Positions 1-64,000 of a stretch of DNA of 64,000 nucleotides are shown piece after piece; positions within the stretch are counted from its first letter, which is position 1, and every line of letters begins with the position of its first letter. The notes beneath the pieces were generated by a model. That model was given only the letters and a program-made list of their open reading frames with translations. It was not told the DNA's origin and did no database searches. The DNA is taken from contig MKUP01000023.1 in NCBI GenBank assembly GCA_001898625.1, forward strand, positions 62,001 through 126,000. Reading direction: 5' to 3'. The DNA comes from Burkholderiales bacterium 67-32. GTDB taxonomy: Bacteria; Pseudomonadota; Gammaproteobacteria; Burkholderiales; Burkholderiaceae_B. A program made the translations under genes and the position numbers.

Positions 1-1110
1 GCCCGGCTGCGCGAACCCGGTTTCGAGCACCGCGCCACGCTGGAGTCCGAATTGCAGGCGGCGCTGGCCGGCGGCGTGACCAGCCTGGTGTTGCCGCCCG
101 ATACCGATCCGGTGCTGGACGAGCCTGGACTGGTCGAGATGCTCAAACACCGCGCGCGCCAGCTGAACCAGTCGCACGTCTACCCGCTGGGCGCGATGAC
201 CGTCGGCCTGAAAGGCGAGATCCTCACCGAGATGGCCGAGCTGACCGAGGCCGGCTGCGTGGCGTTCTCGCAGGCGGATGCGCATATCGCCGACACCAAC
301 GTGCTGCTGCGCGCCATGCAGTACGCCCGCACCTTCGACTACGCGCTGTGGCTGCGTCCGGAAGACCCCTGGCTGGCCCGCGAAGGCGTGGCCGCCAGCG
401 GCGCCATGGCCTCGCGCCTGGGCCTGGCCGGCATTCCCGAGCAGGCCGAGACCATTGCCCTGCACACGCTGTTCGAACTGCAGCGCGCCACCCGCGCGCG
501 CCTGCACCTGTGCCGCATCTCCAGCGCCGCCGGGATCGAGCTGGTGCGCCGCGCCCGCGCCGAGGGCCTGCCGGTGACCTGCGACGTCAGCGCCCACCAC
601 GTGCACCTGACCGACGTAGACATCGGCTACTTCGACGCGCATTGCCGGTTGACGCCGCCGCTACGCGGCCAGCGCGACCGCGATGCCATCCGGGCCGCCC
701 TGGCGGACGGTACCATCGACGCGATCTGCTCGGACCACACGCCGGTGGACGAGGACTACAAGCTGCTGCCCTTCGGCGAGGCCGAGCCCGGCGCCACGGG
801 CCTGGAGCTGCTGCTGTCGCTGGCGCTGAAATGGGCCCGCGACGCCGACCTGCCGGTTTCGCGCGCGGTCTCGCGGGTCACCAGCGAACCCGCCCGGGTC
901 CTGGGCACCAAAGTGCTGGCCTCGTGCGGGCAACTGGGCGCGGGGGCGCTGGCCGACCTCTGCCTGGTGGACCTGGACGCGCACTGGCTGGTCAGCGAGG
1001 ACAGCCTGCTGAGCCAGGGCAAACACACACCGTTCCTTGGCATGGAATTGCCGGGCAAGGTCCGCATGACCATCGTCGCCGGTCACGTGGCCTACGAGGC
1101 GACGGCCTGA
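1..1110 (+). CDS. pyrC: Dihydroorotase, 5' end outside window
   Basis: Catalyses cyclization of carbamoyl aspartate to dihydroorotate in pyrimidine synthesis (cytosol). The reading frame is open from the first base, which reads ARLREPGFEH, the segment that follows the N-terminal metal-binding DxHxR motif in dihydroorotases. The start and the first metal ligands therefore lie upstream of the window. In the 369 visible residues the family landmarks include GGVTSLVLPPDTDP near the start, a histidine-rich SAHHVHLT segment and SDHTPVDEDYK, which carries the late catalytic Asp. An internal TTG at 52 could be mistaken for a start, but homology extends upstream of it. The next gene, plsC, starts 3 nt after the stop. 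That neighbourhood is usual in Burkholderiales, where pyrR, pyrB and pyrC normally precede. Family assignment is secure; whether this copy is the catalytic or the PyrB-associated form cannot be told without the N-terminus. Confidence 0.92.
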   Translation, partial: ARLREPGFEHRATLESELQAALAGGVTSLVLPPDTDPVLDEPGLVEMLKHRARQLNQSHVYPLGAMTVGLKGEILTEMAELTEAGCVAFSQADAHIADTNVLLRAMQYARTFDYALWLRPEDPWLAREGVAASGAMASRLGLAGIPEQAETIALHTLFELQRATRARLHLCRISSAAGIELVRRARAEGLPVTCDVSAHHVHLTDVDIGYFDAHCRLTPPLRGQRDRDAIRAALADGTIDAICSDHTPVDEDYKLLPFGEAEPGATGLELLLSLALKWARDADLPVSRAVSRVTSEPARVLGTKVLASCGQLGAGALADLCLVDLDAHWLVSEDSLLSQGKHTPFLGMELPGKVRMTIVAGHVAYEATA

Positions 1111-1112
1111 TC

Positions 1113-1877
1113 GTGCTTGCCTGGTTTCGCCTGGCCGCCCACCTGCTGCGGTTCTCGCTGCGTTTCCTGCTCGTCACGTTGTGGGTGATATTCGGCCTCA
1201 TCGTGCTGGCCACGGTGTTCCGGCGGTTCGAGGTGGCACAGCGCGACCGGATCAACAACTGGTGGTCCCGCTGGCTGCTGCGCTGGTGCGGCGTGCGGGT
1301 CTACGTCAGCGGCCATCCGCCCGTGGACGGCGCCGCCTTGCTGATCGCCAACCACGTGTCGTGGCTGGACATCTACGCGCTCAGCAGCGTGCGCTGCACC
1401 ATCTTCGTCGGCAAACAGGAACTGCGTTCCTGGCCGGTGCTGGGCTGGCTGATCGCCGGGGTCGGCACGGTGTTCATCGAACGCGGCAACCGGCGCGCGC
1501 TGCACCACGTGGCCCAGGCCATGCGTGAACGGTTCGACCGGGGGCAATTGATCGGACTGTTCCCCGAGGGGACCACCTCGGACGGTTTCGATGTGCTGCC
1601 CTTCCACGCCGCCCTGTTCGAACCCGCGCGGCGCGCCGGCGTACCCGTGGTGCCGGTCGCCCTGCGCTATCTCCAGCACGGCCAGCGCACCGCCGTGGCC
1701 GCGTATGTGGGCGAGGAAACCCTGCTGGGCAATGCGTGGCGGGTCCTGGGTTCGACCGGCATGGCGGTCCAGGTCGTATACCTGCCCGCGGTCGCAGTCG
1801 ACGGCGGCGATGAGGACCACCGCCATGCGATGGCCGCGCGCGTGCGCGAGGCGATCCGGGCCGAAGTGCTTGTTTGA
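1113..1877 (+). CDS. plsC: 1-acyl-sn-glycerol-3-phosphate acyltransferase
   Basis: Transfers an acyl chain to lysophosphatidate to make phosphatidate, at the inner face of the cytoplasmic membrane. The 254-residue protein opens with a long hydrophobic stretch (about residues 8-35) that should anchor it. The acyltransferase HX4D motif appears as NHVSWLD, followed by the substrate-binding FIERGNRR block and FPEGTTS. The start is taken as GTG at 1113, 3 nt after the pyrC stop. No ATG gives a family-length protein, and the same frame runs open upstream only because it overlaps pyrC in another phase. The tight spacing implies cotranscription with pyrC. Length and motif order are normal for the family. 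Confidence 0.9.
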   Translation: MLAWFRLAAHLLRFSLRFLLVTLWVIFGLIVLATVFRRFEVAQRDRINNWWSRWLLRWCGVRVYVSGHPPVDGAALLIANHVSWLDIYALSSVRCTIFVGKQELRSWPVLGWLIAGVGTVFIERGNRRALHHVAQAMRERFDRGQLIGLFPEGTTSDGFDVLPFHAALFEPARRAGVPVVPVALRYLQHGQRTAVAAYVGEETLLGNAWRVLGSTGMAVQVVYLPAVAVDGGDEDHRHAMAARVREAIRAEVLV

Positions 1878-1891
1878 TGGGTTCGCCCGGC

Positions 1892-1920
1892 TTGCCAATC
1901 GACTTTCGTCGAGTTAATGT
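1892..1920 (+). promoter_or_regulatory. Promoter with operator-like inverted repeat for the toxin-antitoxin pair
   Basis: A -35 like hexamer TTGCCA (1892-1897) and a -10 like hexamer TAATGT (1915-1920) are separated by 17 bp. The spacer holds an inverted repeat, TCGAC (1899-1903) and GTCGA (1908-1912). Initiation would fall near 1927, which favours the ATG at 1951 over that at 1933 for the first gene. A repeat between the hexamers is what an autorepressing RHH antitoxin would use. The hexamer and repeat are seen; their function is inferred. Confidence 0.5.
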
Positions 1921-1950
1921 ATTGCAAATGCGATGCGTACTGGGAATGCC

Positions 1951-2229
1951 ATGAAAACTGCCACGCTTCCTCCCTTGCGGGTCGAGCCGGAACTGCGTGA
2001 GGCTGCCGAAAGAGTTCTCGAGGCGGGCGAGAGTTTGTCCAGCTTTGTCGAGCAGGCGGTCCGCTCGGCGGTGTCGCGCCGTGAGGCGCAGACGGTTTTT
2101 CTGGCTAGGGGTTTGGCATCGCGCGACCTGGCGCGGGAATCAGGCGACTACGTTCCAGCGCAAGCCGTATTGGATACGCTGCGGCAGCGCCTTGAGGCCG
2201 CCAAGGCCGACCGGCGCAAGCGGTCTTGA
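1951..2229 (+). CDS. RHH-type antitoxin (YlcI/YnfO-like)
   Basis: A 92-residue protein with an N-terminal ribbon-helix-helix pattern: a short strand (TLPPLRVEPEL) followed by two helices (REAAERVLEAGE and SSFVEQAVRSAVSRRE). The C-terminal half, with RESGDYVPAQ and a charged helix, would wrap the partner toxin. It resembles small antitoxins of the YlcI/YnfO family that pair with ParE toxins. The ATG at 1951 is preferred because the predicted transcript starts near 1927 and the ATG at 1933 would have almost no leader. Its stop overlaps the TTG start of the next gene by 4 nt, a typical translationally coupled pair. It likely represses its own promoter through the inverted repeat at 1899-1912. 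Confidence 0.7.
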   Translation: MKTATLPPLRVEPELREAAERVLEAGESLSSFVEQAVRSAVSRREAQTVFLARGLASRDLARESGDYVPAQAVLDTLRQRLEAAKADRRKRS

Positions 2230-2534
2230 CGTACCGTGTTCGCTTCACGCGGGAAGCCGAGCAGGATCTTATCCGGCTTTATGACTTTATCCTGGAGCGG
2301 GATCCCGATGCCATGGACTTGGCTGTCCATGCTCTGGTTGCGATCCAGGATGGCATCTGCATTCTCGAGCGTTCGCCCTACACCTGCAGAAAGGCGACAC
2401 CGCATTCACCTTACTTGCGTGAGTTGGTGATTCCGTTCGGTCGTGCGGGCTATGTCGCCTTGTTCGAGATCGATGGACCCGATTCTGTCACTGTTCTTGC
2501 AGTACGTCATCAGCGCGAAGACGATTATCACTGA
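2226..2534 (+). CDS. RelE/ParE-family toxin
   Basis: A 102-residue protein of the RelE/ParE fold: TYRVRFTREAEQDLIRLYDFI at the N-terminus, then a helix with ICILERSPYTCRK, and the closing strand pair with VIPFGRAGYVALFEI and VLAVRHQREDDY. The RHQRE ending is the usual C-terminus of ParE-type toxins. Known family members poison gyrase (ParE) or cleave mRNA on the ribosome (RelE); the sequence fits ParE better, but the target is not provable here. The TTG start overlaps the antitoxin stop, giving coupling. No transposase or integrase lies nearby, so it is an isolated accessory module after plsC. Confidence 0.78.
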   Translation: MTYRVRFTREAEQDLIRLYDFILERDPDAMDLAVHALVAIQDGICILERSPYTCRKATPHSPYLRELVIPFGRAGYVALFEIDGPDSVTVLAVRHQREDDYH

Positions 2535-2554
2535 GACGCCGCCCATCGCGGGCA

Positions 2555-3688
2555 TCAGCGCGCCAGCAAGTCACCCGAGATGGCGTCCACCGACTTGACG
2601 CCCGTCAGCGTCATGGCCACCCGCATTTCCTTTTCCACCAGATCCAGCAGCCGGGCCACGCCGGCTTCGCCGCCTGCGGCCAGCGCGTAGATATAGGCGC
2701 GGCCCAGCATCACGGCGTCGGCGCCCAGCGCGAGCATGCGCACGACGTCCAGGCCGCTGCGCAGGCCGGAGTCGGCCAGGATCCTGATGTCGCCCTTGAC
2801 TGCATCCGCGATGGCGGGCAAGGCGCGAGCCGACGAAAGAACGCCGTCGAGCTGGCGGCCGCCGTGGTTCGATACGACGATGCCGTCGGCGCCGAAACGC
2901 ACCGCGTCGCGCGCATCTTCCGGATCGAGGATGCCCTTGATGACCATGGGGCCCTGCCAGAACTCGCGGATCCAGTCCAGATCCTTCCACGATATCGACG
3001 GATCGAAGTTGGCGCCCAGCCAGCCGATGTAGTCCTCGAGGCCGGTCGGCTTGCCCAGGTAGGCCGAAATGTTGCCCAGGTCATGAGGCCGGCCGCGCAG
3101 GCCCACATGCCATGCCCAGTGCGGGTGGGCGAGTGCCTGCCCGTAGCGCCGCAGCGCGGCGTTCGGACCGCTCATGCCCGAGTGGGCATCGCGGTAGCGC
3201 GCGCCGGGCACGGGCATGTCGACCGTGAAGACCAGCGTGGAGCAACCGGCTGCCCGGGCCCGCTCCAGCGCATTGCGCATGAAACCGCGGTCCTTGAGCA
3301 CGTAGAGCTGGAACCACATCGGCCGGCCGATGGCGGGCGCGACCTCTTCGATGGGGCAGACCGAGACGGTGGACATCGTAAACGGTATGCCCTTCGCCTC
3401 GGCCGCGCGGGCCGCGGCGACTTCGCCCCGGCGCGCGTACATGCCGGTCAGGCCCACGGGCGCCAGTACCACGGGCATGGAGAGGGGCTCTCCGAACAAC
3501 TGCGTTTCCAGGCTCAAGTCCGTCATGTTGCGCAGGACGAGTTGCCGGAGCGAGACATCGGCCAGGTCCTCGACGTTGCGCCGCAAGGTGTGTTCGGCGT
3601 TGGCGCCGCCGTCGATGTAGTGGAAGAGAAAGGGCGGAAGGCGGCGTTGGGCCGCGGCCCGGAAGTCGTTGGCCGAAGAGATGATCAT
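2555..3688 (-). CDS. lldD: L-lactate dehydrogenase (cytochrome-linked, FMN)
   Basis: FMN-dependent alpha-hydroxy acid dehydrogenase that oxidizes L-lactate to pyruvate and passes electrons to the quinone pool at the inner membrane. The 377-residue chain has the family order: an N-terminal [21 protein letters not shown], an FMN-binding barrel with [27 protein letters not shown] and [13 protein letters not shown]. The signature [11 protein letters not shown] contains the catalytic His and substrate Arg, and [10 protein letters not shown] with [13 protein letters not shown] closes the flavin site. Length matches E. coli LldD. It overlaps lldR by 4 nt and is transcribed after it. No lactate permease is encoded adjacent, unlike the E. 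coli lldPRD operon. Confidence 0.93.
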
Positions 3689-4461
3689 GATGAATGACGG
3701 GATGAAGTCAGGCGCAGGGAACGCTCGCGGCGGGCGGAGTCTTCGTCGAGTTTCTTAAGTGCCGCGTGCACGTGGTCCAGATGTTCGCCCATGGCGGCGC
3801 GTGCCGCGTCCGCGTTGCCTTCCAGGATGCCGCGCATCACGGCGCCATGCTGGGCGTTCAATCTTTCGTGTGTGGAGGGGGGCTCGTGGGTGAGCATGAC
3901 GTGCCGGCTGCGGGCCACCGTGGACAGCACGAGGTCGAACAGGCTTCGCATGACCTGGATCAACACCAGGTTGTGCGAGGCTTCTGCGATGGCGAGGTGG
4001 AACCGGGCATCGGCGCGCGCCGACAGCGTCGCGTCGTGGCGTTGCTGATGCGCCAGCATCTGGTCGAAGCAGCGGCGGATGTTGTCCTTGTCCTGCGGGC
4101 TGGCGCGCAGGGCGGCATGGGCGGCGGCGCTGCCCTCCAGCGCCCGGCGCGTCTCCAGCACGTCGTAGCGGTACATGGGGTCATGCAGCATCAGGGCGGC
4201 CAGTGGCGACATGGACTGTTGCGGCCACGTTTCGACGTCGGCATGCAGGAACGTTCCGGCACCGACCCGCGTGGACAGGATGCCTTGGCCGGACAGCTTC
4301 TGGATGGCCGTTCTCAATGACGCCCGGGACACGCCCAGGCCTGCCGCCAGGCTGCGTTCAGCCGGAAGGCGTTCGCCGCGAGCCATCCCGCGCGAGCGTA
4401 TCAAGGCCAGCAGTTGCTCCGCGACGTGGTCGGAGAGACGTGTGGGGACTGAAGGGGGCAT
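3685..4461 (-). CDS. lldR: FadR-type GntR regulator of lactate oxidation
   Basis: A 258-residue DNA-binding repressor/activator of the FadR branch of the GntR family. The winged helix is at about residues 8-75: [14 protein letters not shown], then [19 protein letters not shown] and the wing segment [12 protein letters not shown]. The C-terminal all-helical ligand domain carries metal/ligand histidines, e.g. [14 protein letters not shown] and the [11 protein letters not shown] helix. The ATG at 4461 is chosen over a TTG six bases further upstream. The stop overlaps the lldD start by 4 nt, so the two genes form one unit. Two matching operator palindromes sit 29 and 113 nt upstream of the start codon, implying autoregulation. 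Lactate as effector is inferred from the partner gene. Confidence 0.87.
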
Positions 4462-4489
4462 GTCCAAGACGTGTCCGGCTAACGTAAAT

Positions 4490-4500
4490 TGGTCTGACCA
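4490..4500. promoter_or_regulatory. lldR: LldR operator O1
   Basis: Perfect palindrome TGGTCTGACCA around a single central base, extended by AAT on the left and GTT on the right. It fits the FadR-subfamily consensus of TNGT then ACNA arms. It lies about 29 nt upstream of the lldR start codon. A TATAGA hexamer on the minus strand (4533-4538) lies between it and O2 and is a weak -10 candidate. Confidence 0.75.
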
Positions 4501-4573
4501 GTTCCGTGGTGGGACCTGGTTTGATTTCGGAGTCTATAGGCTCGTTGATCGGTGTGGTGGAGATCAAGCGGAT

Positions 4574-4584
4574 TGGTCAGACCA
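4574..4584. promoter_or_regulatory. lldR: LldR operator O2
   Basis: Perfect palindrome TGGTCAGACCA, differing from O1 only at the centre. Centre-to-centre spacing with O1 is 84 bp, eight helical turns. Two flanking operators resemble the arrangement known for E. coli lldPRD, where LldR loops DNA between O1 and O2; the same mechanism is inferred here. Confidence 0.72.
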
Positions 4585-4624
4585 GTTTGCGGGAGATCTT
4601 CGCATGCCCCGACCGCCTCGCGGG

Positions 4625-5590
4625 TCAGCCCGTCGTTGCGCCATCCTCTCGAGGCGCGCGTTTGCCCTTGCGCGGAATGGGCTGCGCGAACAGTCGATGC
4701 ACCAGCGCCCGCACCCATTGCAGCGAGGGATCGCTGGCGGTGTTGGCGTGCCAGATCAGGCGCACGTCGTAGCTGGGCGCATAGGGCAGGGCCCATACCT
4801 TGAAGCCGTAGCGCGGTTGGGCGTTGCGCGCATAGGTGGTCGGCACGATGGCCAGCATGCGCGAGTTCATGACGACTTCCGGCAGCGCGCCGAAGTGCAG
4901 GGCCCGCACCACGATGCGGTGGTCCAGTTTCATGCGGGTCAGCATGTCGCGCACGCTGTCGTGAAAGGTGGCCGTGGGAGAGGCCACGAGCAGCGAGGCC
5001 GAAGCGAGTTCGCTGGGCGTCAGGATCTTGCCTTTGTGGCCGGGGAAGGGGGTCCAGTCGGGCGCGGTGATGGCGACGTAGGGTTCGTGGAAGAGGACGT
5101 CGGCCTGTATGCCGCGTTGCTTGGGGTGGAGGATGCCGATGGAGAAGTCGAGTTCGCGCGCTTCGAGGGCGGCGGCGACGTCGTCGGCCAGCACGGAGAT
5201 GTTGGTGAGCTGGGAGTGCGGCGCTTCGGTGTGCAGGGCGGCGGCCAGGGTGGGCAGGAAGGTCATTTCCCCGAGGTCGGACATGGAGACGCGCCATTCG
5301 ACGTGGCTGTGTTCGGGGTCGAATTCTTCGCGGCCGGTGACGAGGGCTTCGAGGGAGCGCAGTTCGGCAGCGACGGCGGGGGCGATGTGTTCGCAGACGC
5401 TGGTGGGGATGAGGCCGTGGGGGGTGCGTAGGAAGAGTTCGTCTTCGAAGAAGTAGCGCAGGCGGGCGAGGGCGTTGCTGGTGGCCGGCTGGGACAGGGC
5501 GAGCATCTTGCCGGCGGCGGTGACGGAGCGGGTTTGGTGGATGGCGACCAGGACGCGTAGGAGGTTCAGGTCTAGTTGGCGGAAGTTCAT
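4625..5590 (-). CDS. LysR-family regulator (island regulator)
   Basis: A 321-residue LysR regulator of the NodD-like branch. The N-terminal HTH is NFRQLDLNLLRVLVAI followed by VTAAGKMLALSQPATSNAL and the wing with DELFLRTPHGLIPT. A periplasmic-binding-like effector domain follows, with ISVLADDVAAALEARELDFSIGI and LVASPTATFHDSV. The ATG at 5590 is chosen since MNFRQLDLNLL is the normal family N-terminus; an upstream in-frame start would add 18 residues without homology. A 37-bp element upstream (5697-5733) recurs upstream of the molybdenum hydroxylase operon, so this protein is the best candidate for regulating both itself and that operon. The inducer is unknown. Confidence 0.85.
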   Translation of the reverse strand: MNFRQLDLNLLRVLVAIHQTRSVTAAGKMLALSQPATSNALARLRYFFEDELFLRTPHGLIPTSVCEHIAPAVAAELRSLEALVTGREEFDPEHSHVEWRVSMSDLGEMTFLPTLAAALHTEAPHSQLTNISVLADDVAAALEARELDFSIGILHPKQRGIQADVLFHEPYVAITAPDWTPFPGHKGKILTPSELASASLLVASPTATFHDSVRDMLTRMKLDHRIVVRALHFGALPEVVMNSRMLAIVPTTYARNAQPRYGFKVWALPYAPSYDVRLIWHANTASDPSLQWVRALVHRLFAQPIPRKGKRAPREDGATTG

Positions 5591-5696
5591 GGGGGTTCTG
5601 GTTCTTGAGACGGCTGCGCCCACCTCGGACACCGCCTGCGCCATCTGCCGGTGTGAGGTGCCCGCGTCCTGGATAGGGGAGCGGGTATCCGAGGTT

Positions 5697-5733
5697 CTTA
5701 TGGGGATTCTACGGAATATTCAGCGGGCAAATG
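5697..5733 (-). promoter_or_regulatory. Shared 37-bp promoter element, copy A (upstream of lysR)
   Basis: Read on the plus strand it begins CTTATGGGGATTCTACG, then TATTCA after 3 nt, then CAAATG after 5 nt. The same string with 29 of 37 identical positions recurs at 10539-10575. On the minus strand it contains TAGAAT (5706-5711), a good -10 hexamer, with the conserved TGAATA just upstream. It sits 107 nt before the lysR start codon. It is probably an activator-dependent promoter bound by this LysR protein; the binding is inference. Confidence 0.55.
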
Positions 5734-5762
5734 AAGGGGGTTTGTCCTCCCTTCATTTGCCC
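5725..5762. terminator. 14-bp hairpin at end of hydroxylase operon
   Basis: Arms GGGCAAATGAAGGG (5725-5738) and CCCTTCATTTGCCC (5749-5762) pair perfectly around a 10-nt loop. The right arm covers the last codons and the stop of the cytochrome gene. No T-run follows on either strand, so it may be a weak or factor-aided terminator, or an mRNA 3' stabilizer. The left arm also overlaps the shared promoter element A. Confidence 0.5.
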
Positions 5763-7033
5763 TCGCGCAGCTTCGCTACATCCGCGGCGGTCACCCGGCC
5801 TTCGCGGGCGCTCCAGGCGGTGCGCATGTAGTTGGCCAGTTGGGCGATCTCGTCGTCGCTCAGGCGGTGGGCGAAGCCGGGCATGTCGCCGATGCTGGTG
5901 CCGTCGGGCAGGCGTTGGGCGGGCAGGCCGTCCAGGATGGAGAGCAGCAGGTTGCGGGGGCTTTCCAGGCGGACGGTGCTGTTGGCGGCAAGCGGCGGCA
6001 TGCCCGGTGGGTGGCCTTCGCCGTCGACGCCGTGGCAGGCGGCGCAGGTGTTCAGGTAGACGCGGCGGCCGGAGGAAGGGGCGCCGGTTTCGGGCTTGGC
6101 TTGCGGGGCGGGGGTGGGCTTGGGAGGCTGGTCGCCCAGCAGGAAGGCGGACATGGCCTTCAGGTCGTCGTCGTTCAGGTACTGCGTGCTGTGCAGGATG
6201 ACGGGGTACATCTCGTCGGCGGCAATGCCCTGGGGGGCGAGGCCGGTGCGCAGGAAGCGTTGCAGGTCTTCCGGCGTCCAGCCGCGTTCGGCCAGGGCCT
6301 GCGGGGTCAAGGACGGCGCCTCGAAGCGGTTCAGGGTATAGCCTTGCAGCCAGTCGTCGCGGTGCAACTGGCCCAGCTTGCCGCGCGGGGTGTGGCATTC
6401 GCCGCAGTGGCCGAGCACGTTGGTCAGGTAGCGGCCGCGCACCCATTGCGCCGATTCGCCTTGCGAGGCGGCGGGCAGCGGGTCGTGGTCGAAGAACAGC
6501 AGGTTCCAGCCTGTCATCAGGACGCGCAGGTTGAGCGGGAAAGGGATCTCGGGTTTCTTGTTGGGCTGGGCATTGGGCCGCACGTTCATCAGGTAGGCGT
6601 AGATCAGGTCGGCGTCGGCGCGCGGGATGTCGTGGTAGGCCGTGTACGGCATGGCGGGGTAGAGGTTGCGTCCGTGCGGCGCCTTGCCCTCGGTCAGGGC
6701 ACGGTGGAACTCGTCGGCGGTCCAGCGGCCGATGCCGTGGTCGGGGTCGGGCGTGATGTTGGTGCCGTACAGTGTGCCGAAGGGCGTTTGCAACGGGAAG
6801 CCGCCGGCATAGGCGGGGCCGTCGGCGGTCTGGTGGCAGGCCGCGCAGTCGGCGGCCCGGGCCAGGTAGCGGCCCAGTTGCAATTGTTCCTGCGTGGCCT
6901 GGACCTGCTGGGGGGCGCGGTCGGGCTGCGCGTCGCGGTTGCCCAGGATCGCCGCGGCGACGCCGGCGATGAGCAGGACCACGATGACGAAGGCGACGAT
7001 GGGACCGCGTCGCCGGGGGGACGGGCGGGCCAT
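5753..7033 (-). CDS. Triheme cytochrome c subunit of molybdenum hydroxylase
   Basis: Electron-transfer subunit that should accept electrons from the molybdenum/iron-sulfur subunits and feed the respiratory chain in the periplasm. The 426-residue protein has an N-terminal membrane anchor (IVAFVIVVLLIAGVAAAIL, about residues 12-30). Three c-type heme motifs follow: CAACH, CGECH and a second CAACH near residue 335. This is the architecture of cytochromes attached to alcohol dehydrogenases and to nicotinate or isoquinoline dehydrogenases. It is the last gene of a three-gene unit, starting 1 nt after the stop of the 2Fe-2S subunit. A hairpin overlaps its stop codon. Confidence 0.88.
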   Translation of the reverse strand: MARPSPRRRGPIVAFVIVVLLIAGVAAAILGNRDAQPDRAPQQVQATQEQLQLGRYLARAADCAACHQTADGPAYAGGFPLQTPFGTLYGTNITPDPDHGIGRWTADEFHRALTEGKAPHGRNLYPAMPYTAYHDIPRADADLIYAYLMNVRPNAQPNKKPEIPFPLNLRVLMTGWNLLFFDHDPLPAASQGESAQWVRGRYLTNVLGHCGECHTPRGKLGQLHRDDWLQGYTLNRFEAPSLTPQALAERGWTPEDLQRFLRTGLAPQGIAADEMYPVILHSTQYLNDDDLKAMSAFLLGDQPPKPTPAPQAKPETGAPSSGRRVYLNTCAACHGVDGEGHPPGMPPLAANSTVRLESPRNLLLSILDGLPAQRLPDGTSIGDMPGFAHRLSDDEIAQLANYMRTAWSAREGRVTAADVAKLREGK

Positions 7034-7034
7034 G

Positions 7035-7583
7035 TCATTTCTCCTTGGTAACGAGGCCGGGGGTGGCGAGGATGACCGCCTTGGCCGCCTCGAAGTAGCG
7101 CACGTAGCCGGTGCAGCGGCAGATGTGGCGGCCCAGGTGTTCGGTGATCGTGTCTTCCAACTGGTCGGCGCGCACGGGGTGGGCCTTGAGCCGTTCCATC
7201 AGCGCGGTCGCGCCGATCACGAAGCCGGGCGTACAGTAGCCGCACTGGAAGCTGTAGTGGTCCAGGTAGGCCTGCTGCACGGGGGTGATGGCGATGATCT
7301 TCTGCTGGTCGTCGCGCTCGGCCAGGCCTTCTATGGTCCGGATCCGCTTGCCGTTGAAGTAGTGGGCGCCGGTGATGCAGGTGCGGATCTCTTCGACGCC
7401 GCCGGGGCCGTCCAGCAGCACCGTACAGGCGTGGCAGACGCCGATGCCGCAGCCGAAGCGCGAGCCGGTCAGGCCCAGGTACTCGTGCAGGAAGTCGACC
7501 ATCATCAACGCGTCGGGCACGTCCATGGGCCCGACCTGCTTGCCGTTGATGGTCAGCGTCAGGGGCGAGGTCGTGATCGTCAT
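7035..7583 (-). CDS. 2Fe-2S subunit of molybdenum hydroxylase
   Basis: Small iron-sulfur subunit of the xanthine oxidase family, carrying two [2Fe-2S] clusters between the molybdenum centre and the cytochrome. The 182-residue protein has a plant-ferredoxin-like N-terminal cluster (GCGIGVCHACTVLLDG) and a second helical cluster domain (QCGYCTPGFV and HICRCTGYVRYFEA), the exact pattern of CoxS or IorA subunits. The ATG at 7583 overlaps the stop of the large subunit by 4 nt (7580-7583), so the two are coupled. Length is normal for the family (about 150-180). Confidence 0.93.
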   Translation of the reverse strand: MTITTSPLTLTINGKQVGPMDVPDALMMVDFLHEYLGLTGSRFGCGIGVCHACTVLLDGPGGVEEIRTCITGAHYFNGKRIRTIEGLAERDDQQKIIAITPVQQAYLDHYSFQCGYCTPGFVIGATALMERLKAHPVRADQLEDTITEHLGRHICRCTGYVRYFEAAKAVILATPGLVTKEK

Positions 7584-10423
7584 GGTTCCAGGACCTCCCG
7601 TATTTTTTCCGGCGTGACCGGCAGGTCGGTGAAGCGGTGGCCGATGGCATGCGCGATGCCGTTCACGATGGCGGCGACGATGGGGATCATGACGACTTCC
7701 GCGATGCCCTTGGGCGGGTCGGTGTCCGAGAGGGGCGGCAAGATGTCGCCGGTCTGGCGCCACACGGCCACGTCGCGCGCGCGCGGCAGGTGGTAGCGGT
7801 CGAAGTTCCAGGTGCCGTTGCCGGGGCCGTCCTCGTACAGGGGCAGGTATTCGTGCAGCGCGTGGCCGATGCCCATCGCGATCCCGCCCTGCAACTGGCC
7901 CGAGACCAGGTCCTCGACCACCGGCTTGCCGCATTCGAGCACCGAGTGGTGCGACAGCAGCCGTACCTGGCCGCTGGTCGGGTTGACGGCCAGCTCGGCC
8001 AGGGCGGCGTTGGCGCTGTAGTAGGTGACGCCAGCGTTGTTGCGCTGGGTCGGCGGATAGAAGATGTTCGCGCGCTTGATGACGTCGTAGGGCTGGGCCG
8101 AGCGGCTGCCGTCGCCGTGGCGCACGGCCAGGCCGTCCAGCGGCCGCCGGATCGTCGTGCCGCCCACGTTGAAATCTGCCTCGGCCCATTGCCAGCGGTT
8201 GAAGGTATGGCCCACCGCCGCGGTCACGAAGTTGGCTTCATAGGCGGTCTTGACCAGGCGTTCGAGCGGCAGCGGCTCCAGCCCGTTCGCGGTCAGGCCG
8301 CGTTCGGTCCAGCGCGCATCCTCGCGCCGCACTACCAGGGGCGCGGCCTGGCCGCCGCCGATGCCGCGGCTCCAGATCGCCATCGCGGCCGGCCACAGGC
8401 CGTGCTCGAACACGACGCGGGCCGTTTCCTTGGTGGCGTGCCCGAAAAAGTAGACCGAGTTGCTGGCGCTGGAGGGCGAGGCGTGGACCGGCGTCCACAT
8501 CGGATCGGCGGCCAGCCGGTCCTGGTCTTCCTGCTTGACCGTATAGGTGTCGACGTTGCCGATCATGGGCAGGTCGGACCAGTCGGTGACGGCGGTACGC
8601 ACTTCGTCGGCGGGGCGGCCGAACCATTGCGCGCACATCACGGCCTGCGAGGTGCTCATGCCGGTGCCGATCTCGACGCCCGTATGATGCAGCACGATGC
8701 GCCCTTCCCGGGTCAGCGCCACGCGCACGAAGGCCGCCTCGCCGCCGGTGCCGAAGTCCTTCTGCACACAGGCGAAGCCCACGCCATAGCGCTCGTTCGG
8801 ATGGGCAGCTTCGTAGTCGCGCTTGCGCTGGTCCCGTTCGGTCCACAGCGGATGGCGGCGCGCGCGCTCGAGCACCTCGTCCACCCGCAGGGCGCCGCCG
8901 GCGATGGCGCCCTGGGTGTTCTTCATGCCGGACAGCAGTGCGTTGCGGACGCGGAGCTCGATCGGGTCGATGCCCAGTTCCCCGGCCATCTCGTCGATCA
9001 TCATCTCGGTGGCGGCCATGCTTTGCAGCGTGCCGTACCCGCGCGCCGAGCCGGCATCCACGGCACGGGAGGCTTTGGCGACGGCGATCAGGTCGTTCTT
9101 GGGGAAGTAATAGACGGACTGCGCGGCGGTCGCGGCCACCATGACGACCGAAGGCGAGAAATTCGAGCGCCCGCCGCCGTCGCCGGTGAAGGTGCCCTGG
9201 AAGGACTGGAGCTTGCCCGTTTTGCGGTCCACCGCCATGGTGTACTGCATGTCGAAGGCGTGGCGCTTGAGCGAGGTCTGGAAATGCTCGAAGCGGTCCA
9301 CCGCGAAGCGCACCGGATGGCCGTCGCCGTACAACGCGGCGACCAGGCCGTAGAACGGCACGTTGCAGTGGTCCTTGGAGCCGTACCCGACCGTGTAGCA
9401 GGGATGCACGAACAGGTGTTCCAGCGGGAAGCCGCTGTCGGCCACCATCTGGGCGGCGGCCTCGGCCACTTCCTGTGGCGACTGCGTGGCCAGCACCATG
9501 TGCAGCGAGCGCGTGGCCGGGTCATACCAGCAGTTCGCGTTGTCCGGTTCGAGCGCGGCGGTGTCGACGGACTGCGTGGTGTAGCGGCGCTTCATGACCA
9601 GCCAGTCGCCGGGCGGCGCGGCCAGTTCCGCACCGATCTGCTCGGCCGCGCGCATGCCCCGCGCGTCGAGGCTGTCCTCGGGCTTGGTCGAGGGCCAGAC
9701 CAGGGTTTTCTTTTCGGTGGGAAAGAGGGGGCTGTCTTTCAGGCTGGAGTAAGCATCCTCGTCGTCGGGCGATGCGCCGCCGACGCGGACGTACCGGAAC
9801 ACGCCCCAGGGCTCGCGGTCGAGCGGCCCGGTCGTCGCGCCGTAGCGGATGACGTCGCGGGCGGCGCGCAGCCGTCCGCGGGCGAGCTGGTAGCGCGCGA
9901 AGTCGTGGAAGATCAGGATGGCGATCGCGTGCCCCAGGTAGGCCGGCGTCTTGCCGGTGGGCAGCAGCATGTCCTCGCCGTAGAAGCTGGGGAAGGCCAG
10001 CTTGTCGCGGGCCAGGTCCTCGGCCGTGACCACGCGGTCGGGCTTGAGGTCGTCTCCCAGCGACGCCAGGTCGAAGCCGGTATAGGTCCGGTCGGCCAGC
10101 GTGGCGCGAAGGATGAACGCATGCGACTGCTGCTTGGGCCAGTGCGGCATGTCGGCGGCGCGGATGTCGCGGGCGAAGACCTTGCCGCCCACCACTTTCT
10201 CGTGGCCGTCGATCCGGAAGCGGGTGTGGCCGTCGGCCGGGTTCCACTGCGCGCCGCGCAGGATGCGTTCTTCGAACAGGGCGCCGAACGCGGCGCTGTA
10301 CAAGGGGGCTATCCACACCGTGACGCCGCCCACCGCGATGGCCTTCAGGAAGCCACGGCGGGACGTGCCGGCGCCTGTGGCGTCCGCGCGGGCCGTCTGG
10401 TTCCAGCCAGGATCTTGCTTCAC
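7580..10423 (-). CDS. Molybdopterin-binding large subunit, Tat-exported
   Basis: Catalytic subunit of a xanthine dehydrogenase-family hydroxylase (nicotinate or isoquinoline oxidoreductase-like), which hydroxylates a carbon next to a ring nitrogen or an aldehyde using water. The 947-residue protein starts at GTG 10423, with AAGGAG about 6 nt upstream. That start places a twin-arginine signal (TSRRGFLKAIAVGG) near residue 22, so the holoenzyme is probably moved to the periplasm where the cytochrome lies. Molybdopterin-binding segments include GSARGYGTLQSMAATEM and GVEIGTGMSTSQAVM. The C-terminal KGIAEVVMIPIVAAIVNG holds the candidate catalytic Glu. It is the first gene of the unit, divergent from the indolepyruvate oxidoreductase-like genes. 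The substrate cannot be read from sequence. At 947 residues it is longer than IorB-type subunits as I recall them. Confidence 0.88.
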   Translation of the reverse strand: MKQDPGWNQTARADATGAGTSRRGFLKAIAVGGVTVWIAPLYSAAFGALFEERILRGAQWNPADGHTRFRIDGHEKVVGGKVFARDIRAADMPHWPKQQSHAFILRATLADRTYTGFDLASLGDDLKPDRVVTAEDLARDKLAFPSFYGEDMLLPTGKTPAYLGHAIAILIFHDFARYQLARGRLRAARDVIRYGATTGPLDREPWGVFRYVRVGGASPDDEDAYSSLKDSPLFPTEKKTLVWPSTKPEDSLDARGMRAAEQIGAELAAPPGDWLVMKRRYTTQSVDTAALEPDNANCWYDPATRSLHMVLATQSPQEVAEAAAQMVADSGFPLEHLFVHPCYTVGYGSKDHCNVPFYGLVAALYGDGHPVRFAVDRFEHFQTSLKRHAFDMQYTMAVDRKTGKLQSFQGTFTGDGGGRSNFSPSVVMVAATAAQSVYYFPKNDLIAVAKASRAVDAGSARGYGTLQSMAATEMMIDEMAGELGIDPIELRVRNALLSGMKNTQGAIAGGALRVDEVLERARRHPLWTERDQRKRDYEAAHPNERYGVGFACVQKDFGTGGEAAFVRVALTREGRIVLHHTGVEIGTGMSTSQAVMCAQWFGRPADEVRTAVTDWSDLPMIGNVDTYTVKQEDQDRLAADPMWTPVHASPSSASNSVYFFGHATKETARVVFEHGLWPAAMAIWSRGIGGGQAAPLVVRREDARWTERGLTANGLEPLPLERLVKTAYEANFVTAAVGHTFNRWQWAEADFNVGGTTIRRPLDGLAVRHGDGSRSAQPYDVIKRANIFYPPTQRNNAGVTYYSANAALAELAVNPTSGQVRLLSHHSVLECGKPVVEDLVSGQLQGGIAMGIGHALHEYLPLYEDGPGNGTWNFDRYHLPRARDVAVWRQTGDILPPLSDTDPPKGIAEVVMIPIVAAIVNGIAHAIGHRFTDLPVTPEKIREVLEP

Positions 10424-10538
10424 AGCACGCTCCTTGCAGCAAAACCGCAAGTGCCATGCTGGCAGCAAAAGATGGTTTTATCAATACCGGAAAAGGGCGG
10501 AGGTCCATGCGTGCCCGATGCGGTATGCATGGATTTTC

Positions 10539-10575
10539 CTTATAGGGATTCTACGAGGTATTCACCAAACAAATG
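10539..10575 (-). promoter_or_regulatory. Shared 37-bp promoter element, copy B (hydroxylase operon)
   Basis: Plus-strand reading begins CTTATAGGGATTCTACG, then TATTCA and CAAATG at the same spacing as copy A. The minus-strand TAGAAT (10548-10553) gives a candidate -10 for the hydroxylase operon, whose start codon is 116 nt downstream, close to the 107 nt seen for copy A. The element also lies upstream of the divergent plus-strand gene at 10660, which may share the activator. Confidence 0.55.
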
Positions 10576-10659
10576 TGGAATATACGAATAAACCATTAGC
10601 CCACGGCCCGGTGCCGGAGAAGAATGATGCGCTGACACCAGGCAGAGGAGAACGGGACC

Positions 10660-12840
10660 ATGGCGGAGCGTTCGTTCACGAACGAGGTCGGCAAGCTGAA
10701 GCTGGGCGAAGGCGAGGAATTCCGCGGCGAGGGCATCCTGGCCGTGACCAAGGCCCTGCTGCAGTCCGGTGTGTCGTACGTGGCGGGATACCAGGGGGCG
10801 CCGATCTCGCACCTGATGGATGTGCTGACCGACGCGAACGACATCCTGGAAGAGCTGGGCGTCCACTTCGAGCACAGCGCCTCCGAGGCGACGGCCACCG
10901 CGACGCTGGCGGCCTCGGTCAACTATCCGCTGCGCGGCGCCGTCACCTTCAAGTCCACCGTGGGCACCAACGTGGCCTCGGACGCGCTGGCCAATCTGGC
11001 CTCCGGCGGCGTGACCGGCGGCGCGCTGCTGATCGTGGGCGAGGACTACGGCGAAGGCTCCAGCATCATGCAGGAGCGCTCGCATGCCTTCGCGATGAAG
11101 TCGCAGGTCTGGCTGCTGGACCCCCGGCCGAACCTGGAAAGCATGGTGGGCGCGGTCGAACGGGGCTTCGAACTGTCGGAAGCCAGCAATACGCCCGTCA
11201 TGCTGCAATTGCGCATCCGCGCCTGTCACGTGCATGGCCGTTTCACGGCGCGGGCGAACAAGCGGCCCTCGTACACGCTCAAGGACGCCATCGAGAACCC
11301 CGAGCGCGACGTCAACCGCATCGTGCTGCCGCCGGCCTCCTACCTGCACGAGCAGGAGAAGGTGGCCAAGCGCTGGCCGGCGGCGGTGCGCTACATCGCC
11401 CAGCACGGCATGAACGAGTTCTTCGGCGCCGATGACCAGGACATCGGCATCGTCATGCAAGGCGGCATGTACAACGGCGTGCTGCGCGCGCTGGAGCTGC
11501 TGGGGCTGGCCGACGCCTTCGGCCAGTCGCGGATCCCGCTGTACGTGCTGAACGTGACCTATCCGCTGGTGGACGAGGAGTTCGTCCGCTTCTGCGCCGG
11601 CAAGCGCGGCATCCTGATCGTGGAAGAAGGGCAGCCCGACTACATCGAGCAGGCGGTCCACGCCATCCTGCGGCGCGCCGACCTGAACACGCGCGTCCAT
11701 GGCAAGGACGTACTGCCGATGGCAGGGGAATACACCGGCGGCGTGCTGCTCAAGGGGCTGGCGGAGTACGTGCGCCGCTACGAGCCCAGCCTGCTCGAAG
11801 GGCGGCCACTGCCCCGCGCCGCGCGGCCGACCGAGCCCGCGCGCATGCCGGACAATCCCAAGGCCTTCGCCATCCAGCAGGCGTCCGACCAGGTCCAGGG
11901 GCGGCCGCCGTCGTTCTGTACCGGCTGTCCGGAACGCCCCATCTTCACCGCCATCAAGCTGGTCGAGCGCGAGCTGGGCCGCCACCACATCAGTTGCGAC
12001 ATAGGCTGCCACCTGTTCTCGGTGCTGCCGCCCTTCAACCTGGGCGCCACGACCATGGGCTACGGCCTGGGGTGGGCTGGCGCCTCGGCGCTGAACACCC
12101 GCGAGACCACCCGCCGCACCATCTCCATCATGGGCGACGGCGGGTTCTGGCACAACGGCCTGACCAGCGGCGTGGGCAACGCCGTGTTCAACGAGACCGA
12201 CAACGTGCTGCTGGTGGTGGACAACGGCTACTCGGCCGCCACCGGCGGGCAGGACGTGCTGTCGTCCAAGGCCGAGAACCCGATACGCAGCACCAACAAC
12301 CCCATCGAGAACGCGGTGCGCGGGGTGGGCGTGAAGTGGGTGCGGACGGTGACGCACACCTACAGCGTGGCGCAGATGCGCGACACGCTGCGCGAGGCGT
12401 TGACCACGCGCGAGAAAGGCCCGAAGGTCGTGGTGGCACAGAGCGAGTGCATGCTGAACAAGCAGCGCCGCGTGCGTCCGCTGATGCGCAAGGCCATAGG
12501 CGAAGGCCGGCGCGTCGTGCGTGAACGCTTCGGCGTGGATCCCGACACCTGCACCGGCGACCACTCCTGTATCCGGCTGTCAGGCTGCCCCTCGTTGACC
12601 ATACGAGACAACCCCGATCCGCTGCGCAGCGATCCGGTCGCGGCGGTGGTGGACAGCTGCGTGGGCTGCGGGCTGTGCGGCGAGGTCTCGCATGCCGCCG
12701 TGCTGTGTCCGTCGTTCTACCGGGCCGAGATCATCAACAATCCGGGGCGTTGGGACAGGTTCAAGGCGGGGATCAGAAAGGCCGTCATCGGCGCCTTGCA
12801 GCGCCGCATCGACCGCCGGCAGGAGGGATTGGCGGCATGA
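10660..12840 (+). CDS. iorA: Indolepyruvate:ferredoxin oxidoreductase-like, alpha chain
   Basis: Thiamine pyrophosphate 2-oxoacid oxidoreductase chain that decarboxylates aryl pyruvates to aryl acetyl-CoA and reduces ferredoxin. The 726-residue protein has the pyrimidine-binding domain first (GYQGAPISHLMDVL, residues about 42-55). A CTGCPERP segment follows, then the TPP diphosphate motif GDGGFWHNGLTSGVGN with downstream VVDNGYSAATGGQ. The C-terminus holds two [4Fe-4S] motifs: CTGDHSCIRLSGCPS and CVGCGLCGEV, with a distal CP. AGAGGAGA precedes the ATG at about 9 nt. The downstream partner starts within its stop codon. Archaeal IorA makes phenylacetyl- or indoleacetyl-CoA; the true substrate here is not known, and the linkage to a molybdenum hydroxylase suggests aromatic catabolism. 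Confidence 0.88.
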   Translation: MAERSFTNEVGKLKLGEGEEFRGEGILAVTKALLQSGVSYVAGYQGAPISHLMDVLTDANDILEELGVHFEHSASEATATATLAASVNYPLRGAVTFKSTVGTNVASDALANLASGGVTGGALLIVGEDYGEGSSIMQERSHAFAMKSQVWLLDPRPNLESMVGAVERGFELSEASNTPVMLQLRIRACHVHGRFTARANKRPSYTLKDAIENPERDVNRIVLPPASYLHEQEKVAKRWPAAVRYIAQHGMNEFFGADDQDIGIVMQGGMYNGVLRALELLGLADAFGQSRIPLYVLNVTYPLVDEEFVRFCAGKRGILIVEEGQPDYIEQAVHAILRRADLNTRVHGKDVLPMAGEYTGGVLLKGLAEYVRRYEPSLLEGRPLPRAARPTEPARMPDNPKAFAIQQASDQVQGRPPSFCTGCPERPIFTAIKLVERELGRHHISCDIGCHLFSVLPPFNLGATTMGYGLGWAGASALNTRETTRRTISIMGDGGFWHNGLTSGVGNAVFNETDNVLLVVDNGYSAATGGQDVLSSKAENPIRSTNNPIENAVRGVGVKWVRTVTHTYSVAQMRDTLREALTTREKGPKVVVAQSECMLNKQRRVRPLMRKAIGEGRRVVRERFGVDPDTCTGDHSCIRLSGCPSLTIRDNPDPLRSDPVAAVVDSCVGCGLCGEVSHAAVLCPSFYRAEIINNPGRWDRFKAGIRKAVIGALQRRIDRRQEGLAA

Positions 12841-14402
12841 ACATGACGCACGATATCCGTGGCGCGGGCACGCCGCGCGCACTGACCATCGCGGTGCTGG
12901 CCATGGGCGGCGAGGGCGGCGGGGTACTGGCCGACTGGCTGGTGGACCTGGCCGAGCACAACGGCTACCTGGCCCAGACCACCTCGGTGCCGGGCGTGGC
13001 CCAGCGTACCGGCGCCACGGTGTACTACATCGAGATGTTCCGCGAAGCGGACGTGCCGCCGGGGCAGGCGCCGGTCATGGCACTGGGTCCGGTCCCCGGC
13101 GAGGTCGACGTCGTCATCGCGTCCGAGTTGATGGAGGCGGGCCGCGCCTTGCAGCGCGGCCTGGTTGCGGAGGACCGTACCACGCTGATCGCCTCCACCC
13201 ACCGGGTGTATTCCATGACGGAACGCACGGCGATGGGCGACGACCGGGTCGATTCGGCCGCGTTGCTGGAAGGCGGACGGGTGGCGGCGCGGCGCTTCGT
13301 GGCCGCCGACTTCAGCAGCATGGCCGAGGACGCCGGCAGCCCCATCAGCCCGGCGCTGTACGGGGCGCTGGCGGCGACGGGCGCGCTGCCCTTCGGACGC
13401 GAGCTTTTCGAGGAAGCGATCCGGCGCGGGGGCGTGGGTGTGAAGGCCAGCCTGCAAGCCTTCGCCGCGGGTTTCGACGCGGCCGTGGCCAGTCAGGACG
13501 CGCCGGTGCTGCGCGAGACCACCGTGCGGCGCGAGGCGGCGGCCGAGGCGCCCATGTCCACGAGCCGCCTGCCCGCCGCCGTCGGCCCCCGGCTGGCTGC
13601 CCTGGACGAACGGATGGCGCGAGAATTTCCGGCCAGATGCCACGCGGTGCTGCGCGCCGGCCTGGTCCGCGCGGCGGACTACCAGGACGTGGCCTATGCC
13701 GGCGAGTACCTGGACCGGCTCGCGCCGCTGCTGGCCGCGCTGCCGGATCGCGGCGCCGCCAGCCTGGAGGTCCTGTCCGAGACCGCCCGCCACCTGGCCT
13801 TGTGGATGACCTACGAAGACGTGGCGCGGGTGGCGGACCTGAAGACGCGCGGCACGCGCTTCGCCCGCGTGGCCGCCGAGGTGCGCCTGACACCTGCGCA
13901 GCAACTGGAGATCAATGAATTCATGCATCCCAGGCTGGAGGAACTGGCCGACGCCATGCCCGCGTGGCTCGGGCGGTGGATGATGCGTAGTGCCGTGGCG
14001 CGCGCCTGCATCATGCCTTTCACCCGCAAGGGCCGGGTGGTGCGCACCAGTTCGCTGCGCGGCTTTCTTCTGCTGTACGCGGTGGCGGGACTGCGCGGCA
14101 TACGCCGGGGCTCGTTGCGCTACCAGGTCGAACGCGAACGCATGGCGCGCTGGATGGAGGCCATCGTCTCGCTGGCGGCGGGCCAGCCGGCGCTGGCCGT
14201 GGAGGTGGCGCGGGCGCAGCGGCTGATCAAGGGCTATGGCGATACCCACGTGCGTGGCTGGGGCAGTTTCCAGCGCATCATGTCGGTGCTGCCGGCGCTG
14301 CGGCAGGCCGCCGACGGCCCTGCGCGCCTGCGCGCGTTGGTCAAGGCGGCCCTGTCGGACGACAGCGGCCACGCGCTGGAGGAAAAACTCGCGACCGTCT
14401 AG
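12837..14402 (+). CDS. iorB: Indolepyruvate oxidoreductase beta-like with C-terminal extension
   Basis: Gamma/beta partner chain of the 2-oxoacid oxidoreductase. The first 200 residues are the IorB-type domain: AVLAMGGEGGGVLADWLVDLAE, then TTSVPGVAQRTGATVYYIEM and an APVMALGPVPGEVDVVIASEL stretch. About 290 further residues form a helical domain resembling DUF6537, found fused to IorB in proteobacteria. The 521-residue length is therefore much larger than archaeal IorB (about 200). The ATG at 12837 overlaps the previous stop by 4 nt. A TRAP transporter operon follows after 60 nt. Confidence is good for family and moderate for substrate class. Confidence 0.83.
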   Translation: MNMTHDIRGAGTPRALTIAVLAMGGEGGGVLADWLVDLAEHNGYLAQTTSVPGVAQRTGATVYYIEMFREADVPPGQAPVMALGPVPGEVDVVIASELMEAGRALQRGLVAEDRTTLIASTHRVYSMTERTAMGDDRVDSAALLEGGRVAARRFVAADFSSMAEDAGSPISPALYGALAATGALPFGRELFEEAIRRGGVGVKASLQAFAAGFDAAVASQDAPVLRETTVRREAAAEAPMSTSRLPAAVGPRLAALDERMAREFPARCHAVLRAGLVRAADYQDVAYAGEYLDRLAPLLAALPDRGAASLEVLSETARHLALWMTYEDVARVADLKTRGTRFARVAAEVRLTPAQQLEINEFMHPRLEELADAMPAWLGRWMMRSAVARACIMPFTRKGRVVRTSSLRGFLLLYAVAGLRGIRRGSLRYQVERERMARWMEAIVSLAAGQPALAVEVARAQRLIKGYGDTHVRGWGSFQRIMSVLPALRQAADGPARLRALVKAALSDDSGHALEEKLATV

Positions 14403-15978
<1,576 letters not shown>

Positions 15979-15982
<4 letters not shown>

Positions 15983-17292
15983 GCTGGCAGATCGCGGCCT
16001 GGATCCTGCTGGGTGGATCCACGGTGTTGCTGTTCATCGGCATGCCCGTGGCGCTGACCTTCATCTCCATCAACATCATCGGCGCGTGGCTGTACATGGG
16101 AGGCGAGATCGGGCTGATGCAGCTCGCCCGCAACAGCGTCAGCTCGGTGGCGGCCTTCTCGCTCACGCCCATCCCGCTGTTCGTGCTGATGGGCGAGGTG
16201 CTGTTCCACACCGGCCTCGCGCTCAAGGTGATCGACGGCATCGAGCGCCTGATCACGCGCGTGCCGGGGCGCCTGGCCGTGGTCGCGGTGGTGGCCGGCA
16301 CGGTGTTCTCGGCCATTTCCGGATCGACCATCGCCACCACCGCCATGCTGGGTTCGCTGATGCTGCCCGTCATGCTGTCGCGCGGCTACCACCCCCGCAT
16401 CGCGACCGGGCCCATCATGGCCATCGGCGCCGTGGACATGCTGATACCGCCGTCGGCGCTGACCGTGCTGCTGGGTTCGCTGTCGGGCATCTCCATCTCC
16501 AAGCTGCTGATAGGCGGGGTGATGCCGGGGATCATCCTGTCGGTGGCCTTCGTGCTGTGGATCGTGGTGCGCGTGCGCATCACGCCGTCCTGGGCACCCT
16601 CCGATACCGGCGAGCGCCGCACCGGCTGGGCGCGGTGGAGCCTGTTCGTGGCCTACGTGCTGCCTACGCTGTCCATCTTCGGCGTCGTGGTGGGCGCGCT
16701 GGCGGCGGGCTGGGCCACGCCCACCGAATGCGCGGCGCTGGGGTCCTTCGCCACCATGCTGCTGGCCATGCTCTACCGGCGCCTGACCTGGGAAGCCGTG
16801 GTCAAGTCGCTGAAGGGAACGGCCGCCATCTCGGGCATGATTCTGTTCATCATCCTGGGTGCCACGACTTTTGCCCAGATCCTGTCGTTCTCGGGCGCGA
16901 GCAACGGCCTGGTGGAGCTGATCACCGGCCACGGGCTGTCCACCGGCATGATCGTGCTGGGCATGATGCTGATGCTGATCTTCCTGGGCATCTTCGTCGA
17001 CCAGATCAGCATGATGATGATCACGCTGCCGATCTTCATGCCCATCGTCGGCGTGCTGGGCATCGATCCGGTGTGGTTCGGCGTCATGTTCCTGATCTGC
17101 ATGCAGCTCGGCCTGCTGCTGCCGCCGCACGGCCTTTTGCTGATGACCATGCGCGGCGTGGCGCCGCCGTCGGTCTCGATGGGGACGATCTTCATCGCGG
17201 TCGTGCCCTACGTGGTCATGAGTCTGTTGCTGCTGGGCGTGGTGTTTTTCGTGCCGGGTATCGCCACCTGGCTGCCGAAGATGCTTGGCTAG
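15979..17292 (+). CDS. TRAP transporter large permease (DctM)
   Basis: A 437-residue membrane protein with about 12 hydrophobic helices, the transport channel of the TRAP system. Family landmarks are MGEVLFHTGLALKVIDGI, the AISGSTIATTAMLGSLMLP repeat region and PPSALTVLLGSLSGIS. The C-terminal pseudo-repeat has DQISMMMITLPIFMPI and GLLLPPHGLLLMTMRG. Length is standard. It is the last gene of the iorA-iorB-TRAP unit. The 836 bp beyond its stop hold no gene, so transcription probably ends there, although no simple T-rich terminator is visible. Confidence 0.92.
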
Positions 17293-17365
17293 CTGCCTAG
17301 GCTGAATCGCCATTCATGGCATCCATGATGACTGGCCTCAATGGCGGGGATCGAGATCTTGAACC

Positions 17366-17611
17366 GTCCTTGGTCGGTGGGGCGGGGCGGCCCGCTCGGG
17401 GGGCGCAGCGAAGCCGGTCCCGCTGCGCGGGACTACCCGGCGAGGGTGGGCTTGGCGGGGCGGGCGCAGAACTCGCGCGGGGATAGCCCCCCGGGCTATC
17501 CCTACTGCCGCGCTCAAACAGCTGCGCCCTTGCTTCCCCGCCAAGCCCACCCTCGCCGGCGGCTCCGAATGCGCCCCCCGAGCGGGCCGCCCCGCCCCAC
17601 CGACCAAGGAC
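17366..17611 (+). repeat. Palindromic element copy 1, 246 bp
   Basis: The outer 41 bp (17366-17406) are perfectly complementary to the last 41 bp. Pairing continues inward to a centre near 17490, where GGGATAGCCC faces GGGCTATCCC. The left arm has an extra bulge containing GTCCCGCTGCGCGGGAC, itself a small hairpin, opposite a shorter segment ATTCGGAGCCGCC on the right arm. This asymmetry gives the element an orientation. It is a structured non-coding repeat; function unknown. Confidence 0.85.
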
Positions 17612-17720
17612 TACCACGGTGATAAGTGACGATCGCGGGTCGAGACTCGGCGATGGGTCTTTCTCCATTTAATAAGACGACCGTGCTGAAGTTCATGGGG
17701 CTAGTTGACTAGCGGTGCAG

Positions 17721-17966
17721 GTCTTGTCCGATGCGCCGGGGCCGGGCAGGCGGTGGGGCGCATTCGGAGCCGCCGGTGGGGACAGGGTGGACGGGGAAGC
17801 AAGGGCGCAGTTGTTTGAGGGCGGCTTTCGGGGTAGCCCAGTGGGCTACCCCGGCCCGAGTTCTGCGCCCGCCCCGGCCACCCTGTCCCCACCGGGTAGT
17901 CCCGCGCAGCGGGACCGGCTTCGCTGCGCTCCACCGCCTGCCCGGCCCCGGCGCATCGGACAAGAC
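17721..17966 (-). repeat. Palindromic element copy 2, 246 bp, inverted
   Basis: Same length as copy 1, with 40 of 41 outer positions pairing. The bulged hairpin GTCCCGCGCAGCGGGAC is on the right arm and the ATTCGGAGCCGCC segment on the left, so it is inverted relative to copy 1. The centre is GGGGTAGCCC facing GGGCTACCCC. The outer stem sequence differs from copy 1 at many positions while remaining self-complementary. The right end runs into ACCGGGTAAAGAAC, resembling the flank of the third copy at 41529. Confidence 0.85.
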
Positions 17967-18013
17967 CGGGTAAAGAACATGAACATGAATGTCGACTCCG
18001 CCCATAATTGAAT

Positions 18014-18027
18014 TTGATTTGCATCAA
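18014..18027. promoter_or_regulatory. Perfect FNR/Anr-type box
   Basis: TTGAT, 4 nt, ATCAA: an exact match to the FNR/Anr consensus, extended by one more complementary pair (T and A). It lies about 100 nt before the oxygenase start codon. A GGCTAT hexamer at 18055-18060, preceded by TG, could be the -10, placing the box near -46, slightly off the classical -41.5. The site suggests oxygen-responsive control of the oxygenase operon. Confidence 0.65.
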
Positions 18028-18128
18028 AAATGGGATGATGAGTTCCAGCCATGTGGCTATGCCCGGGCTGGGCAAATCCTTACCATCGCTCCGTCGCCCG
18101 AAGTTCGCGAGGCGTATTGGAGAAAACG

Positions 18129-19382
18129 ATGGAGGCAGCAGAGGCGCTGGTCAGTTGGCCCAGCGAAGGCATCACCCGGGTGCCGTTCCAGGTCTTTTCC
18201 GACCAAGAGGTCTACGACAGGGAACAGCAGCGGATCTTCCGCGGTCCGGTCTGGCAGTTTCTTTGTATCGAACAGGACATTCCCGAGCCCGGCGACGTCG
18301 TTACGACCTGGATGGGCGAGACGCCGGTGATCGTCGCGCGCGACCACGACGGCCAGGTCAACGCCATGGTCAACCGCTGCGCCCACAAGGGCGCGCTGGT
18401 CGCGTTGAAGGCCAAGGACAAGGTCAAGAACCTGACCTGTGTCTACCATGCATGGTCGTACCGGTTGGATGGCCAATTACGGTCCATCGCCTTCCAGAAC
18501 GGCGTCAACGGCAAGGGCGGCATGCCCGAGGACTTCGACGTCGACGCGCATCGGCTGCAACCGGTGCGCGTCCAGGTTTTCTGCGGGCTGGTGTTCGGCA
18601 CGCTGTCGGACGAAACGCCGCCGCTGGACGAGTTCCTGGGGCCGCGCATGAGCGCTTTCATCCAGCGCAACTTCGGCCGGCCGCTGAAGGTGCTGGGCCG
18701 GCACAGCCAGATCATCCACAACAACTGGAAGCTGTATGCCGAGAACGTGCGGGATTCCTATCACGCGACGCTGCTGCATACCTTCTACACGACCTTCAAG
18801 GTCAACCGCCTGGACATGGACGGGGGCATCATCCTGTCCGACCGCAAGTGGCACCACATCAGCTATTCCAAGCGCGCCACCTTCAACCTCGACAAGGAGT
18901 ACCTGACGGCCGAGGTGCACTCCGCCAAGTACGGCGCGAAGCACGGCGAATCGGCGCTGGAGGGGCCCGAACTGCTGGATGCCTGGGAGGAGTTCGACGA
19001 CGGCATCACCCACAGCATCCAGACCGTGTTCCCCAACGTGGTGTTCCAGTTCACGCTCAATTCGCTGGCCATCCGCTTCTTCGTGCCCCAGGGCGTGGAC
19101 AAGACCGAGCTGAAGTGGATTTTCCTGGGCTACGAGCGCGATACGCCCGAACAGTCGAAGATGCGCATCATGCAGTCCAACCTGACCGGCGCGGCCGGCC
19201 TGGTGGCGCTGGAAGACGGCTGCATCAACGAGTTCGTGCAGCGGGGCACGGTGGGGTCGGGCCGGCGCGCGGCGTTCATCGAGATGGGCGGCCGCGTGGC
19301 CGAATCGAACGAGTCGTCGCGGGCCACCGAGGCTTCCGTCAGGGGGTTCTGGCACGGCTATCGCGACATCATGGGATTCTGA
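18129..19382 (+). CDS. Ring-hydroxylating oxygenase, large (alpha) subunit
   Basis: Catalytic subunit of a Rieske non-heme iron oxygenase that inserts oxygen into an aromatic ring. The 417-residue protein starts at ATG 18129 with GGAG 6 nt upstream. The Rieske cluster ligands are in CAHKG (Cys84, His86) and CVYH (Cys104, His107). The mononuclear iron site is in ENVRDSYHATLLH (His212, His217, with Asp209 as the bridging residue), and LEDGCINEFVQRG is the C-terminal signature. The chain resembles anthranilate, salicylate and terephthalate oxygenases; the substrate is not assignable. The beta subunit follows 13 nt later. No reductase or ferredoxin gene is adjacent, so electrons must come from a partner encoded elsewhere. 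Confidence 0.9.
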   Translation: MEAAEALVSWPSEGITRVPFQVFSDQEVYDREQQRIFRGPVWQFLCIEQDIPEPGDVVTTWMGETPVIVARDHDGQVNAMVNRCAHKGALVALKAKDKVKNLTCVYHAWSYRLDGQLRSIAFQNGVNGKGGMPEDFDVDAHRLQPVRVQVFCGLVFGTLSDETPPLDEFLGPRMSAFIQRNFGRPLKVLGRHSQIIHNNWKLYAENVRDSYHATLLHTFYTTFKVNRLDMDGGIILSDRKWHHISYSKRATFNLDKEYLTAEVHSAKYGAKHGESALEGPELLDAWEEFDDGITHSIQTVFPNVVFQFTLNSLAIRFFVPQGVDKTELKWIFLGYERDTPEQSKMRIMQSNLTGAAGLVALEDGCINEFVQRGTVGSGRRAAFIEMGGRVAESNESSRATEASVRGFWHGYRDIMGF

Positions 19383-19395
19383 CGGAACGCTGATC

Positions 19396-19902
19396 ATGCA
19401 GACCACCATTTGTACTTCTTCTTCCCCCGCCGTGCGCGAGGAGGTCCAGGCCGCGATCGGCAGGCTGATGGCCGATTACGCCCACGCGCTGGACGACGAT
19501 GATCTGGAGTCCTGGCCGGACTTCTTCACCGACGACGGCAGCTACCGGCTGACCACGCGCGAGAACGTGGCGGCCGGCCTGCCGGTGGGCATCATCCATT
19601 GCGAGGGGCGCGGCATGCTGCGCGACCGCGTCGCGGCGCTGCGCACCGCCAACATCTTCGAGCCGCACTGCTACACGCACGTGCTGGGCCCCAGCCGCAT
19701 CGCCGCGGTGGGCGACGGCAGCTGGCGCGTACGTTCCAATTTCAGCGTCTATCGTACGTTCGAGACCGGCGAGTCCCGGCTGTACGGGGTCGGCAAGTAC
19801 CTGGACATCGTCCACGCCCAGGGCGACGGCCCGCGCCTGCGGGAACGCGTGGTCGTGCTGGACTCGCGCTGCGTCGACGTGCTGACCGTCATTCCACTAT
19901 AA
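19396..19902 (+). CDS. Ring-hydroxylating oxygenase, small (beta) subunit
   Basis: A 168-residue structural subunit of the alpha3beta3 oxygenase, with the SnoaL/NTF2-like fold. The N-terminal helix EEVQAAIGRLMADYAHALDDDDLESWPDFF is followed by YRLTTRENVAAGLPVGIIH and a GRGMLRDRVAALR helix. The closing strands are WRVRSNFSVYRTFETGESRLYG and LRERVVVLDSRCVD. It has no cofactor ligands, as usual. It is cotranscribed with the alpha subunit and followed after about 31 nt by a solute receptor gene with a strong GGAGGAGA ribosome site. Beta subunits of this length occur with anthranilate and benzoate dioxygenases. Confidence 0.88.
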   Translation: MQTTICTSSSPAVREEVQAAIGRLMADYAHALDDDDLESWPDFFTDDGSYRLTTRENVAAGLPVGIIHCEGRGMLRDRVAALRTANIFEPHCYTHVLGPSRIAAVGDGSWRVRSNFSVYRTFETGESRLYGVGKYLDIVHAQGDGPRLRERVVVLDSRCVDVLTVIPL

Positions 19903-19933
19903 AGGGCGCGCTGCGCACCGGAGGAGACACACC

Positions 19934-20908
19934 ATGAAGAAAAGCTTGAAGGCCGCCGGCCTGGCCGCCGCGGCATGGACCGCCTGTATCGCGTCGTCGC
20001 AAGCCGCCGACGACACGGATTGGCCGAAACATACCGTGCGGCTGATCGTGCCGTACGCCCCGGGCGGCATTGCCGACCAGATGGCACGCATCACGGCCGA
20101 GGCGTTGCAGGCCGCGTTCAAGCAGCCGTTCATCGTCGAGAACAAGCCCGGCGCCAGCGGCAGCCTGGCGACGTCCTACGTGGCCAAGAGCAAGCCCGAC
20201 GGCTATACGCTGCTGGTGGGCCTGGCCGCACCCCAGGCCCTGAACCAGTTCATCTACAAGGTGGACTACCACGGACTGAACGACTTCGCGCCGGTGGCGC
20301 TGCTGAACACCAACCCGCTGATCCTGGCGGTGCATCCCACGCTGCCGGTCAAGACCGTGGGCGACGTGATCGCCTACGCACGCAAGTATCCAGGCAAGCT
20401 GAATTTCGGCGGCGCGGGCGGGCTGACGCAGTTCGCCGGCGAAGTCTTCAAGTACGACACCAAGACCGACATGGTGCACGTGCGCTACCGTGGCGGCGCG
20501 CCGGCCGTGGCGGCCGCCGTGGCCGGCGACGTGCAGATGACCTTCGCCAACTACTCCGACGTGCAGCCCTGGATCGAGTCTGGCCGGCTGCGCGCGGTCG
20601 CCATCACCAGTCCCAAGCGCTACCCACGGAATCCCGACCTGCCCACCATCGCCGAGTCGGGCGTGCCGGGTTTCGGCATGGACGGCTGGACGGGCCTGCT
20701 GGCACCGGCCGGGACACCTCCCGCCATTGTCCAGAAGATGTCGGTGGTGGTGCGCAAGGCCCTGAACGAGCCCGCGATGAAGGACAAGCTCGAGGCCATG
20801 GGCAGTCCGCCCGGAGATATGACGCCGGAGGAGTTCCGGGTTTTCGTGGCGGGCGAGATCAAGCGCTGGCAAAGCTTCGTGGCCGAGTCCGGGATCAAGG
20901 TGGAATAG
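19934..20908 (+). CDS. Bug-family solute receptor (TctC-like)
   Basis: Periplasmic binding protein of the tripartite tricarboxylate transporter type, a family greatly expanded in Bordetella. The 324-residue protein has a signal peptide ending in CIASSQAA (about residue 24). The fold signatures are VRLIVPYAPGGIADQMAR, FIVENKPGASGSLA, YTLLVGL and PEEFRVFVAGEIKRW. No TctA or TctB membrane genes are adjacent, as is common for Bug orphans. It may work with a permease elsewhere or act as a sensor. Its place between oxygenase and sulfurtransferase genes suggests an aromatic acid ligand, which is inference. Confidence 0.9.
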   Translation: MKKSLKAAGLAAAAWTACIASSQAADDTDWPKHTVRLIVPYAPGGIADQMARITAEALQAAFKQPFIVENKPGASGSLATSYVAKSKPDGYTLLVGLAAPQALNQFIYKVDYHGLNDFAPVALLNTNPLILAVHPTLPVKTVGDVIAYARKYPGKLNFGGAGGLTQFAGEVFKYDTKTDMVHVRYRGGAPAVAAAVAGDVQMTFANYSDVQPWIESGRLRAVAITSPKRYPRNPDLPTIAESGVPGFGMDGWTGLLAPAGTPPAIVQKMSVVVRKALNEPAMKDKLEAMGSPPGDMTPEEFRVFVAGEIKRWQSFVAESGIKVE

Positions 20909-20911
20909 GGC

Positions 20912-22114
20912 ATGGCCAAGAAAGGTGAAACGGCCCCGATGCCGACCGGACTACTGATCACCGCCTCCGAGCTGGCCCGCGTGGCGGGCGGCGCGGGAGT
21001 GGCCATTCTGGACTGCACCAGCCACCTGCCCACGGAGCGGCGTGACGCGCGCCGCGAGTTCGAGGCGGCGCACATTCCGGGCGCGCGTTTCGTGGACCTG
21101 GCCGAGATCAGCGATCCGGCGTCCGGCCTGCCCACGATGCTGCCTTCGGCGGCGCAGTTCGAGGCCGTCATGCGCAAGCAGGGCATTCAGGCCAGGGATC
21201 TCGTCGTGGTGTACGACACCCATGGCATACGGACCGCGCCACGGCTATGGTGGATGTTCCGGGGCTATGGCCACGAGCGGGTGGCGGTACTGGACGGCGG
21301 CTTGCCCGCGTGGCGGGCGGCCGGCGGCGCGGTGGAGCAGGGCTCGGCCACGCCCGCGCGGGAAGGGGACTGGAGCGCGATGCGCGAGCACGACGCGGTG
21401 GCCGATACCGCCGCGACGCGGGCCGCCGCGGCGAATGTCTCGTCCCAGGTGGTGGACGCGCGCAGCGCCGAGCGCTTCCGGGGGCTGGCGCCCGAGCCAC
21501 GCCCGGGGCTGCGGGCCGGCCACATCCCGGGCAGCGTCAACCTGCCCTACGAACACCTGCTCGACCCGGTCTCGCATGGCTACCTGCCGGACGACCGGCT
21601 GGTCGAAGTCATGCGGGCGCATGGGCTCGGGCTGGGGCGGGACACGCGCTTCGTCTGTTCCTGCGGGTCCGGCGTGTCGGCCTGCGTGCTGGCGCTGGCC
21701 TTGCACAAGCTGGGCGAGCGCGACGTCCGGGTCTACGACGGATCCTGGACGCAATGGGGCAGCGATGCGGCCCTGCCGGTCGAGACCGGAGATGGCCATG
21801 CCTATGCCTTGAAGACCTATGTGGCGGCGCCCGGCAAGTTCGCGGCCATGCGCGACCGTTTCCTGTCCTCGGCCGCGCCGCTGCTGGCCGAGCAAGGGCT
21901 GTTGCTGGAACGGAGCTGGACGCCGCCCGAGGCGCCCGACACCTTCGTCTACCTGCTGAAATGGCGGCCGGGCGTGGATTTCGATCAGGCCTGGGACGCC
22001 TTCGCGCGGGATCCGCGCTGGCTGGACGTGAAGCGCCGCTCGGAAGCCGAAGGACCCCTGATCGCGCGCCAGGAGTCTATGATGCTGGGTACTTCAACAG
22101 AGGAGATGCGGTGA
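20912..22114 (+). CDS. 3-mercaptopyruvate sulfurtransferase with NIPSNAP-like tail
   Basis: Two tandem rhodanese domains in 400 residues. Domain 1 (about 14-140) has the inactive form with HIPGARFVDLAEISD and DTHGIRTAPRLWWMF. Domain 2 (about 165-290) carries the active loop CGSGVSAC with catalytic Cys251; that loop is the mercaptopyruvate type rather than thiosulfate type. After the sulfurtransferase, about residues 296-395 read YALKTYVAAPGKFAAMRDRF and FVYLLKWRPG, resembling a NIPSNAP (ferredoxin-like) domain. I know this as a separate family, so the fusion is unusual. The gene starts 3 nt after the Bug receptor stop. The next gene begins at the last base of its stop. A catabolic or detoxification role with its neighbours is inferred. 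Confidence 0.8.
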   Translation: MAKKGETAPMPTGLLITASELARVAGGAGVAILDCTSHLPTERRDARREFEAAHIPGARFVDLAEISDPASGLPTMLPSAAQFEAVMRKQGIQARDLVVVYDTHGIRTAPRLWWMFRGYGHERVAVLDGGLPAWRAAGGAVEQGSATPAREGDWSAMREHDAVADTAATRAAAANVSSQVVDARSAERFRGLAPEPRPGLRAGHIPGSVNLPYEHLLDPVSHGYLPDDRLVEVMRAHGLGLGRDTRFVCSCGSGVSACVLALALHKLGERDVRVYDGSWTQWGSDAALPVETGDGHAYALKTYVAAPGKFAAMRDRFLSSAAPLLAEQGLLLERSWTPPEAPDTFVYLLKWRPGVDFDQAWDAFARDPRWLDVKRRSEAEGPLIARQESMMLGTSTEEMR

Positions 22115-22905
22115 TGAGCGCGCAGGGCAAGTTCGATGCGGGATCGGGCCTTTACTACACGGAGCAGGGGCCGTCGACGGGGGAGGCGGTGCTGCTGGTC
22201 CATTCGATCATGTCCGATGGGGCCAGTTGGGCGCAGCAGGCGGCCTGGCTGGCACGCCGGTACCGGGTGGTCGCCATCGATCTGCCGGGCCACGGCCAGG
22301 CGCCCGTCGCCGGCGAGGTAACGCTGTCTGGCCTGGCCGATGCGGTCACGCGGCTGGCCGACACGCTCGGCTTCGCGCGTTTCCATTTCATGGGGGTATC
22401 GCTGGGGGCCATGATCGGCTTCGATCTGGCCACGCGCCATGCCGCGCGGCTGGCCAGCCTGGTGGCCTGCGATGCGCCGTCCAGCACGCCGGACAACTAC
22501 GCGGCGTTGTGGGACGAGCGGATCGCGCGCGCCCGGCGCGACGGCATGGCGGCGCTGGTGGACGAGACCCTGGCGCGGTGGTTCACGCCCCCCACGCTGG
22601 CTGAGGCGACGGACCTCGTCGCGCGGGTCCGCGAGCAGATCCTGAAAACGCCGGTGGAAGGCTACGCGCACTGCGCCCGGGCGATCAGCCGCTTCGACTA
22701 TCGCGACGGGCTGGCGCGCAGTCCGGTCAGGGCGACGCTGACGGCGGGCGAGGCCGATGGGGTCATCGTGCCGGCCATGCGCGAACAGGCGCAGGCGATG
22801 CCGCATGGCCAGTGGGTGGAGATACCCGGCGCCGGCCACCTGCCGCAGCTCGAGAACCCGGTCGCCTTCGAGGCCATGATGGCGGGGCACTTCGGCGAGG
22901 CGTAG
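22114..22905 (+). CDS. Alpha/beta hydrolase (enol-lactonase-like)
   Basis: A 263-residue hydrolase of the 3-oxoadipate enol-lactonase type. The oxyanion region is LLVHSIMSDGASW and the nucleophile elbow is MGVSLGAM (Ser). A VRATLTAGEADGVIVP segment supplies the acid Asp, and the C-terminal GAGHLPQLENP carries the catalytic His. The ATG at 22114 overlaps the previous stop by one base, and AGGAG lies 8 nt upstream. It is the last gene of the oxygenase-Bug-sulfurtransferase unit. Only 4 nt separate its stop from the stop of the convergent LysR gene. A role in ring-cleavage product hydrolysis is plausible but unproven. Confidence 0.83.
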   Translation: MSAQGKFDAGSGLYYTEQGPSTGEAVLLVHSIMSDGASWAQQAAWLARRYRVVAIDLPGHGQAPVAGEVTLSGLADAVTRLADTLGFARFHFMGVSLGAMIGFDLATRHAARLASLVACDAPSSTPDNYAALWDERIARARRDGMAALVDETLARWFTPPTLAEATDLVARVREQILKTPVEGYAHCARAISRFDYRDGLARSPVRATLTAGEADGVIVPAMREQAQAMPHGQWVEIPGAGHLPQLENPVAFEAMMAGHFGEA

Positions 22906-22909
22906 GGGT

Positions 22910-23812
22910 TCAGGCGTCCTGCGATTTGCGGATGGCGTCCGCCAGGTACTTGAGCATCGCCCGGGTGGCGCGGGGCACGCTGGTGCGCGAGACGATGTAG
23001 GCGTTGAGCGGCAGGCGGGGTTCCCACTCGGGCACGATGCGCTTGAGGCGCCCGCCGGGTACGTAGTCGCGTCCCAGTATCTCCGGGATCAGCCCCACGC
23101 CGGTTCCACAGGCCACCATCTCGCGCAGCAGCCGGATGCTGTTGACACGCGCCCGCACCCGGCCCAGCGCGGAGCGGCCCGCGCCCGACGGCACGGTGTT
23201 CCACAGGCTTTGCCCGGATTGCAGCTCGGTCACCACCCAGTCGAGCGCGGGCAGCGTGGCCAGGGAGACGGGCTGCGGCAGGCCGGCCTCATAGGTCGGG
23301 CTGCAATAGAGTCCGTAGCGGATCTCGCCCAGCTTGCGCACCGTCAGCCGCGACGGCTTGGGTTCGCCGAAGGCGATCAGGATGTCCACGCCTTCGCCGA
23401 TCAGGTCGATGGGGCGCGTGGTGGTATCGACCACGATCTGCAGGTCGTTGTGTTCCAGGGCGAATTCCGAGATGGCCTGGCCCAGCCACGCGGTGCCGAA
23501 CTCGATGGGCATCGCGACGTGGAGCGTGCCGGACATGCTGGTGGCGCTGCGGGCGATCTTGCGCGCGATGCTGTCGCGGGCGCGCGCGATGTCGGCGCAT
23601 TCCTGCAGCAGGTCCAGGCCTAGCGCGGTGGGCGAAACCTTGCGCGTATTGCGTTTGAGCAGCATCGCGCCACAGCTTTTCTCCAGCGCGATCAGGCGGC
23701 GGCTGAGCGTGGCGCGCGGCACGCCCAGCTTGTTCGCGGCCGACGTGAGCGAGCCGCTTTCCACCACGGATTGGAACAGCATCAGATCGTCGAGATCGAG
23801 TGACAGCTGCAT
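22910..23812 (-). CDS. LysR-family regulator (CrgA/DsdC-like)
   Basis: A 300-residue LysR regulator. The HTH is LSLDLDDLMLFQSVVESG followed by SLTSAANKLGVPRATLSRRLIALEK, with the wing MLLKRNTRKVSPTALG. The effector domain has SGTLHVAMPIEFG and GLIPEILGRDYVPGG. It ends 4 nt from the convergent hydrolase gene and diverges from the CHAT gene by about 120 bp. A CCTAT and ATAGG inverted repeat lies between them. Whether it controls itself, the CHAT-TPS locus or the upstream oxygenase unit cannot be decided from position alone. Confidence 0.86.
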   Translation of the reverse strand: MQLSLDLDDLMLFQSVVESGSLTSAANKLGVPRATLSRRLIALEKSCGAMLLKRNTRKVSPTALGLDLLQECADIARARDSIARKIARSATSMSGTLHVAMPIEFGTAWLGQAISEFALEHNDLQIVVDTTTRPIDLIGEGVDILIAFGEPKPSRLTVRKLGEIRYGLYCSPTYEAGLPQPVSLATLPALDWVVTELQSGQSLWNTVPSGAGRSALGRVRARVNSIRLLREMVACGTGVGLIPEILGRDYVPGGRLKRIVPEWEPRLPLNAYIVSRTSVPRATRAMLKYLADAIRKSQDA

Positions 23813-23841
23813 GTCGCGGCCTTACCCCTTTAGCGCTATGT

Positions 23842-23856
23842 CCTATTGCGTATAGG
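23842..23856. promoter_or_regulatory. Inverted repeat between divergent LysR and CHAT genes
   Basis: CCTAT and ATAGG arms around 5 nt, in the 123-bp divergent spacer. It is the only symmetric motif seen there and is a candidate LysR operator, although the geometry is shorter than a classical T-N11-A box. Confidence 0.35.
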
Positions 23857-23935
23857 CATGTTAGCGCACGCTACCTAGACTTCGTTCCTATATCCATGGC
23901 GGGAGGCGCCCGCTGCGAACGTGGAGCACGAGAGC

Positions 23936-26056
23936 ATGGGGCGGGCGATGCGGAAGGAGAGGTTCTGGAGCGGCGCGCGCGGAGCCGTCTGCGCGCTGGC
24001 GTTCGGACTGGCCTTTTCCGCGGCCCGGGCCCAGGAGCCCGTGCCCGATGCCGAGGTGGGGCAGGCCGCGCAGGAGCGGCTGGCCGACGCCGATACCCTG
24101 CTGGCGCTGACCCAGGACGGCGCGATCCTGTATGCCCAGGATCCGGTCAAGCTCAGCGGCTACCAGTATTGCAGTCAGGCGGTGGCGCTGGCCGAGCAGG
24201 GCGAGTTCCGGCAGAGCGTGCGCGCCGCCAGCAAGGCGCTGCACCTGGCCCAGGCCACCAAGGATCCCAACCTGGCCGCGCTGGCCAACCGCGACCTGGC
24301 GATCGCTTACAGCTATGCGGGCCGCCTGGACAAGGCGGAGTCCTTCGCGCGCGAGGCGCTGCGGCATTCGCCCAAGGAGCCCGAGAAAGTCCTGGGGCCC
24401 GTGAACAAGGTACTGGGCGACGTCGAGGCCCGGCGCGGCGACTATCCCGCGGCGATCAAGAGCTACGAGGCTGCGCTGGCCAGCAGTTCGGAGCGCTATG
24501 CGCCCCTGGTGCGGGTGTCGCTGGTCAACGCGCTGGCGGAGACCGGGGATGCCGCACGGGCAAGGCAGATGCTGGACGCCACCGCGCAACCGGCCGACCC
24601 GACCCTGGCCACGCAATGGCAACGCACCCGTGCGCGTGTCCTGCTGGCCGAGAACCGGCCGCAAGAAGCGGCGGACCTGTACCGTTCGCTCACGACGCGG
24701 CAGACCGGCACCGACAGCGGCTACTACCAGCTTTGGGCGTGGGACGGCGTGGCGCGTAGCGAGATGGCGCTGGGCAACAAGCCGGCGGCGGCCGATGCGC
24801 TGGGCAAGGCGCTCGACGGCGTGGACGCGGTGCGCGCGCGCTTTCGCAGCGACGAATTCAAGATGGGCTTGTTCTCGGACATGCAATCCGTGTTCGAACG
24901 CGCGATCGGCCTCTACAGCGATCTGGGCAACGCGCCGGCGGCGTTCGAACTGAGCGAGCGCAGCCGCAGCCGTGCGCTGCTGGATGCGGTACGGGGGCGC
25001 GGCCATGTGCCGGATGCCGCCACGGCCACGCTGTCGCTGTCGGGCCTGCAGCAGTCACTGGCGCCGGACGAGCGCGTCATCCAGTTCCATGCCTTGCCCG
25101 AGCGCCTCCAGGCCTGGATCGTGGGGCCGTCCGAGCTGCGGGAAGTGTCCATCCCCATCGGGCGCGATGACCTGGCCAAGCTGGTCGATGCCTTCCGCGA
25201 CCTGATCGTCAACGGCAAGCGCGGCGCGGTGGATGGCGCGGCCAAGGTGGGCCAACTGCTGATCGCGCCGCTGGGCATCGCGCCCGGGCAGCGGCTGATC
25301 GTCGTGCCGCACGGCCCGTTGCACTACCTTCCGTTCCAGGCCCTGCGCCTGAACGATGCCTACCTGATCGAAAGCCATGCGATGTCGGTGGCGCCGTCGA
25401 TGAGCATCGCCGTGCAACTGGCGCGCAGGACGCCGCGTGTCGCGCCCACGCTGACCGCCTTCGGCAATCCGCGCATCGAGGACCAGTACGACCTGCCGGG
25501 CGCGGAGCGCGAGGTACAGGAACTGGCGCGGCTGTTCCCGCAGAAGAACGTTTTCATGGGCACCGCCGCCACCAAGACCCAGTTCAAGGAAGCCGCGGCC
25601 CGCGCTCCCCTGATCCACGTGGCCGCTCACGCGCAGGCCGATACCGTGGATCCGCTCTATTCGCGCATCCTGCTGGCCAACGAGGACGGCCGGCAGAGCT
25701 TCCTGGAGGCGCGCGAGATCCTGGGGCTGGACATGAACCACACCGCATTGGTGACGCTGTCGGCGTGCGAGTCGGGGCTGGGCCGGATCGCGCAGGGCGA
25801 CGAGGTGCTGGGGTTCACGCGGTCGTTCCTGTCCGCCGGATCGTCCAGCCTGATCGCGTCGCTGTGGCCGGTGTCCGACGATGCCGCGGAACTGCTGATG
25901 AGCACCCTGTACGCCGAACTGGCCAAGGGCAACGATATCCAGCGGGCGATGCAGGCTGGCCAGCTTGCCGTCCTCAAGCGTAACAAGATGGCGCACCCGT
26001 TCTTCTGGGCGCCGTTCAACCTGATCGGGAACTGGCGCCTGACGGTGGAGGGCTGA
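23936..26056 (+). CDS. Exported TPR-CHAT caspase-like protease
   Basis: A 706-residue protein with three parts. An N-terminal signal peptide (FWSGARGAVCALAFGLAFSA, ending ARAQ) indicates export, unlike most studied CHAT proteins. TPR-like helical repeats span about residues 60-330 (e.g. GEFRQSVRAASKALHLAQAT, YAGRLDKAESFAREALRH). A C-terminal CHAT domain spans about 400-700, with FHALPERLQAWIV, HGPLHYLPFQAL, and the catalytic pair: His565 in IHVAAHA and Cys611 in SACESGLG. The start is ambiguous: GTG 23921, ATG 23936 and ATG 23948 all keep the signal; 23936 is chosen because GGAG lies 9 nt upstream. It starts the CHAT-tpsB-tpsA unit, ending 3 nt before tpsB. It may process the TpsA exoprotein or cell-surface targets; that is inference. 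Confidence 0.83.
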   Translation: MGRAMRKERFWSGARGAVCALAFGLAFSAARAQEPVPDAEVGQAAQERLADADTLLALTQDGAILYAQDPVKLSGYQYCSQAVALAEQGEFRQSVRAASKALHLAQATKDPNLAALANRDLAIAYSYAGRLDKAESFAREALRHSPKEPEKVLGPVNKVLGDVEARRGDYPAAIKSYEAALASSSERYAPLVRVSLVNALAETGDAARARQMLDATAQPADPTLATQWQRTRARVLLAENRPQEAADLYRSLTTRQTGTDSGYYQLWAWDGVARSEMALGNKPAAADALGKALDGVDAVRARFRSDEFKMGLFSDMQSVFERAIGLYSDLGNAPAAFELSERSRSRALLDAVRGRGHVPDAATATLSLSGLQQSLAPDERVIQFHALPERLQAWIVGPSELREVSIPIGRDDLAKLVDAFRDLIVNGKRGAVDGAAKVGQLLIAPLGIAPGQRLIVVPHGPLHYLPFQALRLNDAYLIESHAMSVAPSMSIAVQLARRTPRVAPTLTAFGNPRIEDQYDLPGAEREVQELARLFPQKNVFMGTAATKTQFKEAAARAPLIHVAAHAQADTVDPLYSRILLANEDGRQSFLEAREILGLDMNHTALVTLSACESGLGRIAQGDEVLGFTRSFLSAGSSSLIASLWPVSDDAAELLMSTLYAELAKGNDIQRAMQAGQLAVLKRNKMAHPFFWAPFNLIGNWRLTVEG

Positions 26057-26059
26057 AGC

Positions 26060-27700
26060 ATGCGGGGTGCCGACAAGATATGGAATCGCCGAGGCATCGC
26101 CGCCGCGGCGATGGGGCTGGCGTGCTCGGCCGCGCTGGCCCAGACGCCCGGACCGCTGGCGCAGGCGCCGTCACAGCGCCTGCCCGAGCCGCCCGCGCCC
26201 GCCGCGCAGGCGGGGTTCCGTTTGCAGCAGGTGACCTTCACCGGCGCAGCGGCCATACCGGCGGACGAATTGCAGGCGCTCGCGGCCGGATATGTGGGAC
26301 GGGACGTCTCGCTGCCCGACCTGGAGGCGCTGGCGCGGGACGTGACCGAGCTGTATCGCAGCCGCGGCTACTTCCTGGCCCAGGCGCTGGTGCCGGTGCA
26401 GGCCGTGCGCGATGGACGGGTCGAGATCAGCGTGGTCGAGGGACGCCTGAGCAAGGTGGACATCCAGGTCGCGCCGGATGCGCCGATCTCCGAGGGGCGC
26501 ATCCGCGCCTACCTCGCGCCGCTGCAGCCGGGCCAGCCGGTCAGCGCGCAAAGCTACGAACGCGCCATGCTGCTGCTGTCCGACCTGCCGGGCATCAAGG
26601 TGTCGTCCGGCTTGCAGGAGGGTAGCGAGCCCGGCACGACGGACCTGGTGGTCGAGGTGACCCAGGCGCGCCGCGTGACCTTCGCCTTCGACGCGGACAA
26701 CCACGGCACGCGTGAATCGGGCCGGGTCCGCGTGGGCGGCACCATGCGCGTGGCCAGCCCGCTGGGGCTGGGCGACAACCTGGATGCCCGGCTCATGATG
26801 TCCGAGGGTAATTCGCTGAACTTCGGCCGGCTGGGCTACGAGGCGCCGCTGGGTACGGACGGCCTGCGCCTGGGGGCGGGCGTCTCGCGCGTGCGCTATG
26901 AACTGGGCCAGCCCTGGTCGCAGCTGGGCGCGAAGGGCCGGGCCACGGTGGCCGACCTGTCGCTGAACTACCCCGTCATCCGGCAGCGCGGCCAGAACCT
27001 GTTCCTGCGCCTGGGCGTGGACCACAAGGAACTGCGCGACGATCTTTCCATGTTCTCGTATTCGGCGCGCAAGAACGTCGTTGGCGTGGGCCTGGGCTGG
27101 AGCTGGGAGCGGCGCGACGAACTGTTCGGCGGCGGCTACTGGGCCAGCACCGGCACGCTGTACCACGGGCGCCTGGACATCAAGGACGACCTGACGCGCG
27201 CGATGGACCAGGGGCCGGCGGGCCACCGCACGGATGGCGGCTTCACCAAGCTGACCTGGCAGGTGTCGCGTCTGCAATCGGTGCTGCCGCGCCACAGCTT
27301 GTACGTGTCCTTGGGCGGACAGCTCACCAACGGCAACCTGGATGCTTCCGAGAAACTGGCGCTGGGCGGCGCGCGTGCGGTGCGCGCCTTCCCGTCCAGC
27401 GAGTTGCTGGTGGACGAGGGCGTGCTGGGCGTGGTCGAGTGGCGCTGGTCCGCCACCGAGGACCTGACGCCCTATGTGTTCTACGACGTGGGCAAGGGCC
27501 GGATGTTCCATTCGCCCACCAGCCTGGACACCAACAATACCCGCAGCATGCAGGGCTTCGGCATCGGCGCCGTCTGGTCGCGGCCCGGCGATTTCATGGT
27601 GAACGTTTCGCTGGCGTGGCGCCGCAATACCGCGGCGCCGGTCACCGATGGCGGCGACCGCAAGCCCCGGATCTTCGTGCAATTCCAGAAAGTGTTTTGA
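26060..27700 (+). CDS. Two-partner secretion outer-membrane transporter (TpsB)
   Basis: An Omp85-superfamily FhaC/ShlB transporter that moves the TpsA partner across the outer membrane. The 546-residue protein has a signal peptide (RRGIAAAAMGLACSAALAQ). A proline-rich linker leads to a POTRA_2 domain (about 48-125: FRLQQVTFTGAAAIPADE, YRSRGYFLAQALVPVQAV, VEISVVEGRLSKVDIQ). A second POTRA precedes a 16-strand barrel with the ARAVRAFP loop-6 motif near residue 440. The C-terminus ends FVQFQKVF, a barrel-insertion signature with terminal Phe. It sits 3 nt after the CHAT gene and 68 nt before tpsA. Secretion of the adjacent TpsA is strongly supported by position and by the matching TPS domain. 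Confidence 0.92.
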   Translation: MRGADKIWNRRGIAAAAMGLACSAALAQTPGPLAQAPSQRLPEPPAPAAQAGFRLQQVTFTGAAAIPADELQALAAGYVGRDVSLPDLEALARDVTELYRSRGYFLAQALVPVQAVRDGRVEISVVEGRLSKVDIQVAPDAPISEGRIRAYLAPLQPGQPVSAQSYERAMLLLSDLPGIKVSSGLQEGSEPGTTDLVVEVTQARRVTFAFDADNHGTRESGRVRVGGTMRVASPLGLGDNLDARLMMSEGNSLNFGRLGYEAPLGTDGLRLGAGVSRVRYELGQPWSQLGAKGRATVADLSLNYPVIRQRGQNLFLRLGVDHKELRDDLSMFSYSARKNVVGVGLGWSWERRDELFGGGYWASTGTLYHGRLDIKDDLTRAMDQGPAGHRTDGGFTKLTWQVSRLQSVLPRHSLYVSLGGQLTNGNLDASEKLALGGARAVRAFPSSELLVDEGVLGVVEWRWSATEDLTPYVFYDVGKGRMFHSPTSLDTNNTRSMQGFGIGAVWSRPGDFMVNVSLAWRRNTAAPVTDGGDRKPRIFVQFQKVF

Positions 27701-27768
27701 GGGCCCGGGGCGGCCGGGGACCGGCGCCCAAGGCGGCGCGAACCGCGCGCCGGGACCAGGAGAACCAC

Positions 27769-30700
27769 ATGAGTGCAGCTACCCGTTCCTCGCGCAAGGC
27801 CCGCGGGCCCGCGTTCCCGGCGCCGGAGGCGCGTTGGAATCCCCGCCCGCTGGCGCTGGCCCTTGCCCTGGTTGGCACCAGCGCGGGCGCCCAGATGCCG
27901 ACCGGATTCAATCCTGTGCAGGGCAGCGTGCTGGCGCCCGTCATGAGCGGCAACACCATGTCCATCCAGCAGCAGAGCGACCGCGCCATCATCGAATGGG
28001 GCTCGTTCTCGATCGGTGCGGGCAATGCGGTCCGCTTCCTGCAACCCGGCGCCTCCAGCATCGCGCTGAACCGCGTGCTGGGCGGAGACTTGTCGCGGAT
28101 TTCGGGTGAGCTGTCGGCCAATGGCCGGATCTTCCTGATCAACCCCGCGGGCGTGCTGTTCGGGCAGGGATCGAAGGTGGAGACCGGCGGCCTGGTCGCT
28201 TCGACGCTCGGCATCAGCAACGCCGACTTCATGGCGGGCCGCTTCCGGTTCGAGCGCGACGACGCTAACACCGCGTCCGTGACGAACCTGGGGACCCTGA
28301 CCGCGCCGGGATCGACCATCGCGCTGATGGCCGCCACGGTGGTCAACGGCGGCGAGGGCAAGATCATCGCCGACGGCGGTACCGTGGGGCTGGTGTCGGC
28401 CCGCCGGGTGTCGCTGGATTTTCAGGGCGACGGGCTGACCACGTTCCGCTTCGAACCGGACGCGGGCGCCAGCATGGCCGCGGTCACCAACGAAAGCGGC
28501 GCGGTGCTCCAGGCCAACGGCGGCCGGGTGGCGGTGCTGGCGGATTCGACCCAGGTGGCGCAGCGCGTGGTCAACCAGCAAGGCACGATCCGAGCGCAAT
28601 CCATGACCGCGCGCAACGGCGAGATCATCCTGGGGGCTTCGGGCCAGGCCGACGTAACGGTGGGCGGCACGCTGGACGCTACGGGCGCGGCGGGGGCGTC
28701 GGGCGGCACTATCCATGTCGAGGGGGGTGGTATCCGTACCCAGTCGGCGCGTGTGGATGCCTCGGGCGACAGCGGCGGCGGCCGCATCGAACTGGAAGGC
28801 CGGCGCGCGGTCACGATGGATGCCGGCAGTACGCTGCATGCGGATGCGCTGGGTTCCGGCAAGGGCGGGATCATCGACATCGACGCCCCGGGACTGCATG
28901 CCGCGGGCACCATGACGGCGAATGCCGCGGGCAACGGCGCGGGCGGCACCGTCACGACGTCGGGCAGCGTGGTCGAGGTCGGGGCGGCCCATGTCTCGGC
29001 GGCCGGAGCCGGCGGCGGCACGAATGGCAAGTGGACCATCACCTCGCAGGGCGACGTGATGGTCGGCGCCGCGCCAGCGGCACGGCCCGCCACCGAGGTG
29101 TCCGTGGCCGATGACGACAGCCGCGTCTCGGACGGTGCCGTGGGCGAGGCACTGGGGAATCGCACCGACGTGACCGTGGCCGCCACCGGCTTCGCGCTCG
29201 ACGGCGGCCGGGGGCAGAGCGGCAACGTGGCGTTCGAGGATGCCTCGAGAGTCGTCAAGACTCAGGGCGGCACGTCCACGCTGCGCGTGGATGCCATGCG
29301 TAACATCGACATGTGGAACGGTTCGCGCATCGAATCGCAGGCGGGCGCGCTGAATGTCGAGTTCAACGCCGACTCCTCGGGCAAGGCCGCGATGCGGCGG
29401 TTGGAAGGCGCCAGCGATTTCGTCGAGGAGAGCGGCGGCAGCATCGACCTGGAAGGCGCCAGCATCACCACTCGGGGCGGGGACTTGCGCCTGTTCGGAC
29501 AAAGCGATGCCACCGGTGGCAAGGCGACCGGCGGCACGTCCTTCGTGAGCGGCCGGGCACAGACTCGCCACGCCGGCATCTTCGTCGGCTGGAGCGACGT
29601 GTCGCTGTGCGCCGACGACGCCTGCGCGGCGGGTGGTTCGCTGGCCGCGGCGGGGGCCGGCATCACCACCGTCGATGCGACGTCCAACCGGGGCGTGGAA
29701 GGGGGAGAGGGCGTCACCTTCAGCGGTACCGGCGTGGCGGCGGGCGGCGACATCTCGATAACGGGCCATGGCGGCGTGGCGGTGGCCGGGGTACGGATAG
29801 ACGGGCGCCGCGAAGGCGGCACGCAGCATGCGTTGAGCGCCGGCGGCGACATCACCATCGTCGGCACGGCGGCGAACGCCACGCTGGCCGACAATCTTCC
29901 CGCACAGACCGCGGAAGCCGGCGTGGCGATCCGGAACACGACCTTGGCGGCCGGCGGCGACGTCATCATCGACGGCAAGGGGTCCAACCTGGACGCGTTG
30001 ACCCAGTCGCCCGACATCTTCGGCGTGCTCGGCTACGACACCATCGAGGCCGTCGATGGCGTGCACATGCTCGATACCCGCGTGCTGGCCGGTCCTCGCC
30101 GCGATATCCTGATCACCGGGGCCGCGGGCGGTGACGGCTTGATGATCGATGGCGGATCCGGGGCGACCTACACCACCATCGCCGCGCGCGGCGTGCGCAT
30201 CGAGAAAAGCGTGGAGGCCCTGGAAGCGCCGGGCGGGACGGCGCCCGACATCGCCACCGACGGCGGGCGCATCCGCATCGTCGGCCGCGACAGCGACATC
30301 TGGCTGGCGGGCGAACCGACCAAGGTGGGCGCGACGCTGCAGGTGGATGCGGGCAGCGCGGACGGCCGGGGCGGCAGCGTCGAGGTCACGGGACGCAACG
30401 TGGGCGTGCTGGGCGCGACCGCGCTGCTGGCCAACGGCGCCACCGGCGGGGGCGATGTGACGGTGCGGGCCGAGGCCGTGGCGGCGGTGGACGATTTCGC
30501 GCGCGTGCAGGCGAACTCGACCGGCGCCAACGGCGACGGCGGCAAGCTGCTGCTGACGGGGGAGAATGGCCTGCGTGTCCATGGTTCGCTCCAGGCGCGG
30601 GGCACGGGCGCCGGTCAGGGCGGGCGGATCGAGACTTCCGGCGGCGGCGTCGATGCCAGCGGCGTCCGGATCAATGCCGGGACCGGCACCGGCGCGGCCG

Positions 30701-33700
30701 GAACCTGGATCGTCGATCCCTACGACGTCACCATCGTCCACGGCATGGGGCCGGGTGCGCCGGTGGACAGTCCGTTCGAGGCCGTGGCCGACACCACCAT
30801 CCAGGATTCCAGCATCAACACCGCCCTGGATTCCGGCACGAGCGTGAGGATAGGGACCGGGGCCGGCAGCGGCACGGGCGGCAACATCACCATCGACAGC
30901 GGCGTGGAGATCCGCCGCACGACGGGCGCGGCGCCCCTGGAGTTCGCGCTGGACGCATACCGCGGCATACGGGGCGACTCGTTCAGCATCGTGTCCGAGG
31001 CCGGCGCGCTCGACCTGGCGTTCAACAGCAATGCCAGCGGCACCCTGGCGGGCGACCAGCCCATCGTCTTCCAGAACGCGACGCTGACCACCAACGGCGG
31101 ATCGGTCAGCCTGTACGGCCAGAGCGACCCAGTAGCGGGCAGCGCCAGTTCCAACCGCGGGCCGGCCATCCAATTGGTGGACAGTTTCATCGACACGCGC
31201 GTCGGCCAGAGCGATGCCGGCGCCGGCGGGAACGTCGTGCTGCGGGGCGCGGGCGACGGGGCGACCAGCGTGGACATCCAGGGCGGCCGCATCGACGCGG
31301 CCACCGGTAGCGTCACGGTGCGCGGCGTCTCCTCCAATTACGGGGAGGGCGTGCAGATAACGTCGGGCGGCAGCGACGACGCCATCATCACGACCACGGC
31401 GGGCAACATCGCCATCGTCGGTATCGGCGGCAGCGATTCGTCGGCGGGTGCGGAAGGCGTCAGGATGGAAGGGGCGCACGTGCAGTCCGCCAGCGGCGAC
31501 GTGGACGTGCGCGGGTTGGCGCAGGGGGCGGGTACGACCGCTTCCGGCGTGATCCTGGAGGGTGCATCGCTGGTCGCGCAGGCGGGCCGGGTGCTGGTGG
31601 CGGGGCAGTCCGAAGGCAGCGGCCTGGGCATCGACCTGCAGGGTGGATCGTCCAGCTTGTCGTCGCATGCTATCGACGGCCAGCAAGGCGTCGTCCTGCG
31701 GGCCGACAACGACGGCAGCGCCGATGCGATCGCGCTCGAGGCCTCGGTCCGGTCGGGCGTATCGATCAACCTGCGGCCGGGCGGCGTGGATGCCGCCGGC
31801 AATGCCACCGATCACCTCGCGACCCGGATATCGGTGGGGGGAGCGGGCGGCAACGGGTTCTCGCTGTCGGGTGCCGACATGGGGAACCTGGACGCGCCCA
31901 ATCTCATCGTTGGCAGCAATACCCATGCCGCCGACATCTCGGTGGACGGTGCGGTGGCGACCGCCGGCAACCTGACCCTGCAGAACGAAGGAGGCGGGGC
32001 GATCGCGCTGGGCGGCAATGTGACGGCCGCCACGCTGGCGCTGCTGGCGGGCGGGAACGTGACCCAGTCGCCCACCGCCGCGATCACCGCGAACGCGCTG
32101 GCGGCCCGGTCGGCCACGGGCGACGTCGTGCTGACTCACCCGGGCAATGCCGTGGCCACGGTTGCCGGCGGGGCGGCGAGCGACTTCCGCTATGTCGATG
32201 CCGACGGCATCACGATCGGCAGCGTGTCGGCCCTGGGCATGGACGCAGCGACGAACGCCGTGCAGAACCGCACGCAGGATGGCATCTCGGCCGACCGCGC
32301 CATCGTGCAGGCCCGTTCCGGAAACATTGCGACCAACGCCGCCATCACCGCGCCGACGGCCATCACCCTGCAGGCGGACGCTGGCGCCATCCAGCTCAAC
32401 CGGACCCTGGACAGCGGTGCGGTGGCCCTGCTGGCGGCCGGAGCGATCGGCCAGCAGGCGGGCGCTTCCATCACCGCCGGCACGCTGGTCGCCCGTTCGA
32501 CCGGCGCGAGTGTGACGCTGACGGACGCGGGCAACCAGGCCGGGATCCTGGCGGGCGGCGCGGCCACGGATTTCCGCTATGCGGACGCCGATGGCCTGAC
32601 CGTGGGGAACGCGTCCGTCGTGAGCCACGACACCGCCGGCAACGTGCAGACAGTTGCCGTATCGGGAATCTCGGCCGGTACGACGCAGGTCGCGGCCCGC
32701 AAGGGCGACCTGGACGTCGCCGCCGCCGTGTCGGCCACCGATCTGCTGAGCCTGCAAGCCGACGCCGGCGCGATCGGGGTAGGCGCCGCGGTCCAGGGGC
32801 GCACGGTGGCGCTGCTGGCCAGTGGCGACATCACGCAGGCCACCGCGGGCGCCATTGCCGGCGAGGCACTGCTGGCCCGATCCACGGCAGGCGATGTGCA
32901 GTTGGTGGCGGGGAACAATGACGTGCGCACGCTGGCCGCATCCGCCGCGGGAGACCTGCGTTATCGCGGCGGCGGTGACCTGGCGGTGGCGACCGTGACG
33001 GCGGGCGCGCTGGACGCCAGCGGCGCGCCGCAGACCGTCGCGGCCTCGGGGTTGGCGGCCACCGACGCGATCGTGCAGGCGACCACGGGCAACCTGTCGG
33101 TCCAGGCGGCTTCGAATGCGTCCAACGGACTGACCTTGCAGGCGGACGCGGGCAGCGTGCAGGTGGGGCAATCGCTGCAGGCGGGAACGGTGGCCCTGCT
33201 GGCTCGCGGTGACATCGGCCAGCAGGCCGGCGCGGGCATCACGGCGGACACGCTGGCGGCCCGGTCGACGGCCGGTTCGGTGACGCTGACCGCCGCCGGC
33301 AACGACGCCGGCGTGTTCGCGGGAAGCGCGGCCACCGAGCTGCGCTATGCGGATGCGAACGCGCTGACCATCGGCGACGCCACCGTCGCCACCCAGGACA
33401 CGGCCGGGGGGCTGTCGTCATCGGCCGTGACCGGCGTGCAGGCCGGCACGGTGCGGGTCGCGGCGCGGACGGGGACCCTGACTGTTGCCTCGGGCGTGAC
33501 GGCCACCGATGCCGCCAGCCTGCAGGCCGATGCCGGCGCCGTGGCCGTGGACGCGGCTGTACGGGCCCGGACCGTGGCGCTGCTGGCCACGGGCGACATC
33601 ACCGAGTCGACGTCCGGCGGCATCGCGGCGGATGCGCTGCTGGCGCGCTCGACCGGCGGCGACGTCCTGCTGGAGGACGGCGGTAACGACGTGCGCGCGC

Positions 33701-34950
33701 TGGCGGGCAGCGCGGCCGGCAGCCTGAGCTATCGAGGTGCCGGCGACCTGGCCGTGGCGGCCGTGACGGCCAGCGCGCTCGATGCGGCGGGCGCGCCGCA
33801 GGCGGTCTCCGGGGCGGGCGTGACAGCCGATGACGCTTTCGTGCGGGCCACCTCGGGCAATCTTTCCATCGCCGCCGCGTCGGCCGCGGCGGGTGGACTG
33901 TCGTTGCAGGCGGACACCGGCAATGTCGCGCTCGGGCAGTCCGTGCAGGCGACCACGGTCGCGCTGCTGGCAGGCGGCGACATCCGCCAAAGCACGTCGG
34001 GAACCATCACCGCCGACGGCTTGGCGGCTCGCAGCACCGGCGGCAGCGTCGGCCTGGACCAGGCCTCGAACCGCGTCGGGACGGTGGCGGGCGGGGCCCG
34101 CGACGCATTCGCCTACACGGATGCGGACGCCCTGCGCATAGGCGAGGTCACGCTGCCGACCCTGGGCTCGGGCGAGGGCGTGCTGGCGGGCGCCGAGCGA
34201 GGCATCGCCGCCGCCACCACGGTCGTGCGGACCCAGTCCGGCGACCTGACGCTGGATGCCGACGTGACCGGCGGCACCGCCGACCTGGTGGCGGCGGCGC
34301 GCTTCCAGAATCCGGACGGCGCGCGCATCGATACCTCCGGGCGCTGGCGCGTGTGGGCCGATACATGGGAAGGCGAGACGCGCGGCGGCGTGGCCGGCTC
34401 GGGCACGATGCCCAACCTGTACGGCCGCACCTATGGCGCAGCCGTTGCCGACGCCGACAACCATTTCATCTATCGGCAACAGCCCACGGTGACCGTGACG
34501 CTGGATAGCGCGTCGCGGCCGGCCGGCATCGGCAACCCCGCCCTGGGCTACACGCTGGAGGGCCTGATCCTGGGCGATACCGGCGCTGGCATCAGCGGCA
34601 CGGCCGGTTCAGCCGCCAATGCGTCGAGCCCGGCCGGCACCTATGCCGTGACGGCGGCCACGCCCTTCGTCTCGGCCGAGGGATATCTCATCAACGTCGT
34701 GCCGGGCGTTCTGACCGTGAACAGCTACTCCCTGCCCAGCGTGGACCTCCAGCGGGAGATACCGACCACCTATCTGTACGACCGGAACCTGGCACCGGTG
34801 GCCATGTGTTTCGCCACCGGGCCGATAGCCGGCGACCGGGTCGAGCAGGCGGGCGACGTGCTGGCCCGGGAATGGTCCCGGGTGCGGACGCGGCCGAACC
34901 TGAGCAACTGCGTGTCCACCGACCGCCGGAACGCCTGCTCGGACTTCTAG
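27769..34950 (+). CDS. Two-partner secretion exoprotein (TpsA, filamentous haemagglutinin-like)
   Basis: A 2393-residue secreted beta-helix exoprotein. The ATG at 27769 is preceded by AGGAG at 6 nt. A long signal region leads to the TPS domain (about residues 42-290: GFNPVQGSVLAPVMSGNTMS, IIEWGSFSIGAGNAVRF, LINPAGVLFGQGSKV), recognized by TpsB. A long Gly/Ala-rich beta-helix follows. Residues about 1420-2180 are six tandem 128-residue repeats. Near the C-terminus an MBG-like domain (LTYT-type core: NPALGYTLEGLILGDTGAG) precedes a short tail with three of the protein's five cysteines. No CdiA-type toxin tail or VENN motif is seen. It is probably an adhesin or surface filament, cotranscribed with the CHAT protease and TpsB. 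The stop overlaps the convergent kinase stop at a CTAG. Confidence 0.9.
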   Translation: MSAATRSSRKARGPAFPAPEARWNPRPLALALALVGTSAGAQMPTGFNPVQGSVLAPVMSGNTMSIQQQSDRAIIEWGSFSIGAGNAVRFLQPGASSIALNRVLGGDLSRISGELSANGRIFLINPAGVLFGQGSKVETGGLVASTLGISNADFMAGRFRFERDDANTASVTNLGTLTAPGSTIALMAATVVNGGEGKIIADGGTVGLVSARRVSLDFQGDGLTTFRFEPDAGASMAAVTNESGAVLQANGGRVAVLADSTQVAQRVVNQQGTIRAQSMTARNGEIILGASGQADVTVGGTLDATGAAGASGGTIHVEGGGIRTQSARVDASGDSGGGRIELEGRRAVTMDAGSTLHADALGSGKGGIIDIDAPGLHAAGTMTANAAGNGAGGTVTTSGSVVEVGAAHVSAAGAGGGTNGKWTITSQGDVMVGAAPAARPATEVSVADDDSRVSDGAVGEALGNRTDVTVAATGFALDGGRGQSGNVAFEDASRVVKTQGGTSTLRVDAMRNIDMWNGSRIESQAGALNVEFNADSSGKAAMRRLEGASDFVEESGGSIDLEGASITTRGGDLRLFGQSDATGGKATGGTSFVSGRAQTRHAGIFVGWSDVSLCADDACAAGGSLAAAGAGITTVDATSNRGVEGGEGVTFSGTGVAAGGDISITGHGGVAVAGVRIDGRREGGTQHALSAGGDITIVGTAANATLADNLPAQTAEAGVAIRNTTLAAGGDVIIDGKGSNLDALTQSPDIFGVLGYDTIEAVDGVHMLDTRVLAGPRRDILITGAAGGDGLMIDGGSGATYTTIAARGVRIEKSVEALEAPGGTAPDIATDGGRIRIVGRDSDIWLAGEPTKVGATLQVDAGSADGRGGSVEVTGRNVGVLGATALLANGATGGGDVTVRAEAVAAVDDFARVQANSTGANGDGGKLLLTGENGLRVHGSLQARGTGAGQGGRIETSGGGVDASGVRINAGTGTGAAGTWIVDPYDVTIVHGMGPGAPVDSPFEAVADTTIQDSSINTALDSGTSVRIGTGAGSGTGGNITIDSGVEIRRTTGAAPLEFALDAYRGIRGDSFSIVSEAGALDLAFNSNASGTLAGDQPIVFQNATLTTNGGSVSLYGQSDPVAGSASSNRGPAIQLVDSFIDTRVGQSDAGAGGNVVLRGAGDGATSVDIQGGRIDAATGSVTVRGVSSNYGEGVQITSGGSDDAIITTTAGNIAIVGIGGSDSSAGAEGVRMEGAHVQSASGDVDVRGLAQGAGTTASGVILEGASLVAQAGRVLVAGQSEGSGLGIDLQGGSSSLSSHAIDGQQGVVLRADNDGSADAIALEASVRSGVSINLRPGGVDAAGNATDHLATRISVGGAGGNGFSLSGADMGNLDAPNLIVGSNTHAADISVDGAVATAGNLTLQNEGGGAIALGGNVTAATLALLAGGNVTQSPTAAITANALAARSATGDVVLTHPGNAVATVAGGAASDFRYVDADGITIGSVSALGMDAATNAVQNRTQDGISADRAIVQARSGNIATNAAITAPTAITLQADAGAIQLNRTLDSGAVALLAAGAIGQQAGASITAGTLVARSTGASVTLTDAGNQAGILAGGAATDFRYADADGLTVGNASVVSHDTAGNVQTVAVSGISAGTTQVAARKGDLDVAAAVSATDLLSLQADAGAIGVGAAVQGRTVALLASGDITQATAGAIAGEALLARSTAGDVQLVAGNNDVRTLAASAAGDLRYRGGGDLAVATVTAGALDASGAPQTVAASGLAATDAIVQATTGNLSVQAASNASNGLTLQADAGSVQVGQSLQAGTVALLARGDIGQQAGAGITADTLAARSTAGSVTLTAAGNDAGVFAGSAATELRYADANALTIGDATVATQDTAGGLSSSAVTGVQAGTVRVAARTGTLTVASGVTATDAASLQADAGAVAVDAAVRARTVALLATGDITESTSGGIAADALLARSTGGDVLLEDGGNDVRALAGSAAGSLSYRGAGDLAVAAVTASALDAAGAPQAVSGAGVTADDAFVRATSGNLSIAAASAAAGGLSLQADTGNVALGQSVQATTVALLAGGDIRQSTSGTITADGLAARSTGGSVGLDQASNRVGTVAGGARDAFAYTDADALRIGEVTLPTLGSGEGVLAGAERGIAAATTVVRTQSGDLTLDADVTGGTADLVAAARFQNPDGARIDTSGRWRVWADTWEGETRGGVAGSGTMPNLYGRTYGAAVADADNHFIYRQQPTVTVTLDSASRPAGIGNPALGYTLEGLILGDTGAGISGTAGSAANASSPAGTYAVTAATPFVSAEGYLINVVPGVLTVNSYSLPSVDLQREIPTTYLYDRNLAPVAMCFATGPIAGDRVEQAGDVLAREWSRVRTRPNLSNCVSTDRRNACSDF
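32032..34300 (+). repeat. Six 384-nt in-frame tandem repeats in tpsA
   Basis: Units begin at about 32032, 32419, 32803, 33187, 33571 and 33955, each opening with a TVALLA-like codon run and containing ARST and LQADAG motifs. Spacing is 387 then exactly 384 nt. Units 2 and 4 resemble each other (GQQAGA, YADA, DTAG), and units 3 and 5 resemble each other (NDVR, SAAG, LDA.GAPQ), so the array is an alternating AB pattern with a 768-nt super-period. Units 1 and 6 are A-like and more diverged. Confidence 0.88.
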
Positions 34951-36845
34951 AGGCTGGCCGGCCGGGCGCTGCGCCCGGCCGGCGTCCAGCGCCCCAGCAG
35001 TGCGCGCAGTTTGGCGGGCGCGACCGGTTTGGTCAGCAGCGTGACCGAGGTTTCCCGTATCCGCTGCAGGATGTCCGGCGTGGTCGTGCCCGAGATCATG
35101 ATGGCGGTGGCGCGCGGCCGCAGTTCCCGCGCCTGCAGCAGCAGCGCGAGCCCGTCGTCGCTGTCGCCCAGTTGCAGGTCGCACAGGATCACGTCGTAGC
35201 GCCGGCTCGCGTCGCGCAGTTTGCGCAGCGCGTCGTCGGCCGTGCGCGCCTGGTCCACCCGGCAGTTCCATTGCCGCAGCAGATGAGCCGTTCCCTCCAG
35301 GATGGCTTCGTCATCGTCGATCAGCAGGCAGTCCAGGTCCAGCGATGTCGTACCGGTGGCCTCGGGGGCGGCGGCCAGGGGGGCCACGGGCGGCGCGTCG
35401 GTCGTGGGCAGCAGCAGCGAGAACGTGCTGCCCCGGCGCAGCGCGGACCGCACGCATATGTCGGTGCGCAGCAGGCGGGCGATGCGGGCGCAGATGGACA
35501 GCCCCAGGCCGAAGCCGTTGCGCCGGTCGCGCTGCGGATTGGCGACCTGGTAGAACTCTTCGAAGATGCGCGATTGCTGGATGGGCGCGACGCCTATGCC
35601 GTTGTCGCGGACCTCGATCCGCGTGCCGGCGCCGTCGCGTCGCGCGGCTACCAGTACCCGGCCGCCCTCGCCGTGGCGCACGGCGTTGCGCACCAGGTTG
35701 TCCAGCACACGCATGACCAGGCTGGCATCGGTCATGACCGCGCGGCCACGGTCGCGCCATACCAAGTCCACGCCGGCTTCGCGCGCGACCGCGCCATGCA
35801 TGGCATCGAGCTGCTCGAACAGGTCGCGCACGCGTACCGGGGCATAGGACGGCGATAGCACGTTGGCGTCAAGCCGGGAAATGTCCAGCAGCGCATCCAG
35901 CAGCGCGCTCATGACCTGGGTGCCTTCCTGCAGGCGCTGCATGGCGGGCAGCTGCGCCGCACTGGCGGTGGGCAGCAGGCCGTCGATGAACAGCCCCATC
36001 GCATGCACCGGCTGGCGCAGGTCGTGGCTGGCCGTGGCCAGGAAGCGGGTGCGCGAACGCGTGGCCTGCTCGGCCTGCGACAGCCGCGCGAGCGCTTCCC
36101 GGGTGGCGGCCTGGATGCGCTCTTCCTGCGACGAATAGGCGTCCTGCAGGCGCTGCGCCATGTGGTCGACGTCGCTGGCCAGGGCGGCGATCTCGTTGCG
36201 GCCGCAGGGGCCGCAGCGGGCGTCCAGTTTGCCGCCCTGCAGCGACGAGACGGTCGCGGAGATCCGCTTCAGCGGCCGGGCGACGGCACGCGCCATGTGG
36301 CGGGCCGACAGCCAGGCCAGCAGCAGGGCCGTGCCGCCTATCAGGCCGCCGGCCAGCATCGAGGCGGCGCGCGCGCTCCGGTGCTCGGCATCGTCCAGGA
36401 ATACTCGCACCGTGCCGATGTCCAGCGCCGGCCCGCCGGGGCGGGGATAGTCGGTCAGGCCGCGCGTGGCGCGCAGGCGCACCGGCTCGGCGAAGGGGCG
36501 GGCATGCTTGAGCTTCTCCGCCCCGGGGCCCGCGGCGATGTCGATGCCTGTGCCGTTGCCGATCTCGACGCGTGAGGCGATGCCCTTGGCCACCATGTTC
36601 TCGGCCAGGTCGCGCAGCGTCTCCACGTCGCCGGCATACAGGCTGAGGTCGCTGGCCACGGCCAGTTGCCGGGCGATCGCCGCGCCGTTGGCGCGGAAGG
36701 CCTGCTCCAGCGCGTCCAGCCGCTCATGGGTGAACCACAGCGTCAGCGCGACGGCGGCGGTGGCGCACGGCAGGACCCCCAGCCGTATGAGATCGCGTTG
36801 CAGGCTGTTCGATCGAAGCGCGGCGGGGAGCATGAGGAGAGGCAT
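34947..36845 (-). CDS. Hybrid histidine kinase with receiver domain
   Basis: A 632-residue membrane sensor kinase. TM1 (about 20-39) and TM2 (about 161-180) flank a periplasmic domain of about 120 residues. A HAMP-like linker (PLKRISATVSSLQGG) leads to the kinase core with phosphorylatable His274 in SHDLRQP. ATPase motifs are NLVRNAVRHGEGG, VRDNGIGVAP and NGFGLGLSI, and the C-terminal receiver has acceptor Asp556 in ILCDLQLGD with LTKPVAP. No output domain is present, so a further regulator must act. It lies directly downstream of a periplasmic binding protein-like gene (18 nt gap) and converges on tpsA, with the two stops overlapping at CTAG. It may monitor conditions for the TPS locus; this is inferred. 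Confidence 0.88.
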   Translation of the reverse strand: MPLLMLPAALRSNSLQRDLIRLGVLPCATAAVALTLWFTHERLDALEQAFRANGAAIARQLAVASDLSLYAGDVETLRDLAENMVAKGIASRVEIGNGTGIDIAAGPGAEKLKHARPFAEPVRLRATRGLTDYPRPGGPALDIGTVRVFLDDAEHRSARAASMLAGGLIGGTALLLAWLSARHMARAVARPLKRISATVSSLQGGKLDARCGPCGRNEIAALASDVDHMAQRLQDAYSSQEERIQAATREALARLSQAEQATRSRTRFLATASHDLRQPVHAMGLFIDGLLPTASAAQLPAMQRLQEGTQVMSALLDALLDISRLDANVLSPSYAPVRVRDLFEQLDAMHGAVAREAGVDLVWRDRGRAVMTDASLVMRVLDNLVRNAVRHGEGGRVLVAARRDGAGTRIEVRDNGIGVAPIQQSRIFEEFYQVANPQRDRRNGFGLGLSICARIARLLRTDICVRSALRRGSTFSLLLPTTDAPPVAPLAAAPEATGTTSLDLDCLLIDDDEAILEGTAHLLRQWNCRVDQARTADDALRKLRDASRRYDVILCDLQLGDSDDGLALLLQARELRPRATAIMISGTTTPDILQRIRETSVTLLTKPVAPAKLRALLGRWTPAGRSARPASL

Positions 36846-36863
36846 GGCGGCGCGGACCTGGAA

Positions 36864-37988
36864 CTAGTCCCGGCGCGCCACGGCCGCCGTCAGGACATCG
36901 TCCGGCGGCAGGGCCAGCCCCAGCCGCTTGGCCACGTGCGGATTGGTGCGCACCGTCAGCCGCCGCGGAGCCTCGACCACCGGCGGGCCGGGAGGCGCTT
37001 GCTTGAGCCGCACGGTCAGGGCATGGGCCTGTTCGGCCAGCTGCGCGTTGCCGGGCACCAGCGCCGCCAGGGCGCCGGCGCGCACCATGGCTTCGCTGGT
37101 GGCGAAGACGGGCAGGTTGGCCGTGGCCGCCGATTGCAGCAGCGCCAGGGCCGCGGCGGATGTCGATCCCACCGGGTCGGGCAACACGAGCAAGGCGTCG
37201 CTGGCGGGCACGACGGCCTGCAAGGCGCCGGTCAGCGCATTGGAGTCGGGGGCGTCGGCGGCGGCGATGGCCCAGGGCCGGCCGCCGCGCGACGGATGCT
37301 GGGCCGGCCATGTCAGGGCGGCGCTGGCCAGCTCGCGCATCAGCGGTTCGGCCTGGGGCGCGGTCACGACACCCACCCGGCGCTTGCCGGGCAGCACCGC
37401 GTCGATCAGGCTGAGCTGCTCGGCCGCCGCCGGGTCGCGCAACAGCACGCCTATGGCGCGTTCGGGGCGGCGCAGCGCGGGCAGGGCGCGCAGCTCCTCG
37501 TATTCCAGGCGGCCCAGCAGGGCCAACAGGACCGGTTCATTGCCGGCACGCTGGACCACGGCCCGGGCCGCCCTGGGACCGACGGCGACCAGGACGCCCG
37601 GATCATTGCCCTCGGCGCGGGCCGCGGTGGACGGCGTCGGGGCCGATGCTCCCGGGTCGGGCAGCATGGAACCGCGCGCGCTGCGCGTGCGCACGCCGGC
37701 CAGGACCGAGTCGCCGTCGTCCGGGCTGGCGCGCGGCGCGGCCGCCTGCGGCCCATCGAGCTGGCGTAGCGAGTCCAGCGGCAGGATATCGACCTTGCCC
37801 TGGGTCAGACGGTGCGAGGCGGCGTTGACGCTGCGCAACTGCGCGGCGAACTCGCCGTACTGCTGGGCCGTATCGTCCAGGATGAGCGTCATGTCGGCCG
37901 CCCAGGGCGCGGCCAGTGGCGCGGCCAGCCATAGGACGGCCAACCGGCGCAGGAGCAGCAACAGAGGCGGCGCGGATAGTCGGAACAC
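36864..37988 (-). CDS. Periplasmic binding protein-like partner of the kinase
   Basis: A 374-residue exported protein: signal peptide LAVLWLAAPLAAPWAA near residues 16-31, then a type-1 periplasmic binding fold with VLVAVGPRAARAVVQ, a RRVGVVTAPQAEPLM strand-turn and SDALLVLPDPVG with LPVFATSEAMVRAGALAALVP. That second half resembles the uncharacterized ABC solute-binding proteins of the TrpX/YpfJ-like type. A poorly conserved Pro/Ala/Ser-rich insert occupies about residues 80-125. No permease or ATPase is nearby. It is transcribed ahead of the hybrid kinase, so it may present a ligand to the kinase sensor domain. The family level is moderately secure; the ligand is unknown. Confidence 0.68.
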   Translation of the reverse strand: MFRLSAPPLLLLLRRLAVLWLAAPLAAPWAADMTLILDDTAQQYGEFAAQLRSVNAASHRLTQGKVDILPLDSLRQLDGPQAAAPRASPDDGDSVLAGVRTRSARGSMLPDPGASAPTPSTAARAEGNDPGVLVAVGPRAARAVVQRAGNEPVLLALLGRLEYEELRALPALRRPERAIGVLLRDPAAAEQLSLIDAVLPGKRRVGVVTAPQAEPLMRELASAALTWPAQHPSRGGRPWAIAAADAPDSNALTGALQAVVPASDALLVLPDPVGSTSAAALALLQSAATANLPVFATSEAMVRAGALAALVPGNAQLAEQAHALTVRLKQAPPGPPVVEAPRRLTVRTNPHVAKRLGLALPPDDVLTAAVARRD

Positions 37989-38198
37989 GTTGCGAGGATT
38001 CGTGGAAGCTGTATCCGCAATCTACGTAAGCCCGGCGCGCGCGGCGATAGGGCAGAGGGTCTATGCCGCCGGCCGTCGCGCCGCTGGGAACGCCACGTCC
38101 GCGCGCGACGGGATAGGCCGCTTGGCATATCGATCCGGACCGGGGATTTGCGCACACTATGGCATCCGCCTGCCCACCTTCCTCCTGGAGTGCGTGCC

Positions 38199-38816
38199 AT
38201 GAAAACCTCCGTCCGGCCCCGCGCTTTTCCCTCGGGCCCCCTTGCCGCTGCGGCCCTGGCCTGCGCGGCCGCCCTTGCGATCCCGCATCCGGGGTATGCC
38301 CAGTCCGGCAACTTCGGTACCGAGACGCCCTCGGTCAACCAGATCATCGACCAACTCAAGGCCGGCGGCGGCGACGATGCCACCTCGGGCGTGCGCACGC
38401 GTGCGCTGCGCCCCGGCGCGTCGTCCCAGGCCACCGCGATGCCCGAAGCCGCGCCGGCACCGGCGCCCGCCGCGCCTGCCGCCATTTCCATGCAGATCCA
38501 GTTCGCGTTCGGCTCGGACCAGATCGCCGAAAGTTCGCGCCGATCCATCGACAACCTGGCCGCGGCCCTGGCCTCGAGCGAGTTGAAGGGCCGCATGTTC
38601 ACGGTCGCGGGCCATACCGACGGCGTGGGGTCGGCCGACTACAACATGCGCCTGTCGCAGCGCCGGGCCGCCTCGGTCAAGACCTATCTGGTGGGCCACG
38701 GCGTCGAGGCCGCGCGGCTGCGCACGGTGGGCAAGGGTCCGACCGAACTGTTGAACCCGACCGATCCACGCGCCGCTGAGAACCGGCGCGTGGAAATCAT
38801 CGCCACCGGCTCGTAA
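38199..38816 (+). CDS. OmpA-family peptidoglycan-binding protein
   Basis: A 205-residue exported protein. ATG 38199 is preceded by CTGGAG at 8 nt. The signal peptide ends in PGYAQ (about residue 36). A Pro/Ala-rich linker precedes the OmpA C-terminal domain (about 90-205): FAFGSDQIAESSRRSIDNL, VAGHTDGVGSADYNMRLSQRR (the Asp and Arg that hold diaminopimelate) and PTDPRAAENRRVEI. No beta-barrel is present, so it is a periplasmic or lipidless anchor. The 210 bp upstream hold no clear promoter signal. It is divergent from the binding protein gene and may stabilize the envelope for the neighbouring secretion system. Confidence 0.85.
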   Translation: MKTSVRPRAFPSGPLAAAALACAAALAIPHPGYAQSGNFGTETPSVNQIIDQLKAGGGDDATSGVRTRALRPGASSQATAMPEAAPAPAPAAPAAISMQIQFAFGSDQIAESSRRSIDNLAAALASSELKGRMFTVAGHTDGVGSADYNMRLSQRRAASVKTYLVGHGVEAARLRTVGKGPTELLNPTDPRAAENRRVEIIATGS

Positions 38817-38854
38817 CCGCGCGCCGGCTGCCGGCGCGCCGCGGGAGGACCGCC

Positions 38855-39244
38855 ATGGCCATGCACGTCGTCAACGGGGCGCTGCTGCAATGCAGTTTCG
38901 GCCTGGCGCCTTCGTCCCTGGTGGTGCTGCCCGTCAACCGGATGATGTCCTCGAACCAGCCGGCGGCAAACATCATGGACCACAAGCCCATGGTCAACAT
39001 CATGCCCTTCGGCATGTGCGCCTGCCCCGCCAATCCCACGGTCGCCTCGGCAACCACCGCCGCCCTGGGCGTGCTCACTCCCATGCCCTGCGTGCCCGCG
39101 ACCAGCAGCCCGTGGATGCCCGGCGCGCCCACCGTCATGCTGGCCAACCAGCCGGTCCTGAACAACACCTCGACCTGCATGTGCAACTGGGGTGGGGTGA
39201 TCACCGTCACCATGCCGGGACAGATGACCGAACTCGTGCCTTGA
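38855..39244 (+). CDS. PAAR-like spike protein (DUF4280)
   Basis: A 129-residue protein of the DUF4280 PAAR-like group: GALLQCSFGLAPSSLVVLP at the start, then NIMDHKPMVNIMPFGMCACP, LTPMPCVPATSSPWMPG and LNNTSTCMCNWGGVI. Repeated short turns and cysteines form the conical tip that sits on VgrG in T6SS. AGGACCGCC lies upstream of the ATG. It is on the strand opposite to the other T6SS genes and converges on the 737-residue cargo candidate, 15 nt apart. It could cap the VgrG encoded at 42300 and help load that cargo. Confidence 0.83.
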   Translation: MAMHVVNGALLQCSFGLAPSSLVVLPVNRMMSSNQPAANIMDHKPMVNIMPFGMCACPANPTVASATTAALGVLTPMPCVPATSSPWMPGAPTVMLANQPVLNNTSTCMCNWGGVITVTMPGQMTELVP

Positions 39245-39259
39245 CGGAAACGGGCGCCG

Positions 39260-41473
39260 CTATGCCGCCTCGGTGCTCAGAACGACCTTGCCGACCTGAT
39301 CGATGGCGGGCTTCTCGGGTCGGACGGCTTCGCTGTCGTCCACCCGGATATTGCTGAAGGGCGCATCGCCGGCGGGCGGCTTATCCTCGTCGCCGCCGGC
39401 AAGCAGCGACTTGGCCTTGTCTTCGTCCGCACCCGTGGCCTTGTCCAGGACGTCCTGGACGCCGTCCTTGCGCGCGCGGTCGACATTGCCGACCTTGTCT
39501 TTCATGTCCTTGGCGCTGTTGGCCGGATCCAGGAAGTTGAACTTGTTGTCGCCCAGCTGGCTGACCGCGTCGTCCATCTTCTTGCCGCTTTCCTTGGCCT
39601 GTTCCGTGGCTTCCAGGAGGTTGTCCTTGGTGTGCTTGACGTCCTGGACCACGCCGGTAGCCTGCTTGATCTTGTCGCGCACCGGATTCCAGACGGTCTG
39701 CCCCACGGTGTCGCCCAGGCCGAAGGCGTCGAGCAACAGATTGAACAGCGGGAACAAGGTGTTGCGCACCTGCAGGGCCAGCAGCATGGGCAGCCGGCCC
39801 AGCCAGATCTCCATGGTCCGGGCATCCTTGCTGAGCGCCTGCCCGCGCATCTTCTGCAATTCCTCGCTCAGCTCCCCGGCGATGAAATCGATGATGACGT
39901 CCAGGTGGGCGGCGTGCTTGGTCAGGAAATCGCGCAGCAACTCGGAGCCCTTGTTGAGCAGTTGCTGCTTGCCCATGCTGACCTTGCCGAGCTGGGTCTC
40001 GCCCTCGGCTTTCTTGTTGTCTCCTGGCGGGGGAAAGCCCGCGAGCTTGAACACGAGGTCCACGATCAGCTTGCTCAGCGCTTCGCGCGTGGAAAGCGCG
40101 GTCAGTACGCGCAGGTCGCCGTCCCCGGCGGCCAGGAGCAGGTTGGTATAGATGCGCTCGAGAATGGCGACCGAGGCCTTGGCGATCTCCCGGACCACCG
40201 TGTCGACGAAGCCGGGAAGCGGCTGGATGCCGGTGCCCTCGGAGATCGCCCGCGCGATCAGCGCCGGCGCAGGAACGATCTTGTTGAGGTTTTTGAGATC
40301 CGTGCGGGGTTCGTTCCAGCGCGAGCCGCCCGAGAGCGTGGCGAAGGCCGCGGTCAGCGCATCGCTGCCGGGGCGCGTGCGGGCGCCCGCCGTTTCCAGC
40401 CAGTCGGTCAGCGATTCCTGGGCGCCCTTGGCTTTGTCCTGTGCCTCCTCGATCTTGTCCTGGGCATCGTCGACGGCCTTTTCGGCCTTGCCCAGGGGGT
40501 TGTCGGCGTAGGTCTTGGGTGTTTCAGGCGAGGCAGCGTCTTGTGCGCCCGGCGCTTCCTTCTCGAAGAACCAGATGCCGAAGGTGGGCTCGCGGCCGTC
40601 CCGTATCGCCGCCACGGAGAAGGCCCGGCAGGCTTCCTCGATGCCGGCTTCATATTCGGCGCGCGCCGCCTGGAACATGGCCTTGTAGGTATCCTGGGCC
40701 TTGAACAGGTACTTCGGGATGTCGGCGATGAATCCGCCTACCCCGCCGACGGCGCCCAGTGGCCCGGGCAGGGGCAGCGACGGCAGCCCCGCGCCTCCGC
40801 CGGCCCCAGGCTTGAACGCAGAGGCGCACAGCACCGCAAAGTCGGCGCGCGCCTGATGCAGGTCCACGCCCGCCTGGTGCAGGGTTGGATAGTCGATCGA
40901 TCCGACGTTCAGTTTGTCTCCGGCGGTCTGGATCTTGACCAGCAGCGGCATGAATTGTTCGGGACCGACCGCCGCGGATTTCTGGCCGCTGCCCAGCAGC
41001 GACCCGACCGTTTCCATGGCGCCGCCGATCGCGCCTTGCATATTGGTCTCGAGTACGTGTTTGGCGGCGTCGACGAAGCTGAACAGCAGCATGGTCTCGC
41101 GCAGCAGGGCGTCGCGGCAGCCTATGCCATGTCCTGGCGGCCCCTTGCCGGAGAAGGTGTCGTTCATGTCGCCATGGACCTTGCCGAAGTGGATGAACTC
41201 GATGGGCATCGGGCGGCTGCCGCGGTTCTCGTCGGAGGATTGGCTTTCCGAGCCTTGGGCGGTGGGTTTCAGGAAGAGTTTCTGCGGCTGGCCGAGTTTG
41301 TCGTTGAGCGGGTCGCGGGCGTAGTAGTACGGCGTGCCATCGGGTACGCCACCGGCGCCGCCGCCCAGCTTACCGGCGACGTCGTCGATCAGTCCGCCTA
41401 GGGTGGAGTCTTTTCCAGCGACGCTATCGGCCTTGTCCGCCGCTGTGCCGGCCGCGCTTTCGAGTAGTCCCAT
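39260..41473 (-). CDS. Orphan T6SS-associated protein, candidate cargo
   Basis: A 737-residue protein I do not recognise. It begins MGLLESAAGTAADKADSVAG without a signal peptide. An early segment, YYYARDPLNDKLGQPQK, and IEFIHFGKVHGDMNDTFSG look structured. The middle holds a highly charged coiled stretch (KAEKAVDDAQDKIEEAQDKA). The last third alternates hydrophobic and amphipathic helices (VVREIAKASVAILERI, LIVDLVFKLAGFPPPG) followed by a charged, DK-rich tail. No nuclease, lipase or peptidase motif was found. It lies just after the LysM adaptor and VgrG genes on the same strand and beside a PAAR-like gene, which is the normal place for a T6SS cargo. A pore-forming or scaffold role is speculation. 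No dedicated immunity gene is recognisable next to it. Confidence 0.55.
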   Translation of the reverse strand: MGLLESAAGTAADKADSVAGKDSTLGGLIDDVAGKLGGGAGGVPDGTPYYYARDPLNDKLGQPQKLFLKPTAQGSESQSSDENRGSRPMPIEFIHFGKVHGDMNDTFSGKGPPGHGIGCRDALLRETMLLFSFVDAAKHVLETNMQGAIGGAMETVGSLLGSGQKSAAVGPEQFMPLLVKIQTAGDKLNVGSIDYPTLHQAGVDLHQARADFAVLCASAFKPGAGGGAGLPSLPLPGPLGAVGGVGGFIADIPKYLFKAQDTYKAMFQAARAEYEAGIEEACRAFSVAAIRDGREPTFGIWFFEKEAPGAQDAASPETPKTYADNPLGKAEKAVDDAQDKIEEAQDKAKGAQESLTDWLETAGARTRPGSDALTAAFATLSGGSRWNEPRTDLKNLNKIVPAPALIARAISEGTGIQPLPGFVDTVVREIAKASVAILERIYTNLLLAAGDGDLRVLTALSTREALSKLIVDLVFKLAGFPPPGDNKKAEGETQLGKVSMGKQQLLNKGSELLRDFLTKHAAHLDVIIDFIAGELSEELQKMRGQALSKDARTMEIWLGRLPMLLALQVRNTLFPLFNLLLDAFGLGDTVGQTVWNPVRDKIKQATGVVQDVKHTKDNLLEATEQAKESGKKMDDAVSQLGDNKFNFLDPANSAKDMKDKVGNVDRARKDGVQDVLDKATGADEDKAKSLLAGGDEDKPPAGDAPFSNIRVDDSEAVRPEKPAIDQVGKVVLSTEAA

Positions 41474-41528
41474 CGCTTATTTCTCCTCGGTCGTCGTCGG
41501 GGGCTGTATGACGGGAGTTCTTGTCCCG

Positions 41529-41630
41529 GTCTTGTTCGAAGCGGCGGAGCCGCCCAGCCCCTGGGGCGCAGCGAAGCCGGTCCCGCTGCGCCAGCCTACC
41601 CCTGCCTGCCCCCGCCCCGCCAGACAAAAC
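41529..41630 (+). repeat. Truncated relative of the 246-bp palindromic element
   Basis: A 41-nt left arm running from GTCTTGT to GGGGCGC is followed by AGCGAAGCCGGTCCCGCTG, the bulge segment of copies 1 and 2. The right end has ACAAAAC but the rest of the right arm no longer pairs. Flanks resemble copy 2 (ACCGG then TTAAGAAC). It lies in the 199-bp gap between the LysM gene and the cargo candidate. Confidence 0.72.
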
Positions 41631-41672
41631 CGGATTAAGAACCCAACTCTCCGCGATGATTGAAGACATCCC

Positions 41673-42296
41673 CTACACATGGAGCTCTTCCAGCTTGGCG
41701 CGCGTCGCATCGTCCGGCTCGCCGGTTGCTTCCAATCCATACTGGCTCTGGAATCGCTTGAGCGCATCACGCGTGGCGTCGCCGATGCTTCCGCTCTCGC
41801 CGCCGCAATCGAACCCCAGGTTCTCCAGCCTGCGCTGCACGCCGGCGTTATCGCTGACCGGCCGTAGCGCGCCGATCGCGATGTCGTAGACCTCGGCGCC
41901 CTCGGACAGCGTCAGCGTGGCGCTGCGCGTCTCGCCCGGGATGGGATGCTCCAGCTTGCCGTCGCCGTCGGTCACGCCGTGGATCACCTTGTCGCCGAAG
42001 ACCAGGGTATAGGCCTCCTTGGCGCGAGGCTCGTCCAGCACCGTCAGCCGCAGCTTGAGCTTGGTGGGTTCGCCCTTGCGCTTGAACGTGTGGCGGGCGT
42101 CCACCGGCTTGCTGACCGACTTCGTCCCCTTGTCGGGTATGAAGATCTCGTCGCCCGGCACGAGCTGGTTGGGATCCTTGCGCTTGGCGCGCAGGCCGGC
42201 GTTGCTGCCGTGATCCCAGATCGTCTTCCACAGGAATCCGTGGTCCTTGGCGATGCTGGCGATGCTGTCGTTTTCTCCCACCGTATAGTTGGGCAT
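41673..42296 (-). CDS. LysM and peptidoglycan-binding domain protein, VgrG-linked
   Basis: A 207-residue protein with an N-terminal LysM domain (YTVGENDSIASIAKDHGF and LVPGDEIFIPDKG). A central beta-sandwich spans about residues 70-135 (KLKLRLTVLDEPRAKEAY, GVTDGDGKLEHPIPG). A C-terminal PG_binding_1 domain follows (VQRRLENLGFDCGG, AFKRFQSQYGLEATGE-like, here ALKRFQSQYGLEATGE). No signal peptide is present. It starts 4 nt downstream of the vgrG stop, so it is coupled to VgrG and likely travels with it, binding peptidoglycan or acting as an adaptor for cargo. LysM/peptidoglycan-binding proteins beside VgrG are known in T6SS loci; exact role unproven. Confidence 0.75.
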   Translation of the reverse strand: MPNYTVGENDSIASIAKDHGFLWKTIWDHGSNAGLRAKRKDPNQLVPGDEIFIPDKGTKSVSKPVDARHTFKRKGEPTKLKLRLTVLDEPRAKEAYTLVFGDKVIHGVTDGDGKLEHPIPGETRSATLTLSEGAEVYDIAIGALRPVSDNAGVQRRLENLGFDCGGESGSIGDATRDALKRFQSQYGLEATGEPDDATRAKLEELHV

Positions 42297-42299
42297 GGC

Positions 42300-44570
42300 T
42301 TACTCCCAGGCCGAGTCGTCCAGGCCGGGGAAGCTGATCTCGCAGTTCCCCGGGTCGAGGCGGGCCACCCGTGCCACGCCTTCCTGGTCGGTGGAGCGGG
42401 TGGCGGTCTTGCCATTGGGCAGCTTGAACTTCACGCGTTCTCCCGTCACGGGCTGGCCTTCCTCGTCCAGCAGCTGGACCTCGATGTAGTGCGTCTTGTC
42501 CTTGTTCTCTTCCGACGTCTGGTCGTGCGTCGGCTCGTCGCCGTCGCCGCCGCCCTTGAAGACCTGGCCGGGGTCGGCGTGCGTGGCCAGCGCGGCCTGT
42601 AGCACCTGCATGGGGGACACGAGCGAGGCCGCGCTGCCCGAGGCCGGGCCGCCGCCGCTGTTGATCATCACCATGGGCGCCTGGATGTAGATGCCGCCCG
42701 CCGAGATGTCGATGAAGCTGCCGCCGACCTTGAGCGACAGCTTGGCCCCGGCCTCCAGCACCACGTTCATGCCGGCCTTCAGGTAGTAGCTTTGCGAGAC
42801 GGATTCGCTGTGGCTCTTGAAGGATTCGCCCACGCCGCCGTCCACCTTCACCGACTGCGATCCGGTGATGGCCACGGCCTGCATGCCGGTGATCTTCAGG
42901 TGGTCGTCGCCGCCTATCTCGGCCACGCGGTCCTGCTTGATCTTTTCGTGGCGATGGCGCTTGATCTCGTCCAGTCGGTCGCGCTCGACCACCAGGTGGT
43001 CGTCGTTGCCGATCGCGGTGCGCCGGTCGTTCCCCACGCGCACGTCCATGTCCTTCTCGGCGTTCACGAACAGTTGTTCCTCGCCCTTCTTGTCCTCGAA
43101 GCGGATCTCGTTGAAACCCTCGCCGCCCTTGCTCGACATGGTCTTGATGGTGGACTTGGTCTGCTCCGCGGGCAGGGCGTAGGGCGGCATGTTGTCGGCG
43201 TTGTAGACGCTGCCCACCACGATGGGCCGGTCCGGGTCGCCGTCCAGGAAGTCGACGATGACTTCCTGGCCGATGCGGGGGATGAACATCGCGCCCCACT
43301 GCCTGCCGGCCCAGACCTGGGCCACGCGCAGCCAGCATGAGCTTTTTTCGTTGCGGTGGCTGCGGCGGTCCCAAAAAAAATGGACCTTGATGCGGCCGTA
43401 CTCGTCGGTGTAGATCTCTTCGCTCTTGGGACCGGCGACCACGGCCGTCTGCGGTCCGTTCACGCGGCCGCGCGGCGTGCGCAGCGGCGCGCGGTACGTG
43501 ACCCGGTGGGGAATCACCGACAGCCGGTTGCCGTAGGTGCTGGCTTCCTCGCCGCCCAGGTCGCCCAGGTTGTTGGTGCCGCTGTGCTCCACCGACACGA
43601 CGAGGTATTCCTCGTTCATCGCGTCGATGGGGTGGTCTTCCAGCTCGAACACGTAGCCCGGCGTCAGCGTACGGACGTTGCTGGCGCCTTCCAGCGTCTC
43701 GTACTCGACTTCCTCGGCCTCGATCTCCACCCGGGTCAACTGGTCGCCGTCGGCCAGCTCGGCGTAGCCGCCGGGGTGGCGGTAGCGTTCGAACTCGGTG
43801 TTGTTGCCCACGTGTATCAGGGAATTGATCGAGACCCGCATGTCGGTGCCGGGCTTGGTGAAGTCGTAGTCGTTGGACACGTAGCGGCCGGTGCGCGAGG
43901 CGAAGCGGCGCGACAGCCACGAGATGCCGTCGCGCTCTTCCAGCAGGATCTGCTGGTGGAAGGGCAGCGTGGCTGTCTCCAGCTTGGGGTTGTTGTCACG
44001 GTTGTCGGTCAGCACCATGATCTCGGCGTCTTCCTCGTGGCGGAAGAAGTAATGGATGCCCGCCCGTTCCAACAGCCGCGAGATGAAGTTGAAGGTGGTC
44101 TCCCGGTACTGGGTGCAATAGACCAGGTCCGGGTAGTCTTCGGTCAGGTGCAGCTCGTAGTCCGAGAAGCTGAACTCCTTGAACAGGGCCTCGACGATCC
44201 GGGGGATGCTCAGGTTCTGGAAGATGCGCGAGTCCTCGTGCAGTTGCAGGAACCAGAACCACGGGACCACGTCGCAGACGTAGCGGGTGCTGTGGTTGTC
44301 GCCGTCGTTCTGGCGCGGCTCGCCGGCGCGCTCGAAGCTCGACACCCAGCCGGTCCAGTGGCGCTCGCCGTCCTCGGTGTAGATGCGCAGGGTCACGCGC
44401 TGGCCCAGCAGGGCGGACGGCTTGATGTCCTCGTGCTCCGAGGCCAGCGTCAGGTGGAAGCGAAAGGGTTCGGACAGCCTTTCGTGGCCCTCGAAGCGCT
44501 CGACCAGCAATGCGTCGTCGCCCAGCGGGGTGGCGAGGTCGAACAGCCGTTCGGCGGTGGAGATAGCCAT
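42300..44570 (-). CDS. vgrG: VgrG spike protein with C-terminal extension (TssI)
   Basis: A 756-residue VgrG. The gp27-like part covers about residues 1-400 (LFDLATPLGDDALLVERFEG, LTLASEHEDIKPSALLGQ, GIHYFFRHEEDAEIM). The gp5-like OB and needle follow (YGRIKVHFFWDRRSHRNEKS, WAGRQWGAMFIPRIGQEVIV, DDHLKITGMQAVAITGSQSV). The C-terminal 65 residues form an extra small beta-domain, HYIEVQLLDEEGQPVTGERV, resembling transthyretin-like cargo adaptors. ATG 44570 lies 5 nt after the ClpV stop. In HFFWDRR the codons contain a run of 8 Ts, at residues about 398-400. Such a run in a GC-rich genome could slip. The extension suggests this VgrG docks the LysM protein or another effector. Confidence 0.9.
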   Translation of the reverse strand: MAISTAERLFDLATPLGDDALLVERFEGHERLSEPFRFHLTLASEHEDIKPSALLGQRVTLRIYTEDGERHWTGWVSSFERAGEPRQNDGDNHSTRYVCDVVPWFWFLQLHEDSRIFQNLSIPRIVEALFKEFSFSDYELHLTEDYPDLVYCTQYRETTFNFISRLLERAGIHYFFRHEEDAEIMVLTDNRDNNPKLETATLPFHQQILLEERDGISWLSRRFASRTGRYVSNDYDFTKPGTDMRVSINSLIHVGNNTEFERYRHPGGYAELADGDQLTRVEIEAEEVEYETLEGASNVRTLTPGYVFELEDHPIDAMNEEYLVVSVEHSGTNNLGDLGGEEASTYGNRLSVIPHRVTYRAPLRTPRGRVNGPQTAVVAGPKSEEIYTDEYGRIKVHFFWDRRSHRNEKSSCWLRVAQVWAGRQWGAMFIPRIGQEVIVDFLDGDPDRPIVVGSVYNADNMPPYALPAEQTKSTIKTMSSKGGEGFNEIRFEDKKGEEQLFVNAEKDMDVRVGNDRRTAIGNDDHLVVERDRLDEIKRHRHEKIKQDRVAEIGGDDHLKITGMQAVAITGSQSVKVDGGVGESFKSHSESVSQSYYLKAGMNVVLEAGAKLSLKVGGSFIDISAGGIYIQAPMVMINSGGGPASGSAASLVSPMQVLQAALATHADPGQVFKGGGDGDEPTHDQTSEENKDKTHYIEVQLLDEEGQPVTGERVKFKLPNGKTATRSTDQEGVARVARLDPGNCEISFPGLDDSAWE
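43373..43380. repeat. 8-nt poly-A/T run inside vgrG
   Basis: Plus strand A8, minus strand T8, in the codons for HFF of HFFWDR. A one-base slip would truncate VgrG at about residue 400, within the gp5 region. It is the only A/T run of this length that I noticed in the window. Confidence 0.6.
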
Positions 44571-44575
44571 GGCCG

Positions 44576-47227
44576 TCAGCGGATGGTGTAGGCGAAGCCG
44601 CCGTCGGTCCCGATGCCGGCGCCTATGTGGGAGATCGCCTCGGCCGCCCCCATGCGGGCCAGCACCAGGTCGGCCACCTCGGGCAGCAGGGTGCCCGTCA
44701 GGATGTTGTCGATGTTGCGCGCACCCGAATCGACCTCGGTGCAGCGCTGCGCGATCGCGTCCACCAGGGCCTCGTCGTACTCGAACGCCGCCGCGTGGTT
44801 GGCGCGTATGCGCCGGGCGATCTTGTCCAGCTTCAGCCGCACGATGCGTTTCATGTTCTCGTCGCGCAGCGGATAGTAGGGCACGAGCGCGCAGCGGCCC
44901 AGGAACGCGGGCTTGAACGCATCCTGGAGGTCGGGCCGCAGCAGGTCCAGCAGTTCGTCCACCGGCGGCCGGGTGCGGCCGTTGTCGCTGGCCTGCATGA
45001 TGACGTCGGTGCCGGCATTCGAGGTCAGGATGATCAGCGTGTTGCGGAAGTCGATCTCGCGGCCTTCGCCGTCCTCCATGTTGCCCTTGTCGAACACCTG
45101 GAAGAACAGTTCCAGCACGTCGGGGTGGGCCTTCTCGATTTCGTCCAGCAGCACGACGCTGTAGGGCCGCCTGCGGACCGCCTCGGTCAGCACGCCGCCC
45201 TCGCCGTAGCCCACGTAGCCCGGCGGCGAGCCTTTCAGGCTCGAGACGGTGTGGGCCTCCTGGTATTCGGACATGTTGATCGTGATCATGTTGCGCTCGC
45301 CGCCGTACAGGATGTCGGCCAGCGCGATGGCGGTCTCGGTCTTGCCCACGCCGCTGGTGCCCACCAGCAGGAACACGCCCTTGGGCTTGTTCGGGTCCTC
45401 CAGGTTGGCGCGCGAGGTGCGCACGCGCTGGGCGATGGCCTGCAGGGCGTGATCCTGGCCGATCACGCGTTCGGCCAGCAGCGAGTCCAGCCGGCGCACG
45501 GCGTCGATCTCGTCGGCCACCATGCGGCCCACCGGGATCCCCGTCCAGCCGGCGATCACTTCGGCCACCGCGCTGCCGTCCACCAGCGCATGGACCATGG
45601 GCGCATCGCCCTGCGCGGTGCGCAGTTCGGCGCGCAGCCGGTCGAGCTCCTGCGCGGCGCCGGCGCGCTCGGGGGCGTCGGCCGGCAGGCTGGCCAGGGC
45701 GTCCAGGCGGGTGCCGATTTCGGCCACCAGCTTGCGTTCGGTCTCCCATTTTTCCTTCAGGCGGTCCAGGTCGGATTGGACCCGGGCCGCGTCGGCCGCG
45801 ATCTCCGCCAGGCGCACCGCGTGGTCCAGCCCGGTGGCGGCCTCGGATTCCAACTGCGCACGCTCGGTGGCCAGGGCCTCCAGCCTGCGCTGGGCATCCT
45901 CCACCGCGGCGGGCGTGGCATGCTGGCCGACCGCGATCTTGGCGCAGGCCGTGTCCAGCACGCTGACGGCCTTGTCCGGCAACTGTCGTCCCGCCACGTA
46001 GCGGGACGACAGCTTCACGGCATCGGCCACGGCTTCGTCCAGGATGCGCACGCCATGGTGTTTCGCCATGGCCGCCGCCACGCCGCGCAGCATGCCGACG
46101 GCCTTGGCGTCGGCGGGCTCTTCCACCTTGATCACCTGGAAGCGGCGGGTCAGGGCGGCGTCCTTCTCGAAGTATTTCTTGTATTCGCTCCAGGTGGTGG
46201 CGGCGATGGTGCGCATCTCGCCGCGCGCCAGGGCCGGCTTGAGCAGGTTGGCGGCGTCGTTCTGGCCGGCCGCGCCGCCCGCGCCGATCAGCGTATGGGC
46301 CTCGTCGATGAACATGACGATGGGTTTGGGGCTGCGTTTGACCTCGTCGATCACGCCCTTGAGCCGGTTCTCGAACTCGCCCTTGACGCTGGCGCCCGCC
46401 TGCAGCAGGCCCAGGTCCAGCGACAACAGCGTCACCCCGCGCAGCACGGGCGGCACGTCGTCGGCCACGATGCGGGCCGCCAGGCCCTCGACCACGGCGG
46501 TCTTGCCCACGCCCGGCTCGCCGGTCAGGATGGGGTTGTTCTGGCGCCGGCGCGACAGCACGTCCACCATCAGCCGGATTTCCTCGTCCCGGCCCAGCAC
46601 CGGGTCCAGATGGCCGTCGCGCGCGCGCTGCGTCAGGTCGATGCAGAAGCGGTCCAGGTTGGGCGTCGCGCTGGGCTTGCCGCCGGTACCGTCGGCGGCC
46701 GGCGCCTGGTCGGCCGGCGCGCCGGTGTCGCCCAGCGCCAGCGCGTCGCGTGCTTCCGCCGACGCCGCGGCGATGGCGTGGAAGTTCTGCTGCAGCGATT
46801 CCAGGTTGATGCCCTGCACCGACTTGATGGCGGGCGCCAGCAGGCGCTTGAGGTCGGCGTCGGCCAGCAGCGCGATCAGCAGATGGCCGCTGCGTATCCG
46901 GGCCTCGCCGTATTCGACCGACGCGAACACCCACGCGCGCTCCAGCAGCAGCGGCAGGTGGGGCGACAGCGCCGGCGTGCGCGAGTTGCCGGTCTTGAAC
47001 GTGTCCAGCGCGCGGTCGAGTTCCTTGCGCGCCTGGTCGGGGGAGATGTCGAACTGGCGCAGGATGCGCGTGACGTCCGTGTTTTCCGTTTCGAGCAGCT
47101 TGGAAAGCAGGTGCTCGATCTCGACGTCGTAGTGGGTGCGCGACAGGCACAGCCCGGCCGCGCCTTCCATGGCGCCTTTGCATACGCCGTTCAGGCGCCC
47201 CACCAATGCCCGCAGGTTCACCGCCAT
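44576..47227 (-). CDS. clpV: ClpV ATPase of T6SS (TssH)
   Basis: An 883-residue AAA+ disassembly ATPase that recycles the contracted TssB/TssC sheath. The N-terminal ClpN domain (LVGRLNGVCKGAMEGAAGLC, RTHYDVEIEHLLSKLLE) binds TssC. D1 has Walker A GEPGVGKTAVVEG and Walker B FIDEAHTLIG. A coiled middle domain (RLEALATERAQLESEAA) is followed by D2 with VGTSGVGKTETAIALAD and VLLDEIEKAHPD. The C-terminal D2-small domain has LKLDKIARRIRANHAAAF. It overlaps tssG by 10 nt and precedes vgrG by 5 nt, so tssF-tssG-clpV-vgrG form a unit. All ATPase motifs look intact. Confidence 0.95.
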   Translation of the reverse strand: MAVNLRALVGRLNGVCKGAMEGAAGLCLSRTHYDVEIEHLLSKLLETENTDVTRILRQFDISPDQARKELDRALDTFKTGNSRTPALSPHLPLLLERAWVFASVEYGEARIRSGHLLIALLADADLKRLLAPAIKSVQGINLESLQQNFHAIAAASAEARDALALGDTGAPADQAPAADGTGGKPSATPNLDRFCIDLTQRARDGHLDPVLGRDEEIRLMVDVLSRRRQNNPILTGEPGVGKTAVVEGLAARIVADDVPPVLRGVTLLSLDLGLLQAGASVKGEFENRLKGVIDEVKRSPKPIVMFIDEAHTLIGAGGAAGQNDAANLLKPALARGEMRTIAATTWSEYKKYFEKDAALTRRFQVIKVEEPADAKAVGMLRGVAAAMAKHHGVRILDEAVADAVKLSSRYVAGRQLPDKAVSVLDTACAKIAVGQHATPAAVEDAQRRLEALATERAQLESEAATGLDHAVRLAEIAADAARVQSDLDRLKEKWETERKLVAEIGTRLDALASLPADAPERAGAAQELDRLRAELRTAQGDAPMVHALVDGSAVAEVIAGWTGIPVGRMVADEIDAVRRLDSLLAERVIGQDHALQAIAQRVRTSRANLEDPNKPKGVFLLVGTSGVGKTETAIALADILYGGERNMITINMSEYQEAHTVSSLKGSPPGYVGYGEGGVLTEAVRRRPYSVVLLDEIEKAHPDVLELFFQVFDKGNMEDGEGREIDFRNTLIILTSNAGTDVIMQASDNGRTRPPVDELLDLLRPDLQDAFKPAFLGRCALVPYYPLRDENMKRIVRLKLDKIARRIRANHAAAFEYDEALVDAIAQRCTEVDSGARNIDNILTGTLLPEVADLVLARMGAAEAISHIGAGIGTDGGFAYTIR

Positions 47228-48297
47228 GACTGGCCTCCCGTTGCGCTGAATTGAAATTCGCAGTCGTCCGCCGGCCGCGCGCCGCGCCGTCCGCCCAGCC
47301 AGGTGTTCCAGCCCAGGCGAGCGGCGTCCGTGGCGGCACCGCCCAGCCGCAGCGGCCGGACTTCGTCGGCGCGGACCGCCAGCCGGATGCGCAGGTCCAG
47401 CGCCAGCCCGGTCATGAACCGCGCCAGTTCCACCGTGCCGTCCAGCCAGCCCGTCCGCTTGTCCGGCGGCGGCAGCAGTTGTTCGAAATGGCGGCGCCGC
47501 ATCGGCCCCACCCGCAGCCGCAGCGTGCTCTGCCGATCCCAGAAGCGGCTACCCAGCACGCACTGCCCTCCCAGCGTCGCGGCCTGCCGGCCCAGGCGTG
47601 TGCGGTCGCCGGTGGGTACGTCCTGCCAGGTGCCGACGCAGCTTTCCACCGTGACCGGCGCGCGCAGGTAGTCGCTCATGACCTGCGCCAGCGACCCGGC
47701 GCCGTGCGGCCGCTGCGACAGCAGGCCGGCGTAGTAACCCAGGGCCGCGCCGGGCAGCGGACGCCGCCGCGCCTGGGGTTCGGCCGCGCGGCGCGGAAAC
47801 AGGCTGTCGTACAGATGGGGCGTGCCCATGCCTATCAGGTCATAGACGTGCCGGTGCACGCCCGATTCGGCGTCCGACTCCAGCGCCACCTCGGGCCGGT
47901 GGCGGGCCCAGGCGCGCCAGAACAGTTCGATCAGGCGGTGGTTGAACAGGTCCAGGAAATCCCGCGCCGCCGGGTCGCGCGCCTGGCGCAGGGCCATCAG
48001 CCACTCGGTGTAGTGGCGGGGCAGGACGCCGGAGGGGCCTGCCAGCCCCATGAAGTTCACCCGCATCAACTGCGGCCCGTCGGCGCCGGCCCATGGCGGC
48101 CGGTCGATGGAGGCGATCTCGTTCGGCGGGAAGAACAACCCCAGCGTGGTGCCGAAACGCAGCGTGCCGGACGGAATCGCGCGCGCCCCGGCCGGCACAC
48201 CTGCGCCGCGCAGCAGCAGCCGCACGGCCTGGAAGAATCCATACCGCTCCGGGTGCGCTTGCAGCAGGGCCAGGTGGCTGTGGGTGGGAGCGGCCAT
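47218..48297 (-). CDS. tssG: T6SS baseplate component TssG
   Basis: A 359-residue baseplate wedge protein (ImpH/VasB family). Family segments are FFQAVRLLLRGAGV near the start, LRFGTTLGLFFPPNEIASI, VNFMGLAGPSGVLPRHYTEW and DFLDLFNHRLIELFWRAW. A C-terminal RLGWNTWLGG motif is typical. It starts 4 nt after the tssF stop and overlaps the clpV start by 10 nt. Together with TssE, TssF and TssK it forms the baseplate under the sheath. Length and motif order are normal. Confidence 0.93.
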   Translation of the reverse strand: MAAPTHSHLALLQAHPERYGFFQAVRLLLRGAGVPAGARAIPSGTLRFGTTLGLFFPPNEIASIDRPPWAGADGPQLMRVNFMGLAGPSGVLPRHYTEWLMALRQARDPAARDFLDLFNHRLIELFWRAWARHRPEVALESDAESGVHRHVYDLIGMGTPHLYDSLFPRRAAEPQARRRPLPGAALGYYAGLLSQRPHGAGSLAQVMSDYLRAPVTVESCVGTWQDVPTGDRTRLGRQAATLGGQCVLGSRFWDRQSTLRLRVGPMRRRHFEQLLPPPDKRTGWLDGTVELARFMTGLALDLRIRLAVRADEVRPLRLGGAATDAARLGWNTWLGGRRGARPADDCEFQFSATGGQSWR

Positions 48298-48301
48298 GTT
48301 G

Positions 48302-50134
48302 CTACACCAGGTGCTGGTCGCCCGAGCGCGGGGCGAAGGTGGCCATGGCGGTTTCGCGCTGCAAGGTGCGCACCGTCAGCCGGGTCCAGGAATTCGCGGT
48401 GCAGTACAGCCCGAAGAAGCGGTCGAGCACGCAGGCCAGCAGATAGACGCCCGAACCCACGTACTGGTTCTCGTCGAAGGTCAGGGTAATGTCGGTGCCG
48501 CGCACGAAAGCCTGGCGGGGTGCCGCGCCCACGCGCGCGACGGAGGGCGCGCCGGCCACGTCGACGATGCCGGCGATCTGCTTGCGCAGGCTGGCCGAGT
48601 CGGTGAAGTTGTACAGGCTCAGGATCTCCAGCAGCGCCTCGCGCCCGCCCTCGACGATGGACAGATGATTCAGCGCCAGATGGGAGATCAACCGCCACTG
48701 GTTGGCCAGCCGCATGGGCGCGCGCCAGGTGGCGGTGGGTTTCTTCAGCAGCCGCGCGCCGGATACGGCGCCGGCGTCCTCGAGCTGGAGGTTGCTGTCC
48801 TCGCCGCCGAAGGGCAGGAGCGTCGGCAGGTCGCGGTTGGTGCAGGTCAGAATGATGGACAGCGTGTCCACCGACGGCACGCTGGGATCCATGTCCTTGT
48901 CGACCAGCGCGATGCGCATGTCCGTGCCCTCGTCCGAAGGCTGCGCCGACGGGACACGGCGGGCGATCCAGTAGGTGCCCGGCTCCTGTTCGAGGCCGTG
49001 CGCCACCGAAAAGAAGGGCAGGAACTCCCGCACGTGTTCCTGCGACACGCCGCGGGTGTGCCGGCGCACGCCGTCCACCGAATAGACCTCGAGTCCCAGC
49101 GGGCGCCGCACGTCGGGGATGACGGGATACTCGTGCAGTTCGTGGGTCAGCCGCACCGGTTCGGCCGGCTGCGAGAAAAGATTGACGATGGGCGTGCAGT
49201 GCAGCTTGAAGGTATCGCGGCCCACCGTCTGTTCCAGCCGGCCCAGGCGTTCCTGGCGGCCGAAGGGCGCGATCAGGAAGCGTATGTCGATGCCGCGGGC
49301 GAAGCGGCGCAGGTCCAGGCCGGCCAGGTCCACGAACAGGAATTTTTCCGGCAGGACGAAGTACTCCTGGATCAGCCGGTAGCCCAGGAAAGAGCGGGGG
49401 TCGTAGTCCAGCAGCCCTTCGCTTTCGCCCAAGCCCACCGGGCGCAGGCAGGAGGCGGGCAGTTCCAGCGGCTCGACCGCGGGCTGTCCCTCGGCCGCCG
49501 CGATCTGTACGCGGCTGGCGCTGTTGAGCAGCAGTTCGTGCAGCGCATGCACCAGCGGGCTTTCGCCATCCAGATAGAAGCGCAGCGTATCGACGCCCAG
49601 CTTGGCGAAACTGGCCTGGCCCCGGGTCTCCACGCGCACGCTGATGGTGGCGGCGGTCTCCGCGCCGCGCAGCGCGAAGGCCGAGCGTTCGATCGACTCG
49701 CAGCGGGCAGCCGTGACCTCCAGCGGCCACACCTCCACCGGCCAGGCATTGCGGTAGCGCACGGGCTCGCCCTGCACGGGGCGCGTCAGCAGCGTGGTGC
49801 CGCGTTCGACGCGCTGCGCGCCGCTCAGTTCCGCGCCCGGCGCCAGCAGCAACTGGGCGATGGACATCGAGGGCACCGGCCGCAGGAAGTGCGGATACAG
49901 CACCGACAGGAAGGCTTCGGTGATCTGCGGGAAGTCGTCGTCCAGCTTCTTGTGGATGCGCGAGGCGATGAAGGCGAAGGACTCGATCAGGCGCTCGACG
50001 TGCGGGTCCTCGTAGACGTCGCCGTCCAGCAGCAGCCGCGCCGCGATCTTGGGATAGCGCGCGGCGAATTCCTTCGAGAGCTTGCGCAGGTGCGTGAGCT
50101 CGTCTTCGTAGTAGGGAAGGAGTTCCTCGAGCAT
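48302..50134 (-). CDS. tssF: T6SS baseplate component TssF
   Basis: A 610-residue baseplate protein (VasA/ImpG family). It begins MLEELLPYYEDELTHLRKLS, the usual N-terminus, with EFAARYPKIAARLLLDG and DPHVERLIESFAFIASRIHK. The middle holds SMSIAQLLLAPGAE and LDYDPRSFLGYRLIQEYFVLP. The end has GSGVYLLACVLDRFFGLYCT and NSWTRLTVRT. The ATG at 50134 is the natural family start; a longer frame upstream is not supported. It is the first gene of the tssF-tssG-clpV-vgrG unit. It is separated from tssE by about 5 kb containing mltA, a binding protein and a hybrid kinase, an unusual insertion. Confidence 0.93.
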   Translation of the reverse strand: MLEELLPYYEDELTHLRKLSKEFAARYPKIAARLLLDGDVYEDPHVERLIESFAFIASRIHKKLDDDFPQITEAFLSVLYPHFLRPVPSMSIAQLLLAPGAELSGAQRVERGTTLLTRPVQGEPVRYRNAWPVEVWPLEVTAARCESIERSAFALRGAETAATISVRVETRGQASFAKLGVDTLRFYLDGESPLVHALHELLLNSASRVQIAAAEGQPAVEPLELPASCLRPVGLGESEGLLDYDPRSFLGYRLIQEYFVLPEKFLFVDLAGLDLRRFARGIDIRFLIAPFGRQERLGRLEQTVGRDTFKLHCTPIVNLFSQPAEPVRLTHELHEYPVIPDVRRPLGLEVYSVDGVRRHTRGVSQEHVREFLPFFSVAHGLEQEPGTYWIARRVPSAQPSDEGTDMRIALVDKDMDPSVPSVDTLSIILTCTNRDLPTLLPFGGEDSNLQLEDAGAVSGARLLKKPTATWRAPMRLANQWRLISHLALNHLSIVEGGREALLEILSLYNFTDSASLRKQIAGIVDVAGAPSVARVGAAPRQAFVRGTDITLTFDENQYVGSGVYLLACVLDRFFGLYCTANSWTRLTVRTLQRETAMATFAPRSGDQHLV

Positions 50135-50244
50135 GGGCGTGGCGATGCGGCGCGTTGGAGTTGGCAGTCTAGGAGGGGACGGCGCTCCGGGCCATTCGCC
50201 GAATGGCCTATTACTCGTGGCATCGGGGCGGGCGCCGCGGCCTC

Positions 50245-52122
50245 CTACTGCTCCACGCAGTTGTCCGGGTCGGGTACCACGCACTCGGCCAGCACCGCGG
50301 GGCCGCCCAGCGAACGGGTGCGCACCGCCGCCGTCATGGCCGAGGTCTGGAGATCGCGCGGAAGCAGCAGCCACATGCGGCCGGTTTCCTTCATGCGCGA
50401 AGCCCGGTCGCCGGCCGAGGGGCCGAAGCCCCAGAAGTAGTCGGCGCGCACCGTGCCGCGTATGGCGCCGCCGGTATCCTGGGCGAACATCAGCCGGTTG
50501 ACGGTGCCGACCGTGGGCGACGGGTCGCCGGTGGAAACGAAGACCGGATAGCCCAGAGGCGTGGTGCGAGGATCCACCGCGATCGACCGGCCCGCCGTGA
50601 GCGGCACGCCCAGCGCGCCCAGCGGACCTTGCGGGCCATCGGGGATCAGGCGGAAGAACACGTAGCTGGGGTCGGGGATGCCGGTTGCCTGCCCGGCTCC
50701 GCCCATGGCGGCGGGCGTGGGGGGGGGGCTGGCACCGGAATCGGCGGCTGGAGTGGGCGCGGGGCTCGCGGCGGGCCGGACCGGGGCCTTTCCGCCCAAC
50801 GCCGCGATGATGGCCGCGACCTCGGGGTCGGGCGCCGCGGGCCGGCTGGCGGGCGGGGTGGCAGGGGCGGCCGTGGGCACGGGCGTCGCGGGGGCCGGTG
50901 CGGGTGTGGCCGGGCGAGCCGGCGCCGCGCTGCCGTTCCCCTGCAAGGCGGCGATGATGCGCGCCACGTCGGGATCGCGCTGGATGGCCGGGGCGGCGCG
51001 CGGGCTGGCCATCGGCTGCGCTGCCGACGAGGTGGCCGCCGCGCTGCTGGCGCCCAGCGCCAGGCCGCGGGTCTTGATCGCGGCGCCGACGGTCGCGGTG
51101 TCGGCGCTCGATGCCTGGGGCAGGAAAGGATGGCCGTTCTGTTCGCCATAGGCGACACGCAGGGTCTCGCCGCCGGCCAGCCGGATCTTGCCCGACCCCT
51201 GGATCTGTAGCGAATACAGCGCATAGGCGTCGTTCACCCAGGCCAGTACCTGCGCGTCCAGTGCGCGCCGCTCGATGTCCTGGCGCGACCAGTACGGCAC
51301 GATGCGGTTGCCCTCGGCCCGCACGCGATAGCGCTTGTCGCGGATGCCGGGCGTCAGGCTGCCCATGTCCACGTCGTACTGCCGCGCGCCGGGCGAGCCG
51401 GCGGCGGCGGGCGTCAGGCGCCGGTCGTCCAGCCGCAGCCACTGCCGCCTGCCCGCGGCCGCCACCTGCGCGTCCAGGAACAGCAGGTCTGCCGGTATGC
51501 CGTGGACGGGGTAGGGATAGCGGGAGCTGCGCGTGCGGCTGCCTTCCAGCAGCGGTTCGTAGTAGCCGGTGATGACGCCTTCGTCGCTCTGGTCCGGGTT
51601 CTGCATGGAATAGGCGTGGAAGCGTTCTTCGAAGAAGCGGCGGATGCCGCCATCGTCGGTGGCCTGGATGCGGCCGGCGGCCGCGCACAACTCATCCCAG
51701 ACCGGCTTCTTGCCCAGCGCCAGGCAGCTCTGGCGGAAGGCGCTCAGGCTTTCGCGCGCCGAGTCCGCCGACCAGCCGGGCAGGACCGAAAACGATACCG
51801 GCTCGAAGCGGGCGTAACGGGTGGAAAAGGGCGTGCCCAGGTTGTCCGGCGGGGTCTGCCCCGGGGGGGGCGTGCGGTTGTCCATGGCTGGTGCAGCGGC
51901 GGGCATGGGGCGGGCGCCCGAGGGGGCGGGCGTGCGCGGTGCCGATGGCGCGGGCGTGGCCGTCGCGGCCGCGGGCACGGCGGGCGCCGGCTGCTGCGTG
52001 GTCGGCGCGGTGCAGGCGGCCAGCGCGAGCAAGCCGGCACCGGCGGCGGTCGTCATGGGCAGCCGGCCTTGCAGAGCCCGCCGTGGCGGCCCCGCTTGAA
52101 CATGGCTGGTCTCGGGCGTCAT
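50245..52122 (-). CDS. mltA: Membrane-bound lytic transglycosylase A with Pro/Ala insert
   Basis: A 625-residue lipoprotein that cleaves the glycan strands of peptidoglycan. The ATG at 52122 follows GGGAGAAG at about 6 nt. The lipobox LLALAAC lies at about residues 31-37. The MltA domain appears as GYYEPLLEGSRTR, QIQGSGKIRL and, after a long insert, AVDPRTTPLGYPV with AQDTGGAIRGTVRADYFWGFG (candidate catalytic Asp near residue 562). An insert of about 120 residues (about 355-480), rich in Pro and Ala, separates the halves. It repeats a DPDVARIIAALQG or DPEVAAIIAALGG helix. A C10 tract and a C8 tract lie in its coding strand. It is unusually placed among T6SS genes and may open the cell wall for the apparatus. 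Confidence 0.85.
   Translation of the reverse strand: MTPETSHVQAGPPRRALQGRLPMTTAAGAGLLALAACTAPTTQQPAPAVPAAATATPAPSAPRTPAPSGARPMPAAAPAMDNRTPPPGQTPPDNLGTPFSTRYARFEPVSFSVLPGWSADSARESLSAFRQSCLALGKKPVWDELCAAAGRIQATDDGGIRRFFEERFHAYSMQNPDQSDEGVITGYYEPLLEGSRTRSSRYPYPVHGIPADLLFLDAQVAAAGRRQWLRLDDRRLTPAAAGSPGARQYDVDMGSLTPGIRDKRYRVRAEGNRIVPYWSRQDIERRALDAQVLAWVNDAYALYSLQIQGSGKIRLAGGETLRVAYGEQNGHPFLPQASSADTATVGAAIKTRGLALGASSAAATSSAAQPMASPRAAPAIQRDPDVARIIAALQGNGSAAPARPATPAPAPATPVPTAAPATPPASRPAAPDPEVAAIIAALGGKAPVRPAASPAPTPAADSGASPPPTPAAMGGAGQATGIPDPSYVFFRLIPDGPQGPLGALGVPLTAGRSIAVDPRTTPLGYPVFVSTGDPSPTVGTVNRLMFAQDTGGAIRGTVRADYFWGFGPSAGDRASRMKETGRMWLLLPRDLQTSAMTAAVRTRSLGGPAVLAECVVPDPDNCVEQ
50719..50728. repeat. 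10-nt poly-C (coding strand) tract in mltA
   Basis: G10 on the plus strand, C10 on the coding strand, in the codons of SPPPT at about residue 465. A gain or loss of one base would shift the frame before the C-terminal catalytic half. A second, 8-nt tract of the same kind is at 51863-51870 near residue 85. Confidence 0.7.
51863..51870. repeat. 8-nt poly-C (coding strand) tract in mltA
   Basis: G8 on the plus strand, C8 on the coding strand, in codons for PPPG at about residue 85. A slip would abolish nearly the whole protein. Confidence 0.55.
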
Positions 52123-52202
52123 GGCGCTTCTCCCGACAGGATCCTGGCCATGCAGTGTGACGCCTCGCCGGCGTCCGTTCCATACCACTTAGGGGATAGG
52201 GC

Positions 52203-53261
52203 CTAAGGCGCGGGCGCTACCGCGAGCCGCTGTCGCTGGTCCTCGTATTCGGCGGCCAGCCGCGCCAGCCGGGATTGCCGCGCCTGCTCCGAAACCCACT
52301 GGCCCTGGAGGGCCTGGCGCTGCGAGAGCTGGTATTCCAATCGCAATACCTGGAGCAGCATACGGTTGTCGGCGGTCGGGAAGCCGGCCAGGCCGTGCAG
52401 CCGGCTCAGCACCACGCGCTCGGTGTCGGCGCGCGCGCCGGTGCCGTGGCCGTAGCCGCTCAGGAAGGCGCGGACCTTGTCGCGCATTGCGTCGGGAAAA
52501 CCCCGCTGCATGACGATGGCGCCATGGGGGATGAGATCCGATTCCCAGATGATCTTCAGGCGCGCGGCTTCCTGCGGAAAGTGGGTGCGGAAGCGGTCCA
52601 GGTCGGCGGTGTTGTTGGTGGCCACGTCCACGTCGCCGTTGGCCACGGCCAGCGCCGTGCCCTGGTGGCCGTCGACGAGTTCGCTCGGGAAATGGCGCTC
52701 GATCGCGATGCCGCGGGGCGCGAAAAGCTGCAATTGGGGAATGACGTAGCCCGACATCGATTGCGTCTCGCCCATGCCCAGACGCCACTTGCCGGGCTGG
52801 TTCAGGACGTCGTCCAGGGTCTGGATGGGGCCATCCTTGCGCACGATCAGGACCGAGCGGTAGCCCGGCAGGCCATCCGGCCGCACGACCTGGTTCAGGA
52901 CCACCATACCGTATTGCAGCACCGCCTCGAGCGCGAGCTTGCCCGACACGAAGGCCAGGTCCACGCGGTTCTCCTGCATGGCCAGGCGCAGGCCCTCGTA
53001 GGAGGTAAAGGACAGGGCAACGACGGGCCGGCTCACCGAGGCGCCCATGTCGTCCAGCAGCGGTTTCCAGTCCTGGCGCGATTCCAGCGCGCCGCCCAGG
53101 GGCAGTACCCCGAAGCGCAGCGCGGCTTCCTGCGCCCGCGAGACGCCTGGCAGGACGGCCAGCGCGGCACTGGCGAGCAGCAGCGCGAACGACATCCGGC
53201 GAACGAGAAGCTGGGCGAGCGTATGCACGATGGGGTAGCGTGGATCGGGGCACCGGATCAT
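52203..53261 (-). CDS. PhnD-like periplasmic binding protein
   Basis: A 352-residue exported binding protein of the phosphate/phosphite/phosphonate PhnD type: signal MSFALLLASAALAVLPGVSR (about residues 23-42). Fold motifs are LRFGVLPLGGALESRQDW, FTSYEGLRLAMQENRVDLAFVSG, VLIVRKDGPIQTLDDV and VDGHQGTALAVANGDVDVATNN. The start is uncertain: ATG 53261, GTG 53228 and ATG 53195 all keep the signal, and none has a clear ribosome site; 53261 is used. No permease or ATPase genes are near. It diverges from a hybrid kinase gene across a short spacer, so it may present a ligand to the sensor. The ligand could be phosphate-like or organic; not provable here. Confidence 0.75.
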   Translation of the reverse strand: MIRCPDPRYPIVHTLAQLLVRRMSFALLLASAALAVLPGVSRAQEAALRFGVLPLGGALESRQDWKPLLDDMGASVSRPVVALSFTSYEGLRLAMQENRVDLAFVSGKLALEAVLQYGMVVLNQVVRPDGLPGYRSVLIVRKDGPIQTLDDVLNQPGKWRLGMGETQSMSGYVIPQLQLFAPRGIAIERHFPSELVDGHQGTALAVANGDVDVATNNTADLDRFRTHFPQEAARLKIIWESDLIPHGAIVMQRGFPDAMRDKVRAFLSGYGHGTGARADTERVVLSRLHGLAGFPTADNRMLLQVLRLEYQLSQRQALQGQWVSEQARQSRLARLAAEYEDQRQRLAVAPAP

Positions 53262-53385
53262 CGCATCAACCCGCGCGGACAGAAAGCGACGACATATTTG
53301 GCAACAGAATCCGCAAGAATCGATTTCGCTTGTCTTGGCGAACGCCGCTATCCACAATCACGAGACTGTCACTTTCCGTCTTCGC

Positions 53386-55260
53386 ATGGCCGCGCCGTCG
53401 CGTCTCGCCGATCTTTCCCGCCGCTCCGTCGGCAGCGTGCCGCTTGCCGTGCGGCTGATGCTGCTCAGCCTGGTGCCGGCCGCGGTGGCCATCCTGCTGG
53501 CGATGTCGGTGCTGGCGCGCCACCACCTGACCGAACTGACCGAACTGACCGAGAACAACGCGCGGGCGGTGGCCCGCCAGGTGGCAACCCTGTCGCGCAC
53601 GTCGCTGATGCGCATGGACCGCCGCGCGCTGCTCAACGCCGCCCGCGTCGGCAGCCAGCAGCCGGGCGTCAGGCAGGTGCAGATCCGGACCCTGGATGGC
53701 GAGATCGTCGCGCAGTCGGGCTTCTGGACCAAGCCCACCGATCCGCCGGGGCTGGAAGTGCTCGAACCCATAGACAGCGAGGAACTGGCGCGGGCCGGCG
53801 AAGTCATGGTGGAGTTCGACCTGGATTCCATCGCCGCGGCCCGCCGCAACCTGTGGTCCACGCTGGCCGCGCTGCTGGGTGCCAGCCTGCTGGGCGTGGG
53901 GATCGCCGGCTGGTGGGCGGCGCGGCGCATCAGCGCCCCCATACGCAAGCTGGCCGAGGTCGTCGACCGGCTGGGCGAAGGCGAGGAGGTCGAGGTCGAG
54001 ACCGGTGCCACCGCCGAGGTCGGCCGCCTGCAGCATGGTTTCAAGGTGGCGGCCCAGGCGTTGGCGGACAGCCGCAGGACCATGGAGAGCCAGATCGTGC
54101 AGGCCACCCAGGAGTTGGCCCTGAAGAACGCCCAGTTGGAGGCCGCCAACCAGGGCAAGACGCGCCTCTTGGCCGCGGCCAGCCACGACCTGCGCCAGCC
54201 GCTGCACGCGCTGACCCTGTTCGCCGACGCCTTGCGCTCGGACGAGACCGATCCGCCGCGGCTGGCCTGCATCGCCTCCATCCAGGAGTGCGTGCATTCG
54301 CTGGACCGCTTGTTCTCCGAACTGCTCAACCTGTCGCAGATCGACGCCGGCGCGGTGCGCGTGCAGCGCGTCGTGTTCCCGCTGGACCACCTGTTCGACG
54401 ACATCAGCCGCAACTTCCGTCCCCAGGCCGAAGAGCAGGGACTGCGGCTGGTCGTGCGCAAGACCGACGCGTGGGTCGATTGCGACTACGTCATGCTGTC
54501 GCGCATCCTGAACAACCTCGTCAGCAATGCGCTGCGCCATACCACGCAGGGAGGGGTGCTGGTCGGAGCCCGCCGGGACGCGGGGGGGATGCGTATCGGC
54601 GTCTGGGACACGGGCGTGGGCATCGCGCCGGAGCATCAGCAAAAGGTGTTCGAGGAGTTCTACCAGGTCGATGCGTCCAGCTCGCGAGGCTCGCGGGGCC
54701 TGGGACTTGGCCTGGCCACGGTGCGCCGCCTGTGCGACTTGCTGGACATGCCGCTGCGGCTGCAATCCCGCATGGGCCGAGGGACCGTGGTGTCCGTGGT
54801 GGCGCCGGCGGCAGCACCGGCCGAGGCGCCGCCGTCCTGCCCGGCGCAGGGTGCTCAGGTCGATTTCACGGGCATGTTCATGCTCGTGATCGACGACGAG
54901 CCCAACATACTGGAGGGGCTGTCGCTCGTGCTGCGCAACTGGGGTGCCGAGGTGGCCGTGGCCGAGAGCCGGGCGCAGGTCCTGGCCCTGGCCGAGCAGT
55001 GGACGCGACCGCCTGACGTGGTGATCACCGATCTGCTGCTGCGCGATGGCGAGAACGGACTGGAAGTGCTGCGGGCGCTCGATGCGCACCCCGGCATGCG
55101 AGGCCGCCGGGCGGCGCGCCTGCTGGTCACGGGCGAGACCAAGCCGGACCGGCTGCGCGAGATTGCCGAGGCCGGTATCGCGGTACTGCACAAGCCGGTC
55201 ACCAGCGAAGTGCTCAGACAGGCACTGGCGGCGGTGCTGCGCGCGGCGACCGCTACTTGA
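53386..55260 (+). CDS. Hybrid histidine kinase with receiver domain, T6SS-embedded
   Basis: A 624-residue sensor kinase. TM1 (about 21-44) and TM2 (about 157-177) flank a periplasmic domain. HAMP (PIRKLAEVVDRLGEGEEVEV) leads to the kinase core with His267 in SHDLRQP. ATP-binding motifs are NLVSNALRHTTQGG, VWDTGVGIAP and RGLGLGLAT. The receiver has Asp549 in VITDLLLRDGENG and ends HKPVTSEV. The start ATG 53386 lacks a clear Shine-Dalgarno; a TTG 51 nt upstream is less likely. A run of LTELTELTE codons at 53527-53553 is a 9-bp repeat, three copies. It converges on tssE, overlapping the stop by 8 bp. It resembles the kinase at 34947-36845 in architecture. Confidence 0.87.
   Translation: MAAPSRLADLSRRSVGSVPLAVRLMLLSLVPAAVAILLAMSVLARHHLTELTELTENNARAVARQVATLSRTSLMRMDRRALLNAARVGSQQPGVRQVQIRTLDGEIVAQSGFWTKPTDPPGLEVLEPIDSEELARAGEVMVEFDLDSIAAARRNLWSTLAALLGASLLGVGIAGWWAARRISAPIRKLAEVVDRLGEGEEVEVETGATAEVGRLQHGFKVAAQALADSRRTMESQIVQATQELALKNAQLEAANQGKTRLLAAASHDLRQPLHALTLFADALRSDETDPPRLACIASIQECVHSLDRLFSELLNLSQIDAGAVRVQRVVFPLDHLFDDISRNFRPQAEEQGLRLVVRKTDAWVDCDYVMLSRILNNLVSNALRHTTQGGVLVGARRDAGGMRIGVWDTGVGIAPEHQQKVFEEFYQVDASSSRGSRGLGLGLATVRRLCDLLDMPLRLQSRMGRGTVVSVVAPAAAPAEAPPSCPAQGAQVDFTGMFMLVIDDEPNILEGLSLVLRNWGAEVAVAESRAQVLALAEQWTRPPDVVITDLLLRDGENGLEVLRALDAHPGMRGRRAARLLVTGETKPDRLREIAEAGIAVLHKPVTSEVLRQALAAVLRAATAT
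53527..53553 (+). repeat. 9-bp tandem repeat, three copies, in kinase gene
   Basis: CTGACCGAA is repeated with a final CTGACCGAG, encoding LTELTELTE just after TM1. It keeps frame in multiples of three residues, so copy-number change would lengthen the sensor linker without frameshift. Confidence 0.6.
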
Positions 55261-55684
55261 CGGCGTAGGCCTGCGTATTGAGCTGCAGCACCGCGTCGAA
55301 CTGCACCTTTTCACGGTCGGGCCCCAGCGACAGCAAGGCGTCCACCTTGAAGCGCAGGACGCGCTCGTATTGGCGGGGCGGCTCCAGTCCCACCCTGACC
55401 CGCGACAGGCGGCTTTCGTGCTGGCTGATGGCGGCCTCCAGCGCGCGCCGTATCCGGTCGCGGTCATGCGGGCTGAGCAGGCTGTAGGACGAGAAGTCGG
55501 GAATGCCGTAGGTCAGCGAAGACTTGCGGCATTCGGCATAGGCCTGCGGAATCAGGCGCGCCCCTTCCGAGCGCGTGTTCAACAGCGCTTCCAGGTCACG
55601 CGAGACGGCTTCGCGCAGTGCGTAGATATCGGCGCGGCCGCTGTCGGCCGACGCCGATTCCAGGCGTTCGATCAGGCTCTTCAT
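55253..55684 (-). CDS. tssE: T6SS baseplate component TssE
   Basis: A 143-residue gp25-like baseplate wedge protein. The N-terminus IERLESASAD is followed by LREAVSRDLEALLNTRSEGAR. The YGIPDFSSYSL stretch and the DRIRRALEAAISQHESRLSRV helix are hallmarks of the family, as is FKVDALLSL. It starts 35 nt after the hcp stop and is probably the end of the tssB-tssC-hcp-tssE unit. Its last codons overlap the convergent hybrid kinase by 8 bp. It contacts the inner tube base together with TssF/TssG encoded 5 kb away. Confidence 0.92.
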   Translation of the reverse strand: MKSLIERLESASADSGRADIYALREAVSRDLEALLNTRSEGARLIPQAYAECRKSSLTYGIPDFSSYSLLSPHDRDRIRRALEAAISQHESRLSRVRVGLEPPRQYERVLRFKVDALLSLGPDREKVQFDAVLQLNTQAYAVK

Positions 55685-55719
55685 CTAGGACCGGCGGACG
55701 GTTGCCCGTCCGCCGTCCA

Positions 55720-56214
55720 TCACACCTTTACGTTCTTCTTCAGGTCCCAGCCGGCGGATGCGTTGCCGGAGGATTTCCCGTCGATGCCGATCTTGCTGTA
55801 GGTCATCTCGATCTTGCCGAAGCCCAGCGCAACGGCTTCCAGCGGCACGTCCTGCGTGTTGTCGGCGGCGCCGTCACGATTGACCGAAGTCACGATCACG
55901 TCAGTCAGCTTGTACTCCATGTACTTCTCTTTCTGGCCGCCGGCGCGGTTCAGGGTGATGGTCGCCTTGGGAATCGTGGCCCCGGTGCAGCAGTATTCGA
56001 ACAGCTTGGGGCTGGCGATGTCCAGGTTGTGCAGGAAGCTGAAGTTCTTCACCTCGACCCGCGCCGACCCGAGGTTGCCCGACGACGATGCGGTGTTCGA
56101 CTGGGGCTGGGCCGCGCCGAAGCCGTAGTTCTGGATCTCGATCCAGTCCTTGTGCTTCTCGTCCGTGCTTTCTCCCTTGATCCCTTCAAGCTGGATGAAT
56201 GCATCGAATGCCAT
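55720..56214 (-). CDS. hcp: Hcp tube protein (TssD)
   Basis: A 164-residue protein that forms hexameric rings of the inner tube. Family features are FIQLEGIKGESTDEKHKDWI at the N-terminus, a strand with GSARVEVKNFSFLHNLDIASP, LFEYCCTGATIPKATITL and YMEYKLTDVIVTSV. GAGGAGT lies about 7 nt upstream of the ATG. It follows tssC after 22 nt and precedes tssE. Length is normal for Hcp (about 160-170). It is the most abundant secreted protein of the system. Confidence 0.95.
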   Translation of the reverse strand: MAFDAFIQLEGIKGESTDEKHKDWIEIQNYGFGAAQPQSNTASSSGNLGSARVEVKNFSFLHNLDIASPKLFEYCCTGATIPKATITLNRAGGQKEKYMEYKLTDVIVTSVNRDGAADNTQDVPLEAVALGFGKIEMTYSKIGIDGKSSGNASAGWDLKKNVKV

Positions 56215-56236
56215 GATTCAGACTCCTCGTGGTGAA

Positions 56237-57724
56237 TTAGCGGGCCGATTGCGGAAGTTCGGCCACCAGGCGCAGCGAGACGCTCAGTTCGTCCAGCTGG
56301 TAGTGCGGGCGCAGGAAGGCGGCGGCCTTGTAGGCGCCCGGCTTGCCGGGTATCTCGGCCACTTCGATACGGGCTTCGCGCAGCGGGAATTGAGCCTTGC
56401 GTTCCTGCGAGGCCATGTCGTCCAGCAGGACGTACTGCGCGACCCAGTTGTTCAGATAGGTCTCGACGCTCGCCTTCGAGGCGAAGCTGCCGATCTTGTC
56501 GCGCATCATCGTCTTCAGATAATGCGCGATGCGGCTGACCGCGTAGATGTACTGCAATTGCGACGACAGCCGGGCATTGGCGTTGGCGGCATCGGTGTTG
56601 TATTCCTTGGCCTTCTGCGCCGATTGGGTCGAGAAGAAGGCCGCGTAGTCCGTGCCCTTGCAATGCACCAGCGGAATGAATCCCAGGTCGGCCAGTTCCT
56701 TCTCGCGCCGATCGGTAATGGCGATCTCGGTCGGGCACTTCAGCGCGACCTCGCCGTCGTCGGTGGCGAAGGTATGGGTGGGCAGCCCCTCGACCAGTCC
56801 GCCGCCTTCCACTCCGCGGATCGCCGCGCACCAGCCGTAGCGGGCGAAGGCGTCGGTGATGCGCGCGCCCAGCGAGTACGCGGCATTGCTCCACAGGTAC
56901 TTGGAGTGGTCCTTGCCGGTCACGTCTTCCTGGTAATTGAAGGCCTCCACCGGCGCGGTGTCGGGACCGTAGGGCAGGCGTCCCAGCACGTGCGGCATGG
57001 CCAGTCCGACGTAGCGCGAATCCTCGGACCCACGGAAGGATTTCCACTTGGCGTACTCGACCGTATCGAAGATCTTGGCCAGATCCCGAGGTCCCGACAG
57101 ATCGGTGAAGCTCTCGAACCCGAACAGCTCGGGCGAGGCGGCCGACAGGAAAGGCGCATGCGCCGAAGCGGCGATGTGCGACATCTCCTCCAGCAGGTAC
57201 ATGTCCTCGGGATGGCGCGTGAACTCGTAGTCGCCGATCAGCGTCGCGAACGGCGCGCCGCCGAAGGTGCCGTATTCCTCTTCGTACACCTTCTTGAACA
57301 GCGCCGACTGGTCGAAGTCCGAGGCGCTCTTCAGGTCCTTCACCAGCTCCTTCTTGCTGGCGTTGAACAGCTTGACCTTCAGCGTGGTGCTGGTTTCCGA
57401 GCTGTCGATCAGATACTTCAGCCCGCGCCAGCTGCCTTCCAACTGCTGGAACTCGGGCGCGTGCATGACGGCCGACAACTGGTCGGACAGCACCGCGTCC
57501 AACTGCGCGATGCGCGCGTCGATGGAGGCGATGGCGTCGCGCGAGATCGTGACCTCGCCGTCGGCGATCTGGCTGACCAGCTCGGCGATGAGGTCACGCG
57601 CCCGTTCCTTCTCGGAATCGGAGCGAGCGATGCGGCTCTGCGACAGGATGGAGTCGAGCAGCGAAGCGGACTCGGCTTCGGCGGATGCGGCGGGCGCCGC
57701 GCCTTGTTGTTGGGTGTCGGCCAT
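56237..57724 (-). CDS. tssC: T6SS sheath large subunit TssC
   Basis: A 495-residue protein that forms the contractile sheath with TssB. Landmarks are LDAVLSDQLSAVMHAPEFQQ, EGSWRGLKYLIDSS, EEYGTFGGAPFATLIGDYEF, VGLAMPHVLGRLPYG and a C-terminal LPLREARIEVAE-like block (here FPLREARIEVAEIPGKPG). A charged N-terminal tail (QQQGAAPAASAEAESASLL) precedes the fold. It is recognised by ClpV through its N-terminal helix. It follows tssB after 26 nt and precedes hcp. Length matches the family. Confidence 0.95.
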   Translation of the reverse strand: MADTQQQGAAPAASAEAESASLLDSILSQSRIARSDSEKERARDLIAELVSQIADGEVTISRDAIASIDARIAQLDAVLSDQLSAVMHAPEFQQLEGSWRGLKYLIDSSETSTTLKVKLFNASKKELVKDLKSASDFDQSALFKKVYEEEYGTFGGAPFATLIGDYEFTRHPEDMYLLEEMSHIAASAHAPFLSAASPELFGFESFTDLSGPRDLAKIFDTVEYAKWKSFRGSEDSRYVGLAMPHVLGRLPYGPDTAPVEAFNYQEDVTGKDHSKYLWSNAAYSLGARITDAFARYGWCAAIRGVEGGGLVEGLPTHTFATDDGEVALKCPTEIAITDRREKELADLGFIPLVHCKGTDYAAFFSTQSAQKAKEYNTDAANANARLSSQLQYIYAVSRIAHYLKTMMRDKIGSFASKASVETYLNNWVAQYVLLDDMASQERKAQFPLREARIEVAEIPGKPGAYKAAAFLRPHYQLDELSVSLRLVAELPQSAR

Positions 57725-57750
57725 GGGCGTTCTCCGGTGGCTACGGTGCG

Positions 57751-58269
57751 TCAGGCTTCGGGGGTGTCGTCTTTCGCGACTTCCCGGGACAACTGGGCGA
57801 TCTTGTCGGTGTTTTGCAGCACCTCGCTCAGCAATTCCTCGAACTTGTCGTTGCCCGCCATCTTGTTGCGCAGGTCGGCCAGTTTCTGCCGGGCCTCCAG
57901 CAACTTGCGCAGCGGGTCGATCTGCCGCACGAGCTTCTCCGGCTCGAAGTCGGCCAGGCTCTTGAAATCCAGCGTCACGCCTATGCGCGAGCCGTCGTTC
58001 GAGAGCTTGTTGTCCACCTGGTATTGCAGGCGCGGCTTCATGCCCTTGAGCACGTCGTCGAAGTTGTCCTTGTCGACGTTGACGAACTTCCGGTCCTTCA
58101 ACCGGGGCAGCGGTTCCTCGGGCTTGCCGCTGAAATCGCCTAGTACGCCGGCGACGAAGGGCAGTTCCTTCTTCTCGATGGCGTCGCCGATCTCCACGTC
58201 GTAGGTCAGCTGGACACGCGGCGCGCGGACACGGTCGAGCTTGTGCTGGGTGCTTTCCTTCTTGGCCAT
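57751..58269 (-). CDS. tssB: T6SS sheath small subunit TssB
   Basis: A 172-residue sheath protein. The N-terminal segment KKESTQHKLDRVRAPRVQLTY leads to the conserved ELPFVAGVLGDFSGKP motif, the KDRKFVNVDKDNFDDVLKGM stretch and a C-terminal KLLEARQKLADLRNKM helix. AAGGAGA precedes the ATG at about 8 nt, and the 224 bp upstream up to the toxin gene carry no clear -35/-10. It leads the tssB-tssC-hcp-tssE unit. It pairs with TssC to build the extended sheath. Confidence 0.94.
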   Translation of the reverse strand: MAKKESTQHKLDRVRAPRVQLTYDVEIGDAIEKKELPFVAGVLGDFSGKPEEPLPRLKDRKFVNVDKDNFDDVLKGMKPRLQYQVDNKLSNDGSRIGVTLDFKSLADFEPEKLVRQIDPLRKLLEARQKLADLRNKMAGNDKFEELLSEVLQNTDKIAQLSREVAKDDTPEA

Positions 58270-58472
58270 GATCGCTCTCCTTGGCGTAGCCGGCGGTCGA
58301 ACGGGAATGCGGTGCAGTCTAGAAAGGCGGGGCCGGCGGCGGTAGTAGCCAGACGGCCAGACGTGGAGATAGGCCGGAAGGGGTAGGGGGACAGGTGGGA
58401 CGAAATTGCCCTTGAGGTGCTTGGCGATGACAGGGATCTATCCGCAAAATCGCCCCGTCCTGCTTGATTTTT

Positions 58473-58488
58473 GTATCCAATGGGATAC
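58473..58488. promoter_or_regulatory. Operator-like inverted repeat before HigB/HigA pair
   Basis: GTATCC, 4 nt, GGATAC: perfect 6-bp arms, 5 nt before the toxin start codon. This is a typical autoregulatory site for HigA-type antitoxins. A TTGATT (58464-58469) and TACTAT (58486-58491) pair has 16-bp spacing but would start transcription at the start codon, so the promoter remains uncertain. Confidence 0.55.
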
Positions 58489-58493
58489 TATTA

Positions 58494-58802
58494 ATGAACA
58501 CTATCCTTGCAACGAAAGCGTTCGAAAAATGGCTGCACGGCCTGAAGGATCTGCGGGCCAGGGCCCGGATCATCGCCCGGATCCAGGGCGCACGAACCGG
58601 GAGCTTCGGCAACCATCGCGCGCTTGGTCGCGGAGTCATGGAGATGAAGATCGACGTGGGTCCGGGATATCGGATCTATTACGCGAGGCAAGGGGCGGTG
58701 GTCTACCTGTTGCTTTGTGGCGGCGACAAATCGACCCAGGCCAACGACATCAAGACAGCCCACAGAGTGTGGGCTGCAAAAGAGGTGGATCATGAGGCGT
58801 GA
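58494..58802 (+). CDS. HigB-like toxin (phage Gp49-like)
   Basis: A 102-residue RelE-fold toxin of the HigB/Gp49-like group. It reads TILATKAFEKWLHGLKDLRA at the start, then ARIIARIQGARTGSFG, the GVMEMKIDVGPGYRIYY core and VVYLLLCGGDKSTQANDI. Family members cleave mRNA on the ribosome. The ATG at 58494 is the first start after the operator-like repeat. It ends inside the antitoxin gene, overlapping by 11 nt, the usual toxin-first order of HigBA. The pair sits on the plus strand between tssB and tssA, which run on the minus strand, so it interrupts the T6SS. Confidence 0.83.
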   Translation: MNTILATKAFEKWLHGLKDLRARARIIARIQGARTGSFGNHRALGRGVMEMKIDVGPGYRIYYARQGAVVYLLLCGGDKSTQANDIKTAHRVWAAKEVDHEA

Positions 58803-59079
58803 AATCAGGCCATTCGACGCATCGGAATACCTGGACAGCGAAGAGATGATCGCGGAATATCTCTCCGCCGCCATTGAGGAAGGCCCTGATGTTTTCCTGC
58901 TTGCTCTGGGGGACATTGCGAAGGCGGTGGGCATGGCCGAGGTCGCCCAGCGTACCGGCCTGGGGCGAGAAAGCCTGTACAAATCCCTGGCGCCGGGTTC
59001 CAAGCCGCGCTATGAAACCGTTTGGAAGCTGATTCAAGCGTTCGGACTCAAGCTGAAGTTCGAACCGATGCACGGTTGA
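58792..59079 (+). CDS. HigA-like antitoxin (HTH)
   Basis: A 95-residue addiction-module antidote. The N-terminus REIRPFDASEYLDSEEMIAEYL is followed by a helix-turn-helix, GMAEVAQRTGLGRESLYKSL, with LAPGSKPRYETVWKLIQAFGL. That is the family pattern of the HTH antidote that pairs with Gp49-like toxins. It overlaps the toxin by 11 nt and likely binds the inverted repeat at 58473-58488. Only 5 nt separate its stop from the convergent tssA stop. Confidence 0.82.
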   Translation: MRREIRPFDASEYLDSEEMIAEYLSAAIEEGPDVFLLALGDIAKAVGMAEVAQRTGLGRESLYKSLAPGSKPRYETVWKLIQAFGLKLKFEPMHG

Positions 59080-59084
59080 GCCCG

Positions 59085-60185
59085 TCACCCCCGCGGCACC
59101 CCTATCCGATCCCGTATCACCCCCAGCACCGAATCGTCGTTCACCACCTCCGCCAGCCATTGATCCAGCGGCATGTCGGCCCAGCTCACCGCGCGTTCCA
59201 GCAGGAAGGATACGGGGCTGTGCGGCTCCACGCGCTTGAAGTGGGCGGCGATCTCGCCCAGGGTGCGCAGCAGTTCCGCGCGGGCCTGGAAGTCCACCAT
59301 CACGCGCGGCACGGCCATCGCAGGCGCGGCCGCCGGCGTGGCCTGCAACGCGGGTGCCAGCATCGCGGCAGGTACCGTGGGGACGACGACTACGGTTTCG
59401 CCAGCCTCCTGTCCCTGTTGCGGCGCGATCCCCAGGTTCTGTGCCGCCCGCCCCAGCACCTGGCGCGCACGCTTGAGCCCGTCGCCCAGGTCGGCCAGGC
59501 TGGGCGCCTGGCGGCCGAAGCGCTGGTCCACCAGCGCCTGCAAGCGGTCGAAGGCGGCCTGCGCCGCGTCGACGGCGGCCAGGGTTTCCGACACGAAGCC
59601 TGGGCCGCCGCCCTCGATGGCCTTGTCCACCGATTCCCCGGTGGGTTTGCCCGCGTCCAGCGCTTCCTGGTAGGCGGCGGCGTTCTGGCGCGCCAGGTTG
59701 TCGACCTCGCGCGAGTCCTGCCAGTCGATCAGCGTGACATAGGGCGCGGAAGCGGTCAGCGGCGCCTTCTTCAAGGCCAGGCCGCCGTAGACGTTGAACC
59801 AGGCCAGCTTGCTGGCGCGTTCCTCCAGGTCGTCGCCGTCGGCCCGCGGATGCAGGCCGTCCCAGTAGGCGTCGAGCAGGCCGTGCAGCACGCCCATCGC
59901 GTCCGCGGTGCCAGCCAGTCCGTGGCGGGCGATCAGGGCCTCGCCCAGCCAGACGGCGGCCTGCAGGTCCTTGCTCTGGTTTTGCAACACCTCGGCCGCC
60001 AGGTCGGCGGCGGCCCGCCAATCGGCGGTCTTGAGTTCGGTCTGCCAGTCGCCTTGCGACAGCGACGGATCGTCCGCGCGGCGCGCTTCCCGGATACGGT
60101 CGTAGGTGTCCGAGAACGACGCGTCCTCGCCGCAGGGGTCGCTCCCGGCGATGGGTTGCATCAGTTCGGCGATATCGATGGCCAT
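59085..60185 (-). CDS. tssA: T6SS cap/baseplate protein TssA
   Basis: A 366-residue protein that primes sheath and tube assembly. The N-terminal ImpA_N region is clear: IAELMQPIAGSDPCGEDASF, DWQTELKTADWRAAADLAAE, LQAAVWLGEALIARHGLAG and DGLHPRADGDDLEERASKL. The middle is an Ala-rich linker. The C-terminal segment AELLRTLGEIAAHFKRVEPH, with SFLLERAVSWADMPLDQWL, is typical. It starts 16 nt after the tssM stop, with a GGAG site, and is transcribed with it. The toxin-antitoxin pair lies downstream on the other strand. Confidence 0.93.
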   Translation of the reverse strand: MAIDIAELMQPIAGSDPCGEDASFSDTYDRIREARRADDPSLSQGDWQTELKTADWRAAADLAAEVLQNQSKDLQAAVWLGEALIARHGLAGTADAMGVLHGLLDAYWDGLHPRADGDDLEERASKLAWFNVYGGLALKKAPLTASAPYVTLIDWQDSREVDNLARQNAAAYQEALDAGKPTGESVDKAIEGGGPGFVSETLAAVDAAQAAFDRLQALVDQRFGRQAPSLADLGDGLKRARQVLGRAAQNLGIAPQQGQEAGETVVVVPTVPAAMLAPALQATPAAAPAMAVPRVMVDFQARAELLRTLGEIAAHFKRVEPHSPVSFLLERAVSWADMPLDQWLAEVVNDDSVLGVIRDRIGVPRG

Positions 60186-60201
60186 GGGAATCTCCAGGTC
60201 G

Positions 60202-63200
60202 TCATTCCAGGATCGAGGTCGGCAGCGCGGCGACCGGCTCGGTTCGGGCGTTCAGGAAGCGCAGCATCTCGTCGGACGGGCGCACGTCCATGAAGACCCG
60301 GGCCTCGGTGAAGCCTTGCTGCGCCAGCCGGGCCGACACCTCCTTCCACTGGATGGGGCCGTACGAGGTGCGGAAGTCGGGCAGCCGGAAAGCGTGCGAG
60401 CCCGAACGGAAATCGGCGATCAAGGTGGCGAAGCCTTCGGCGCCGGGGTAGATCAGCGTCAGCCGCGGCCCCAGGGTGGTTGGGGGAGCCGCGGCGGGTA
60501 CGGGCGCGGGAACGGCGCCGGGCATCGCGCCGGGCGCGGCGGCAGCGGGCGCCTCCGGCGGCACGGGCAGCGAGATGTGCAGGCGCGCCTCGATGCAACT
60601 GTCGGGCGACCAGAATACCTGGGCCGTGGCTTCGGCCAGCGACTCCGCGCGGGTGGATGCGAGGTAGGTGCGCTCGCGGCAGACTACTTCGAGCACGGTG
60701 CCCTGCGGCCCTTCGCTGGCCGCGCCGATGCGCGTTGGTTGCGAGAACTGGAAGCTGCCGGCAAGAAAGGGTTTGTTGATCTGGTTCGACAGGATGCGCC
60801 GCTCGGCCGCCACCATGCCCTGGTAGGCGGGGGAGAGCGGCAGGCCGATGCCGGCGATGCGCGTGGGCGTGCGTTCGCGTTCGGTGATGAAGGGCTGCAG
60901 CCAGTCCTTCACGAAGGCCGTCAGCCGGCCCTGTTCGCCGTACAGCGCGTCGACCTGCTCCTTGGGCGGCATGCCGCGCAGCGCGGCGACCACGCTCTCG
61001 TTCCAGCGGGCCTGGACGAACTGGCCGGCGCGCTGCACGGTCAGGTACAGCAGCAGCCGCGACGGCCCTTGCACCACGGACCAGGCGGCCAGGTCGTCGC
61101 CCTTGAAGACCGCGGCGAATTGTTCCCCCGGCTTGTCCACCGAGGACAGCAGGGCGGCGTAGTCGGCGGCCGGCGGCTGCGGCGGCGCGCCCTTGGCGCG
61201 GAACAGTTCGGCTGCAACGTCGTAGGCGTCCTGACCGCTGGCGTCGGCGCGCAGGCGCAGGTAGGCGCGCGCGTAGTCCGGGTGCTGGGGACGCAGCACG
61301 CGTTCGTTGGTGTCGATCTCGGCCAGCAGCCAGGCGGGGGGCTGGATGGGCTCGGCGCCCCACCATCGGCCGAACATTCCCGTCACGGTATCGACCACGA
61401 ATCCGCCCAGGGGCCGCCAGGCGCCCAGCCAATCGTCCTTGGCGCGGGCCCATGCCCGGGTCCAGCGCGTACCCAGGGGCAGCGCGAGGTCCAGCCCCTG
61501 CAACTCGCGATCGGTGGCGGCGGCCAGCAGGACGTACGGATCCTCGGCCGTTCCCGCGCGCTTGCCCATGGCGTCGAGCTGGGGACGCCACAGCCTGGTG
61601 CCTTCGAAGAACCTGGCCTGGAAACGTCCCCATGCGCGAAAGTACTCGCTGAAGTACTGGGCTCGGAACGTTTCCAGGACAGGCTTGCGCTCGGGGACGG
61701 CCTCCATGGCGGTGCGCAGCATGGGCGCCAGCACTTCCTGCCAGGCCTGGCGCGTGAAGGCGGCCGAGACCGCGGGCATGGCGGCCGCCTCCACGCCCAC
61801 GACCCGGTCCGGTGGCAGCCAGAAGCCGGTCAGCGCGATCGGGTCGCGCCGCTGGTCGGCCCAGGCGCGGACGTCTTCCGGGCGGGGCGTATGGGCCGCC
61901 AGCAGGCGGGCCAGGAGCGCGCGCAGGCGCTGGGCTTCCGCGTCCAGCGTGGCCGATTGCTGCCAGCGCAGGTAGCCCATGTAGGTGGTGAGCAGGGCGG
62001 CGGCGTGTTCGCGATCGGCCCGCGCGTCCTGCTCACCCGAGACAAAAGGGCTGAACAGCCTCGCGTCCTGGTCGAAAGCCAGATTGGTCGCCGCTTCCTG
62101 CTGGCACGCATCGCTCTGCCGGCGGCAGTGGTCCAGCATGCGCAGCCGCTGGGATACCGCCAGCAGGTGCTCCAGCCCCGCCTGGTTGCGCGCCAGGTCG
62201 GTCTCGATGTTCTGGTCGTAGGGCGCCAGGATCAGGTTGGAGAAATCGCGCAGCACCTGTTCCTTCATCCGCTCGATGTCGGAGTCGGCCCGCCGCAGGC
62301 CGAATCCCAGGCCGGTTTCGGCGCGCGCCACTTCCAGTTGCTCGATGGTCCGGCCGCAGCGGGCCAGCCAGCCGATGCGCGCGGCCGCCACCGCGTCGCT
62401 GGGTGCGCGGCAGGCCGTTTGTGTCTGCGCCAGCAGCTTGCCGTCGTCCTGCCGGGCGTTGACGAAACCGAAGCTCAGCATGGCCGACAGGCCCAGCATC
62501 GCGCCCACGCCCACCGCCGCGATCGCCATCTTGCCGGCGTTGCCGCGGAAGCTGGGCGAGGCCAGGGGCTGGTCGGCGGGCAGGAAACGGGTGACGAGAT
62601 CGTCCAGGAAACCGCCCGCGGCGCCGCTCTTGCCCGCGGCGGTCTCGGGCGGCGAACCGGTCAGGAACAGACCGCGCCAGCGGGGCGTGCGCTGGAAGGG
62701 GTTGTCCTCCAGCATCAGGCCGACCAGGGTTTCCAGGCCGGGCTCCAGGGCCCGCACGTGCTCGACGAACTCGTAGATGGCCCGGCGCCCGGCCGGCGTG
62801 CCCTGGCTGCGCAGCGCGGTGATGCGCAGCGCGTGCAGGCGCTGCACGATCGGGGCATAGAGTTCTTCGAGCCGGTTTCCGGTGGCCGCGCTGATCTCTT
62901 CCGTGTCCGACAGCCGGTGCCCCACCGCCTGCGCCAGCGCCTGCTCGGGCACGGCGGCGGCGAAGGCACCGTAGCCGGGCACCTGGTCCAGCCCGGTCAC
63001 CACCAGGTACACGGGAAGCTGGACCTGTAGATGCTCCAGCGCCTCGTCGACCAGCCGCCGCAGCCGTATCGCCACCGGCCGCACCGCGTCCGGGCCCGCC
63101 AGCAGCGTGCGCGCGCCCATGCACACGACGATGCCGTTCAGCGGCAGCTTGTCGCGTTCGGTGGAAAGCAGCATCAGCGCCTGATACCACAGCCCCCGTT

Positions 63201-63783
63201 CCACGCGGGCCGAGGCATCGCACACCGCGGAGGGCGGCGTCTCGATGGCGATCATGGACTTGAAGAACCACCATCGCCAATAGCCGTCGGGCTGGGGATC
63301 GGGAGGCGGAAAGGGCGAGACCCGGTTGGCCGCGCGCAGCAGGCCGTTCACGCCGGCCTGCTCGTCGCCCACGAACAGCATCCAGGGGATGCGGTAGAGC
63401 GGATCGCGGCCCTTGCCGATCTCGGGCGAGCGCTGGATGGCCTGGCGCGCCTGCGCGATGGCGGTGCGCATGCGCTCCAGCGCCACTTTCTCGTCCTCCG
63501 GGTTGCCGGGGCCCAGGTCGCCGATACGCTTGCGCGCGAACCCCCGCCGCGAGAACCGCTTCGCCCCCGAGGCGAACCACCACAGCACGGCGAAGGCGAC
63601 CAGGCACAGGGCCAGCACCTGCCAGAACCGGGCCGGCAGGAGCGGTAGCACCAGCGTGGCCACGAACACAAGCAGCGCGGCGAGCACCAGCAGCAGGACG
63701 AGGGCGGTGGCCACGCGGACGGCCCGCTTCTTCATGCCGGGCAGGCGTTCCAGCGGCTGGGCGATACGGTCGAGGAAACTCAT
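60202..63783 (-). CDS. tssM: T6SS membrane-complex protein TssM
   Basis: A 1193-residue inner-membrane protein (IcmF/VasK family). Two N-terminal helices (about 22-48 and 53-72) precede a cytoplasmic NTPase-like domain, and a long periplasmic part follows a third helix near residue 415. The position of Walker A reads LFVGDEQAGVNGLLRAAN (residues 136-153), which lacks the GK[ST] of active Walker A, so nucleotide use is doubtful. The C-terminal VasK-type beta-domain is rich in TLIYPGAEGFATLI and SYGPIQWKEVSA. It sits between a truncated upstream gene (4 nt gap) and tssA. TssJ and TssL partners are not within the window. Confidence 0.94.
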   Translation of the reverse strand: MSFLDRIAQPLERLPGMKKRAVRVATALVLLLVLAALLVFVATLVLPLLPARFWQVLALCLVAFAVLWWFASGAKRFSRRGFARKRIGDLGPGNPEDEKVALERMRTAIAQARQAIQRSPEIGKGRDPLYRIPWMLFVGDEQAGVNGLLRAANRVSPFPPPDPQPDGYWRWWFFKSMIAIETPPSAVCDASARVERGLWYQALMLLSTERDKLPLNGIVVCMGARTLLAGPDAVRPVAIRLRRLVDEALEHLQVQLPVYLVVTGLDQVPGYGAFAAAVPEQALAQAVGHRLSDTEEISAATGNRLEELYAPIVQRLHALRITALRSQGTPAGRRAIYEFVEHVRALEPGLETLVGLMLEDNPFQRTPRWRGLFLTGSPPETAAGKSGAAGGFLDDLVTRFLPADQPLASPSFRGNAGKMAIAAVGVGAMLGLSAMLSFGFVNARQDDGKLLAQTQTACRAPSDAVAAARIGWLARCGRTIEQLEVARAETGLGFGLRRADSDIERMKEQVLRDFSNLILAPYDQNIETDLARNQAGLEHLLAVSQRLRMLDHCRRQSDACQQEAATNLAFDQDARLFSPFVSGEQDARADREHAAALLTTYMGYLRWQQSATLDAEAQRLRALLARLLAAHTPRPEDVRAWADQRRDPIALTGFWLPPDRVVGVEAAAMPAVSAAFTRQAWQEVLAPMLRTAMEAVPERKPVLETFRAQYFSEYFRAWGRFQARFFEGTRLWRPQLDAMGKRAGTAEDPYVLLAAATDRELQGLDLALPLGTRWTRAWARAKDDWLGAWRPLGGFVVDTVTGMFGRWWGAEPIQPPAWLLAEIDTNERVLRPQHPDYARAYLRLRADASGQDAYDVAAELFRAKGAPPQPPAADYAALLSSVDKPGEQFAAVFKGDDLAAWSVVQGPSRLLLYLTVQRAGQFVQARWNESVVAALRGMPPKEQVDALYGEQGRLTAFVKDWLQPFITERERTPTRIAGIGLPLSPAYQGMVAAERRILSNQINKPFLAGSFQFSQPTRIGAASEGPQGTVLEVVCRERTYLASTRAESLAEATAQVFWSPDSCIEARLHISLPVPPEAPAAAAPGAMPGAVPAPVPAAAPPTTLGPRLTLIYPGAEGFATLIADFRSGSHAFRLPDFRTSYGPIQWKEVSARLAQQGFTEARVFMDVRPSDEMLRFLNARTEPVAALPTSILE

Positions 63784-63787
63784 GGCG

Positions 63788-64000
63788 TCACCGCTTCGGT
63801 TCGGTTTGCAGGAACAGGAAGTTCGCGGCCAGCTTGTCGTTGCCCTGGTGCGCGTCCAGGAACTCGCGCAGCTTGGGCAGGTAGGCCGAGGCCGGTTCGT
63901 ACTCGGGCCGCTCCGCCGTGTACAGCGGCGACGGCGAACTGACCACCGTGATCAGTTCCTGGCCGAAGGGCGGGCCGACGATCCAGCCCTCGGGAATCTT
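63788..64000 (-). CDS. T6SS accessory protein, C-terminal fragment, runs off window
   Basis: 70 residues at the window edge, on the strand of tssM and ending 4 nt before it. They read KIPEGWIVGPPFGQELITVV and SPLYTAERPEYEPASAYLP. The GPPFGQELI motif with a following RPE and a YLPKLREFL helix resembles the C-terminal DUF4384 module seen in some T6SS-linked kinases and lipoproteins. It does not look like TssL. The rest of the gene is upstream of the window, so its role is undetermined. It is likely cotranscribed with tssM. Confidence 0.45.
   Translation of the reverse strand, partial: KIPEGWIVGPPFGQELITVVSSPSPLYTAERPEYEPASAYLPKLREFLDAHQGNDKLAANFLFLQTEPKR

Follow-up and report, generated by a model that had tools for sequence, protein, structure and literature searches.

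Large convergent hairpins with nearly free stems and conserved loops form a dispersed repeat family in Pigmentiphaga and other Burkholderiales

RIME and the Correia/NEMIS elements are mosaic intergenic elements of bacteria that carry palindromes or terminal repeats. Palindromes of another kind, the REP doublets known as REPINs and the related BIMEs, are described in excerpts of two accounts as non-autonomous and intergenic, with inverted doublets as the rule, compensatory changes in the stems and strand-specific recognition via loops, bulges and a short tag (PMC3116915, PMC8266576). Nearer to the organisms considered here, our literature searches for earlier accounts gave two close leads only, PMC2267715 and PMC3110155. 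The BRE of Bordetella (Hot et al. 2011) is a repeat of about 90 bp (75-91 bp, mean GC 69.0%) that is mostly intergenic and chromosomal, stands in tandem at some loci and has multiple copies in Alcaligenaceae and Comamonadaceae, and it is reported to give rise to transcripts of about 80 and 200 nt; the available excerpts of that paper mention no hairpin (PMC3110155). The Bor-1 stem-loop family of B. bronchiseptica and B. pertussis, published in 2008, is given as intergenic and structured, with lengths of 117 and 93 bp and 196 and 128 members (PMC2267715).

The window, by which we mean the whole stretch of 64,000 nucleotides that was analyzed, comes from a genome that appears from its sequence to be of the Pigmentiphaga type. 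It holds two large palindromes (Table 1), flanked by two plus-strand genes, one for a dctM transporter and one for a Rieske dioxygenase; an earlier note had described these palindromes as 246 bp long each, 109 bp apart and inverted relative to each other. The palindromes are real and mutually inverted, as both the outer and the second stems pair at nearly every position, and each copy taken as a single strand folds far better than its shuffled versions (z scores of -17.9 and -17.7, with 0 of 200 dinucleotide shuffles as good in either case). The gap measures 108-109 bp, and the length of 246 bp holds for copy 1, while copy 2 has 248 bp if its last pair is counted and 246 bp without it. The outer stem sequences differ strongly between the two copies, just as the note had claimed. 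The conservation that it saw in the inner part does not extend strictly to the apex stem (GATAGCCC versus GGTAGCCC) but does hold for the surrounding internal-loop sequence (AACTCG opposite CTCaaACA, and CTTGcntCCC). Open frames within the palindromes show no sign of coding, in line with the same note, and five of them gave no Pfam match at E 0.1. The remnant of a further copy in the window, which the genome-wide search placed at 103531-103601 of the contig, is no confident match to the covariance model (R1, E 0.81 at 41522-41596).

Table 1. Positions of the hairpin pair and associated features in the window
Feature	Position	Strand	Remark
Copy 1, hairpin element with type A outer stem	17366..17611 (246 bp)	-	Minus is the putative constrained strand
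Copy 2, hairpin element with type B outer stem	17720..17967	+	Plus is the putative constrained strand
Copy 1 outer stem, left arm	17366..17407		42/42 paired with 17570-17611
Copy 1 outer stem, right arm	17570..17611
Copy 1 small asymmetric hairpin, then ACCCGG	17416..17434
Copy 1 second stem, left arm	17437..17460		24/24 paired with 17536-17559
Copy 1 second stem, right arm	17536..17559
Copy 2 outer stem, first arm	17720..17762		42/43 paired with 17925-17967
Copy 2 outer stem, other arm	17925..17967
Copy 2 second stem, first arm	17773..17796		23/24 paired with 17872-17895
Copy 2 second stem, other arm	17872..17895
Spacer between the convergent copies	17612..17719		The L017 and L029 A+B doublets have a related spacer, as judged by eye
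Conserved internal-loop strand AACTCG	17470..17475		6/6 positions at least 90% conserved in 107 aligned copies
Internal-loop strand CTCAAACA, opposite AACTCG	17513..17520		TGTTTGAG when read along the constrained strand; in 107 aligned copies, conservation is at least 90% for CTC and ACA and 70-90% for the two intervening A
Conserved bulge and start of second stem, CTTGCTTCCCC	17529..17539		CTTG and CCC at least 90% conserved in 107 copies
Tail motif adjoining copy 1, AGATCTTGAACC	17354..17365	+	Variant of GTTCTTGAnCC
Tail motif adjoining copy 2, GGGTAAAGAAC	17968..17978	+
Left terminal inverted repeat of the Pigmentiphaga composite, CTAGGCTGAATCGCCATTCATG	17297..17318	+
Right terminal inverted repeat of the composite, CATGAATGTCGACTCCGCCCA	17984..18004	+
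Remnant of a further copy	41531..41601	+	Tail, part of outer stem and start of small hairpin; inner part lost

Read along the plus strand of copy 1, the unit begins with the tail GTTCTTGAnCC or a variant of it and continues through an outer stem of variable sequence, a small hairpin that varies as well, CTnCCC, the second stem, again variable, GGGCG, the AACTCG loop opposite CTCaaACA, a variable apex stem and CTTGcntCCC into the return arms. The unit carries the tail motif GTTCTTGA, and among the matches listed the tail adjoins the outer stem in most copies of the genus. A genome-wide search of the window genome gave 18 matches in about 13 places, and the next search, of 41 genomes, found matches in 10, namely 9 of the 11 genomes of the same genus (the window genome included) and G012, which belongs to another genus. 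An exact sub-sequence was found in records of two Pigmentiphaga strains, P. kullae K24 and an Alcaligenaceae bacterium. In a sample of 151 genomes of the taxonomic family, where five candidates were scored per genome and the counts are therefore lower bounds, copies are present in at least 32 genomes and at least 18 of 43 genera. A covariance model built from 17 genus copies gave 131 matches at E ≤0.01 in 82 loci, a figure that includes weak opposite-strand readings of the same palindromes and is thus not a copy count. Across the order (120 genomes, 22 candidates scored per genome, again a lower bound), the model matched in at least eight, which are the window genome and seven genomes from five other families with more divergent copies. 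The pair had been proposed to represent a structured non-coding repeat family, a proposal that was staked on further copies in the genus; many such copies exist, and others are found in further genera and families.

The divergent copies from the order-wide sample (L153, L154, L155, L157, L158, L159, L161, L162, and L163) carry a second hairpin module that is TTTCTTTTGGCGAAGCAAAAGAAAG-like and, in 9/9 loci readable by eye, comes next on the 3' side with respect to the constrained strand; the tenth locus listed, L156, falls outside this count since the stretch shown missed the match. Minisatellite arrays with units of 38-96 bp adjoin the hairpins at L098, L101, L108, L122, L123, L139, and L140, and the array units of L098, L108, and L122 hold the tail motif (TTTCTTGA or GTTCTTGA, on either strand). 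Several copies (L030, L037, L051, L055, L059, and L009-L011) border on a contig end, are close to one, or include runs of N; such assembly breaks may be caused by the hairpins, and the runs of N could alternatively be masking.

By its makeup the family is best compared to a giant REPIN of the REPIN/BIME kind, with which it shares inverted doublets (18 of 22 neighboring pairs are convergent) and compensatory stem changes. In contrast to REP sequences of 20-50 nt, the unit measures about 246 bp, the sequence of its stems is almost free, its tag is GTTCTTGA (GTTCTTGAnCC-like in the genus, GYCTYAAGAAC in G067) instead of GTAG, and a Y1 transposase was found in only 3 of the 24 copy-bearing genomes tested, so that membership among the REPINs fails on size, tag, and transposase. 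The likeness to the BRE lies in a similar host range and in the length of about 85 bp that many cross-genus matches of the hairpin family have as well, and the BRE, which we compared by description in the excerpts only, may be the conserved core of this family as a local alignment sees it (PMC3110155); the motifs that we sought do not occur in the main text of that paper. A pattern of two CTCRAACA cores 66-96 bp apart was matched in 51 of the 151 genomes, and at L101 the array that adjoins the hairpin has 5.2 units of 96 bp. No tandem core array was found among the matches listed other than a CRISPR-like one in G164 (contig C33, 59221-60973; 25 pattern matches), whose repeat contains CTCAAACA and which is unrelated. 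It is also possible that Bor-1 is a partial description of the same family, again judged from its description; its members are shorter than the hairpin element, and no doublets are described in the available part of that report (PMC2267715).

The earlier note had read the matching arms as a sign of selection on the fold or of hairpin-templated repair and had proposed a covariance model across copies. In an alignment of 105 distinct copies that was fitted to the structure and leans towards it, 93.8% of 6842 stem cells are paired compared with 64.0% after shuffling; stem pairs changed on both sides number 66/68 compared with 54.6 in the shuffled controls, counts that stand for related copies and not for independent events. 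The covariation score is 0.651, compared with 0.145 when shuffled and 0.056-0.086 with slid partners. The fifth measure, further pair types, reached 199 versus 191 in shuffles (36/500 shuffles were as high) and is weak at best as evidence of covariation. Four of the five covariation measures exceed their controls, which supports selection on the fold.

Because that alignment was fitted to the structure, the behavior of orthologous copies serves as a test free of alignment bias. Orthology was judged by the similarity of the flanks, which were read at the window locus, and the comparison covers seven groups of copies at six loci that species have in common. Its 16 pairwise comparisons, which are not independent, contain 57 compensated pair changes, 2 non-standard double changes, and 45 single-sided ones; the groups g2b, g5, and g7, the copy L024, and the half-versus-half comparisons of the g3 locus were left out because they mix copies of different stem types. 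Between L008 and L062, an indel in both arms and an adjacent double change are both compensated, as judged by eye. Independent variation of the two arms in other strains, the outcome that would have told against the earlier note, is thus not what other species display, as their arms change together; the single-sided changes are nevertheless numerous.

The mismatches that remain in the stems are biased with respect to strand. Counts obtained by folding are biased by a fixed mismatch, and we therefore relied on an arm-to-arm alignment and on a per-genus count. The arm-to-arm alignment, which retains recurrent sites, gave ratios of A.C to G.T among transition-type mismatches on the displayed strand of 53:4 in 47 genus copies and of 86:10 in 53 other copies, so that 139 are G.U-compatible on one strand compared with 14 on the other. 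The A.C mismatches are G.U-compatible on the opposite strand, which is the minus strand in copy 1 and the plus strand in copy 2. When each combination of column, type, and genus in the model alignment is counted a single time, the ratio is 116:45, and without seven recurrent columns (those with at least eight cells of one type) it is 72:26, with p 4e-6 under an assumption of independent sites that does not quite hold. Among 18 genera with such mismatches, 13 lean towards A.C, 2 lean towards G.T, and 3 tie. Our results suggest that there is a single constrained strand, which seems to be minus in copy 1 and plus in copy 2 and which would act in folded form, as RNA or as single-stranded DNA. This bias is consistent with strand-specific recognition by a putative protein.

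A mutational bias from C to T on the constrained strand could mimic part of this signal, which is weaker after de-duplication. On that strand, five of the six flank sets that were counted have T as their rarest base, namely both sets from G067, both sets from other genera, and the 3' flank of the genus copies, while in the 5' flank of the genus copies A is rarer; such T-poor flanks speak against a plain C-to-T bias. In G067, the wobble-forming single changes C>T and A>G number 15 and 6, compared with 4 for G>A and 1 for T>C, and the distinct single-sided events (11 C>T, 2 A>G, 4 G>A, and 1 T>C) are too few to settle the matter.

Mobility, which the earlier note had considered possible, is supported at least as dispersal within one genome. 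G067 has about 30 dispersed places with at least 80% identity over most of the unit, in addition to partial copies, and flanks were read at 28 of them, which comprise the query copy and 27 further ones with 86-98% identity to it. Its unit starts about 18 nt ahead of the stem and includes the tail that follows the stem, has a sharp 3' end, and ends in exactly GYCTYAAGAAC in 24/28 tails, and it has spread as single hairpins, not as doublets. Elsewhere, convergent doublets are seen across genera, and among 107 model matches 22 pairs of neighboring copies, some of them from paralogous or orthologous loci, include 4 in the same direction and 0 divergent next to the convergent majority. Several seemingly solitary Pigmentiphaga copies retain the spacer and the end of a lost partner and are therefore decayed doublets. 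In Pigmentiphaga, terminal repeats (GGCTGAATCGACATTCATG) enclose the doublet at both ends, with at most four mismatches, in 10 non-identical composites that span 155-703 bp, the three longest being 675-703 bp. The earlier note mentions neither a single constrained strand nor convergence across genera, nor the tail motif or these outer repeats.

The arms evidently recombine, as L033 and L049 have a core that is flipped relative to its flanks, and at one orthologous locus the Pigmentiphaga species differ by an inversion of the whole hairpin (L067 compared with L068 and L070). At the L005 locus, hairpins have been removed by deletions between short repeats. A search for empty sites gave no clean pre-insertion site, as the gaps that G002 and G007 have at this locus result from later deletions and still contain part of the outer stem.

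The search for an enzyme that might mobilize the hairpins did not single out a familiar one. The Y1 transposase domain of RAYT proteins (PF01797) was found in G012, G050, and G081 only, out of 24 copy-bearing genomes tested, and was found neither in the window genome nor in eight other Pigmentiphaga genomes with copies nor in G067; G050 and G081 are the 2 positives among the 14 copy-bearing genomes of a second set, for which 5 of 14 control genomes were positive. In the genomes tested, the mover thus does not look like a RAYT. A retroelement was rejected, since reverse transcriptase (RVT_1) occurs in 8 of 10 copy-bearing genomes and is absent from G003 and G012, and the loci of 15 reverse transcriptase matches contain no hairpin copy. 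The IS91-like Y2_Tnp domain had no match in 14 genomes and likewise none in control genomes, which makes this result uninformative. As for possible carriers, the window pair had no match in the plasmid collection, and the L155 copy matched no phage and one plasmid record, pILYOP01 of Ilyobacter polytropus (L228), in six places, with the best of these limited to its 3' module. The one of these six places that was read in this Fusobacterium plasmid has a TTTCTTTGG..CAAAGAAAG module after a large AT-rich predicted hairpin. The core pattern was matched in viral_contigs no more often than chance would give by a rough estimate, among the matches listed.

Our results lead us to favor, tentatively and at somewhat less than an even chance, the reading that the window pair is one composite copy of a non-autonomous hairpin element that is dispersed in Burkholderiales, acts through one folded strand, and is mobilized by a protein. 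The active form would be a single strand folded alone (minus for copy 1, plus for copy 2), and a protein acting in trans would read the loops and the tail instead of the stem sequence, so that any stem sequence that pairs would suffice. The same protein would cut, copy, or carry the hairpin, and as a putative enzyme it does not look like RAYT. In Pigmentiphaga, the doublet enclosed by terminal repeats of about 20 bp, often adjoining CTA or TAG, would perhaps travel by a second vehicle of the DDE type. A broader claim, that large mobile hairpins with one folded active strand, free stems, fixed loops, and convergent doublets exist order-wide and are moved by an enzyme that is neither RAYT nor a described single-strand transposase, we regard as rather doubtful at this time.

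The constrained strand might instead be that of a transcribed structured RNA, either a small RNA or a processed 3' end, that has a host function and has spread by a side route, and this is a possibility to be taken seriously, even if we favor a mobile element of single-stranded DNA over a host RNA. An RNA would suit both the mismatches, which are G.U-compatible on one strand, and the second hairpin module that divergent copies have 3' on that same strand, and the transcripts that excerpts report for the BRE would add to this if the BRE is the same family (PMC3110155). Nevertheless, beside co-directional genes the copies have no preference for the RNA-sense orientation (21 versus 24), the single promoter-like site at 17250-18150 lies outside both copies, and Rfam offers no family above chance: there was no match in the window at gathering score, eight matches around the copies below that score under relaxed thresholds (best E 0.007), and one match in 13 loci under relaxed thresholds (E 0.33). 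The position of the copies between genes raises the quite unlikely explanation that selection keeps them between convergent genes as bidirectional terminators or as insulators of 3' ends. According to a home-made gene caller based on a GC3 heuristic, the gaps that contain 102 of 110 copies (the other eight, with less than 500 bp on one side, were dropped) are convergent in 46 cases, co-directional in 45, divergent in 3, and undetermined in 8, all raw counts without a genome baseline. The excess of convergent over divergent gaps would suit such a role, whereas the region at 17250-18150 has 0 terminator-like sites in which a T-run directly follows a stem-loop (0.7 expected in shuffles), no T-run stands directly beside either window stem, and sister species have lost much of the element by large deletions at both the window locus and the L005 locus. 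The suggestion of a dual terminator in the earlier note is thus not supported.

Selection on the fold is not the only process that could keep palindromes perfect, since hairpin-templated repair or gene conversion from arm to arm might do so neutrally. The compensated changes among the orthologous comparisons, which stand against fewer single-sided and non-standard double ones, the compensated indel and double change between L008 and L062, and the flipped cores and inverted hairpin that reveal recombination between arms all agree with such correction; however, it predicts neither the conserved internal loops nor the strand bias of the mismatches nor the recurrence of one architecture in distant genera whose stems are entirely different. 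We therefore consider it improbable as the sole cause, the role in which the earlier note had offered it as an alternative, while it may well add to the near-perfection of the stems. That the family is an ordinary MITE, moved by a DDE transposase via the outer terminal repeats with the hairpins as passengers, seems scarcely credible. The ten Pigmentiphaga composites do have common terminal repeats, with CTA before the left repeat in 5/10 and TA after the right repeat in 8/10, but a scan of 107,053 bp from the loci of other genera, where hairpins and doublets nonetheless occur, gave 0 matches to these repeats, and the hairpins of G067 move alone.

With this family it becomes possible to test an old question, namely whether palindromic repeats persist through selection on a folded strand or through repair from arm to arm; the material consists of copies at orthologous loci, mismatches with a strand bias, and the set dispersed within a single genome. 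On the practical side, these hairpins may break assemblies and yield spurious open frames. If the strand-specific reading is true, many Burkholderiales would possess either an unknown enzyme that acts on single strands or a common class of RNA that has not been listed so far.
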